A stretch of 39,948 nt of DNA. It comes from a virus. The position numbers were made by a program, and so were the translations under genes. This document shows, one piece after another, positions 1 through 39,948 of the stretch; position 1 is the first letter of the stretch, and every line of letters starts with the position of its first letter. Location of the stretch: IMG/VR virus record IMGVR_UViG_3300030061_002367, positions 1 through 39,948 of that record. One strand, written 5' to 3'. The notes under the pieces were generated by a model. It did no database searches, was not told where the DNA came from, and was given only the letters and a program-made list of their open reading frames with translations.

Positions 1-854
1 ACTTCTTTTGGCACCACTAAACAGAATCCAATACCAAGGTTGAATACATTACGCATTTCCTTCTCAGTAATGTCTCCCGCCTCCTGGATCTTGTTAAAGA
101 GTTCTGGTCTTTCCCAAGCATCATAATCAACATCAACTGTAAGACCCATTGGAAGGCATCGTGGAAGGTTCTCAGGCAGTCCTCCTCCTGTGATGTGTGC
201 CATGCCTAGGATAGGAACCTCATCCAATAGGTATTGAATAAGACGAGCATAGATGGTAGTAGGTCTCAACAACTCAGGCATATCCTTATAGTAAATTAAA
301 TCTTTAGACAACATATCATTGATGAGTGTGTATCCATTACTATGAAGTCCACTACTCTCAATACCAATGACTACATCACCTGCTCGGATATTACTACCAT
401 TAATAACATCATTCTTCTCTACAATACCAGTGCAGAAACCAGCAACATCATAATCAAATTGTCTGAAATGTTCAGCAGTTTCTCCACCTATGAGTTCCAT
501 TCCAGCTATTGTGCAACCAACGTTAATCCCATACACAATATCACTGACGTTACTATCAAGTGATTTGGCAGAGACATAATCTAAAAAATATAATGGTTTA
601 GCACCAGAACATATCACATCATTGACACACATAGCAACAAGATCCTGCCCAATAGTGGTGTAATCCCATGCAATTCTACAGATATTCATTTTAGTTCCGA
701 CACCATCAGCACCAGATACTAATACGGGATTCTCATATCCTGATGGAACTTCCATCATTCCACTGAACCCACCAATCTTAGGTGCCAATACCTTGAGATA
801 CTCAACGAAAGATCGACCTTTAATAATGTCAACTCCAGCAGTTTTATAGTCCAT
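1..854 (-). CDS. purM: Phosphoribosylformylglycinamidine cyclo-ligase (AIR synthetase), partial at the C-terminus
   Basis: PurM catalyses ATP-dependent ring closure of FGAM to AIR in de novo purine synthesis; phage copies are thought to support nucleotide supply during infection. The reading frame runs off the left edge of the window, leaving 284 codons; bacterial PurM is about 345 aa, so roughly the last 45-65 residues are missing. It aligns throughout with E. coli PurM: TAGVDI near the start, VSGADGVGTKM (nucleotide-binding and active region), DLVAMCVNDV, GGETAE, DYDVAGFC.GIVEK, SSGLHSNGY, AHITGGGLPENLPR, and FNLGIG near the cut end. The ATG overlaps the stop of the upstream 89-aa gene by one base (TGATG), and a good ribosome site (AGGAG) lies in front, so the start is secure and translational coupling is likely. 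No frameshift or lost motif is visible. The family call is firm; benefit to the phage is inference. Confidence 0.97.
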   Translation of the reverse strand, partial: MDYKTAGVDIIKGRSFVEYLKVLAPKIGGFSGMMEVPSGYENPVLVSGADGVGTKMNICRIAWDYTTIGQDLVAMCVNDVICSGAKPLYFLDYVSAKSLDSNVSDIVYGINVGCTIAGMELIGGETAEHFRQFDYDVAGFCTGIVEKNDVINGSNIRAGDVVIGIESSGLHSNGYTLINDMLSKDLIYYKDMPELLRPTTIYARLIQYLLDEVPILGMAHITGGGLPENLPRCLPMGLTVDVDYDAWERPELFNKIQEAGDITEKEMRNVFNLGIGFCLVVPKE

Positions 855-1123
855 CAGTAAATTTCTCCTTTGATAATACCTTCACGGTTTTTTAATTTCC
901 ATACGATGTAGTCCATAGTAGGGACACACTGAGGATTCCATCCAGCAAAAGTGGTGTGTTCTCCACTTGGAATATTCCAACAGGGAGCATTATCGTTGTC
1001 AAGATCTAGTGACTCACGATATGCTTTATCGCCCATCACTACAACTGCTCTCTCTGCCTGATTTAAACTACCAAAACAAGCAAATGCATTCTTCTTAATA
1101 ATGTCAGGTATGTGATGCTTCAT
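854..1123 (-). CDS. Conserved hypothetical protein, 89 aa
   Basis: I do not recognise this protein. It is a small soluble product without a signal peptide or membrane segment. It has two cysteines in the first half-to-middle (ACFG and PCWN), a VVVMGDKAYRESL stretch and an aromatic-rich centre (HTTFAGWNPQ). The ATG immediately precedes, in the same strand, the end of the terminase gene (terminase stop at 1124-1126), and a GGGAG ribosome site lies inside the terminase 3' end. The stop overlaps the purM start by one base. It is therefore part of a tight gp17-89aa-purM translational unit. A function in packaging or nucleotide metabolism is only suggested by position. Confidence 0.8.
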   Translation of the reverse strand: MKHHIPDIIKKNAFACFGSLNQAERAVVVMGDKAYRESLDLDNDNAPCWNIPSGEHTTFAGWNPQCVPTMDYIVWKLKNREGIIKGEIY

Positions 1124-2779
1124 TTATCTATACTCCCACATATAAGATCTATCACCATACTCATCCGTAGACGCATTAAACCATCTATCACCATCACCGT
1201 CAACAAAACTACTATCATCTAAACCATCACTCATAAATCCAAATGGTGCCATATCTTGTTCAATTTGATTTTTTTGTTCTTCATATAATCTTTTTCTAAC
1301 ATCTTGATCTGTTAATTCTTTAAAGTAATCTTGTGCCACCAACCATGCATAGATGACCAGACACATTGCCAAGTCATCATTACAACCTTCTTCAGCCTCA
1401 AATGAGTTATGTTTTGATATGAATGTAGTTAGTTCAGAGATAATCTCATAATCATTAAAAATAACTTTATCACTCTCAATCATTGCCTTTAGGTTGAGTG
1501 ATCCAACTTTTTTAACAGTTTTACTCATCTTGACACCAAGTTGAGTTTTCTTTCCAGAAAATCCTTGACCAACAATTTGACCTGCTCTACCTCTCATTGA
1601 ACACATCAATAGGTTTTGATATTCTAGATCATACTGGATAATACTTGCAACCTGATCACCAATATCATTTACCTCACATAATATAAAAGCACTATTATAG
1701 TTTTTGCATACATCATAAATGATGTTTGGGAAAAGCATTGGTTTGATATCATTATTCCTATACTTTGCAACTATTTTATGAGGAAACTCTGTAATATCAA
1801 CTACAACAAAAGCAGAGTAGTCTTCACCAACACCTCTTGCTACGTCAACAGTACATACATAATCATGATTTTCTACTGGAAATTCATATACATCTAATCC
1901 TGCACTCTGTTTTATCGGAGAATCATATACTAAAGTTCTTAGCTTACTTGGTGCAATTAGTGTATCTACTGATCCTAAGAACTCACATTCAAACTCAACT
2001 TTAAATTGTTGTTCTGATGTGTTAGCAATAGTCTGTTCTTTCCAAACATCATCTCTGCCAGGAACTTCAGACCAATGAACATCTGTAGGAATATATTCAT
2101 TTTTACTTCTTTCCGCATCGTGCCACATGCGGTAGAAGTGATTCATTCCGTGTGGTGTCGAGACAATAATAACTTTCGTATTTTTACCAGAAGTAATAGT
2201 AGGATAAACAGAGGCAAAAAACGAATCAGCAACGTGATTTGGAACAAATGCAAACTCATCCAAAAAGAGTATATTGAATGACATACCTCGGACAGCACTT
2301 GCGGAAGTTGAAGCAGCAAGAATTTTAGATCCATTTTCTAACTCCAGTGAACCTCTATTCCACACTAACACACCCTGTTGCATCCACTTGGGTAAGTTTT
2401 CGTATGCAGTTTGCAATCTGTTTAATAGTTCTCTTGCTGTAGCTGCCTTGTTCGCCAAGATGCCAATGTTAACACTATCATTGAAGACAGCATAATGCAG
2501 TAGATATGATACAACAGTGGTAGACTTACCAGTCTGTCGTGGCATCTTACAGATATTAAATCTGTTCTCGTGGAAATTATTAATTAATTTCTCTTGGAAA
2601 TCATAAGGATGAAACTGAGTTAATCCTTCATCAAGAGAAACAATCTTGATATAGTTGTTTGCAAAATAAACAGGATCTTCCTTACACCGCATAAATTCAA
2701 GGATTTGCTCCTGTGTGAATTCTATCGGTGTATTTGCTTTTTTTAGATTTGGATTGCCAAGGTATACATTATCAGACAT
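1124..2779 (-). CDS. gp17: Large terminase subunit (DNA-packaging ATPase/nuclease), T4 gp17-like
   Basis: This is the packaging motor that cuts concatemeric phage DNA and pumps it into the prohead through the portal. The 551-aa product has the usual two-domain layout. The N-terminal ATPase shows Walker A PRQTGKST at about residues 80-87, Walker B ILFLDE at about 170-175, and the coupling motif IIVSTPHG at about 204-211. The C-terminal RNase H-fold nuclease shows its acidic residues in VDVARG (D312), the CEVNDIGD segment (E369, D372) and CNDDLA (D468/D469), matching T4 D401, E458 and D542. It is slightly shorter than T4 gp17 (610 aa). It lies 7 nt downstream of the 581-aa mosaic gene and is not adjacent to gp16, from which three inserted genes separate it. 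No strong ribosome site precedes the ATG. Confidence 0.97.
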   Translation of the reverse strand: MSDNVYLGNPNLKKANTPIEFTQEQILEFMRCKEDPVYFANNYIKIVSLDEGLTQFHPYDFQEKLINNFHENRFNICKMPRQTGKSTTVVSYLLHYAVFNDSVNIGILANKAATARELLNRLQTAYENLPKWMQQGVLVWNRGSLELENGSKILAASTSASAVRGMSFNILFLDEFAFVPNHVADSFFASVYPTITSGKNTKVIIVSTPHGMNHFYRMWHDAERSKNEYIPTDVHWSEVPGRDDVWKEQTIANTSEQQFKVEFECEFLGSVDTLIAPSKLRTLVYDSPIKQSAGLDVYEFPVENHDYVCTVDVARGVGEDYSAFVVVDITEFPHKIVAKYRNNDIKPMLFPNIIYDVCKNYNSAFILCEVNDIGDQVASIIQYDLEYQNLLMCSMRGRAGQIVGQGFSGKKTQLGVKMSKTVKKVGSLNLKAMIESDKVIFNDYEIISELTTFISKHNSFEAEEGCNDDLAMCLVIYAWLVAQDYFKELTDQDVRKRLYEEQKNQIEQDMAPFGFMSDGLDDSSFVDGDGDRWFNASTDEYGDRSYMWEYR

Positions 2780-2786
2780 AACTTAC

Positions 2787-4532
2787 TCAGCAATTCCACT
2801 TTCTAAGAGATTTGTTAATTCTACTATCTGGATCGTTTGCTGTCTTTGATGATGTTAACTTTTTCTTCATTCCTTTCATTCTAGCGCAGAAGGATGCCCT
2901 CCTGGGATTTCCAACCTTCTTGCTTGGTGCTTTAAGGTCAGATCCTGGATTTTGCGCTTCATAAGACTTTCGTCCTTTTTCGTTGAGTCCACCTTCTTTG
3001 TTTTTTCCTGCTTTCTTTGTCCACGCTGCTGCTTCTGCGTGTAGGACTGGTTGTCCTGGTTCATAGTCGGAAACTGTGTGTGTTAATAGTTTCGCGCCAG
3101 GATATATTTTATCAATTTGATCTTGAATATCAGATCTGGTTGGTAAAGATACTTGAGGGAAGAACATCTTCAACATAATAGTTTGACTTCTAAACCTAAA
3201 AAGAACGCTGACAAGATTACCAGTTTTTGCTGGCATTCTTACTGCTTCTTCAACGGGACCAGGACATTCTTTTATACCATGTACTGGACACTCTTCACCT
3301 TTATGATTGTGCATACAACCTTTCTTTTCATCTAAAGAAGTTTTTGATATCAGTTGAATTTCTTCTTTCTTCGTCTTCTTAACACAGTTTGGATATCTCT
3401 TTCCAAACATAGTCTTCATACCTTTCTTCTCATAACCTTTCCAGCATGCTTCATCAAGCATATCGCTGCCAATACCTTTTGTAGCGGTTAAAGGTTCTGG
3501 TGTTATGATATCTACAGATTCATAATCTGTTGCAATGTAATTATCTCTCCAATTAGAGAATTCTTCTTTCTTGGTGCTATTGCCCCAATTGGCAGCACCT
3601 TTCTTACGACATTTGACTAGTGCTCCTGACGCATATGCACTTGGCCAAACTTTGTAACGTGATTTGACTTTATGATAGCAAGCGTCTTTTTCTCCCGCTG
3701 CTTCATCAATATCAATCTCATCACCTACTTCAACATTATTTTCTGCAAACCATCCACGATTTACTTCCAATGCACACAGAACTTCTCCATCAGAAGCAAC
3801 TGGTGTCTCGTCATATGGTTCTAATTGTTTAATACTTTCTACAATTCCTCCTTCGGTAATAAATGCAATATCAAGAGGAATTTTTGTTTCTTTCATGTAA
3901 AAGGATTGCTGTCCAACTTCTTCAAAGATGAATAACATTCCACTGTTAATATCCAAACTCTCACGGAACATTAAACCAAGATTAAAATCTCTAATGTTAT
4001 TTGGAATTTCAATCTGTAAAGGTAGTGTTGTAAATTCTTCAGTCTTCACGTTAATTGCCTTCCCTGAACGATTTGGGTTTGGATCTTTTTTATTCTTTCT
4101 ACGAAACGCTGCTTGTTCCTCATCTTTAGAAAGGTTGCGTTTCATTTTGCTAGAACCACATTTTGGTTTTGTGGTTTGTCCTGGTTGTTTGGCACAGGGT
4201 TTTCCCGAATATTTGCCACCCAATTGAACCCAACCAGGCTTCCCATCAGAAGAGCGACTCTTGCCAAACCAGTCACGCAAAGAACTATCACCACTTTTCG
4301 ATTCACTCACTCCTCCTCCATTGGATCCACCATTGCCACCATTAGACCCGTTACCACCATTACCATTACTATTACCATTACCATTTTTCTTCTCATCATC
4401 TACTGAATGTCCAGTTTCTTTGCGAAGATAACCAGAACGACCTACCATTTTATAACCCTTAGGAATGGGTTTACACTTTTCATCAGTGTAGCAATAGTAT
4501 TGTCCCTCTGGACAGCGGCCATTCTTAGACAT
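2787..4532 (-). CDS. Mosaic protein with DUF192-like domain and several Cys/basic modules
   Basis: The 581-aa product reads as a chain of short modules. Residues 1-36 form a Cys-containing segment (CPEGQYYCYTDEKC). Residues 50-75 are a Gly/Asn/Ser linker. Residues 86-155 are basic (RDWFGKS, GKPCAKQPGQ, KPKCGSSKMKR). Residues 172-272 resemble DUF192 (GLMFRESL, GMLFIFE, SFYMKETKIPLDIAFI). Residues 283-319 contain ACYHKVKSRYKVWPSAYASG, 360-385 a CWKGY..GMK..PNCV motif, and 406-424 a possible zinc site (C.HNHKGEECPVHGIKEC). Residues 498-581 form a basic tail ending in ASFCARMKGM and SRINKSLRKWNC. I recall similar modules recurring in marine T4-like phages, but no established function. It sits between gp16 and gp17 behind a late-type promoter, so a virion or packaging role is plausible but not shown. 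Confidence 0.85.
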   Translation of the reverse strand: MSKNGRCPEGQYYCYTDEKCKPIPKGYKMVGRSGYLRKETGHSVDDEKKNGNGNSNGNGGNGSNGGNGGSNGGGVSESKSGDSSLRDWFGKSRSSDGKPGWVQLGGKYSGKPCAKQPGQTTKPKCGSSKMKRNLSKDEEQAAFRRKNKKDPNPNRSGKAINVKTEEFTTLPLQIEIPNNIRDFNLGLMFRESLDINSGMLFIFEEVGQQSFYMKETKIPLDIAFITEGGIVESIKQLEPYDETPVASDGEVLCALEVNRGWFAENNVEVGDEIDIDEAAGEKDACYHKVKSRYKVWPSAYASGALVKCRKKGAANWGNSTKKEEFSNWRDNYIATDYESVDIITPEPLTATKGIGSDMLDEACWKGYEKKGMKTMFGKRYPNCVKKTKKEEIQLISKTSLDEKKGCMHNHKGEECPVHGIKECPGPVEEAVRMPAKTGNLVSVLFRFRSQTIMLKMFFPQVSLPTRSDIQDQIDKIYPGAKLLTHTVSDYEPGQPVLHAEAAAWTKKAGKNKEGGLNEKGRKSYEAQNPGSDLKAPSKKVGNPRRASFCARMKGMKKKLTSSKTANDPDSRINKSLRKWNC

Positions 4533-4559
4533 TCAATTAAAAAGAGTATCTACTCCATG

Positions 4560-4913
4560 TTATTTATCAACTATACTCTCTTTAAAATTTGAAAAAGTTT
4601 TTCTTATTCTTTCTTGTGGATTATCCATTCGATTTACAAACATTTTAGATGCTGATACCATAGCATCAATCGATGGTCCATCACCTTGACTGTTGTTTAA
4701 TGATAACTTCAATACTGGATATACATCAGAGAACCTCCACTTTGCTTCTCCAGATTCTCCAGGTGTTTGATAATCTTGAGTTAAATCATCTTCATCAGAA
4801 GGAAAAAGTTTCTTATCAAATCCTGCAACAGTTTGACCTCCATCATTAGTATACCCACCATTACCCACATTATTAGTTGGTTGCTCTTCTAAAAATTTTT
4901 TTAAACTTTTCAT
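4560..4913 (-). CDS. Hypothetical protein, 117 aa
   Basis: I do not recognise this product. It begins with a short amphipathic helix (KSLKKFLEE), followed by a Gly/Asn/Thr-rich flexible stretch, an acidic region (PSDEDDL) and a helical C-terminal half (AMVSASKMFVNRM, QERIRKTFSNFKES). It has no membrane segment or signal peptide. Its ATG overlaps the stop of the coiled-coil gene by four bases (ATGA), so the two are probably translationally coupled, and it may be a partner or chaperone of that protein. It is not gp16, which is clearly the 140-aa product at 7113-7535. Confidence 0.75.
   Translation of the reverse strand: MKSLKKFLEEQPTNNVGNGGYTNDGGQTVAGFDKKLFPSDEDDLTQDYQTPGESGEAKWRFSDVYPVLKLSLNNSQGDGPSIDAMVSASKMFVNRMDNPQERIRKTFSNFKESIVDK
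4561..4568 (-). promoter_or_regulatory. T4-type late promoter element GATAAATA
   Basis: On the minus strand the 8-mer reads GATAAATA, one base from the T4 late -10 consensus TATAAATA. It lies 28 nt upstream of the ATG of the 581-aa gene and overlaps the 3' end of the 117-aa gene. No -35 element is expected, because T4-type late promoters use the phage sigma gp55. Confidence 0.6.
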
Positions 4914-7090
4914 ACTTGTAATGCACTAAAGATAACTTTAAAAGTAGTTTCTGATGAGAATGTTGGATGACCAATTAATCTAAGTGCTCCACTACTAATA
5001 TCTGATGAGAATGTGGCAACTCCAATTGGTTGATTAATAGTTCCATATTCTGTCATGTACGTAGTAGTTCCATCATGAATAACATTGACAGTTGTCATAT
5101 TATAATTACTTCCTCTTGTAACCTGAACCTGATAGTTTGCAGATCTATATGTAGATGCACTTATAGACATAACCACAGCAGCACTGGTACTGGTTGTAGT
5201 AAGAATACCTGATTGTATATCTCCAGCAATTAGTTCAAGATTAGTAGCCGATACTGGTGCAAATGTAAACTCTTGAGCAGAAGCATCATACCTTAAAAAT
5301 CTACCATCACCAACATTACTAGCATCAACATCAGTTAAATCTACAAGTTTGCTTTCTCCACTAATTGATGTACTTGCAATACCAACCCATTTCGCTCCAT
5401 TGTAAATGAGTAATTGATTAGTTCCTGTAGTTTGGTCAAAGGTAACATCATCTAGATCCTTAATGAATCCAGCACCACCTCCACCAATGGTAGCAATTTG
5501 TTGTTGAATTCGGTTTATAAAAAGTTTATAGTGACTTTGTAACTGATCGATGGTTACAAAATTTTGATCTAAAGGAGTTAATGGGTCTGCTGAATTTTTT
5601 GTTGATGCATCTCCTGGTAGGGTTGGATTATCTTCTTTTAATAATGCTTTCTCATTAAACTCTGTAAGAATTTTTTCAATATAAACTACTTTTTCTGATA
5701 AAGATTTATTCTTTTCCTCAATAGAATCAATTTGAAGTCTCTCTATAACATCTTTTACTTCTTCTTTAATACTCTCAATGTTTTCATTTTGTTTTTTAAT
5801 ATGCTTTTCATTAACAACCAAATTAAGTTCTAAATCCTTAATCTGATTGGACATATTTTCTTCAAATTCACCTACTTCATTTTTTAGTACATCATAATAT
5901 TTTGTTGTACTAATATCTAAAACATTTTGAAGTTCTCTAACATCTTCTGCAAGAGTCTCCTCAAAGAATGAAAATTTCTTTGAGAACTTACCAAGTTCTC
6001 CAGAATATTCTTCTAACTTTTTGTTTTCATGAATTTCTCTATCTTTAAAATCCTTATAGAGAGCCATGTAAACATCAGATATATCTCCAATTTTTTGTTT
6101 GGAGTCATCAATTGTTAACTGCAATTCTTTAATTTTTTCTTCAACTAAAGAATCAATATCAGAAGTTTTTTCTATGACATCTTCAGACAAAAGTTCAACT
6201 CTTTCCTTTAAGGATTGAACTTGCTCTAGTACGTTGTTTTCTAATTCTTTTACTTCTTTCTCAGATTTTAGTTTAGTTTCTACTAGTAAATTGCTATATT
6301 TTGGAATTTCATTTTCGGTGAATTCTTTCACCATTAAATTTAATTTCTCAATTACCTCATCATATGCAGAAACTCTCTGCTCAGTCTTTAGTTCAGTTTC
6401 TGCAAAAAGTTTTTTATACTTTGGAAACTCTTCATTAACAAGATTACTTACAGTCTCATTAACATCTTTTGTTGTTCGCTTTAAGTCTCTCTTTAAGTCT
6501 GATACTATATTTTCATTAACTGTCTCAACATCTGCTAAGGCAGTGTTTACTTCTCTATTAACATCTTCTCTAATACCATCAAGGTCTTCTTCTACAAGAC
6601 CCTTAAAATTTGAAAATCTAGCATCAAACCTAATTTCGGATTCTGATACTAATTTCTTATAACTTGGAATATCAACATCTACAAAATTTTCTACAGTCTG
6701 GGAAAGGTTTGTAAAATCCTCCTTTATTTTATCGATAGTGTCACCATTAACACTCTTTATTCTTCCTTCAATTTTTTTGATGGATTCTTCAACAAAAAGA
6801 AGATGAGCAACCATTGCTTCATCTAAATCATCTTTATTGATCAGTCCTCTAATATCTTCTTTTACTTCTGTTATTTCTTTGGAAATACTTTCAACTCTAT
6901 CAATATTTTCCTTAAAGTTCTCAACCGTAAGCGAAAAGTCTGATATAGATTGTATATGATTTAAGTTAGTTTTAAAAGCACTAAAGGCCTCAGATACTGT
7001 TTCAATTTTTTCCAAAGAAACATTATCCTTGATCTTGTCAAAGTCGTTCTTATTCTTACCAAAAAAATCTGCAGGCTTCTTTAATGCCAC
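4910..7090 (-). CDS. Long coiled-coil virion protein with C-terminal beta domain (fibre/whisker-like)
   Basis: The 726-aa product is dominated by heptad-like, Glu/Lys-rich helix over about residues 10-480, with repeated units such as EFPKYKKL/EIPKYSNL and phrases like LVEEKIKEL and VKELENNV. After a short Pro/Thr/Ser linker, the last 190 residues are a Gly/Ser/Thr-rich beta region (GGGGAGFIKDLDDVTFD, LVDLTDVDASN, GRFLRYDA) like those at the tips of phage fibres. The probable start is GTG at 7090, with GGAG 11 nt upstream; no in-frame ATG gives an equally natural N-terminus. A late-type promoter element lies 23 nt before the GTG. The likely role is a trimeric fibre or whisker attached to neck or tail. 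T4 fibritin (wac) has a comparable coiled-coil architecture but lies between genes 12 and 13. The structural call is moderately confident; the attachment site is inferred. Confidence 0.8.
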   Translation of the reverse strand: MALKKPADFFGKNKNDFDKIKDNVSLEKIETVSEAFSAFKTNLNHIQSISDFSLTVENFKENIDRVESISKEITEVKEDIRGLINKDDLDEAMVAHLLFVEESIKKIEGRIKSVNGDTIDKIKEDFTNLSQTVENFVDVDIPSYKKLVSESEIRFDARFSNFKGLVEEDLDGIREDVNREVNTALADVETVNENIVSDLKRDLKRTTKDVNETVSNLVNEEFPKYKKLFAETELKTEQRVSAYDEVIEKLNLMVKEFTENEIPKYSNLLVETKLKSEKEVKELENNVLEQVQSLKERVELLSEDVIEKTSDIDSLVEEKIKELQLTIDDSKQKIGDISDVYMALYKDFKDREIHENKKLEEYSGELGKFSKKFSFFEETLAEDVRELQNVLDISTTKYYDVLKNEVGEFEENMSNQIKDLELNLVVNEKHIKKQNENIESIKEEVKDVIERLQIDSIEEKNKSLSEKVVYIEKILTEFNEKALLKEDNPTLPGDASTKNSADPLTPLDQNFVTIDQLQSHYKLFINRIQQQIATIGGGGAGFIKDLDDVTFDQTTGTNQLLIYNGAKWVGIASTSISGESKLVDLTDVDASNVGDGRFLRYDASAQEFTFAPVSATNLELIAGDIQSGILTTTSTSAAVVMSISASTYRSANYQVQVTRGSNYNMTTVNVIHDGTTTYMTEYGTINQPIGVATFSSDISSGALRLIGHPTFSSETTFKVIFSALQV

Positions 7091-7112
7091 GTTTAATATA
7101 ACTCCGTCTCTA

Positions 7113-7535
7113 TTATTTATTCTCTTCTTTTGCCCCCTGTTTTAGCATCTTCGCAAGTTCTGCAGTAGATCCAACGAAGAGTGCATTATTAACAGTAGAG
7201 GGCCCGCGAGATTGCTTTTCTTCTTCAACATCTTTCAGTTTTTTCTGAAGATCCATTAACTTATCTGTGGCATCAGCAACGTTTTTAATTAATTGACCTG
7301 CAACTTCATATGCTCTAGGCATTTCACTTTCTTGTGCAAGTTCTAAAATACCATTGATTGCTTCTTGCCCCTTTTCAATTATACTGTAAAGATTACCCCG
7401 TGTATAAGTATAATCTTTTTTAATGTCATCTGAGGTTTCTTTAATTTTTTCAATTTTATCATTAACAACTTCAGACTGCACAATGTCTCCTTTGACATTG
7501 AACTCATCATTTAAAGTATCAAATTTACTTGTCAT
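7113..7535 (-). CDS. gp16: Small terminase subunit, T4 gp16-like
   Basis: The small terminase forms an oligomeric ring that stimulates gp17 ATPase and helps start DNA packaging. The 140-aa product is close to the T4 length (164 aa) and aligns along its core. EMPRAYEVAGQLIKNVADAT corresponds to T4 SPRHMEVFATLMGQMTTTN, and NALFVGSTAELAKML corresponds to NATVFMGSPTDLMDEI. The central region is predicted helical and coiled-coil (DKLMDLQKKLKDVEEEK), as expected for the oligomerisation domain. The ATG overlaps the gp15 stop by four bases (ATGA), keeping the T4 gene order 15-16. In contrast to T4, gp17 does not follow directly. Confidence 0.93.
   Translation of the reverse strand: MTSKFDTLNDEFNVKGDIVQSEVVNDKIEKIKETSDDIKKDYTYTRGNLYSIIEKGQEAINGILELAQESEMPRAYEVAGQLIKNVADATDKLMDLQKKLKDVEEEKQSRGPSTVNNALFVGSTAELAKMLKQGAKEENK
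7114..7121 (-). promoter_or_regulatory. T4-type late promoter element AATAAATA
   Basis: AATAAATA on the minus strand, 23 nt upstream of the GTG start of the coiled-coil gene. It overlaps the last codons of gp16. It matches seven of the eight bases of the T4 late consensus. Confidence 0.55.
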
Positions 7536-8533
7536 GTTATTGTTCCACTAAATCCAAAATCATCACCCTCTTCAATTAATACATTATCGGCAGCATCGAT
7601 AACATGTATCTCTGCACCCCTGAGATGTTCTGTTGCAGTTGTCTTATCCTGTGCTCGCAAGACAGTGAGTTTATTACCAGTGATGGATTTAATGAATAAC
7701 TCTTCATCATCAATAGCAATATAAGATTTGGCAGTCAAACCACTTACACTTTCAACTTCAATTATTTTATTGGTCTTGGCAATATCCACAGATACGGTAG
7801 TGGCAGCATCTCCAGTATAACTCTTAGTTGCCCTTGGAACAGAAGAGTAACTGAGTTCTCTTGTTGCATTTGATACATCTGTTCCAGTAAGATAACTGAT
7901 AGTAGATTTCTTGATAATATCCTTGGTTGCAGAGGTAGCGGGACCAAACAGATATGTTTTTGCAGTAAATCTTAAGGTATAAAGAAGAACTCTTCTTGTT
8001 GTAAAATCTCCATCATAATCATCTTGCATGGTGATATTCTCAAGAATTACTGGAATATCACGTTTCTCCTGTATTGAATCAACTAATTCAACGGTTAAAT
8101 TATATGCTGGTTGAAAGTATGGTAAAATTTGTTCAACAATTTGAAGAGCATCATCATTTAGTTTTGTCATAATACTCAGTTCAAATTGCATATTATATGG
8201 AACTGGCATATATATTTTTTTAGACTCAGATCCATCATCTGGGTCTTTTACTGTATATTGTTGTGTTGTTGTTACTTTTCTTGCTGAATCATATGTCATT
8301 CCAGTAAACTCAAATGCCATCCTTGGTAATGTAATTGCAGTCGCTTTATTGAGATCTGACTGCTGTTCAAGTCTTGCAAGAAACTTTTGAGTTGGTCCAT
8401 ACGACAAAGGAACCCTGATAGTGTTGATCACATTATCAGAAGAATTAGTTTGTTTGATGGTTAATGAATTAAAAAGAGTACCGAAAGATACAATGGTTCT
8501 CCTCAAAATTTCGTTATAAAAATATTCAAACAT
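7532..8533 (-). CDS. gp15: Tail sheath stabiliser / tail completion protein, T4 gp15-like, with C-terminal extension
   Basis: gp15 caps the contractile tail and joins it to the head neck. The N-terminal two thirds follow T4 gp15: MFEYFYNEILRR (T4 MFGYFYNSSFRR), IRVPLSYG, LPRMAFEF, and the hallmark QIVEQILPYFQPAYN near residue 140. At 333 aa it is longer than T4 gp15 (272 aa). The extra C-terminal part, from about residue 245, contains a beta module with IAIDDEELFIKSI, TVLRAQDKTTATEHLRG, a pattern also visible in gp7 and the 2525-aa protein of this window. A late-type promoter element lies 40 nt upstream, and AAGGA precedes the ATG. Its stop overlaps the gp16 start. Confidence 0.95.
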   Translation of the reverse strand: MFEYFYNEILRRTIVSFGTLFNSLTIKQTNSSDNVINTIRVPLSYGPTQKFLARLEQQSDLNKATAITLPRMAFEFTGMTYDSARKVTTTQQYTVKDPDDGSESKKIYMPVPYNMQFELSIMTKLNDDALQIVEQILPYFQPAYNLTVELVDSIQEKRDIPVILENITMQDDYDGDFTTRRVLLYTLRFTAKTYLFGPATSATKDIIKKSTISYLTGTDVSNATRELSYSSVPRATKSYTGDAATTVSVDIAKTNKIIEVESVSGLTAKSYIAIDDEELFIKSITGNKLTVLRAQDKTTATEHLRGAEIHVIDAADNVLIEEGDDFGFSGTIT

Positions 8534-8573
8534 TGTTTGTCCTTATGGAATTACGATATACTAAGAGTGATAT

Positions 8574-8581
8574 TATTTATG
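8574..8581 (-). promoter_or_regulatory. T4-type late promoter element CATAAATA
   Basis: CATAAATA on the minus strand, 40 nt upstream of the gp15 ATG and overlapping the gp14 stop codon. It differs from the T4 late consensus by one base. Confidence 0.55.
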
Positions 8582-10271
8582 GTATTCCAAATGGGTTTTG
8601 CTCACTAAAGTCTATAATAGAATCTGCTTCAGTTTCTATATTAACATTATCTGCAAAACCATCATCGCTCGGATTAACATCAACTTTTCTAAGTTGATGT
8701 GTAGCACCTGAGGTAGATCCAACAATATTTTCTTCAAGAGTAAATGTTCCTGTGACGTTTGCTACCTCAAGAACATTAGTTTCAGTGTTCCAAACTCTGA
8801 CTCTACCTGTTGCTCCACTACTAGATCCTGTTACAATCTCGTTAAATACAAACTCACCAGTAGAACTAGTATTTGCAGCCGCGATCGTAATCGTAGGAGC
8901 GGTGCTGTATCCCAATCCAGCATTAATAAAGCGAATACCACTGATAGTGCCTGCAGCACTGACAACTGCTGTTGCAGCAGCAGAAACTACCTTAGTAGAG
9001 TCTTTTTCGGTAATGAGGTTAGAGATGGTAACGGTTGGGTTCGTTGTGTATCCACTTCCAACGTTAGTCAAATTCAAAGCAGTAATAGTTCCTGCAGTTC
9101 CAATTGTTGCCGTCGCTGTTGCAGTTGTACCTACTCCTATCGGTCCACTAATAGTAACTGTTGGTGCTGTGCTATAGAAAATACCCGCATTTGTGATAGT
9201 AAGAGAGATTGTGCCACCAACTCCTGTTGTTGCTGCTGTTGCTACAGATCCACCAGGAACATCAATAGTAATTGTTGGTGACGTGACATATCCAGATCCA
9301 CCGGCAGTGATTGTTATTATTCCTACAATACCATCAGCGATTGTCGCTGTTGCAGCTGCACCAGCACCTCCACCACCAATAAACTGAACTCCAGGGGCAA
9401 TTGTATATCCAGATCCAGGATTTACAATATCAGTATTCTGAATAGATCTTGCTCTCGGATTGGCACTTTGATTGCATACGTTTATTCCACCAATCATAAC
9501 CGCAGATGCAATACCAGTAATCCCTCCTGTTGGAGCAGATGATATTGCAACTCTTGGTACAGATGTATATCCTCCACCTCTGTTTGTCATAGTAATTGTG
9601 CGGATACCACCCTCAGTGATAATTCCGGCAACTGCTGTTGCTGTCACACCATTTCCGACAAGGGTGAGAGTTTGAGTACTTCCGATAATACTACTAAGTC
9701 CATCACTTCCATCGATCAGACCATCACTATCGCCACCAGTTAAAATATCATCAATATCTTCTATACCAGTGTCAATGACTTCATCACCATATCTAAAGAG
9801 TTCACATCTCAACTCATAAACATAATTTTTTTGTAGTTGATAAAATGGTTTTTCGTGCTCAACAAATTTAATTTCAAATAAACGATCCCCTAGAGGAAAA
9901 TAAATTAAGTCTCCTTCTTTTGGTCTCGTGGATAATTTTACATTTTCCTCATTCTTCATTAAAGGAGAAATATAGTTCTCAAATCTCTCCTTTGAAATAA
10001 CTAAATTTAATTCCTGCTCTTGTTGAATACCAAATTTTGACAGTATTGTAGTATTGTCATTATATCCTTCAAAGTTATCTATGTACGCTTCTATTGGATA
10101 TGCGTCATCAAATTTAGATTGTATTACTTCTCTAATAATTGTGTTTTCAGTTAAATATTTTCTTGGAAGATAATGTACTTCTACACCATACATCCTCAAC
10201 TGTTCATTGATAAGATCTTGAATTAAATTTTGCTCAGATCTGGCCCCTTGTTGGAAATATGGATTAAGCAT
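8577..10271 (-). CDS. gp14: Neck protein, T4 gp14-like, with a ~350-residue Gly-rich repeat insertion
   Basis: gp14 and gp13 form the neck that joins head and tail. Residues 1-185 follow T4 gp14: ILNPYFQQG-type start (T4 ILNPYVNF), MYGVEVHYLPRKYL (T4 MRGVECYYVPREYV), FEGYNDN, LSKFGIQ, RPKEGDLIYFPLGDRLFEI and FYQLQ. The extreme C-terminus (DFSEQNPFGIP) matches the T4 end. Between them lie about 350 extra residues of Gly/Thr/Ile-rich beta repeats, with the recurring pattern GxGYxxxPxVxI (GGGYTSVPRVAIS, GSGYVTSPTITI, GSGYTTNPTVTI, GLGYSTAPTITI). A SSGATG/TSGATH module follows the repeats. T4 gp14 is only 256 aa. The insertion probably forms a decoration outside the neck; this is inferred from its composition. 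The gene starts 4 nt after the gp13 stop. Confidence 0.93.
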   Translation of the reverse strand: MLNPYFQQGARSEQNLIQDLINEQLRMYGVEVHYLPRKYLTENTIIREVIQSKFDDAYPIEAYIDNFEGYNDNTTILSKFGIQQEQELNLVISKERFENYISPLMKNEENVKLSTRPKEGDLIYFPLGDRLFEIKFVEHEKPFYQLQKNYVYELRCELFRYGDEVIDTGIEDIDDILTGGDSDGLIDGSDGLSSIIGSTQTLTLVGNGVTATAVAGIITEGGIRTITMTNRGGGYTSVPRVAISSAPTGGITGIASAVMIGGINVCNQSANPRARSIQNTDIVNPGSGYTIAPGVQFIGGGGAGAAATATIADGIVGIITITAGGSGYVTSPTITIDVPGGSVATAATTGVGGTISLTITNAGIFYSTAPTVTISGPIGVGTTATATATIGTAGTITALNLTNVGSGYTTNPTVTISNLITEKDSTKVVSAAATAVVSAAGTISGIRFINAGLGYSTAPTITIAAANTSSTGEFVFNEIVTGSSSGATGRVRVWNTETNVLEVANVTGTFTLEENIVGSTSGATHQLRKVDVNPSDDGFADNVNIETEADSIIDFSEQNPFGIP

Positions 10272-10275
10272 ATGA

Positions 10276-11121
10276 TTAACCGATCATGTCCAATGGTGGA
10301 AGTTCATAAGTGTTGGACATAACTTCTCTAATTGCATCGAGCTCCTTTTGAGCATCATCATATATTTGTCTACCATTTAATTCTATACCACCTGGAAGTT
10401 TTACTCCTTGGAACTTCAAGAGGTTTTGTCCCCACTGTCTTTTGATAAGTTGAGTTACATATCTCTTGAGAAATGAATCATTCCAAACTCTACTAAAATC
10501 ATTTGGATCTAAAAGTCTATAACAATCAAGGATAAGATAATCATCCTTAGATACTTCTCCCCAATCAACATCTAAGTAAAGTCTATCCTGTCTTTGATTA
10601 AATCTTATCTGCTTCTCTGTATTTAATGCAAAGTCCATATCTTCAAGATATCTTTTTGTCATTGCATATGATAATATTTCAGTAGAACTAAAATTATAAA
10701 TGTCATTCAAGAACATTTGATATTTTACACTGAACATATTATTAGTCACTGTTTGTGACCCGTCATATCTAAATATTTTGTTTATTCCAATAACTTGTGG
10801 AGGAACTTGTACATAATTACTATTTTCTTCAAAAGAAAAAGTTACAGATGAACCATCTATAGTTGAAGATGCAGTTGTAGTAACTAGTCCTACAGGATTG
10901 CTTCCTCCTCTTCCTCGTCCCCTATCAACATCTCCCTGTGTGATTTTATACTTTAAATATGTTTGAATAACACCATCAAAATGTCTTTCATGAAAGTATT
11001 GCAAGGCATCATCTATTAGATCATCAATTTGCTCATCGGCAACGTTGATTTCTAAAACTGGTGCTCCCAGTTGTCTTTTGCAGTAATTTATTAGGTCCGA
11101 CCTACTTGCTGGTTGAGCCAT
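10276..11121 (-). CDS. gp13: Neck protein, T4 gp13-like
   Basis: The 281-aa product is close to T4 gp13 (309 aa). The N-terminus SDLINYCKRQLGAPVLEINV, followed by DDALQYFHERHFDG, matches T4 ILRRLGAPIINVEL and ALELYGEYHFDG. The C-terminal part FLKRYVTQLIKRQWGQNLLK.QG.KLPGGIELNG matches T4 WVKRYATALAKELNGQILAR.QGMMLPGGVTVDG, and the ends (PPLDMIG versus PPFGILVG) also agree. A basic RGRGRGG run interrupts the first half (about residues 67-73). The protein sits on the portal-proximal side of the neck and works with gp14, encoded immediately downstream. A late-type promoter element lies 22 nt upstream of the ATG, so the neck set can be transcribed separately from the baseplate block. Confidence 0.95.
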   Translation of the reverse strand: MAQPASRSDLINYCKRQLGAPVLEINVADEQIDDLIDDALQYFHERHFDGVIQTYLKYKITQGDVDRGRGRGGSNPVGLVTTTASSTIDGSSVTFSFEENSNYVQVPPQVIGINKIFRYDGSQTVTNNMFSVKYQMFLNDIYNFSSTEILSYAMTKRYLEDMDFALNTEKQIRFNQRQDRLYLDVDWGEVSKDDYLILDCYRLLDPNDFSRVWNDSFLKRYVTQLIKRQWGQNLLKFQGVKLPGGIELNGRQIYDDAQKELDAIREVMSNTYELPPLDMIG

Positions 11122-11143
11122 ATACGCACTAATTCCTCAACTG

Positions 11144-11151
11144 TATTTATG
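11144..11151 (-). promoter_or_regulatory. T4-type late promoter element CATAAATA
   Basis: CATAAATA on the minus strand, 22 nt upstream of the gp13 ATG, overlapping the end of the 132-aa gene. A GAGGA ribosome site lies between the element and the ATG. Confidence 0.6.
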
Positions 11152-11545
11152 GTGCTGATGAGACAGGATTAATAACTAAAATATTACCAGATATCAAAGG
11201 ATAAACTGTTGATCCGCTACCAACTTCATGTTTAAGTAAAACATCATAAACGTATCTACCCTCTGATGTTGCTCTTGTATTAACAGCACCTAATGATATC
11301 TTTAACTTACCATCATAGGCACTAGTAAATCCAACAGTAAACGATGATGTAATACCAAGAGTAGCTCCAACTGCTACACTTTTAGACATAGCGGCCGATC
11401 CACTATAATTTGTTAAATCAAATGCAGCATTTGATGTTGTATTAACAACTAAATTAACTTCAAAATCTGAACCACCATACATGGTTAGGTTCACACCTTT
11501 TGGTACGCCAGCATTAAGATCAAAAGTTACGTTCTTAGATGCCAT
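11147..11545 (-). CDS. Small virion protein, Ig-like beta domain, 132 aa
   Basis: The product looks like a single all-beta domain: alternating hydrophobic residues, Gly/Ser/Thr-rich turns, no cysteines and no helix-forming stretches. The pattern YGGSDFEVNLVV...FDLTNYSGSAAMSKS...GKLKISL...GRYVYDVLLKH...ISGNILVI resembles the N-terminal Ig-like domains of tail-tip and baseplate proteins (BppU-like), an impression rather than a tested match. It overlaps the upstream 60-aa gene by 11 nt and precedes gp13. In T4 this position is occupied by genes 11, 12 and wac, so a small structural or receptor-side protein fits. No exact homologue is recognised. Confidence 0.8.
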   Translation of the reverse strand: MASKNVTFDLNAGVPKGVNLTMYGGSDFEVNLVVNTTSNAAFDLTNYSGSAAMSKSVAVGATLGITSSFTVGFTSAYDGKLKISLGAVNTRATSEGRYVYDVLLKHEVGSGSTVYPLISGNILVINPVSSAP

Positions 11546-11717
11546 TTGGTATACCTATTGCATGCATAGTTTCCTGTTGTTTATAATAAAGTTTGCAGAA
11601 GCACTTAGCAATATTTCTAAGTTCTTCCATATCATCACAACTATCTATTTGACCAGATAATTTTGTATATTCAAAACTCTTAGTTAAATTATCTAAACTT
11701 ATATCATTTGGATCCAT
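11535..11717 (-). CDS. Conserved small protein, 60 aa
   Basis: A short, mostly helical, acidic product with two cysteines in the second half (DSCDDMEEL, KCFCKLYY gives three in total). It overlaps the upstream 73-aa gene by 14 nt and the downstream 132-aa gene by 11 nt, an arrangement that supports real translation. I believe similar small proteins occur at this position in other cyanophages, but I cannot name a function. A tail assembly helper or a small virion part are both possible. Confidence 0.7.
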   Translation of the reverse strand: MDPNDISLDNLTKSFEYTKLSGQIDSCDDMEELRNIAKCFCKLYYKQQETMHAIGIPNGI

Positions 11718-11925
11718 TGATCAACTCCTTTAATAGTGATTTAATTTCTGTAATGTCCTCTTTAAGGTTAGCAACTTCTTCTTCAATAGTCTGTACCTTT
11801 TGATGCTCTTTATTTTTCACTTTACGTCTCTCAACGTATTTTTCATGATCTAAAGAGTTTAGATTTAAAATGGCACCTGTATGTGGATCCCTTACGAGAT
11901 CCACATAATCTTTTACTTTATGCAT
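11704..11925 (-). CDS. Small coiled-coil protein, 73 aa
   Basis: The N-terminus (KVKDYVDLVRDPHTGAILN) contains the phrase LVRDPHTGAI, which I associate with small proteins of marine T4-like phages. The C-terminal half is a clear short coiled coil (IEEEVANLKEDITEIKSLLKEL). Its ATG overlaps the stop of the 2525-aa gene by one base (TAATG), indicating coupled translation. It could be an oligomerising adaptor or chaperone of the large protein; function unknown. Confidence 0.75.
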   Translation of the reverse strand: MHKVKDYVDLVRDPHTGAILNLNSLDHEKYVERRKVKNKEHQKVQTIEEEVANLKEDITEIKSLLKELINGSK

Positions 11926-14900
11926 TATGCTAGGGCAATAACTCTTAGGTTTTTGGCTCTTGGTACATATGTTTGATTTGTACCCGTCAACAGAATTTTA
12001 ATTCTGTAAACTTTAAATGACGGCAATTCGTCAATGCTAAAAGTATGTTCTTTAAATTCAATAGAACTACTATCAAAACCATATGTAGGAGTCTTAGATA
12101 CAAATGAATCCGATTCACCGTTATTGTTTGCAATATCAATAATTTGACCTTTAGAATCAAGGTTCTTATATCCTGGGAAAGGAATAAAGATTGGATCAAA
12201 TCCGTCTTTATTACTGATAGCATACAATACTCTAGCATCACAGAAATCATTAATGTGAGCATCAAAGATAACTTTTAAAGAAGTTGCTGCATTTTCCAGT
12301 CTTATTTCTTTGGAAATATACTGACAAGCAGTTGGATCTGTCAAAATTCCTTTAACTCTAGCATCATTTGCAATATCAGTAATTTGACTATCAATTCTGT
12401 TAGAAGATAGAATAGTACTAACTCTTTGACCATCAATTACTGGAGAAATATAGGAATCTGTAGTTACCATATTAACTCTCATTTGCATAGATTTAGCACC
12501 TTCAATGTTTGTCAACTTAGCATCTTCATTAACCTTAGAACAAATTAATCTTGTACTGCTAAGATAATTTGGTGTATTTGGAACAATTGGTTCAAACCCA
12601 GCATCAAGATAAGCAATCTCGTTGCCACTTAAACTTTGACCAGTTACTGTTCTAACTTCCGCGCTAATAGAAGTTCCTCTTGTAGTAACATTTTGAATGA
12701 TTGGAGTGATAATTTCAAATGGCATGTTTTGAGTTGCCTTAACATTTTGTCCTCCAGTAGATCCAGTAATTCCCATATAAAGTTTGGGGAATCCAAGTAC
12801 ATCATCACTTCTATCATCATTATTAACATTAAATTTCTCAGACATATCAAGTTTGATGTTATAGGAATCGAAGGTAATCGAACTTCCTATAGAAACGTCG
12901 TTTAAGTTATGAGTTTTATTGATTCTATGGAGACAAACTCCACCAAGTTCATATTTGTAGACAGGAGTTCCAGTGGAATAAGTAATCGGATTACTTCCTC
13001 TAGAAATACTACCACCAATAGTGTTTCCATCTACACTACTATATTCAATGATTTCCTCTCCAATTAAGAGGTATCCTCTATTTGTAGATCCAACACTAAC
13101 ATTTTCAAAGTTAGAGAATGCTGTTGCACTTTCAACAGCAAGACCTGATGTAGAATTAGAAGAATATTCACTAGTCAATTTGGTTGGCTTAACATCTGGA
13201 AGAACTCCAGAAACAATTACTCTATTATCTGTAAAGTACATTCCATGATTTTGATGGTTAACCTTAATGTGAAGTCCATCAGTAATTTCATTAATTGTGG
13301 AAATTTGAACATTTCCACCTGGTGCTGCAGGTAAATCGTTATTCAAAGTTTGAGCAATACCCACACTATTAAAGTAATTTAACTGTGGACCACTGACAGT
13401 GAAATCTCCCTGAACATTATCTAGAATCAGTTCACTAGTTTTACCAATTCCAGAAACAGTAAGTCTTACATTTCTACCAACAGATCCAGCACCAATAGTA
13501 TTGATTCCGACAACATCACCAGTTTGATATCCATTACCACCAGATCCAGTGATGGTTGCGGAAGTAACTTGGCCATTGGTGACAGCAACAGTTGCTTGAG
13601 CACCTCTACCACTTCCTGACAATGTTACTAGATTGACTCCAGTAAATGTATGAGATCCATCAGTTGGTGTTAAACCAATACCTGCATTAGAGATTGCCAA
13701 TGCTGTTCTTGGAATAGTTCCAGCAACACCAATTAGAGTACCTGTAGCATTTGTTTTGTTAACATGACTTGCTCCCTGGAAGAAAGTATTACCAAGTTGA
13801 TATCCAGAATCTTGTACAGTAGTTCCAAGTCCAACTCTAATAGTTCTGGAAGAAACTTCAAGACAATCAGGTTGAAGAACAGGTATTTGTCTGTTACCTT
13901 CACTTAACTTTGGACTATAGAAATCAATAGTACCAGACTCAAGGAAATTTGCCCTATACATGACAAATTTAAGATCTTCCCACTGACTTGCTTCCCATGT
14001 AGAAGCATTCTGAGACTTAAATAGTGATCCTAGATATGGTTGGTTTGAGATAAATGCATCACTTAGAAGATCATTCTCACCAATTCTAGAAATATAAACA
14101 CTATACTTGGTAGAGTTTGACGCTAAAGCAATTGCATACTCTGATCCTCCTTCCAAGAACACAGGAGCTTTAAATTGAATTGTTGTTGACACTGATCCAT
14201 CATCAGAAGTTTCAATATCTGCAGGATCAAGAACAATCTCAGAGAATGGAAGAATTTTCTGTGTTGGGAAACCATTTTGCATGGTTCTAAGTTGGAAGAC
14301 ACATGGAATATCCATATCATCTTTTGTTCTAAAGTAAATATCACACTTAGTGACAAATACTCCAGATTCTTCCTCAACTAAGAATGATTGTGCAAGTGGG
14401 TCATACCAACCAATGGTAACTTCTGAGGTTGTCTGACCTACAACCTGAGATCCTACAACCTGAGTTCCAAGATTTGTATTTACATTTCTTTCTTGGAATT
14501 CTTGTCTTCTTTCAATCCTAGCATTTCTAACTGAGATGATATTTTCCTGAACTGTTTCCAGTGTTCCCGAGGCAGCAAACGCTTCTTCGGCAATTGTTGT
14601 TGCAACATCTGGATCATTATCCTCATCATTAGTAAGGGTGAAAGTTTTAGTTCCTGTTTCAAATCTTGGGTGATTGACTGAGTTGGGGTTTGGAATGAAG
14701 AAACTACCTATTAGATTTGCAGCAAGATCTGATACAAGTCTATGTCCTGTTATAACTGCTTCTGCGCCACTTGTGCTGCCTTTTAGAATCATTTCCTCAG
14801 CAATACGACCAGAATATTCACCTTGAGCTTCATTTGATAATGAGAATGTATCAATATTCAAGATCGTTGATGTTGCAGAATATACTGCAGATAGAGATGT

Positions 14901-17900
14901 TCCGTTATAAGGGTCTTCTCTAAACACTTGATCGGGTGCGTTATATTCACCTTCTCTATGATTTGATTGAGCAACTCTAAAGGTAATTTTTGCTTCTTCT
15001 CCAATCAATTGTCTTGTGACAGGTCCAAGTCCTGGTCTAGACATCCTACCAATAACAGTTTCGCCAACCTGGAAGGTTCCAGACTGCATAGAAATTTCAA
15101 GGAGTTTTGGAACACAATACTTGTCAACTTGTTCTCCATCAAAAAATGCATGCATTCTCGTGAGAGGTTTCATTTTCTTAGAGATAAATTCAACATTTCT
15201 TGATCTCATAAACGGAATCAGATCTCTGCTTACAGTTCTGTCTCCTACAGATTCACGATCAAACTGTTCATGAACAAATAGTTGAGAACCAGTCCTTGAT
15301 TGTTCATCAGTTCGGATTGTCTCCCTTATAGTATCCTCAACGGTTGTTGTGGTTGTAGTTCGGACCAATCTTGCAACTCCACTACCACCATTGATCCAAC
15401 CACCAACACCTCTGGTTCCACCATCAGATACGGTTGTTCTTCTTGTGGTTGTATCATTAAATTCAAATCCAGTCCAATTAGTTTCCCACGAATTCCAAAC
15501 AATAGGAGCAAATCCAGTTTGAGGATCAAGACCTTCTGTTTGCTCAAGAAGTGCAACTTGAGAAGCATAATCACCTTCAACATCAATGACCTTAGGTTCA
15601 ATTCTTACAGTGTCTACCCAAGTATCAGATGCAGGGTTTAATTCCATTGTTCCCTGCCAAAAACTAATTAAGAATGGCGTTACACTTTCTGTTCTAGTTG
15701 CAAACGGTTGATTAATATACTCAACTTCACTGTAATCAAGAGTAATGACATCATTTGCTTTTCTTATATTATTTCCTTCAACAACTGCAAAATTTAGATC
15801 TGCTGTTGGATCTACATTTACAACTGGTCCAAAAATGAGATCAATAGAGTTTGTATAATGTCTTGGTCTTATTTCTTTATGAGCCCTATCAATACTATTC
15901 TTGATTGGTGCGCTTGTTTCTTGAGCATTAAATCCAGTAAAATTGTCAACAAAGAAACCAGATTTAAATCTATTCAATCCCTCTCCATCTGGAACAAACA
16001 GATTTGCTGTATTTGCTTCAAGTAAAGATAAAGATGTATAATATTCAAGACTTGAGATTCTATTCTCAAGCTTCTTAATATCCTTCATCTGATATCTCTT
16101 ATGCTCCAAGAATCTTAAAGATGCCTGACTGACATTATAGAGATATGGTGGAAGAGTAACTGTAGCAACTTCCAAAGCATTATCAATTGGATTTGGAGGT
16201 TGTGGAATTTCTGATGGTGTTCCATATAAAATTTGGAACTTACCTCTTTTATCTAAGAAAACTCTATCAATTCTTCCAAGATAATGACTAAATGTTGTTA
16301 AAATTGTTTCATCAGATGCTAAAGCATTTGATGCTGAATTTCCATCCGCATTAAATGATCTTCCAAAAAATTCAAGAGGAGATCTTGCTCCTTCAGCAAC
16401 TGTATATTCAGAAACTCTTGGTCTAATGTCAAGTATATCAGTATTAGCATCACCATTTATACCTTTGATTTCTGTACTGTAATCAAAGTTTTTGTAAGAT
16501 TCTACAGTAGTAAGGTCTCCATTATCAGTTGAATCAAAAGATGCACTCTTATAATAAATTTTCAGTTTCTTAGCAGGAGCAGATTTATTCTCTTTTCTTA
16601 TAATTCTTCCTTGATCATAGAATGTATCCTCTTGACCAGTTCTAAATTTATAGTTTTCGGAAATATCAAAACTATCAGAGGTAATAACGGATACAATTGC
16701 TTGAATTGCCGTCTCCTGGAAAATTACAGTTTCTCCTTCAACAAATTTACTATCATTTTTGGATATATATGAAATCTGTGCAGATGTAAGGGTTTCTGCA
16801 AGAATTCCATTTGCTCCAGATGTTTGTCCTATAAAAGATTCTCCAACTGTTAGTTCTCCAGTTGTAGTTGATGTACTATTAATATTAATTAAAGAAATTT
16901 TTGGTGCTGTAGCATTGTTAGTATCAGCAGATTCAAAAACACCATGAACATCAATAACATCTGGAACATTTAGAGAAATAGTAGCATCTTGAACTCTGGT
17001 TCCATATGGATAATTACCACCACCATAGACCAATCCATCATTTAAGGTTGTTGATCCAATACCAGAAGATGCACTATTTGATTTATCAACAATAATAGAT
17101 TTAACTCTATTTTTAATTTTAATTTTTGATGTGGGTTTAACCTTCTTCAAAGAAACAATTAAAGAAGCACCGGTATCATTAGACCCAAGACCAAAGATGT
17201 TTAATGCTGTTCCCCCACTGGCAATAGTGAGTTTATCAGCAGACAATGCTTCAGTTGTACCATCTGATCTAATTAGAGCATATCTTTCTTCATCAAATGG
17301 CAAGAATGTTTCATTTGGACCTGCAGATATATTAGAAGAGAGTTGGCCACTAGCAATATCAACACTCAGAACTTTTCTTATAGTTAAACTTGCATTAGTA
17401 AAATCTACAGACTCAATATCAGTTCTTGGTAATCTAGTATAAAGAGTGCTATCAGAGGAAGGATCAAGTTTTGTAGTTACAAGCTTGAGATCACTTACAT
17501 TAAGACTTACAGTTGGAAGATCACCAAATACAATTCCAGGTACGTTAGTTACTGCAGTAATCCCAATACTATCAATTCCAACATTTGAAACTCTTGCAAG
17601 TGAAACATCAGTTAGTGTTAAACTAGTATTAGTGTACTCTACAAGGTCGCCAACTTTAAACAATCCAGGAAGAGCATTACTAGTGCTTCTTATTGTACTT
17701 ACACCACTAGACGCCGGGGATATAGTTGCAACACCAACTCTAATTATTGGACTCTGAACAACATCAGCAGCAAAAGTGGAGACACCGGTCAATCTGTTAT
17801 TACTTCCAAAAACGGATTTTACATCTGATAATGCATAAGATGTTACTGCTGTAGCAATTCTGCCATCATTAATACCATTAAATACTAAAGGTTCATTGGG

Positions 17901-19502
17901 AATAAAATCTCCCTCAACTTCATAGACCGATACTGCATTTGAGTTTGAAACTGCATCCTTAAGGAATGCAGTTGCACCACTCCTACTACCTTGTACAAAA
18001 GTAGGAACAGAGAGACTTGTTGCTTGATTGAGAACTAAATCTACTGTTGTTTGAACGTCAAACAACGAAAGGTTCCACTCATTAAGGGTATCATTGGATG
18101 TGCTATAAGATCCAGATTCTAATCTATAATCATAAACTCTAGCTACACCAATTTCTCTGCCTGCTGGTGCAGGAGTACCACCAGTTCCATCTGTAGTAAG
18201 ACCAACTCTTTGATCCCTTAAACTAAGAATATATGTATTACCAACTCCAACATCAGGTGATCTCCAAGTTCTATTAACTCTTAAAGTTGGACCAGTATTA
18301 TAAATTATTGATTGATCTTCAATAGTTGCAGTTGTTCTTGGCTTAGGAACATCAATAAAAGTTACACTACTAATATCAATATCATAACCCCGCACAAATG
18401 CTCTACCTGGAGAGAATTTATACAACATGAGGTCATCAGATGGAGTTTGTCCTCCAAAGGTTAATTGACCTGCGCTATATATTCCTCTATTTCCAACTCC
18501 ATTGTTAAGTGATTCATGTACAGATAAATCAAATGCCTTCACATAATAATCACCAGATTCTGCATATGTTCTACTTGCAAGAATATCTGTCCAGTCTTTA
18601 TATCCTACTCCTCCACCAAGATCTCCTCTTTTGGTTTGAGATTTGATATTTCCTGATTCAATAATAGATAATTCAACAAATTGATCATCATTATAGTCAG
18701 TTAGTGGTTTTTTAAATAAACTTAAAGAAATCTTAAGTCTATCTGCACCTGGTGCAGAGTAATTATTAAATCCTTGAGAATTATCATTTAATGCGTCATC
18801 TTCATCAGCATTTACAATTTCTTCGTTTACAAATAAACCAACTCTATAATTAGGATTATTTCCATACTGATCAAGAATTAAAGTTTCTGTATTGACATTG
18901 ACAAAATGCCCATGAACAAAATATACTCCCTCCTGAATTTGAAAAGCAGATCCAGTAGCAGATGCTTCATCAGGGATTGTTGTTGCAAAAGGAGCTCCAA
19001 TAGCAATGGTAGTATTCCCGAGAAGACCAGAAGAGATAATCTGATTACAGGTTAAATTTTCCCCATCGGAGAAAGTTTGAGTTGCATTATTTGCGGTACT
19101 TGAATTTAAATAGTTAATATAAAGAGTAAGATTTCCTCTCTCAGAATTTTCTGGAAGAAGAACTTTATCTACAACAGCACTTACTCCAGAAGATTCTCCA
19201 GTAATTTTAGTTCCAACTAATTGTTCAGCATATGCTGCTACAGGAACTCCTAGATAAGTATTTTGTAATTGAACACAGTAATATAATTGAGTATATCCTG
19301 TATTACCAGGAATTACTTTTGCACCTTCTTTGAAAAAATGCTGCCCAAATTTTTCAATCTGATTTTGAAGAATCGATTGTAAAGTAGTTAATTCTCTTGC
19401 CTGAACTGGATATCCAGGTTTAAATAACACCTTATGGTAGTCATCTACCGGATCAAAGTCATCAAAATATGGTGCTACATTAAGGTTCGTTTGCTGTGGC
19501 AT
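11925..19502 (-). CDS. Giant DUF4815-type baseplate/tail-fibre-network protein, 2525 aa
   Basis: The N-terminus YFDDFDPVDDYHKVLFKPGY, followed by QARELTTLQSILQNQIEKFG, is the signature of the DUF4815 family of phage structural proteins. A central region (about residues 1140-1260) has a coiled stretch (KKLENRISSLEYYTSL). Around residues 1330-1480 lie a Trp-rich segment, a poly-Thr run (RTTTTTT) and SRDLIPFMRSRNVEF with FFDGEQV, a motif common in large tail proteins. From about 1697 (GWYDPLAQSFLVEEE) comes a beta-sandwich-like domain. The remainder contains Gly-rich GNGYQTGDVV and EEIIEYSSV...SRGSN modules shared with gp7, gp15 and gp14. The gene occupies the place of T4 genes 9 and 10, so it may be the gp9/gp10-equivalent linking the baseplate to fibres; that equivalence is inferred from position only. 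The start lies 6 nt after the gp8 stop. Confidence 0.88.
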   Translation of the reverse strand: MPQQTNLNVAPYFDDFDPVDDYHKVLFKPGYPVQARELTTLQSILQNQIEKFGQHFFKEGAKVIPGNTGYTQLYYCVQLQNTYLGVPVAAYAEQLVGTKITGESSGVSAVVDKVLLPENSERGNLTLYINYLNSSTANNATQTFSDGENLTCNQIISSGLLGNTTIAIGAPFATTIPDEASATGSAFQIQEGVYFVHGHFVNVNTETLILDQYGNNPNYRVGLFVNEEIVNADEDDALNDNSQGFNNYSAPGADRLKISLSLFKKPLTDYNDDQFVELSIIESGNIKSQTKRGDLGGGVGYKDWTDILASRTYAESGDYYVKAFDLSVHESLNNGVGNRGIYSAGQLTFGGQTPSDDLMLYKFSPGRAFVRGYDIDISSVTFIDVPKPRTTATIEDQSIIYNTGPTLRVNRTWRSPDVGVGNTYILSLRDQRVGLTTDGTGGTPAPAGREIGVARVYDYRLESGSYSTSNDTLNEWNLSLFDVQTTVDLVLNQATSLSVPTFVQGSRSGATAFLKDAVSNSNAVSVYEVEGDFIPNEPLVFNGINDGRIATAVTSYALSDVKSVFGSNNRLTGVSTFAADVVQSPIIRVGVATISPASSGVSTIRSTSNALPGLFKVGDLVEYTNTSLTLTDVSLARVSNVGIDSIGITAVTNVPGIVFGDLPTVSLNVSDLKLVTTKLDPSSDSTLYTRLPRTDIESVDFTNASLTIRKVLSVDIASGQLSSNISAGPNETFLPFDEERYALIRSDGTTEALSADKLTIASGGTALNIFGLGSNDTGASLIVSLKKVKPTSKIKIKNRVKSIIVDKSNSASSGIGSTTLNDGLVYGGGNYPYGTRVQDATISLNVPDVIDVHGVFESADTNNATAPKISLININSTSTTTGELTVGESFIGQTSGANGILAETLTSAQISYISKNDSKFVEGETVIFQETAIQAIVSVITSDSFDISENYKFRTGQEDTFYDQGRIIRKENKSAPAKKLKIYYKSASFDSTDNGDLTTVESYKNFDYSTEIKGINGDANTDILDIRPRVSEYTVAEGARSPLEFFGRSFNADGNSASNALASDETILTTFSHYLGRIDRVFLDKRGKFQILYGTPSEIPQPPNPIDNALEVATVTLPPYLYNVSQASLRFLEHKRYQMKDIKKLENRISSLEYYTSLSLLEANTANLFVPDGEGLNRFKSGFFVDNFTGFNAQETSAPIKNSIDRAHKEIRPRHYTNSIDLIFGPVVNVDPTADLNFAVVEGNNIRKANDVITLDYSEVEYINQPFATRTESVTPFLISFWQGTMELNPASDTWVDTVRIEPKVIDVEGDYASQVALLEQTEGLDPQTGFAPIVWNSWETNWTGFEFNDTTTRRTTVSDGGTRGVGGWINGGSGVARLVRTTTTTTVEDTIRETIRTDEQSRTGSQLFVHEQFDRESVGDRTVSRDLIPFMRSRNVEFISKKMKPLTRMHAFFDGEQVDKYCVPKLLEISMQSGTFQVGETVIGRMSRPGLGPVTRQLIGEEAKITFRVAQSNHREGEYNAPDQVFREDPYNGTSLSAVYSATSTILNIDTFSLSNEAQGEYSGRIAEEMILKGSTSGAEAVITGHRLVSDLAANLIGSFFIPNPNSVNHPRFETGTKTFTLTNDEDNDPDVATTIAEEAFAASGTLETVQENIISVRNARIERRQEFQERNVNTNLGTQVVGSQVVGQTTSEVTIGWYDPLAQSFLVEEESGVFVTKCDIYFRTKDDMDIPCVFQLRTMQNGFPTQKILPFSEIVLDPADIETSDDGSVSTTIQFKAPVFLEGGSEYAIALASNSTKYSVYISRIGENDLLSDAFISNQPYLGSLFKSQNASTWEASQWEDLKFVMYRANFLESGTIDFYSPKLSEGNRQIPVLQPDCLEVSSRTIRVGLGTTVQDSGYQLGNTFFQGASHVNKTNATGTLIGVAGTIPRTALAISNAGIGLTPTDGSHTFTGVNLVTLSGSGRGAQATVAVTNGQVTSATITGSGGNGYQTGDVVGINTIGAGSVGRNVRLTVSGIGKTSELILDNVQGDFTVSGPQLNYFNSVGIAQTLNNDLPAAPGGNVQISTINEITDGLHIKVNHQNHGMYFTDNRVIVSGVLPDVKPTKLTSEYSSNSTSGLAVESATAFSNFENVSVGSTNRGYLLIGEEIIEYSSVDGNTIGGSISRGSNPITYSTGTPVYKYELGGVCLHRINKTHNLNDVSIGSSITFDSYNIKLDMSEKFNVNNDDRSDDVLGFPKLYMGITGSTGGQNVKATQNMPFEIITPIIQNVTTRGTSISAEVRTVTGQSLSGNEIAYLDAGFEPIVPNTPNYLSSTRLICSKVNEDAKLTNIEGAKSMQMRVNMVTTDSYISPVIDGQRVSTILSSNRIDSQITDIANDARVKGILTDPTACQYISKEIRLENAATSLKVIFDAHINDFCDARVLYAISNKDGFDPIFIPFPGYKNLDSKGQIIDIANNNGESDSFVSKTPTYGFDSSSIEFKEHTFSIDELPSFKVYRIKILLTGTNQTYVPRAKNLRVIALA

Positions 19503-19508
19503 AATTCT

Positions 19509-21059
19509 TTAGAACTGCAAAATAATTTTGATATCTTCTTTTTGGTTAGATGATCTAGTAATTGAAGGTCTGTTATCAACGTAAATAATATTTCCTGCGT
19601 GTTTTTTAACCTCAGGACCTGCAATTCCACTTGTAAATGACTGACCAAGATAATATGTACGATTATTTATTACGGTTGTGATGCCGGTAAAGTTCTCATC
19701 AATCTCCAAAATAGATCCAGTTGAGGGTGTAATTTGAATATTTCCTCCAGTATCTGGAGAAGATGTAAATTCAGTTACATTAAATCCATAGGTTGGGTTT
19801 GTAATTCCAATTCCAGCAGTTGTAAACCCAAAAGAAGTTTTATCCTGCCAATACTTAAGAACACCCGTCGTTTGATTGTAACTAACAACTCTACCAACAG
19901 CAGTTGATGCTGTCGCAACAGTTTGAGTAAATGTTGAGTCCGCATCAAAAAGAGCAGAACTATATCCAATTCCAGTCAGTTTAATTGCGCCAAGAACACT
20001 TGCTTTATCAGATGTCAATACATTTCCAGTTGAAACTTCTGGATTTTCAATAACACCTACCCTTGCAATTTGGTTTCCCGTAATAAAATCAGGATTTTCG
20101 TTATCATTTTCAATTCTAGAATATAATAAAACATTATATGCACCCAACTCTCTATAGATGTCTTTTCCATGGCCACCTTGAGGAGGCACAATAACATCAA
20201 ATCTTGGAATTGTAGTTCCAGTGGGAACATTACCACTGGATAGATTTACACTCCCATAACTATAACTAGATCCTTGATTGGAAATAGTAACTCCACTAAC
20301 CTTAGAATCTGCTCCAACTGTTATTGTACACTCTGCACCAGATCCATCACCTTCAATCGGAACTCTTGTATAAGTTGAGTTAGCAGTTCCAATACCAACT
20401 CCAGCATTAGTAACTGTTACGATTTTAATTGATCCATCCACAGCATTATCTCTAACAGGAGCATTATCTCCACTAGATCCCCAGTTAGCAGGAACTGGCA
20501 TAAAATCTGTAGATTCAAACTTTACAACTTCATTTGCTTTGATAGTATAAAGATACTTCCAAATGTATCCATCACCACTTGATCCAGCAGATCTTGGTTC
20601 TAAATCAGTGAATGTTGGTTCATCCAGAGATGGTCTTCCATTTGGATTGTCTGGATCAGTTCCGTTTTGTAGGCAAATATAAACTCTAAAATCACTATTC
20701 AACACATAATAAAATGCGGAATATAAATTAGTTGCACCAGATACGGATGCAGTGTTAGTAACACTGTAATCATGCCTATACATGTCATATGTTGTACCTG
20801 ATGTCCAAGTCCTTTTAGGAATTACTTGTCTAACATCAGAAGAATTAATTTTCTTCACAGCGATCATTGTATCCCAATAATCATTCTCCTCAGAAAAATT
20901 ATCTTTCGGTGCAGGAGGCGATGCATCCCAGTCACTTTGATAATCTGATGGATTTGGTAATCCAATAAAAGAATAATATGCATTGGAACTGGAACTAACT
21001 CCAGATACAAAATTTTTCGCATTCAAAATTCTAATTTGATCAGTTATAATTGCAGCCAT
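19509..21059 (-). CDS. gp8: Baseplate wedge subunit, T4 gp8-like
   Basis: gp8 is a dimeric wedge protein that binds gp7, gp10 and gp6. The 516-aa product aligns with T4 gp8 (334 aa) at three fixed points: RQVIPKRTW (T4 DAVIPRRDW), GDGYIWKYLYTI (T4 GDGYVWEYLFEI), and the C-terminal GNIIYVDNRPSITRS...KIILQF (T4 GEMIYMENRPPIIMA...NILFTF). About 180 extra residues lie between the second and third points. They are Gly/Ser/Thr-rich and contain NAGVGIGTANS and GSSYSYG repeats similar to those in gp14. The gene is preceded by a late-type promoter in a 41-nt intergenic gap. The order gp7-gp8 is that of T4. Confidence 0.95.
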   Translation of the reverse strand: MAAIITDQIRILNAKNFVSGVSSSSNAYYSFIGLPNPSDYQSDWDASPPAPKDNFSEENDYWDTMIAVKKINSSDVRQVIPKRTWTSGTTYDMYRHDYSVTNTASVSGATNLYSAFYYVLNSDFRVYICLQNGTDPDNPNGRPSLDEPTFTDLEPRSAGSSGDGYIWKYLYTIKANEVVKFESTDFMPVPANWGSSGDNAPVRDNAVDGSIKIVTVTNAGVGIGTANSTYTRVPIEGDGSGAECTITVGADSKVSGVTISNQGSSYSYGSVNLSSGNVPTGTTIPRFDVIVPPQGGHGKDIYRELGAYNVLLYSRIENDNENPDFITGNQIARVGVIENPEVSTGNVLTSDKASVLGAIKLTGIGYSSALFDADSTFTQTVATASTAVGRVVSYNQTTGVLKYWQDKTSFGFTTAGIGITNPTYGFNVTEFTSSPDTGGNIQITPSTGSILEIDENFTGITTVINNRTYYLGQSFTSGIAGPEVKKHAGNIIYVDNRPSITRSSNQKEDIKIILQF

Positions 21060-21087
21060 TTTGTCCCAGTTTAATGGAGTTTTTTTT

Positions 21088-21095
21088 TATTTATT
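21088..21095 (-). promoter_or_regulatory. T4-type late promoter element AATAAATA
   Basis: AATAAATA on the minus strand in the gap between gp7 and gp8, 28 nt upstream of the gp8 ATG, followed by an A-tract. This allows gp8 and downstream genes to be transcribed without reading through the 13-kb gp7 gene. Confidence 0.6.
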
Positions 21096-21100
21096 AAACA

Positions 21101-24100
21101 TTAAGTGGCGTAGTTCTTGAATTTCAATGGAGCAGATCTCTCTACTCTTGTCGATGTAGTAATTCCAAGAATGCCATTTTCAGTATATGCAGTGTAACTA
21201 TTTAATCCTGCTCTTGACGTTAGTGTAATTTTCCCCCAACTATAATCACCATATCCAGCGACAGTTGATGTAGATTGTGTTCCAATACCACTAGTATTAA
21301 ATTTTGGTTGGGTTACATTAGTAAATACCCTTCTACAAACAGTTGTTCCAATTCCAACACCAGCAGCATCTAAGCGAATTGTTCTGGTGATGTTTTTAGA
21401 GTGTGCAACAACATATACATTATCAACAAAAGATTTACCAACACCTGCAGTTCCACCAGATTGATTAAGTGATGTAATCGATGTTGTTATAGATCCAACA
21501 TTAGAATTAGAAACAATGAAGAAATCTCCTTGCTCCAGTCCACTCAAGGTTACTGCTGTTCCAACTATGGATTCATCTCTTAATTTAGAATTAAATGGGA
21601 TATGTAAGTCAAAGACGAATTGTGTAGTAAGTCCACTGGTTGTAGTGGTTCCAAATCCAACAATTATTCCAGAGTCACCTGCATAATCTGCAACCAAGTT
21701 CTCTTCTTCACTATAACTTGGTTCACTTATGAGAACAACAGGTGGATTTGTATTTGTATACCCAGTTCCAGCATTTGTAATAGTAATAGAAGAAATTGTT
21801 TCTCCTACGCCAATTACTGGATTCGCTGTTGCTGTTACAAATCCAACAGATGGAGATCCAACAGTAACTGTAGCAGTACTGTATCCAACACCACCATCAG
21901 ATAGGACAATAGATAAAATAGTACCAGTACCACTTACAACAGCAGTTGCTGCTGCTCCAGAAGTCACTGCCTGAGTTGCAAACTTAAACTTATTCTGGAA
22001 GGTCAACGCAGTATCATTTTCGTTTTGTGCGTTAAAGACGGGTCTTAACCTATCAACATAGATTGTTGTAGATCCAATACCAACTGACTTAGTAATATAT
22101 GCATATGGATGAATTTGTGGTTCATAAAGTTCTCTATCTTTCCCTACACGTTTTTCATTAATAAGTTTGTCTTCAGTTTGTCTACACCACTTAACCCTTC
22201 TTGATAGAGTTTCATCTTCAGTATTTCCTGGACCAAAATATGCAAATGTTTCAACTTGGTCTGTGGAATTAATATTAGTTACTGTTCTTGCCTCTTCTTG
22301 GAGATTAGCAGACTGGCCAGCAGTTTTATCATATCCAAGAGTTAATGTATCTCCTACTTTAACAGTTTCAATAACCTCTCTAAAGATAACATCAGTGTCA
22401 TCTCCGGTTCCTTTATAGAAAAGGATCTTACAACTATCACCTGTCTTTGGTGGTTCTGCAAATTTTATTACACTACCACCTGGGAATTCATAACCTTTAC
22501 CTGGTTCTTGAAGAATATCATTAATAGTAACAATAAGAACTTTTTCAACATCAACCTTAGATCCTCTTGGAGATCTAATAGAAATTTGATTGCCTGCAAG
22601 GGAAAGATTAAAAGATCTAGTTGCTCCATCAAAAAGAACTGATGGATCATCAAGTGGTTGAAGAACACCAACACTCCATCCAGTAAACTCATCAGAGAAT
22701 ACTTTTTGAACTGTTAACTCAAAGTTTCTAAAGTTGCTAGTTGTTCCTGTTGTAGGAATTCCAGTAAGGCCACCAGTTGGAATAGTAAGAACCTCTCCCT
22801 CTTTATATCCAACACCTTTATTATTGATAGAGAAGTCAACTATACTAGAACCATTACCAACAACAATATCAACCGTTCCATTTAATCCAGAGTTTGCTGC
22901 ACCAACATAATTAATAGGAATGTTTGTATACGACAATGGATCATCAACAAACAGAGACAGAGGTCTATTGACCTTACCACATCTATTGTAGAAGTGAGGA
23001 CATGTTGAGATTCCAGTATTAACTACAAATGATGTGGGTGAAAGAACTGCTATAACTGAGGAACCGCCAGATGCAAAGTCATTTCCACTAGCAGATTTAT
23101 TCTTCTTCCTTGGTGCATTGATAATTGCACCTTGGATTGTTCCACCACTCTGATAGAATGTTGGAACTGTAGATGGACCAGTGTTAACAACAAATTTGGT
23201 AGAATTGACAATTTCAATAACTGAAACTCCACAATATGCAGGATCAGTTGTTCTTGGATATGTGTGAGTAGAACCACCATTATCAAGACCACAAGTGAAT
23301 GCAATACCTGTTAAAACAACTCCTTTTCCTACTTGTAAGAGGTGTGGTGTTGCAGTAGTGATAGTAGTAACACCAGTTAGATTATTATAATCGGCATCAG
23401 AGACATTAACCGGTGGCGCATATGTACAAGTAAATGCAATACCAGACAACTGAATTGCTTCACCCTCACTTAATCCGTGAGCAGTGGATGTTGTAACAGT
23501 TGTTATTCCTGTAATGGAACTATATCCAACGTTAGTGATCGATTTTGCAGGATAGAACCTTGGAGTTGAGTTGTTAGTTACAGAAATAGCAGTGGAGACG
23601 TTTCCATTAATAATAGTTGCAAATCCAACATGATATATTGATGTTTCAATACCAACACTTGTAGAAGCAGCACTGACGTTAACAAATCCAATTGGAGGAT
23701 TTGATACAATAACGCGAGCTCTGGTTCCTGTGGGAATTCCTACAGATAATGAATCATCTGTATGGAATCTCACAAAGGTTGATGCAGATGATACAATAGT
23801 TCCAGAAATATAAGCGTCAGCAACTCTTCCAAATTGGATTTCGCAGTTAGACCCGGTATTCAATTGAGGAAGAAGATCAAGAACACTTCCTGTATTAGGG
23901 ATAAACACGTTAGTAGAACCAATTCCTACAAACTCATTAGTATCAACAAGAAATTCATACTTTTCAGCAGCTCTATATCCAGATCCAGTATTACCAATTG
24001 CAACATCAGTAAGAACTCCCACATTAGTGACCTTAGCAGTTGCACCTGCAGAAACTAAAGGTTGATAACCAAATCCCTCGGTTGATCCAAGTGAAAGAAG

Positions 24101-27100
24101 AACACCGCCAACAGGTAATCCAGAGGTATTGGCATCTGTAGTTGTAGATGAAGCAGTTCCAGTGAAAGCAATGGTTGTAATACCAGCTTTCTCGCCTAGT
24201 GTAAAGTCTCTACCAAGTCCAGGACCCTGTAGAATATCATTTACAAGAACGATTGCATTTCCAGTTGAAATTCCACTAATATCTGATGATCCAATAGAAG
24301 TTAGTGAGTATACTGAGGTATTACCATCAAATTTATTTGAAAGACTATCAAAAAGATAATTTGTATGATAAGTATCATTTGTAGTATCTTCAACACCAGA
24401 TCTCATAAACATTCTTCCTTGGAAAGAAGAACTTGCTGAAACACCTTCCCAATCTCTTTCATCTGGTGGATTTGTTGTGCTACCAATTGGAACGAGTCCA
24501 TAAGGTGCCTCGGCAAAGTGAAGAACACTATCGGTGATATTGTAATTTCCAACAACTTTGGTAATTGGTTCTCCGGTGTTTCCGGTGCCAATTTTTGTTC
24601 CAAGTTGCCCTCTTCTAACTCGGACTGAATTTGTACTTCCTACACCAACGGAAGTAATTTTCATAATCTCATTACCCATTTTAACGAGATCAGATCCAAA
24701 GTATGATTGAATACCGCTTATTTTTATAACATTATCAACTGTGCTTACATTAGTAGAAAGACCAGTTGTTTGTGATGTAGAAACAATTGGAGACTGAATT
24801 AAATTATCAAGTGCAATTAGACATCTTGAATTCTGATTAGTTGCACTAAATCTATGCGAAGTTCCAATTCCAACACTCGTAAGTTCCATAGGAATTGCAA
24901 TCTTCTTAAGAGCATTTTCTGCAGTAGATGCAAGTTGAATCTTATCGTCACCAACTTTAATTGCATATAGATCAATATCAATTGGTAAGAATTCAGTATT
25001 ACCAACTCCAGGAATATTTGTTAATCCAATACCAATGGAGGAAGTAATACCACCATTTCTGTCATAACGAATCCTTTCTCCAGAAACAAAGAAGTGATTT
25101 GGAATACTAATTGTATTTGCACTAATACTAATAATGTCAGAATCATTTCCTAAGAAATATTTTTCAAATATAGGTGCAGACCTGTGCTCTAATGTAAAAG
25201 TTTTCTTAACCGCATTTTCTGTTCCTTCATATCTCGAATAATTTGTGACAAATAGTCCATTACCAAAGTCTCTTTGATCTCTACTATCATCCTCAATTCT
25301 TAATGCTTGGGTATAAGCCTTAACGTCAACAGCAATATTTGCCTGTGGAGTGAATGTCAATGAAACTCCACCACCAGAATTAACTCTGGCACCAAAAGTT
25401 CCGAGTCCAGAATATGGCATGTCGTTTTCAGTTTCAACAATACCAAATTCCTGAACTTCTACCTCTCCTGTTCCATCTTCATTGCTATCAGTATCAATAA
25501 GAACAAGTTCTCTCATTTCATAGGTATTATTTGTTTTATCAGTGATTGATACCATAAAATATGCAGAATCGTAATCACTAATATAATCCGCTACAGTGGT
25601 TATACCTGGGGTTCCAGAAGCAGAGATCGCTGTTGATCCACCCTCAAGAATAGCATGTTTCATTTGATCTGTACTAAGACCAGATATAGCATCAGTACCA
25701 AAACCAATCTGCATGGTGTTACATGTCATTGCAGCACTAACACTTGGTATAAAGTCAACTTTCAGTAAATTGCTAGCAAGATATGGATAATAAGTTCCAA
25801 ATCCTGTGCCACTGAATGATGTACTATTATCGGTAGTCATTAATCTACCAAATTCGGTTACACTAACTTCACTGTCATCATGAATTATGTTTAGTTCATT
25901 ATATTCATGATCGTTAGTTGCTGGATCTGAAATAAGAGACATCACCTTAAGTGATCTAGTTGTTGCGGCAGTTGATACAATTGTTGTTCTAACTCCACCA
26001 CCTGAAGGAAGAGCAACACTACTTGTACGAATATCTACAGATCCATTTCCTAGAACTATAGAAGTTCCGAGACCCACAACATTATCATCCAAATGATAGG
26101 CAAGACTGACAATTTGATAATCATTGATTGCAAATTTTCTAGGGAAGAACTGTAGAGATCCTTGTGTCCCAGAAATTTTAAAATCAAAATCTGCAAGTTC
26201 ACCTTGACTATACATTCTTCCATATTGATTGAAATATGCAAATCTTCCATCCTGAATCATATTGACAATTCCAAATTGTCTTTCACTTTCAAATCTTTCA
26301 TCCTTAAAGTAGATAAAATATTTCAAGAATCTGCTGTTGGTGACATTAAATTCGTCAATCAATTGGAATCTAGTTGCCCTTGGATTACTATTAAACAGAT
26401 GACTAACATCATCAAAATCAACGGCTCTGTTTCCAAATGACTCGAAGAAGTCTGTTAGAATTCTACTTGCAAAGATAATTTCATCAGAAAATATACTACC
26501 AGAAGAATTAAGTGAATTTTCTAAAGCAAGATCAAAATCTTGAGTACAATTCAAGTTTCCAATGCTGTAAAGATCATTAACGACAGTAAAATATGAAAGT
26601 TCTGTAGTCAACCCAACTCTCATAGAGTTTGATTGAACTTCACTAAACTCTGCTGGAGTTTCTAATTGATAATCAGAGAATTTTTTAAATCCTGCTGTGT
26701 GATTTGTTGTACTTACAACATCGTTCCAAGTATCAAAATCAACTCTTGATCTTAATGAATATGAGAAGTTTTGATAATAAAAACTATCTTGAACTCTCTG
26801 CATATTGGCATTGAGGAATCCAGAGTTAGTATTAGATCCTTTAATAATTCTAGATGAAGCATCAGTGTTGAGAATTGACTCATATGTTTCCACACGATCA
26901 GCAATTCCTTGAGTCTTAGAAGCGAGACCTTCAATTACTTCACCTGCTGTGAAGTTTTTGGATGCAGAAATTCTAAGAGTTCCAGTTTTTCTATCCCAGC
27001 TCTCAACAGTTCCTGAAGTCGTAGGAGATTTAACTTCTTCTCCATCAAGGAATTCATTATCCTTAAGTGAGATGTTAAAAATAGGGAAATGTCTTTCTGC

Positions 27101-30100
27101 AATAACTCTTCCTGAAGAATTAAATTTATTAAACTCTCCAATAAAATCTCCTTTAGACTTGTCAAATAAACCTTCCATACTATAACTAAAGGTAGCACCA
27201 ACTCCACCTAAATTTTTATCTACAGCAATAATAGGGAACAACTTGTAATTGTGATCAGATGAATTATATCCTATTCCAGTAGATCCAATACCAATACTGA
27301 TGTTTTCAATCATCACTTTATCACCAACTTCAACTGGAAAATCATCTGATGCACTATACCCAACAGATAATTCAGCAGTAACTTCGTTAGTTACTGTGTT
27401 GAATCCAATTGTACTAATTCCACATCCATTAGTATTATAAATTGGTAGAATAGTAGGAATGGTGTTACTCATTCCCTTTGTATTCTTTCGGATAGTTACT
27501 TGGTTATCACCAAGATCATAGTCAAGGTCTACGTCATTGAGAAGTTGATTTGTTTTCCCGTCAAACGCCAACAATCTAGGTGCAGAAGAATAACCTCTTC
27601 CACCTGAAGATATTCCAATAATATCAAATGATTTTAATGATTTAATTTTAACAATATTTGGTAGTGTAATTGATGGTCTAAGTGTTCTATCTGATGGAAA
27701 ATCAAATCCGATGCTCTTAAGATTAGTTTTGGTTATTTTACCAATTTCATTACTCTGTGCCTCTAAAATTACACCTGTACCTCTAGCAGTAGAGACTGTA
27801 GTAATACCAGGTAGAGATTGATAACCCTGCCCACCATTAATAATTTCAAGTTTTCTTATTGAACCCTCAGTATGAGTGCAATCCGTTTCATAGATAATCT
27901 CTGCAGAAGAAGTTGATGAAATGTAAGCAGCTTTTTCTGGGGTTGGTCCCATAGTAAAACTAAATGAATTTGGTGCCGTAGTAGAAATTTTATACTTGCC
28001 ATTATAAATGCTTCTTATAACTGATGCTGTATTATTTTCAAAAACTTCATCGTCAATATTAATTTCTGATTTTGTTGCAGGAAGACTGCCACTCTCATAT
28101 GTTGGATCAAGTCTATAGTAAAGTTCATCTGGTGTATTTTCGTTAACAACTAAAGTAACTTTTGCAATTCCGTCAACACCGACTGTGCCAGATCTAAGAA
28201 CATCATAATCTTTACCATTACTAATTTTTCCAACATACTTATTAGTAAAGTTCTTATCACTGTACAGATTAAACTCAAATGACGGATAATTTGTAGATTG
28301 AGTTTCGTGAGAAAGAGATGAGTTTGTTAAATTAAATGTAACTGTAGAATTTTTATATAATTTTAAAGGTGGGTTAATTGGATTAATTACTCCACCACTA
28401 CCAGTGCTTGCTAAACCAACAGTAGTTGGAATTGCCATGGTAGAATTTTTAAATGTGTTGGAAAATCTAAAAGAGTTTCCATCAATTATAGAAAGATAAT
28501 AAATCCCATTATCTACAAGACCTTGTGTGGGATTAGATTGATCCTCAGTATAAACAATTTTCTGACCGTTTACAAATCCATGATTTTCAATAGTAACTAC
28601 ACCAGTGGAGGTGTTTATTCCAGTAGATGTATATGACTTTGGATTTACAATCAGTTTTCTGTTATAATCATTGTAAGAAATATTAAAGGATGAAGTTATT
28701 CCTGGGTTAACATCTAATACAATATCATGACCGATATGAATTCCATGAGTTTCTCCTGTTGAAACTGTAACGGTATTTTTATTAATAGTTCCTGTTACAA
28801 CACTATGATTAGTCTTAAGACTATGATAAACACCTGATCCAATTCCAATGAATGATAAGGTAGTAATTTTAGTTGAACCAACTACACCCTCAAATATCCC
28901 AGTGCTTCCAAGACTAACTCTTGCAGTTGCTAATCCAATTAAATTGTTTGCAACTTTAGCAACAAACAAATTAGTTCCATTAGCAATAGTCGTACCAATT
29001 CCAGCAGATACATGATTATCAGAGATTACAATACCTTTTCCTGCATTTCCATGAGTATCTTGATTTGATGAATATGTGACTACATCACCAGTCTCAAGTC
29101 CGTGGTCTTTTATGAAAATAGTTTTAGTTGGTATTACAATAGAAGTTGCCCCAATTCCTGGATTTTCAAAGAAAATTGTAGTTCCGATACCAACTCCACC
29201 TGTGCTACCTAATCCAACAACTTCTATTGGATTAAAATATATTTGTTTGTTAACTTTATAATCAAAATCAGTTTTAAATCCAGCAGAAATGCTCAGTTTT
29301 CTTTGAGTTACAGTCGCTGCTGTCCCAACAGTATGAGCAACTCCAATAACACCATTTACGGATCTAAGAACTCTAACTCTTGATAAACGATTATCAACGT
29401 TTAGAACTTTTACTCGTTCTGTTCCAATTTGAATTACATCATTTTCTCTAATATCTGGATAATTTAGATTTCCAGTTAAATTAAAGTATGTGACCAATCC
29501 AGTATATGCAACTGAACCAATTCCATTAGTCGAGATACCTGTACCAGTAACCTTGTATACATTTGTACCAATCCCTGCATTGTAAAATCCTTCAAGGTCA
29601 GATGTAGTTGTCGATACTCCAGTTATTGATATTGTTTCTTGATTTTGAATATTATGAGGGTCATTAGAAAACAGTAAGTATTTTCCTTTCCCATTTGGAT
29701 AAAATTCTACATTTGATATAGAACTAGTGGCTAAACTTACACTATCAACTGGTTTCCCTAAGACGTGTGAGACCCTTGCAGAAACGCCTGTACCGCCTGT
29801 TTCAGTATTATTAAATACAACGGGGTCACCTACCTTGTAATTGATTCCACCGGTTATAATACCGACTCCATCTACACTACCTCTTACTGCATTTTTAATT
29901 TCAACTTCTTGAGATAATTTTGCTGGTAAGGAGAGATACTTATATTGAACATCCTTATCGTCAAATAAATTAAATGGTCTGGTATTTTTTATATAATCTG
30001 ATGTATTGATCTTGTAATCATCTTGATTCGATACCTTTTGGAAATTAAATTCATTTGGTTTTGCGTGGAAGTTTTCTCCAACCAAATATGGGAATTTGGG

Positions 30101-33100
30101 TCTTCTAAAATTAGTGAACGGAGATTGTGTGTCCGCTTCGTCAGATGCTATAGTGGCAAAATATGCATAAGTTCCTTCAGGAAAATCTGGAGTGACACAA
30201 TGTCTTCCATTATTTTCATCAAGAACAGACTCGGAAGTTTGATTTTGGTAAATAAAATCATTAATAAAGAAACCAGATGGCCACAACGTTAATGGAGGTC
30301 TTTGTGGTGCATCTGCTTTCTCTACATACCCAGTTTCCATAATGGTAACAGATCCACCAGATCTTGTTGAATATCCATATGGTCCATATATTGGGTGTCC
30401 ATCATAAGACCATCCAATAATTGGAGAGTGATTTGTAGAAACATTTTCTTGCTTCGTGTTAACGTTTATTTCTAAATCAAACTCTCCATACTGTCGATTA
30501 CCATCGCCATCAACAGAGTACGACGATTGTCTTAATTTTCTTGGAGCATATATGTGGCAATATTGGATACCAAAGTCTTCATTAGATCCATTCTCAACAA
30601 CTCCATCATCATCAGAGAGTGCATAAAGATATTTTTGGAATAAATTAACTCTCCATGTTTGTATTTTTGCTTTTAATACTTCACCTTCTCCTGGATGAAT
30701 TACATTAACAGTAGTTGTATTTTGATTATATCCTGCACCAGGTTCAAGAACTTTAATTGCAGATAACGTTCCATTAGATAATACAGGAGTTATCACAGCA
30801 CCAATTCCATCTCCATTTATTACAAGATCTGGTGGAGAAATATATTGTCTTCCAGGATTTAATACCAGAATTTCTTCTATTCTTCCTTGGTTGATAATTG
30901 GTTGACATTGTGCGTTCTGTCCAGGAACTGCTATAGTCAAAGGAGATCTATCTAAGTTTAATACTTCAGAGGCACCATATCCAACACCATTATTAGACAA
31001 ATTAATTGATGAAATCTCTCCTCTAAAAATTGGTTGTAATTGTGCTTGGAATGTTTCTAAACCAATCGAAGATATCCCAATTTGTCCAGAAATTGCAACA
31101 GAAATATTTGGGTAATTGAAAGAGTGCGTTCCGGCACCTGTGGAGGTTAAATTGACATATTGATTAGTTTCATAAAAATATCTCTGTGTTGATGTTGTAA
31201 GACCAACATTTGCTAATTTAAACTTGTCATTATCTATTTTAATAATATAATATTCACTTCCATCAGTTAAACCACTTATAGATGAAGATCCTGCAGTGTA
31301 TTTTACTGTCTCTCCAGACTTGTAATCATGATTTTTAATTTCAATATAATTAAGAGATGTACTTACACCAGTTATTCCACAAGATCTCTTTTTGTTTTCA
31401 TACCCATCACCACTACTAATGACTGATATTGATTCAACAACTGATTTTTTATTTACGGTTTCGAGGTTATGTGAACCATTACCGTGTGATGTTAGTAATA
31501 CGGTATTGATTCCTGCAATAACATCTGCAAGATTATTGTGAAGTGTTACTGTAACATTATTAGTTGTCCTTGCAAAATACTTTGCATCAGTTGTTAATCC
31601 ACCAACAGCGGTTTGACCATTGGTTCTATAGATGACATGTTCACCATTTCTCAGTTTATGATAAGTTGAAAATCCAATAGTAGATGCAGTGGCACCTAAC
31701 GTAACTTTATTTGATGCTACTTCAGAGAAGAATGGAACTGAATGTCCAATTAACTTCATATTTGGTTGAGCAACTGCTCCAGATCCATTACCACCAGTGA
31801 TGGTGATTACTGGAGTTTCATCATAATCAAATCCAGGATCAAAAACTCTAATAGATTCTAGCGATCCAGAAACTGCAATATTTCCGGTTGCACCAGTTCC
31901 AACACTATCATTAATATGTAATAGTGGTGGATCGATAATATCAAAGTTCTCTCCAGGAGCTATAACTTCAATATCTTCAATTTGACCATAATAAACAACA
32001 TCTGGTGATTTATAATTTAATATTTCAACACCGTTGACAAGAATTCCATTAAATCCTGGTTGTGTGGGTGTTAACTGTCCAGTATGTTGAGCAGTTTTTG
32101 GGATTTCTCTTAAAAGTTTTTGTGAATTTAATTCCTTACCTTGAAAGTGAAATGGTCTTAATGTATTATCATCTACTGTAACAGAACTTTCTACAGATAC
32201 AAATTTTTCATTATATACATCATTTCTACTTTTTGCTAATTTAACACTTGTATCAGATAATCTCTTAACATAATATAATCCCTCTGGAAAATTAGCACCC
32301 AAGGATTGTTTTTTAACTTCTCTTACGTTAACTTTTCCCCTGAAATCAACATATGCTTCTGTTGTAATTCCTACAGAGTAGTAAACTGGATCTCCAGAAT
32401 ATAAATTGTGCTTTGTTCCAGGAGATATTAATAATTCTTCTCCTAAAAATGTTCCAGAAAAAGTTACCGATCTATCGCTAGCATTAAGTCTTGATCCAAA
32501 ATATGAAGGTATGGATGAAGATGCTACCAGAAAATTGTCATCATTGTCAAAAATGCCCTGAATATCTGTTTGATATAATTGAGCTGAACCAAAGTTGGCA
32601 GCATCTCCTTGCAATATCTGCCTTGTGAGTCTATAAGTTTTATTGATATCTAAAGAACCAGATCCTTTTACAGAAATTGATCTGGCAGAATTAACTCTGT
32701 ATACTGTCCCCCCAAGTTTAGTAGATCCTTTAAGTTCAGATACACCAAATTTATCACCATCTTTAAAGAAATGATCTTTATTTAAAGTCAGTTTGTAACT
32801 ATTATCCGAAGAATCTACCAGTTCTATTGAATTTACCAGATGATCTGACGAATAGTTATAAAACCAAGTATTGTAAATTGCAGAGTTTTTATCATTACCT
32901 AGAGTTTTAATTCTTGCAATGTCACCATCTTGGAAATTCTTTGTATTTTTTGGATATACAAAATCACTCAGAACTGCATTAATTCTAACTTTAACGGTTT
33001 GGTTGGGATCTTTAAAAGATCTTCCATATGCAAAGGTATTAATACCAACAGTTTCTCCATCAACAATAATTCCAGTTACATTAGAACATCCAAAAAATTG

Positions 33101-34216
33101 TGTAAAGTTCTTTGAGGTGTAAGATACTACTCCAGTAGTAGTATCATTATAAGTTACAGATAGTTCTCCTATTGTTCCAAAACCAACAGTCGAATCAACA
33201 AAAAGAATACTTGCACCAGATCCTACTTGGCCAATTAGTCTAGTTTTAGGATGAATTCCAAATGCTCCTCGAATTGCACCCTGAACTTCAACGTCCCTAT
33301 CATATCCCCCATCAAGACTTAATTTGTAAAAACTTTTTGCTGTTCCTACTTGAAATACTTGAAGTTTTTCTACTGATGTAACTGGGGCATATGCTTTTAC
33401 TAAACCAGCATCTGGAAAATTATCTTGAAAAAGAGTTGCTTGATCCAAATCAAGAGGATCTCCATCTACAGATTCTACAACCAAATCGTTTGTAATTCTA
33501 AAATCTGAGTTTGACGGTGTAAAAAGAAAATCTCTTGGCTTAACTACAGATACATCTTGATTATATAATGCTCTGAACAAAATTTCAAAAGATCTATCTG
33601 TTCCTCTACTCAGATAAAAATCTTTAGATTGTTTGATGAATAAATTTTCATTTAAACCTTCAGTAAGAGGTCTTTCGTCAAGAAGAGGTAAAAATTGATG
33701 TTTTGTTTTTACTAAAAATTCTTTTAAGAATAGGATGCTTAAATTTTCAATCAAAGCACCTGATTCATGAAGTGTTTCACTGGATGAAGTAAATACTAAA
33801 TTTTCTGGATTTGCTTCTTTCTTATACGCAGTAGTTCCAGAAAATCCTCTAATACATCCAGTAAAAGAGTTACTAGTCTTTCCAGTATAGGTTATAATTT
33901 CATCATCAATTTTAAGTAATCCATAAGATTCAGGAAATCCGTCAGTTCCTGTTATAGAATTTCTAAAATCAACAGTTATTGTTGTATCAGATGCAGATAT
34001 TTCATTTAATAGAACAACAGAACCACCTAATCCGGTTGTTTCATCAATTTTAATATAACGATCAATATTTTGAATCAAATCAATAGGAGCACCTTTAAAT
34101 TCAAGTGCTTGATAATATGATTTTAAAAACTCAGAAATAAGTGGGAACTCATCTCTAACATAAGAGGGGAGCTGGTTCTGAACGATGTTATTAAACTGTA
34201 CTCTTTTTTCTGACAT
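21101..34216 (-). CDS. gp7: Giant baseplate wedge protein, T4 gp7-like, 4371 aa
   Basis: The gp7 assignment rests on residues about 25-230. LISEFLKSYYQALEF and IKQSKDFYLSRGTDRSFEIL, followed by FRALYNQDVSV, correspond to T4 gp7 AFCEAYIQYLSDGYG and FFESRSYDFYSTKGIEASYK followed by FLFKVLYNEEVEI; gene order 6-7-8 agrees. T4 gp7 has 1032 aa, so this is over four times larger. The added 4100 residues consist mainly of three repeat types. One is HG[LF]xxGxxVxY units with a YY.I...F.LA continuation, resembling E1-FCCH-like phage repeats. The second is GxGY Gly-rich beta repeats. The third is EI...RGxxGT modules (near residues 124 and 3202). Around residues 1255-1370 is a YHYH-like domain (IIGWSYDGHPIYGPYGYS, GRHCVTPDFPEGTYAYF). 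The frame is open throughout and takes up a third of the window. The product is likely a wedge core with large external arms; the arms are inferred. Confidence 0.92.
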   Translation of the reverse strand: MSEKRVQFNNIVQNQLPSYVRDEFPLISEFLKSYYQALEFKGAPIDLIQNIDRYIKIDETTGLGGSVVLLNEISASDTTITVDFRNSITGTDGFPESYGLLKIDDEIITYTGKTSNSFTGCIRGFSGTTAYKKEANPENLVFTSSSETLHESGALIENLSILFLKEFLVKTKHQFLPLLDERPLTEGLNENLFIKQSKDFYLSRGTDRSFEILFRALYNQDVSVVKPRDFLFTPSNSDFRITNDLVVESVDGDPLDLDQATLFQDNFPDAGLVKAYAPVTSVEKLQVFQVGTAKSFYKLSLDGGYDRDVEVQGAIRGAFGIHPKTRLIGQVGSGASILFVDSTVGFGTIGELSVTYNDTTTGVVSYTSKNFTQFFGCSNVTGIIVDGETVGINTFAYGRSFKDPNQTVKVRINAVLSDFVYPKNTKNFQDGDIARIKTLGNDKNSAIYNTWFYNYSSDHLVNSIELVDSSDNSYKLTLNKDHFFKDGDKFGVSELKGSTKLGGTVYRVNSARSISVKGSGSLDINKTYRLTRQILQGDAANFGSAQLYQTDIQGIFDNDDNFLVASSSIPSYFGSRLNASDRSVTFSGTFLGEELLISPGTKHNLYSGDPVYYSVGITTEAYVDFRGKVNVREVKKQSLGANFPEGLYYVKRLSDTSVKLAKSRNDVYNEKFVSVESSVTVDDNTLRPFHFQGKELNSQKLLREIPKTAQHTGQLTPTQPGFNGILVNGVEILNYKSPDVVYYGQIEDIEVIAPGENFDIIDPPLLHINDSVGTGATGNIAVSGSLESIRVFDPGFDYDETPVITITGGNGSGAVAQPNMKLIGHSVPFFSEVASNKVTLGATASTIGFSTYHKLRNGEHVIYRTNGQTAVGGLTTDAKYFARTTNNVTVTLHNNLADVIAGINTVLLTSHGNGSHNLETVNKKSVVESISVISSGDGYENKKRSCGITGVSTSLNYIEIKNHDYKSGETVKYTAGSSSISGLTDGSEYYIIKIDNDKFKLANVGLTTSTQRYFYETNQYVNLTSTGAGTHSFNYPNISVAISGQIGISSIGLETFQAQLQPIFRGEISSINLSNNGVGYGASEVLNLDRSPLTIAVPGQNAQCQPIINQGRIEEILVLNPGRQYISPPDLVINGDGIGAVITPVLSNGTLSAIKVLEPGAGYNQNTTTVNVIHPGEGEVLKAKIQTWRVNLFQKYLYALSDDDGVVENGSNEDFGIQYCHIYAPRKLRQSSYSVDGDGNRQYGEFDLEINVNTKQENVSTNHSPIIGWSYDGHPIYGPYGYSTRSGGSVTIMETGYVEKADAPQRPPLTLWPSGFFINDFIYQNQTSESVLDENNGRHCVTPDFPEGTYAYFATIASDEADTQSPFTNFRRPKFPYLVGENFHAKPNEFNFQKVSNQDDYKINTSDYIKNTRPFNLFDDKDVQYKYLSLPAKLSQEVEIKNAVRGSVDGVGIITGGINYKVGDPVVFNNTETGGTGVSARVSHVLGKPVDSVSLATSSISNVEFYPNGKGKYLLFSNDPHNIQNQETISITGVSTTTSDLEGFYNAGIGTNVYKVTGTGISTNGIGSVAYTGLVTYFNLTGNLNYPDIRENDVIQIGTERVKVLNVDNRLSRVRVLRSVNGVIGVAHTVGTAATVTQRKLSISAGFKTDFDYKVNKQIYFNPIEVVGLGSTGGVGIGTTIFFENPGIGATSIVIPTKTIFIKDHGLETGDVVTYSSNQDTHGNAGKGIVISDNHVSAGIGTTIANGTNLFVAKVANNLIGLATARVSLGSTGIFEGVVGSTKITTLSFIGIGSGVYHSLKTNHSVVTGTINKNTVTVSTGETHGIHIGHDIVLDVNPGITSSFNISYNDYNRKLIVNPKSYTSTGINTSTGVVTIENHGFVNGQKIVYTEDQSNPTQGLVDNGIYYLSIIDGNSFRFSNTFKNSTMAIPTTVGLASTGSGGVINPINPPLKLYKNSTVTFNLTNSSLSHETQSTNYPSFEFNLYSDKNFTNKYVGKISNGKDYDVLRSGTVGVDGIAKVTLVVNENTPDELYYRLDPTYESGSLPATKSEINIDDEVFENNTASVIRSIYNGKYKISTTAPNSFSFTMGPTPEKAAYISSTSSAEIIYETDCTHTEGSIRKLEIINGGQGYQSLPGITTVSTARGTGVILEAQSNEIGKITKTNLKSIGFDFPSDRTLRPSITLPNIVKIKSLKSFDIIGISSGGRGYSSAPRLLAFDGKTNQLLNDVDLDYDLGDNQVTIRKNTKGMSNTIPTILPIYNTNGCGISTIGFNTVTNEVTAELSVGYSASDDFPVEVGDKVMIENISIGIGSTGIGYNSSDHNYKLFPIIAVDKNLGGVGATFSYSMEGLFDKSKGDFIGEFNKFNSSGRVIAERHFPIFNISLKDNEFLDGEEVKSPTTSGTVESWDRKTGTLRISASKNFTAGEVIEGLASKTQGIADRVETYESILNTDASSRIIKGSNTNSGFLNANMQRVQDSFYYQNFSYSLRSRVDFDTWNDVVSTTNHTAGFKKFSDYQLETPAEFSEVQSNSMRVGLTTELSYFTVVNDLYSIGNLNCTQDFDLALENSLNSSGSIFSDEIIFASRILTDFFESFGNRAVDFDDVSHLFNSNPRATRFQLIDEFNVTNSRFLKYFIYFKDERFESERQFGIVNMIQDGRFAYFNQYGRMYSQGELADFDFKISGTQGSLQFFPRKFAINDYQIVSLAYHLDDNVVGLGTSIVLGNGSVDIRTSSVALPSGGGVRTTIVSTAATTRSLKVMSLISDPATNDHEYNELNIIHDDSEVSVTEFGRLMTTDNSTSFSGTGFGTYYPYLASNLLKVDFIPSVSAAMTCNTMQIGFGTDAISGLSTDQMKHAILEGGSTAISASGTPGITTVADYISDYDSAYFMVSITDKTNNTYEMRELVLIDTDSNEDGTGEVEVQEFGIVETENDMPYSGLGTFGARVNSGGGVSLTFTPQANIAVDVKAYTQALRIEDDSRDQRDFGNGLFVTNYSRYEGTENAVKKTFTLEHRSAPIFEKYFLGNDSDIISISANTISIPNHFFVSGERIRYDRNGGITSSIGIGLTNIPGVGNTEFLPIDIDLYAIKVGDDKIQLASTAENALKKIAIPMELTSVGIGTSHRFSATNQNSRCLIALDNLIQSPIVSTSQTTGLSTNVSTVDNVIKISGIQSYFGSDLVKMGNEIMKITSVGVGSTNSVRVRRGQLGTKIGTGNTGEPITKVVGNYNITDSVLHFAEAPYGLVPIGSTTNPPDERDWEGVSASSSFQGRMFMRSGVEDTTNDTYHTNYLFDSLSNKFDGNTSVYSLTSIGSSDISGISTGNAIVLVNDILQGPGLGRDFTLGEKAGITTIAFTGTASSTTTDANTSGLPVGGVLLSLGSTEGFGYQPLVSAGATAKVTNVGVLTDVAIGNTGSGYRAAEKYEFLVDTNEFVGIGSTNVFIPNTGSVLDLLPQLNTGSNCEIQFGRVADAYISGTIVSSASTFVRFHTDDSLSVGIPTGTRARVIVSNPPIGFVNVSAASTSVGIETSIYHVGFATIINGNVSTAISVTNNSTPRFYPAKSITNVGYSSITGITTVTTSTAHGLSEGEAIQLSGIAFTCTYAPPVNVSDADYNNLTGVTTITTATPHLLQVGKGVVLTGIAFTCGLDNGGSTHTYPRTTDPAYCGVSVIEIVNSTKFVVNTGPSTVPTFYQSGGTIQGAIINAPRKKNKSASGNDFASGGSSVIAVLSPTSFVVNTGISTCPHFYNRCGKVNRPLSLFVDDPLSYTNIPINYVGAANSGLNGTVDIVVGNGSSIVDFSINNKGVGYKEGEVLTIPTGGLTGIPTTGTTSNFRNFELTVQKVFSDEFTGWSVGVLQPLDDPSVLFDGATRSFNLSLAGNQISIRSPRGSKVDVEKVLIVTINDILQEPGKGYEFPGGSVIKFAEPPKTGDSCKILFYKGTGDDTDVIFREVIETVKVGDTLTLGYDKTAGQSANLQEEARTVTNINSTDQVETFAYFGPGNTEDETLSRRVKWCRQTEDKLINEKRVGKDRELYEPQIHPYAYITKSVGIGSTTIYVDRLRPVFNAQNENDTALTFQNKFKFATQAVTSGAAATAVVSGTGTILSIVLSDGGVGYSTATVTVGSPSVGFVTATANPVIGVGETISSITITNAGTGYTNTNPPVVLISEPSYSEEENLVADYAGDSGIIVGFGTTTTSGLTTQFVFDLHIPFNSKLRDESIVGTAVTLSGLEQGDFFIVSNSNVGSITTSITSLNQSGGTAGVGKSFVDNVYVVAHSKNITRTIRLDAAGVGIGTTVCRRVFTNVTQPKFNTSGIGTQSTSTVAGYGDYSWGKITLTSRAGLNSYTAYTENGILGITTSTRVERSAPLKFKNYAT

Positions 34217-34230
34217 TTTCTATGATTCTA

Positions 34231-36342
34231 TTAGTAACCTGAGGAGTAACTGCTGCCGCCACCACCACCGGAAGATGGAGTGCTTGTAGGTGTAGATGAT
34301 GATGTTGTAGATGTACTAGATGTACCGTATGTACTACCAGATACTGTTGCAAGAGTTGTATTTCCAGTTGTGGTAGTAGTAGCGGTTGTTGCGGAAACAG
34401 GAACACTACCTCTACCACCAGGACGTACTAAAACGCCATTTGCATAACTTGAAGATACAATGTAGTTAGATGCTGAAGGGTCAACACCGGAAGCAATTTC
34501 ATCGGTCACTGTTTCAAAATTGCTATTTGTAATATCTAATTGTAAATAGAGATCTTGCAATCCAACGACATCATTTGAAACTGGAGAACCAGAGATTTCA
34601 ATAATTGTTTGGCCGGTTTTTGTTTTTCCAGATAAAACATTTATTGGATTTAGTGTCAATACACCCCTCTTATAATCAATTGTTCCAATATTCCTCTTGA
34701 TAATGGTAGGACTTGAGGAATTTATAGATGGAACAGAAAATAAGAATAATTCACCTGTTTCTCTATTTGAGTTGGGTAAATCTGAGATATAAACATCGGT
34801 TCCAATACCATCAACTCTGAATGCAGAAGTTTTAATATTGTAACCACTCATTTTCTTAATGTAGAAAGAATTACCAAAACCAATTTGATATTCAACTAAA
34901 GCATTCAATGTTACTCTTAAATCTCGTCTCATCTGAATAGTTGTAATATTCGACGTTACAGATTCATGACTATCATCAATTACCTTTAAAAATTTACTAT
35001 ACTTGAACCTTGCTCCATACTTATTTAACTCAGTTGATTCTGAGTATTTTGTGACGTTATTTTGAACTAACGTTGAAACTAATTCGGAACTATTTACTAT
35101 ATTTGTGTTATAATATATTTTACTATCAGTTTCAAGATACAAATATTTCAGATCAAGTATCTCTGGAACAATACCTGCAACAGCATATTTTTTCAATCTC
35201 ATCTTTATATTTTCTTTAATCAAGTTTGGTAGATAATCACCAAATGTTGGTTTAATACTAATGAAAACCTTACCATATTGGGGTGGAACTAACTCCTCTC
35301 CACCAAAAACAGAGATGGATTCGGTTTCTGGATAAATTTTTGCTGGAATGATTGTTTCATAATCATTAGAGGTCAGTGCTCTATTTTGTGCGGCATATAT
35401 TCTTGGGGCAAACTTTTTAATTGACTCCACAGTTTCAATATTTTGACCCCCAGAAGCAATTATACCTGGAGTGAGTAAAGATACTCCTGAAGTTACATTA
35501 TATTCAATTCCATTTCTTGTATATGTTAATCTTCCCGAAAAATTAAAGTTTGATATACCATTTGCAGCATCACCATTACTTACAATATAGTTTGCAGTAA
35601 TATAATTACCCTCTTCTAATGCTTTTCCAAAAATATCGTCTCCAAAAATTAATTCATACCTTTCATCTGAAATTTCTTGTAAATAATAGACTTTTGATTC
35701 TGGATTGATATCAAAAAGACTATCTTGGAGAGCATATTTGGTAGAAGCTGTAGAAAATTCGTTACTTTTAACTGTAACACGAATTAAATCGGTATCAATA
35801 CCTGAATTTGGTAAAATATACTTTTGATTTAGATTTCTGGTAGATCTAATAAAGTTTGATTCTAAAAGAACACCTTCATAAATTTGTAACTCGTTAAAAG
35901 TTGCGATTCCATTAAAAACAGGAATTGTAACATCTTCTAAAATTGAAAATATAAACGATTGAGAAGCAAAAGTTCCTGAACTTGATGCAACAACTCCTTT
36001 TTTAAGTGTAATGGTTGCTGGAGTTGGAGATATATCCGCAGTATCTACATCAAAAGTAACTGTTGCTAATGCTGCCTTTCTAGATTTGGGAACATAACCA
36101 ATATTTCTTGCAAGTGCTACAACATTTTCTCTTAATGTTGAACTATCAATAAAAACCTCATTTGCAACCATGTTTGCATTATATGAGGTAATATATGTGT
36201 TATATGCCAACACATCAATAATGGATGAAAGATTAGATCCTTCAAAATCATAGTCCGTAAAATTGGAGTTTGATTTTAAATATTCTTTAAGTGATGTTTT
36301 AACCTGTTCAAAGTCCAGGTTAGAGAAATTGACTAATGGCAT
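34231..36342 (-). CDS. gp6: Baseplate wedge subunit, T4 gp6-like (baseplate J family)
   Basis: gp6 forms the inner ring of the baseplate with gp25, gp53 and gp7. The 703-aa product (T4 gp6 is 660 aa) starts with VNFSNLDFEQVKTSLKEYLK and SIIDVLAYNTYITSYNANMV, the typical opening of gp6/J-like proteins. It continues with an N-terminal helical region (NEVFIDSSTLRENVVALARN IGYVP) and a long mixed alpha/beta body (ANYIVSNGDAANGI, LTSNDYETIIPAKIYPETES). The last ~50 residues are a low-complexity Thr/Ser/Gly tail (from about residue 655), not seen in T4 gp6. The ATG follows the gp25 stop after one base. The order gp25-gp6-gp7-gp8 matches wedge assembly partners. Confidence 0.95.
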   Translation of the reverse strand: MPLVNFSNLDFEQVKTSLKEYLKSNSNFTDYDFEGSNLSSIIDVLAYNTYITSYNANMVANEVFIDSSTLRENVVALARNIGYVPKSRKAALATVTFDVDTADISPTPATITLKKGVVASSSGTFASQSFIFSILEDVTIPVFNGIATFNELQIYEGVLLESNFIRSTRNLNQKYILPNSGIDTDLIRVTVKSNEFSTASTKYALQDSLFDINPESKVYYLQEISDERYELIFGDDIFGKALEEGNYITANYIVSNGDAANGISNFNFSGRLTYTRNGIEYNVTSGVSLLTPGIIASGGQNIETVESIKKFAPRIYAAQNRALTSNDYETIIPAKIYPETESISVFGGEELVPPQYGKVFISIKPTFGDYLPNLIKENIKMRLKKYAVAGIVPEILDLKYLYLETDSKIYYNTNIVNSSELVSTLVQNNVTKYSESTELNKYGARFKYSKFLKVIDDSHESVTSNITTIQMRRDLRVTLNALVEYQIGFGNSFYIKKMSGYNIKTSAFRVDGIGTDVYISDLPNSNRETGELFLFSVPSINSSSPTIIKRNIGTIDYKRGVLTLNPINVLSGKTKTGQTIIEISGSPVSNDVVGLQDLYLQLDITNSNFETVTDEIASGVDPSASNYIVSSSYANGVLVRPGGRGSVPVSATTATTTTTGNTTLATVSGSTYGTSSTSTTSSSTPTSTPSSGGGGGSSYSSGY

Positions 36343-36343
36343 G

Positions 36344-36745
36344 TTACCTTGTTGGCTGCAAGACGAATTCTAATTGTTGTGCAGGTACATCTGCACCTAT
36401 AATATCATATATGATTTGTACATCAAAAGCATTACCTGCAAAATCAGGTGTTGTTTGAACAGACCTTAATCTCACTCTTGGTTCAAATCTACGAATTGAT
36501 GATTCAATTTCATCTTTGATATTAGATGCTGTTAAATCATCAAAATTATCAAATAATAACCTTGATATTCTTGAACCAAAGTTTTCATTAAAAGGTTTCT
36601 CTCCAGGAAATGTAAATACAATATTTTTTATTGATCTAGCAATTGCGTTTGCATTTTTAAGACCAATTAAATCATCATTCAAGGGATTTTTCTTGAATGA
36701 CATGCTTACATCTTTAAAACCTTGGCTTACCCTTTCTAAAGGCAC
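36344..36745 (-). CDS. gp25: Baseplate wedge subunit, T4 gp25-like
   Basis: gp25 is the small lysozyme-like-fold wedge protein that locks gp6 and gp53 and starts sheath polymerisation. The 133-aa product equals T4 gp25 in length (132 aa). NAIARSIKNIVFTFPGEKPF, then NENFGSRISRLLFDN and ESSIRRFEPRVRLRSV, align with T4 LRSIKNSLLGIITTRKGSRPF, PEFGCDLSDQLFEN and ESAVRNYEPRIDKLAV. The start is GTG at 36745; no in-frame ATG lies before the conserved region. A late-type promoter element is 21 nt upstream. This gene heads the baseplate block. Confidence 0.95.
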   Translation of the reverse strand: MPLERVSQGFKDVSMSFKKNPLNDDLIGLKNANAIARSIKNIVFTFPGEKPFNENFGSRISRLLFDNFDDLTASNIKDEIESSIRRFEPRVRLRSVQTTPDFAGNAFDVQIIYDIIGADVPAQQLEFVLQPTR

Positions 36746-36766
36746 AATTATATGGCAAATATAAGT

Positions 36767-36774
36767 TATTTATC
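36767..36774 (-). promoter_or_regulatory. T4-type late promoter element GATAAATA with adjacent 12-bp palindrome
   Basis: GATAAATA on the minus strand, 21 nt upstream of the gp25 GTG. Directly on its upstream side (36775-36786) is the perfect palindrome AACGAATTCGTT. This is the probable start of the baseplate transcript. Confidence 0.62.
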
Positions 36775-36804
36775 AACGAATTCGTTAATTATATTTTCGT
36801 AGTT

Positions 36805-36966
36805 TTATTCGTAAAGTGGTGCAGCTGGAATTTCATTTTCAAAAATCTCCGTTTCTTGCTTCTTATCACGTTTTTTTGGTGTTAAGTCATCATTTGCGAT
36901 TTCACGAAGCATTTTTTCGTGTTGATCTGCTGCTAGGTTGTCTAAAAAATCGTTATTTGGAGTCAT
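36805..36966 (-). CDS. Small hypothetical protein, 53 aa
   Basis: The frame is open further upstream, but the natural start is the ATG at 36966 (MTPNNDFLDNLAADQHEKML): the upstream part lies inside the 227-aa gene in another frame and has no protein-like character. With this start the gene overlaps the end of the 227-aa gene by 14 nt, a spacing repeated elsewhere in the window. The product is highly charged and helical (KKRDKKQETEIFE) with a short hydrophobic end (EIPAAPLYE). I do not recognise it. A small transcription co-factor or an assembly factor are possibilities without direct support. Confidence 0.65.
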   Translation of the reverse strand: MTPNNDFLDNLAADQHEKMLREIANDDLTPKKRDKKQETEIFENEIPAAPLYE

Positions 36967-37636
36967 TTTCTTCTTCCTTAGGTAAATTTTCGCGTTCTTG
37001 TGCTGTTTTCCAGAAATATTCGTCCTCACGACCCATTCCAAGTCGCTCAAAACCATTTTCAACTTGATAATAACGAGTTGAAACCTTAAAATCTGGCATC
37101 TTAGGTTCAACAGGTGTTAAACTATTATCATAGATACGCATTCTATTGTTTGGATAGAGTGCATACTGTCCATTTTCTAATTCAATCAAGTTATGAGACT
37201 TATGTTCAGCAGGATTTTCACTTGTTGCATAGTCAACTACCTCAGGATCTTGATGGTAATTGTCTATTGTACAAATATAAGTTCCTTTTTGAATACCATA
37301 GTCCCTTGTATATAATTCATAGTCCATTGAACCAATGAATTGCTTTGTAATTGATACAACACCATAATCCATACAATTCCAAAACTGTAGATTCGGTAAA
37401 TTCATATCAGGTGATGGTGTCTCAGGATCACTTACAAATGCACTGATAGGTAATTTATCGTACATTGCAGCATATTCTGGTAAATAGGTCTCAAAATAAA
37501 AAGTGCGTCCAGGTATCGATTTACACGATACCCAAACGCCTTTGACAAATTCACCATGACCACTTTGATGATCAGTTAGATACTCTTTACGAACCCATAC
37601 CTCTACCGAGGGGAGGTTACAAATAAGTGCTGCCAT
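36953..37636 (-). CDS. Conserved hypothetical protein, 227 aa
   Basis: I believe this is a protein widely shared among cyanophages but without a known function. It is soluble and rich in aromatic residues and beta structure: LPSVEVWVRKEYL, GHGEFVKGVWVSCKSIPGR, FYFETYLPEYAAMYDKLP, NLQFWNCMDYGVVSI and YTRDYGIQKGTYICTIDNYH. The highly regular, conserved-looking sequence suggests a structured enzyme or virion component; there is no motif I can assign to a reaction. No clear ribosome site is seen; TTAATAAAC about 15 nt upstream only loosely resembles a late promoter. It overlaps the 53-aa gene and precedes gp25. Confidence 0.85.
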   Translation of the reverse strand: MAALICNLPSVEVWVRKEYLTDHQSGHGEFVKGVWVSCKSIPGRTFYFETYLPEYAAMYDKLPISAFVSDPETPSPDMNLPNLQFWNCMDYGVVSITKQFIGSMDYELYTRDYGIQKGTYICTIDNYHQDPEVVDYATSENPAEHKSHNLIELENGQYALYPNNRMRIYDNSLTPVEPKMPDFKVSTRYYQVENGFERLGMGREDEYFWKTAQERENLPKEEENDSK

Positions 37637-37658
37637 AATGAATGTTTATTAACTTATT

Positions 37659-37790
37659 CTATTTACCTTGTCCCCGATATCTCTTCTTACGTCCATTGCG
37701 AGAAGTCGCGGATAACAATGTATACTGCGAGTTTCCTTGCCGAGTTTTCTTCGGCTTACCCTTGACATAAGTGCCGCCTTTCATCATCAT
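37659..37790 (-). CDS. Small basic protein, 43 aa
   Basis: A complete small gene starting with three consecutive ATG codons (MMMKGGTYVKGKPKKTRQG), preceded by GAGGT nine bases upstream of the first ATG and ending with TAG. The product is very basic, with 12 Lys/Arg among 43 residues and an end KKRYRGQGK. I recall very similar tiny basic proteins in other T4-like cyanophages. It lies 13 nt downstream of the glycosyltransferase gene. Strong positive charge suggests nucleic-acid binding or packaging with the genome, which is inference. Confidence 0.72.
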   Translation of the reverse strand: MMMKGGTYVKGKPKKTRQGNSQYTLLSATSRNGRKKRYRGQGK

Positions 37791-37803
37791 AATTCAGTAC
37801 CTC

Positions 37804-38571
37804 TTAAATAACGCGAGTTTTTTCGTGACCAACTCTGATACGTGGATCGCACCAGATCTCAAATCCTTCTTCCTTTGCATCAAGACAGAATGAGACATCC
37901 TCACCACACATGTCTTGTACATCACCACTCTCAAAGATTTGCATCTTAGGAGCAAACCATGGATACTCTAATCTCTCAAAGACACCCTTTTTAATTAATA
38001 CCCATCCGAAACCTGTATAATCTACGGTGAATGGTTTACGACGCTTACTAATGCCCTCTACATTCTCATGATTCATGACTCCGCCATTCTTACGGAAATC
38101 ATCCTCCTCTAACCAATGTGCGACAGAAGTTGTGTGTCCATCCTCTGTAGCATACCATCCTGCAACAATCTCCTTCTCTTCTCCCTCTGCAGGAATTGCC
38201 ATATCACATAGTTGCCAGAACTTCTCTGTATTAAACACAATATCACTATCAATCCATAACTGATAGTCATACTCTAACTTACCATCCCATGGTACTTGCT
38301 TAGGTCCACGAAGTACATTTGCACCTAATACCTTGCAACGGGCGAAATTAACCATTGATGAGTAATCTTGACTGATCTGAATACTCATTCCACTCTGTAC
38401 CATATCAAAGCACAGTTGTACAAAGTTCTTTAAAAATGTAAAAGAACATCCACGTCCAGGAAGACAGAATACAATCGTCTTTCCTCTCATACGCTCTTTG
38501 ATCGCAGGAATATCCCACTCTACTTCTTTCTTCTTAGGCGCGTTGGCCTTTACAGTAAATCCTTTTGCCAT
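37804..38571 (-). CDS. Glycosyltransferase-like protein (GT-A type fold)
   Basis: The 255-aa product shows the elements of a nucleotide-sugar-dependent GT-A transferase. After a basic N-terminus comes a first beta strand (KTIVFCLPGRG), the region NFARCKVLGANVLRG, and the metal-binding DxD equivalent LWIDSDIVF. Later come a C-terminal DYTGFGWVLIKKGVFERL and the terminal GEDVSFCLDAKEEGFEIWCDP followed by GH, the ED..FC motif typical of such enzymes. I chose ATG at 38571 (MAKGFTVKA); a longer frame could begin only at TTG 38595, which lies in the promoter's -10 region. The perfect promoter just upstream suggests early expression. Substrates are unknown; modification of a host surface sugar, phage DNA or a virion protein is possible. 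The family call is moderately confident. Confidence 0.75.
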   Translation of the reverse strand: MAKGFTVKANAPKKKEVEWDIPAIKERMRGKTIVFCLPGRGCSFTFLKNFVQLCFDMVQSGMSIQISQDYSSMVNFARCKVLGANVLRGPKQVPWDGKLEYDYQLWIDSDIVFNTEKFWQLCDMAIPAEGEEKEIVAGWYATEDGHTTSVAHWLEEDDFRKNGGVMNHENVEGISKRRKPFTVDYTGFGWVLIKKGVFERLEYPWFAPKMQIFESGDVQDMCGEDVSFCLDAKEEGFEIWCDPRIRVGHEKTRVI

Positions 38572-38594
38572 AACGTGTTGATTACTTCGTTTCA

Positions 38595-38623
38595 ATTATA
38601 ACAGTTATTATGTAGTAAGTCAA
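38595..38623 (-). promoter_or_regulatory. Early sigma70-type promoter TTGACT-17-TATAAT
   Basis: On the minus strand a -35 box TTGACT (38618-38623), a 17-nt spacer and a consensus -10 box TATAAT (38595-38600). The predicted start is about 17 nt upstream of the glycosyltransferase ATG (38571). It lies between that gene and the 65-aa gene. Confidence 0.82.
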
Positions 38624-38636
38624 TAAAAGACCTTGA

Positions 38637-38834
38637 CTAACAACTGTGCTCTGTGTTTGTTGGAAGACCATAGACTTCCTCATATGTTAAATCCTCAAGT
38701 TGATAATCAGTCTGCATAAGCCCAACCATCCCCTTGAGGGTATTCCATGTTTCACTAAATTGTTGTTCTGTTAGATTATTATATAAACACTCTTCCTTTG
38801 CATAGATGTGATAAACTTTACTTCGACTATCCAT
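38637..38834 (-). CDS. Small conserved hypothetical protein, 65 aa
   Basis: The ATG at 38834 has an excellent ribosome site, GGAGGT, eight bases upstream (38843-38848). The product begins MDSRSKVYHIYAKEECLYNN, followed by LTEQQFSETWNTLKGMV, and has an acidic C-terminal half. I associate this with a family of short cyanophage early proteins, function unknown. It is followed within 40 nt by the promoter of the glycosyltransferase gene. Its own transcript probably has a long leader starting near 39000. Confidence 0.8.
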   Translation of the reverse strand: MDSRSKVYHIYAKEECLYNNLTEQQFSETWNTLKGMVGLMQTDYQLEDLTYEEVYGLPTNTEHSC

Positions 38835-38847
38835 TGGTTTTTACCTC

Positions 38848-38880
38848 CGGGAATTTTTTTTCTGGGCGGGAATTTTTTTT
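38848..38880. repeat. Tandem 14-bp direct repeat next to the ribosome site of the 65-aa gene
   Basis: Plus-strand 38848-38861 and 38867-38880 both read CGGGAATTTTTTTT; the repeat period is 19 bp. On the coding strand this gives two A-tracts each followed by TTCCCG, the downstream copy running directly into GGAGGT. Confidence 0.8.
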
Positions 38881-39004
38881 TTGCTTTTGATATCTATAGG
38901 TCGATTTGTCACCTCTGTAGGTTAGGGTAGTTAGACGTTTTTATCACGCCCCCCATAACGCAACAACGCCCCCATCAAAACACTGTCATTTCACTGATAC
39001 TCTC

Positions 39005-39033
39005 AGTCTACCATATAAGGAGCAGAGTGTCAA
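39005..39033 (-). promoter_or_regulatory. Early sigma70-type promoter TTGACA-17-TAGACT
   Basis: On the minus strand a consensus -35 box TTGACA (39028-39033), a 17-nt spacer and -10 box TAGACT (39005-39010). It lies between the 91-aa and 65-aa genes and would give the 65-aa gene an untranslated leader of about 165 nt containing two long G-tracts. Confidence 0.68.
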
Positions 39034-39053
39034 CAACTGCCCCTCACTAAGTA

Positions 39054-39329
39054 TCAGACACCGAAGTAACAATCAGAATTGATCTCAACGACGTTTACTT
39101 TAGGGTCTCTGTAGTTAACACCGTCAGGGGTCGATAAGTCATTGAGATCACACCCTTCGAGTGCATCTACAAAGTCTTCGTAACTACCGGCAGCACGTGC
39201 TAAGTCATAAAGACCCTCATCATTACCGATCCAGAGTGCAACATTCCAGGTCTCATAGTTCGTCCAACCGTTGTACGTTGTATCAGTGAGATTTGTCTGG
39301 AAAGTTGTGGTCATAGAGGTTCGAGTCAT
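39054..39329 (-). CDS. DUF7249-like small protein, 91 aa
   Basis: The characteristic phrase is YNGWTNYETWNVALWIGNDE followed by GLYDLAR, which I recall from small phage and bacterial proteins of unknown function (DUF7249-like). It starts around residue 19. The rest is acidic (DFVDALEGCDLNDLSTPDG), ending DCYFGV. A second in-frame ATG at 39314 (MTTTFQTN) is equally possible because neither has a convincing ribosome site. Short early host-takeover proteins of this type are common in T4-like phages, but no role can be assigned. Confidence 0.78.
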   Translation of the reverse strand: MTRTSMTTTFQTNLTDTTYNGWTNYETWNVALWIGNDEGLYDLARAAGSYEDFVDALEGCDLNDLSTPDGVNYRDPKVNVVEINSDCYFGV

Positions 39330-39366
39330 GCTTACACTATAGGGACACTTTACGCGACCCCCCTTT

Positions 39367-39393
39367 GGTATACCCAGAGAGAACGACTGTCAA
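39367..39393 (-). promoter_or_regulatory. Possible early promoter (TTGACA with weak, short-spaced -10)
   Basis: A consensus -35 box TTGACA (39388-39393) on the minus strand, but the best -10 candidate TATACC (39367-39372) is only 15 nt away. It would serve the 91-aa gene. A TATAGT nearer to the gene lacks a matching -35. Confidence 0.35.
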
Positions 39394-39406
39394 ATAGCAC
39401 CCATAA

Positions 39407-39583
39407 TTACCAACTGACGGGATTACTCAGATCCTCCACGTAGCTATCAATCACCTGCTCATTTCCCTCAAGTTCAAAGAGGTTCTCCCAATCAATGTTG
39501 TGTGGGTTGAAGTCTTCCATCACCTCTAGATCCAGGGTGATTCTATAACGTTGCTTCTGTACTTGACTGATAGCGACTGACAT
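39407..39583 (-). CDS. Small hypothetical protein, 58 aa
   Basis: The start at ATG 39583 (MSVAISQVQKQRYRITLDLE) is preferred over a longer version because GGAG stands at the right distance (CGGAGCAGATTC before ATG) and the perfect promoter just upstream would begin its transcript inside the longer frame. The product is acidic, with a beta-like N-terminal half (QRYRITLDLEV) and helical end. I do not recognise it; it is typical in size and position of early T4-like phage proteins. Confidence 0.72.
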   Translation of the reverse strand: MSVAISQVQKQRYRITLDLEVMEDFNPHNIDWENLFELEGNEQVIDSYVEDLSNPVSW

Positions 39584-39611
39584 GAATCTGCTCCGTGAGT
39601 GATACTTTGTT

Positions 39612-39640
39612 ATTATAGAATGAATGAGAGATATTGTCAA
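39612..39640 (-). promoter_or_regulatory. Consensus early promoter TTGACA-17-TATAAT
   Basis: Both boxes match the sigma70 consensus exactly on the minus strand (-35 at 39635-39640, -10 at 39612-39617) with the ideal 17-nt spacer. It drives the 58-aa gene, whose ATG is about 22 nt downstream of the expected start site. Confidence 0.9.
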
Positions 39641-39652
39641 CTTGCTAGCAGA

Positions 39653-39660
39653 TATTTATA
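39653..39660 (-). promoter_or_regulatory. Exact T4-type late promoter element TATAAATA
   Basis: The only exact TATAAATA I found in an intergenic position. It lies immediately upstream of the consensus early promoter and in the same direction, so the small-gene cluster could be transcribed both early and late. Confidence 0.6.
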
Positions 39661-39715
39661 AGGGTTTCTGATGTTTTTTGACTGTCAATCCCTCAAAAAA
39701 CTTATGGCGGCGGTC

Positions 39716-39744
39716 TTGACATTTGCGCGGAGTGGTGATAGACT
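39716..39744 (+). promoter_or_regulatory. Plus-strand promoter TTGACA-17-TAGACT pointing into the DnaA-box cluster
   Basis: -35 TTGACA (39716-39721), 17-nt spacer, -10 TAGACT (39739-39744). The two boxes and spacing are identical to the minus-strand promoter at 39005-39033. It is the only convincing plus-strand promoter in the window; no gene follows it before the right edge. Confidence 0.6.
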
Positions 39745-39782
39745 GCTCGCTAAGATCACAAGACCTGAGTACATTAAAACAC

Positions 39783-39849
39783 ATACTTTTCCACAGAAAT
39801 ACACCTTTATACACAGATAAATGATACTTTTCCACAGACTTGTGGAGAA
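39783..39849. other. Cluster of four DnaA-box-like 9-mers
   Basis: TTTTCCACA at 39787-39795 and 39828-39836, TTATACACA at 39807-39815, and TTCTCCACA on the opposite strand at 39841-39849. The first two are embedded in a 15-bp direct repeat, ATACTTTTCCACAGA (39783-39797 and 39824-39838). TTTTCCACA is the form known for cyanobacterial DnaA boxes, and TTATACACA fits the E. coli consensus TTATNCACA. Starts are 20 and 21 bp apart, about two helix turns; the last pair is an inverted repeat with a 4-bp centre. Confidence 0.6.
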
Positions 39850-39928
39850 CAGTATAAACAACGCATATACATTAATAAAACCTTTTTTAATATAAAAAAA
39901 GCATAATCTTTATGTATATGAGCACAAA

Positions 39929-39946
39929 AGGGGCGTTTTTGCCCCT
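39929..39946 (-). terminator. Terminator-like hairpin at the right edge
   Basis: AGGGGC (39929-39934) pairs with GCCCCT (39941-39946) around a six-base loop. Read on the minus strand the stem is followed by TTTTG, the usual form of an intrinsic terminator for a gene to the right of the window. Read on the plus strand it could also end a transcript from the promoter at 39716; any T-run would lie beyond the window. Confidence 0.6.
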
Positions 39947-39948
39947 CT

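Follow-up and report, generated by a model that had tools for sequence, protein, structure and literature searches.

Does a T4-like cyanophage enlist the replication initiator of its host? T4 is the model of replication independent of the host initiator, and the question is raised by the right end of a 39,948-nucleotide fragment of a T4-like cyanophage genome (the whole of which we refer to as the window), where 9-mers resembling DnaA boxes are clustered. The initial annotation read this cluster as a possible host-DnaA-dependent origin, and its description of the sequence is accurate. Three same-strand 9-mers start at 39787, 39807 and 39828, with 20 bp from the first to the second and 21 bp from the second to the third. 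Box 1 (39787..39795, + strand) and box 3 (39828..39836, + strand) are exact copies of the cyanobacterial box TTTTCCACA, each enclosed in one copy of an exact 15-bp direct repeat, ATACTTTTCCACAGA (39783-39797 and 39824-39838), while box 2 (39807..39815, + strand), TTATACACA, matches the general DnaA consensus TTWTNCACA. The fourth 9-mer, TTCTCCACA (39841..39849, − strand), is an inverted near-box with one mismatch, and the palindrome that it was said to complete with box 3 is thus present but imperfect. The very A/T-rich DNA reported next to the array is a block of 76 bp (39850..39925, 77.6% A+T) with runs such as CCTTTTTTAATATAAAAAAAG, a candidate DNA unwinding element. The number of boxes is ordinary (2 matches to TTWTCCACA against 1.74 expected from shuffles), unlike their clustering, which is unusual; since two boxes in 40 kb are an ordinary number, the case for the array rests on clustering and on comparison with other phages, of which the comparison is decisive.

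Most cyanobacteria are reported to have TTTTCCACA as their DnaA box, and DnaA binding was demonstrated in vitro for Cyanothece (PMC4674748); the boxes of the window fit the consensus given there for the initiator in this group of hosts. DnaA domain IV is encoded by Synechococcus WH7803, RCC307 and WH5701. Beside dnaN in these three genomes only degenerate boxes can be recognized and no exact one (TTTTCCACG and TTTTCCCCA in WH7803, where an exact cluster is absent), and oriC may lie elsewhere. Exact copies of TTTTCCACA lie close together only once in the WH7803 chromosome, as an inverted pair with a distance of 44 bp (1819368-1819420; L508); dnaN is located at about 1 kb in this chromosome, and dnaA at about 698 kb.

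Box clusters are found in 6 of 15 cyanophage isolates, always 2.1 to 8.8 kb upstream of gene 25, the corresponding distance in the window being 3.0 kb. They lie at 19231-19264 in S-PM2, 52553-52597 in Syn9, 48835-48874 in S-SM1 and 58194-58216 in P-TIM68; in S-SKS1 one TTTTCCACA (151414) is followed by two TTATCCACA (151435 and 151456) in exact 21-bp steps; and in S-SM2, with which the right end of the window is collinear (an alignment covering 83% of the final 2 kb, with 78% identity), two TTTTCCACA 21 bp apart are accompanied by the same inverted TTCTCCACA as in the window. Exact TTTTCCACA occurs just three times in the S-SM2 genome (190,789 bp), twice at this site, and an A+T content of 80% or more over 75 bp is reached at no more than seven places, one of which abuts these boxes. 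When nine genomes were scanned whole or nearly so (P-HM1 up to 180,000 of 181,044 bp), in five of them (S-PM2, Syn9, S-SM1, P-TIM68 and S-SM2) the best box cluster fell 2-8 kb upstream of gene 25; with 150 permuted 9-mers and the same nine genomes, this was the case in no genome for 148 of the permuted motifs and in one genome for the other two. There is no box cluster at this place in P-SSM4 and P-HM1, nor any in the site lists of the outgroups T4 and pelagiphage HTVC008M.

A wider sample is provided by the viral contigs of IMG/VR. An earlier scan for two boxes was too permissive, and was replaced with a three-box pattern (two direct boxes plus an inverted half-box), for which the same pattern reversed served as control: there were at least 120 matches to the pattern, versus 3 to its reverse. 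Among the matches listed, 94 of 120 array loci have neighbours from the 54-64 kb segment of S-SM2, and the array is upstream of gp25 in all 56 loci that contain gp25. Since the scan selected on the boxes and not on their location, the shared genome place constitutes independent evidence. The genomes with an array carry 2 to 5 boxes each, at one fixed place, and the conservation in related cyanophages that the initial annotation had named as its own check is observed for boxes and spacing alike. One 284-kb IMG/VR record, G015 (locus L172), has two gp25, two copies of a glycosyltransferase gene and two box arrays, duplications from which we conclude that it is probably two joined phage genomes.

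The distances between direct boxes peak at 11-12, 20-22, 31-34, 42 and 52-53 bp, that is, at whole helix turns, such that the boxes are arranged on the same face of the DNA, as in DnaA-box origins; the helical phasing noticed in the window extends to its relatives. Variation among the boxes is also structured. Among the one-mismatch neighbours found in the clusters, 30 of 43 changes fall on positions 1-3 (background about 27%) and the CACA core is spared; the commonest variant, TTATCCACA, serves as one or more of the array boxes in L249, L271, L303 and S-SKS1. This degeneracy is the one predicted by TTWTNCACA, and in this respect the variation is DnaA-like. The possibility that the array is a chance cluster of AT-rich words, which the mere number of boxes in the window would allow, is practically negligible, as it is refuted by the reversed pattern, by the permuted motifs and by the synteny.

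The boxes fill one slot of a longer conserved element, which in the window spans roughly 210 bp and consists of a sigma70 promoter, a leader, the box slot and the AT-rich block. The promoter (TTGACA-17-TAGACT, 39716..39744, + strand; 10 of 12 consensus matches, with a TG extension) is directed into the array and is antisense to all genes nearby; it is conserved in S-SM2, Bellamy and SynMITS9220M01, as well as in more distant phages. Between promoter and boxes lies a conserved leader, GCTAAGATCACAAGACCTGAGTACATTAAA (39749..39779, + strand), which was recognized with an nhmmer promoter-leader profile. The weakest 50-mer near the array is that at 39866-39915, inside the AT-rich block (−50.7 kcal/mol versus a window mean of −61.9). 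The window ends with a GC hairpin followed by TTTT (39926..39948, − strand), which was read from the sequence and falls under the threshold of the terminator scan; it is probably a terminator that screens the element from leftward early transcription, and similar hairpins are present in several relatives. On the other side, a perfect sigma70 promoter (39612..39640, − strand; 12 of 12 consensus matches) diverges from the element and serves a small gene at 39407-39583.

Other features of the neighbourhood deserve a separate mention. An early promoter with its 5' leader (TTGACAG...TATACC...AAAGTGTCCCTATAGTG, − strand) recurs before several small early genes, at 39329-39400 in the window and at several places in L003. 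A non-coding sequence of about 30 bp, TTTGTCACCTCTGTAGGTTAGGGTAGTTA (38904-38934 in the window), lies 5' of a small gene on the − strand (38637-38834); it is conserved from S-SM2 to P-SSM2 and P-SSM4, with a single match per genome searched, and its 9-mers were found in 59 of 80 anchored contigs. Many IMG/VR contigs stop 1-2 kb upstream of one and the same gene, at the element or just past it (this window, L241, L253, L258, L261, L265, L276, L284, L305 and L311), and these shared ends suggest strong local diversity or uneven coverage.

How constant the element is, and how constant its boxes are, can be seen in 47 loci that were fetched via a neighbouring protein of 263 aa (the anchor gene). 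The promoter-leader profile matches 34 of the 47, always upstream of the anchor gene and always antisense to it, with zero matches on its other side in the 47 loci. The profile also matches S-CAM9, which was absent from the seed (E = 1.6e-4), and more weakly S-SKS1 (E = 0.025); the match in P-SSM2 is at the right place and is non-significant (E = 0.19). In S-SKS1 (L408, at about 11300-11420), in S-CAM9 (45.1-45.0 kb), in L274 and in L299 there are up to five tandem copies of a unit of the leader (roughly ACAAGACCTGAGCACATTTAA), in the manner of iterons. Box clusters are present in 14 of the 47 anchored loci, 13 of these with the leader, and in L266 the cluster lies outside the slot, about 300 bp away from the leader in the direction of the gene. 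The promoter, leader and AT-rich block of Bellamy and SynMITS9220M01 are found without boxes, and boxes are likewise absent from the core element of S-CAM9, probably of P-SSM2, and of about half of the leader-positive loci. On a tree of the neighbouring gene, the presence of boxes requires 7 to 9 changes, at least four of them forced by well-supported branches. As far as can be judged from these sequences, the boxes come and go and the place remains.

What occupies the slot in the other phages is also of interest. Among 28 leader loci, 14 have at least one DnaA box, 5 have TTCTCAA/TTGAGAA repeats (L246, L266, L267, L274 and L284), 5 have GAATTC-type palindromes like GATAAGAATTCGTATC (L239, L251, L273, L292 and L306), and 4 have none of these. 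Two kinds of content occur together in only one of the 28, an exclusiveness that is descriptive, as both non-DnaA classes were defined by eye on the same loci. These repeats look as if a different protein were used there. Behind the slot, the richest 50-mer after the leader has an A+T fraction of 0.84 versus 0.74 at random positions (p about 1e-13), part of this excess being mere intergenic composition because the random positions include coding DNA, and TTTTTTAAY-like words follow the leader in 17 of 28 loci versus 4.7%. Weak DNA beside the array is clear in the window, S-SM2, S-SKS1, P-TIM68 and G017, and is unexceptional in 4 of 11 cases (S-SM1, G014, G016 and G018).

We also considered whether the promoter is simply that of a gene, and rejected this explanation, since a plausible same-strand gene follows it in only 6 of 31 loci (four GIY-YIG-like ORFs recognized by reading, L298 and S-CAM9). 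Three further ORFs are antisense to early genes and resemble shadows, and no gene-like ORF (80 aa) is found behind the promoter in 22 of 31 elements. The GIY-YIG-like ORFs, identified by reading only, stand directly behind the element on the leader strand in L239, L279, L288 and L296, and also in G014, as if homing endonucleases targeted the site.

The T4-like order of the parts, the T4 replication genes and the usual lack of a gene behind the promoter together point to a transcription-primed origin. In T4, oriF and oriG are sites of about 100 bp, each composed of an A+T-rich unwinding element and a promoter whose transcript, as an R-loop, primes the leading strand (PMC3016281). The cyanophage element resembles oriF (uvsY) and oriG in that it is a compact site with a promoter reading into A+T-rich DNA, and in the T4 replication gene set: the window is itself a fragment, and it is S-SM2, its nearest annotated relative, that encodes gp41, 43, 44, 45, 46, 47, 59, 61 and 62, together with uvsW, uvsX and uvsY. 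It differs from oriF and oriG in its promoter, which has a full TTGACA −35 box and is thus of the sigma70-type early kind and not a MotA-dependent middle-mode promoter, and in the conserved leader and DnaA boxes placed between promoter and AT-rich block; furthermore, the R-loop is here only proposed. T4 oriE combines 12-nt iterons with an early promoter (PMC3016281), and the cyanophage element is similar to it in having repeats by an early promoter at a site that is syntenic in relatives, although the type of repeat varies, with DnaA boxes in many phages and different repeats elsewhere. With cyanobacterial oriC (PMC4674748) it shares the 9-mer TTTTCCACA, the clustering of boxes and, in the window and several relatives, an AT-rich neighbour; in contrast to oriC, it belongs to a phage genome, has no adjacent dnaN or dnaA, contains a built-in promoter, and carries boxes that are optional.

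Considering all this, we regard it as probable on balance that the element is a T4-type replication origin at which host DnaA is recruited as a helper. Since boxes are absent from many relatives, DnaA would be at most optional, and not essential, for the group, and the best reading is that of a T4-type transcription-primed origin with an optional DnaA slot. A T4-type origin to which DnaA was added is more likely than a DnaA origin that replaced the T4 mode. Of the host-DnaA-dependent origin proposed by the initial annotation, the conserved phased boxes by AT-rich DNA are supported, with an origin as the best reading; what is modified is the role of DnaA, the boxes being one interchangeable part of an element built like oriF and oriG. 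The same annotation looked to an inflection of the GC skew near the array; in five relatives analysed over their whole genomes the skew has no minimum at the array, in a measure that is confounded by gene strand bias. In T4, oriA and oriC lie outside the regions of compositional shift (PMC3016281).

We infer origin activity, R-loop priming and DnaA binding at the element, and the sequence of events could be as follows. Host RNA polymerase would begin early transcription at the 39716 promoter on the + strand; the transcript would extend past the boxes as far as the AT-rich block, and by staying hybridised there as an R-loop it may serve as the primer of the leading strand. At the phased boxes, the DnaA of the host, bound to one face of the helix, would help to melt the AT-rich block or to hold it open, and the opened block would give access to the helicase loader gp59, the helicase gp41 and the polymerase gp43 of the phage. 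Later replication would turn recombination-driven, as in T4. More tentatively, and as a possibility short of a probability, the origin may be modular, with a fixed core (promoter, leader and unwinding element) and an initiator slot in which host DnaA boxes alternate with two or more other types of repeat, such that close lytic relatives would change their initiating protein.

The anatomy of the element lends itself to other interpretations, the main rival being a regulatory antisense RNA controlled by DnaA. According to this hypothesis DnaA, bound on the downstream side of the promoter, would regulate a non-coding RNA running antisense into the early genes, or act as a roadblock to it, and no origin would be involved. 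The strong promoter, the conserved leader and the DNA behind them, usually free of ORFs, are what such a unit would look like; DnaA is known to regulate transcription (PMC8203912), S-PM2 makes another antisense RNA, CfrI (PMC2984593), and the promoter is followed by an ORF, GIY-YIG-like or of another kind, in a small number of loci. The hypothesis leaves unexplained the AT-rich block that follows the leader in most relatives, and the element has no match to an Rfam family; we consider it unlikely. The lack of an Rfam match also bears on the suggestion that the palindrome acts in the antisense transcript, as an RNA hairpin or a terminator. Pairing between boxes 3 and 4 is possible, with one G-U, yet S-SKS1, L249 and L271 have direct boxes only, with no intact inverted partner, and the T-runs precede the stem while the A-runs follow it, which is the opposite of the order in a terminator. 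Since arrays made of direct repeats alone exist and the order of the runs is wrong, this interpretation was rejected as highly improbable.

Two further alternatives concern the protein that reads the boxes. They could be sites for another phage or host protein that recognizes the same 9-mer, in which case the element could still be an origin or a regulatory region: in other phages the slot holds TTCTCAA pairs or GAATTC-type palindromes, and the WH7803 region beside dnaN, where oriC was expected, is devoid of exact boxes. This we judge to be quite unlikely, because the 9-mer, the tolerance of T or A at position 3 and the constrained CACA core are those of DnaA (PMC4674748). Alternatively, the boxes, which have the host consensus, could be a decoy that titrates host DnaA and halts host replication, as multiplying phage copies could absorb the protein. 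A decoy could be located anywhere, however, and would need none of the features observed, as there are few boxes per genome, phased, at a fixed place and tied to a promoter, a leader and AT-rich DNA; it appears very unlikely. In the lytic phage T5 the injection stop signal has been described with repeats, palindromes and DnaA boxes (PMC13250531), and DnaA boxes and palindromes are common to it and to the array discussed here. The ends of the T5 genome are fixed, whereas T4-like genomes are circularly permuted, and for this reason a fixed injection stop is not expected in T4-like phages.

The preferred interpretation, a T4-type origin with host DnaA as an optional helper, can be set against what has been reported for this group. 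According to the review PMC2984593, a single theta origin has been predicted for Syn9, a member of the same phage group; this origin may be at the same place as the element. It is the only indication of where replication starts in the very abundant marine relatives of T4, as no mapped start was found in the literature covered. DnaA is mentioned neither in that review nor in the review of T4 replication PMC3016281, and no earlier report of DnaA boxes in T4-like cyanophages, or of a DnaA origin in cyanophages, was found in the open literature.

The element is a precise and conserved candidate that is directly testable, with six positive isolates, including S-PM2 and Syn9, and a sequenced host, WH7803. 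If this reading is correct, the element would give a first indication that host DnaA is borrowed by relatives of T4. Participation of DnaA would tie the replication of the phage to the initiator of the host and, possibly, to the control of that initiator by the cell cycle or light. Finally, the swapping of the slot between relatives would offer a natural series, of a rare kind, in which to follow how replication initiation evolves.
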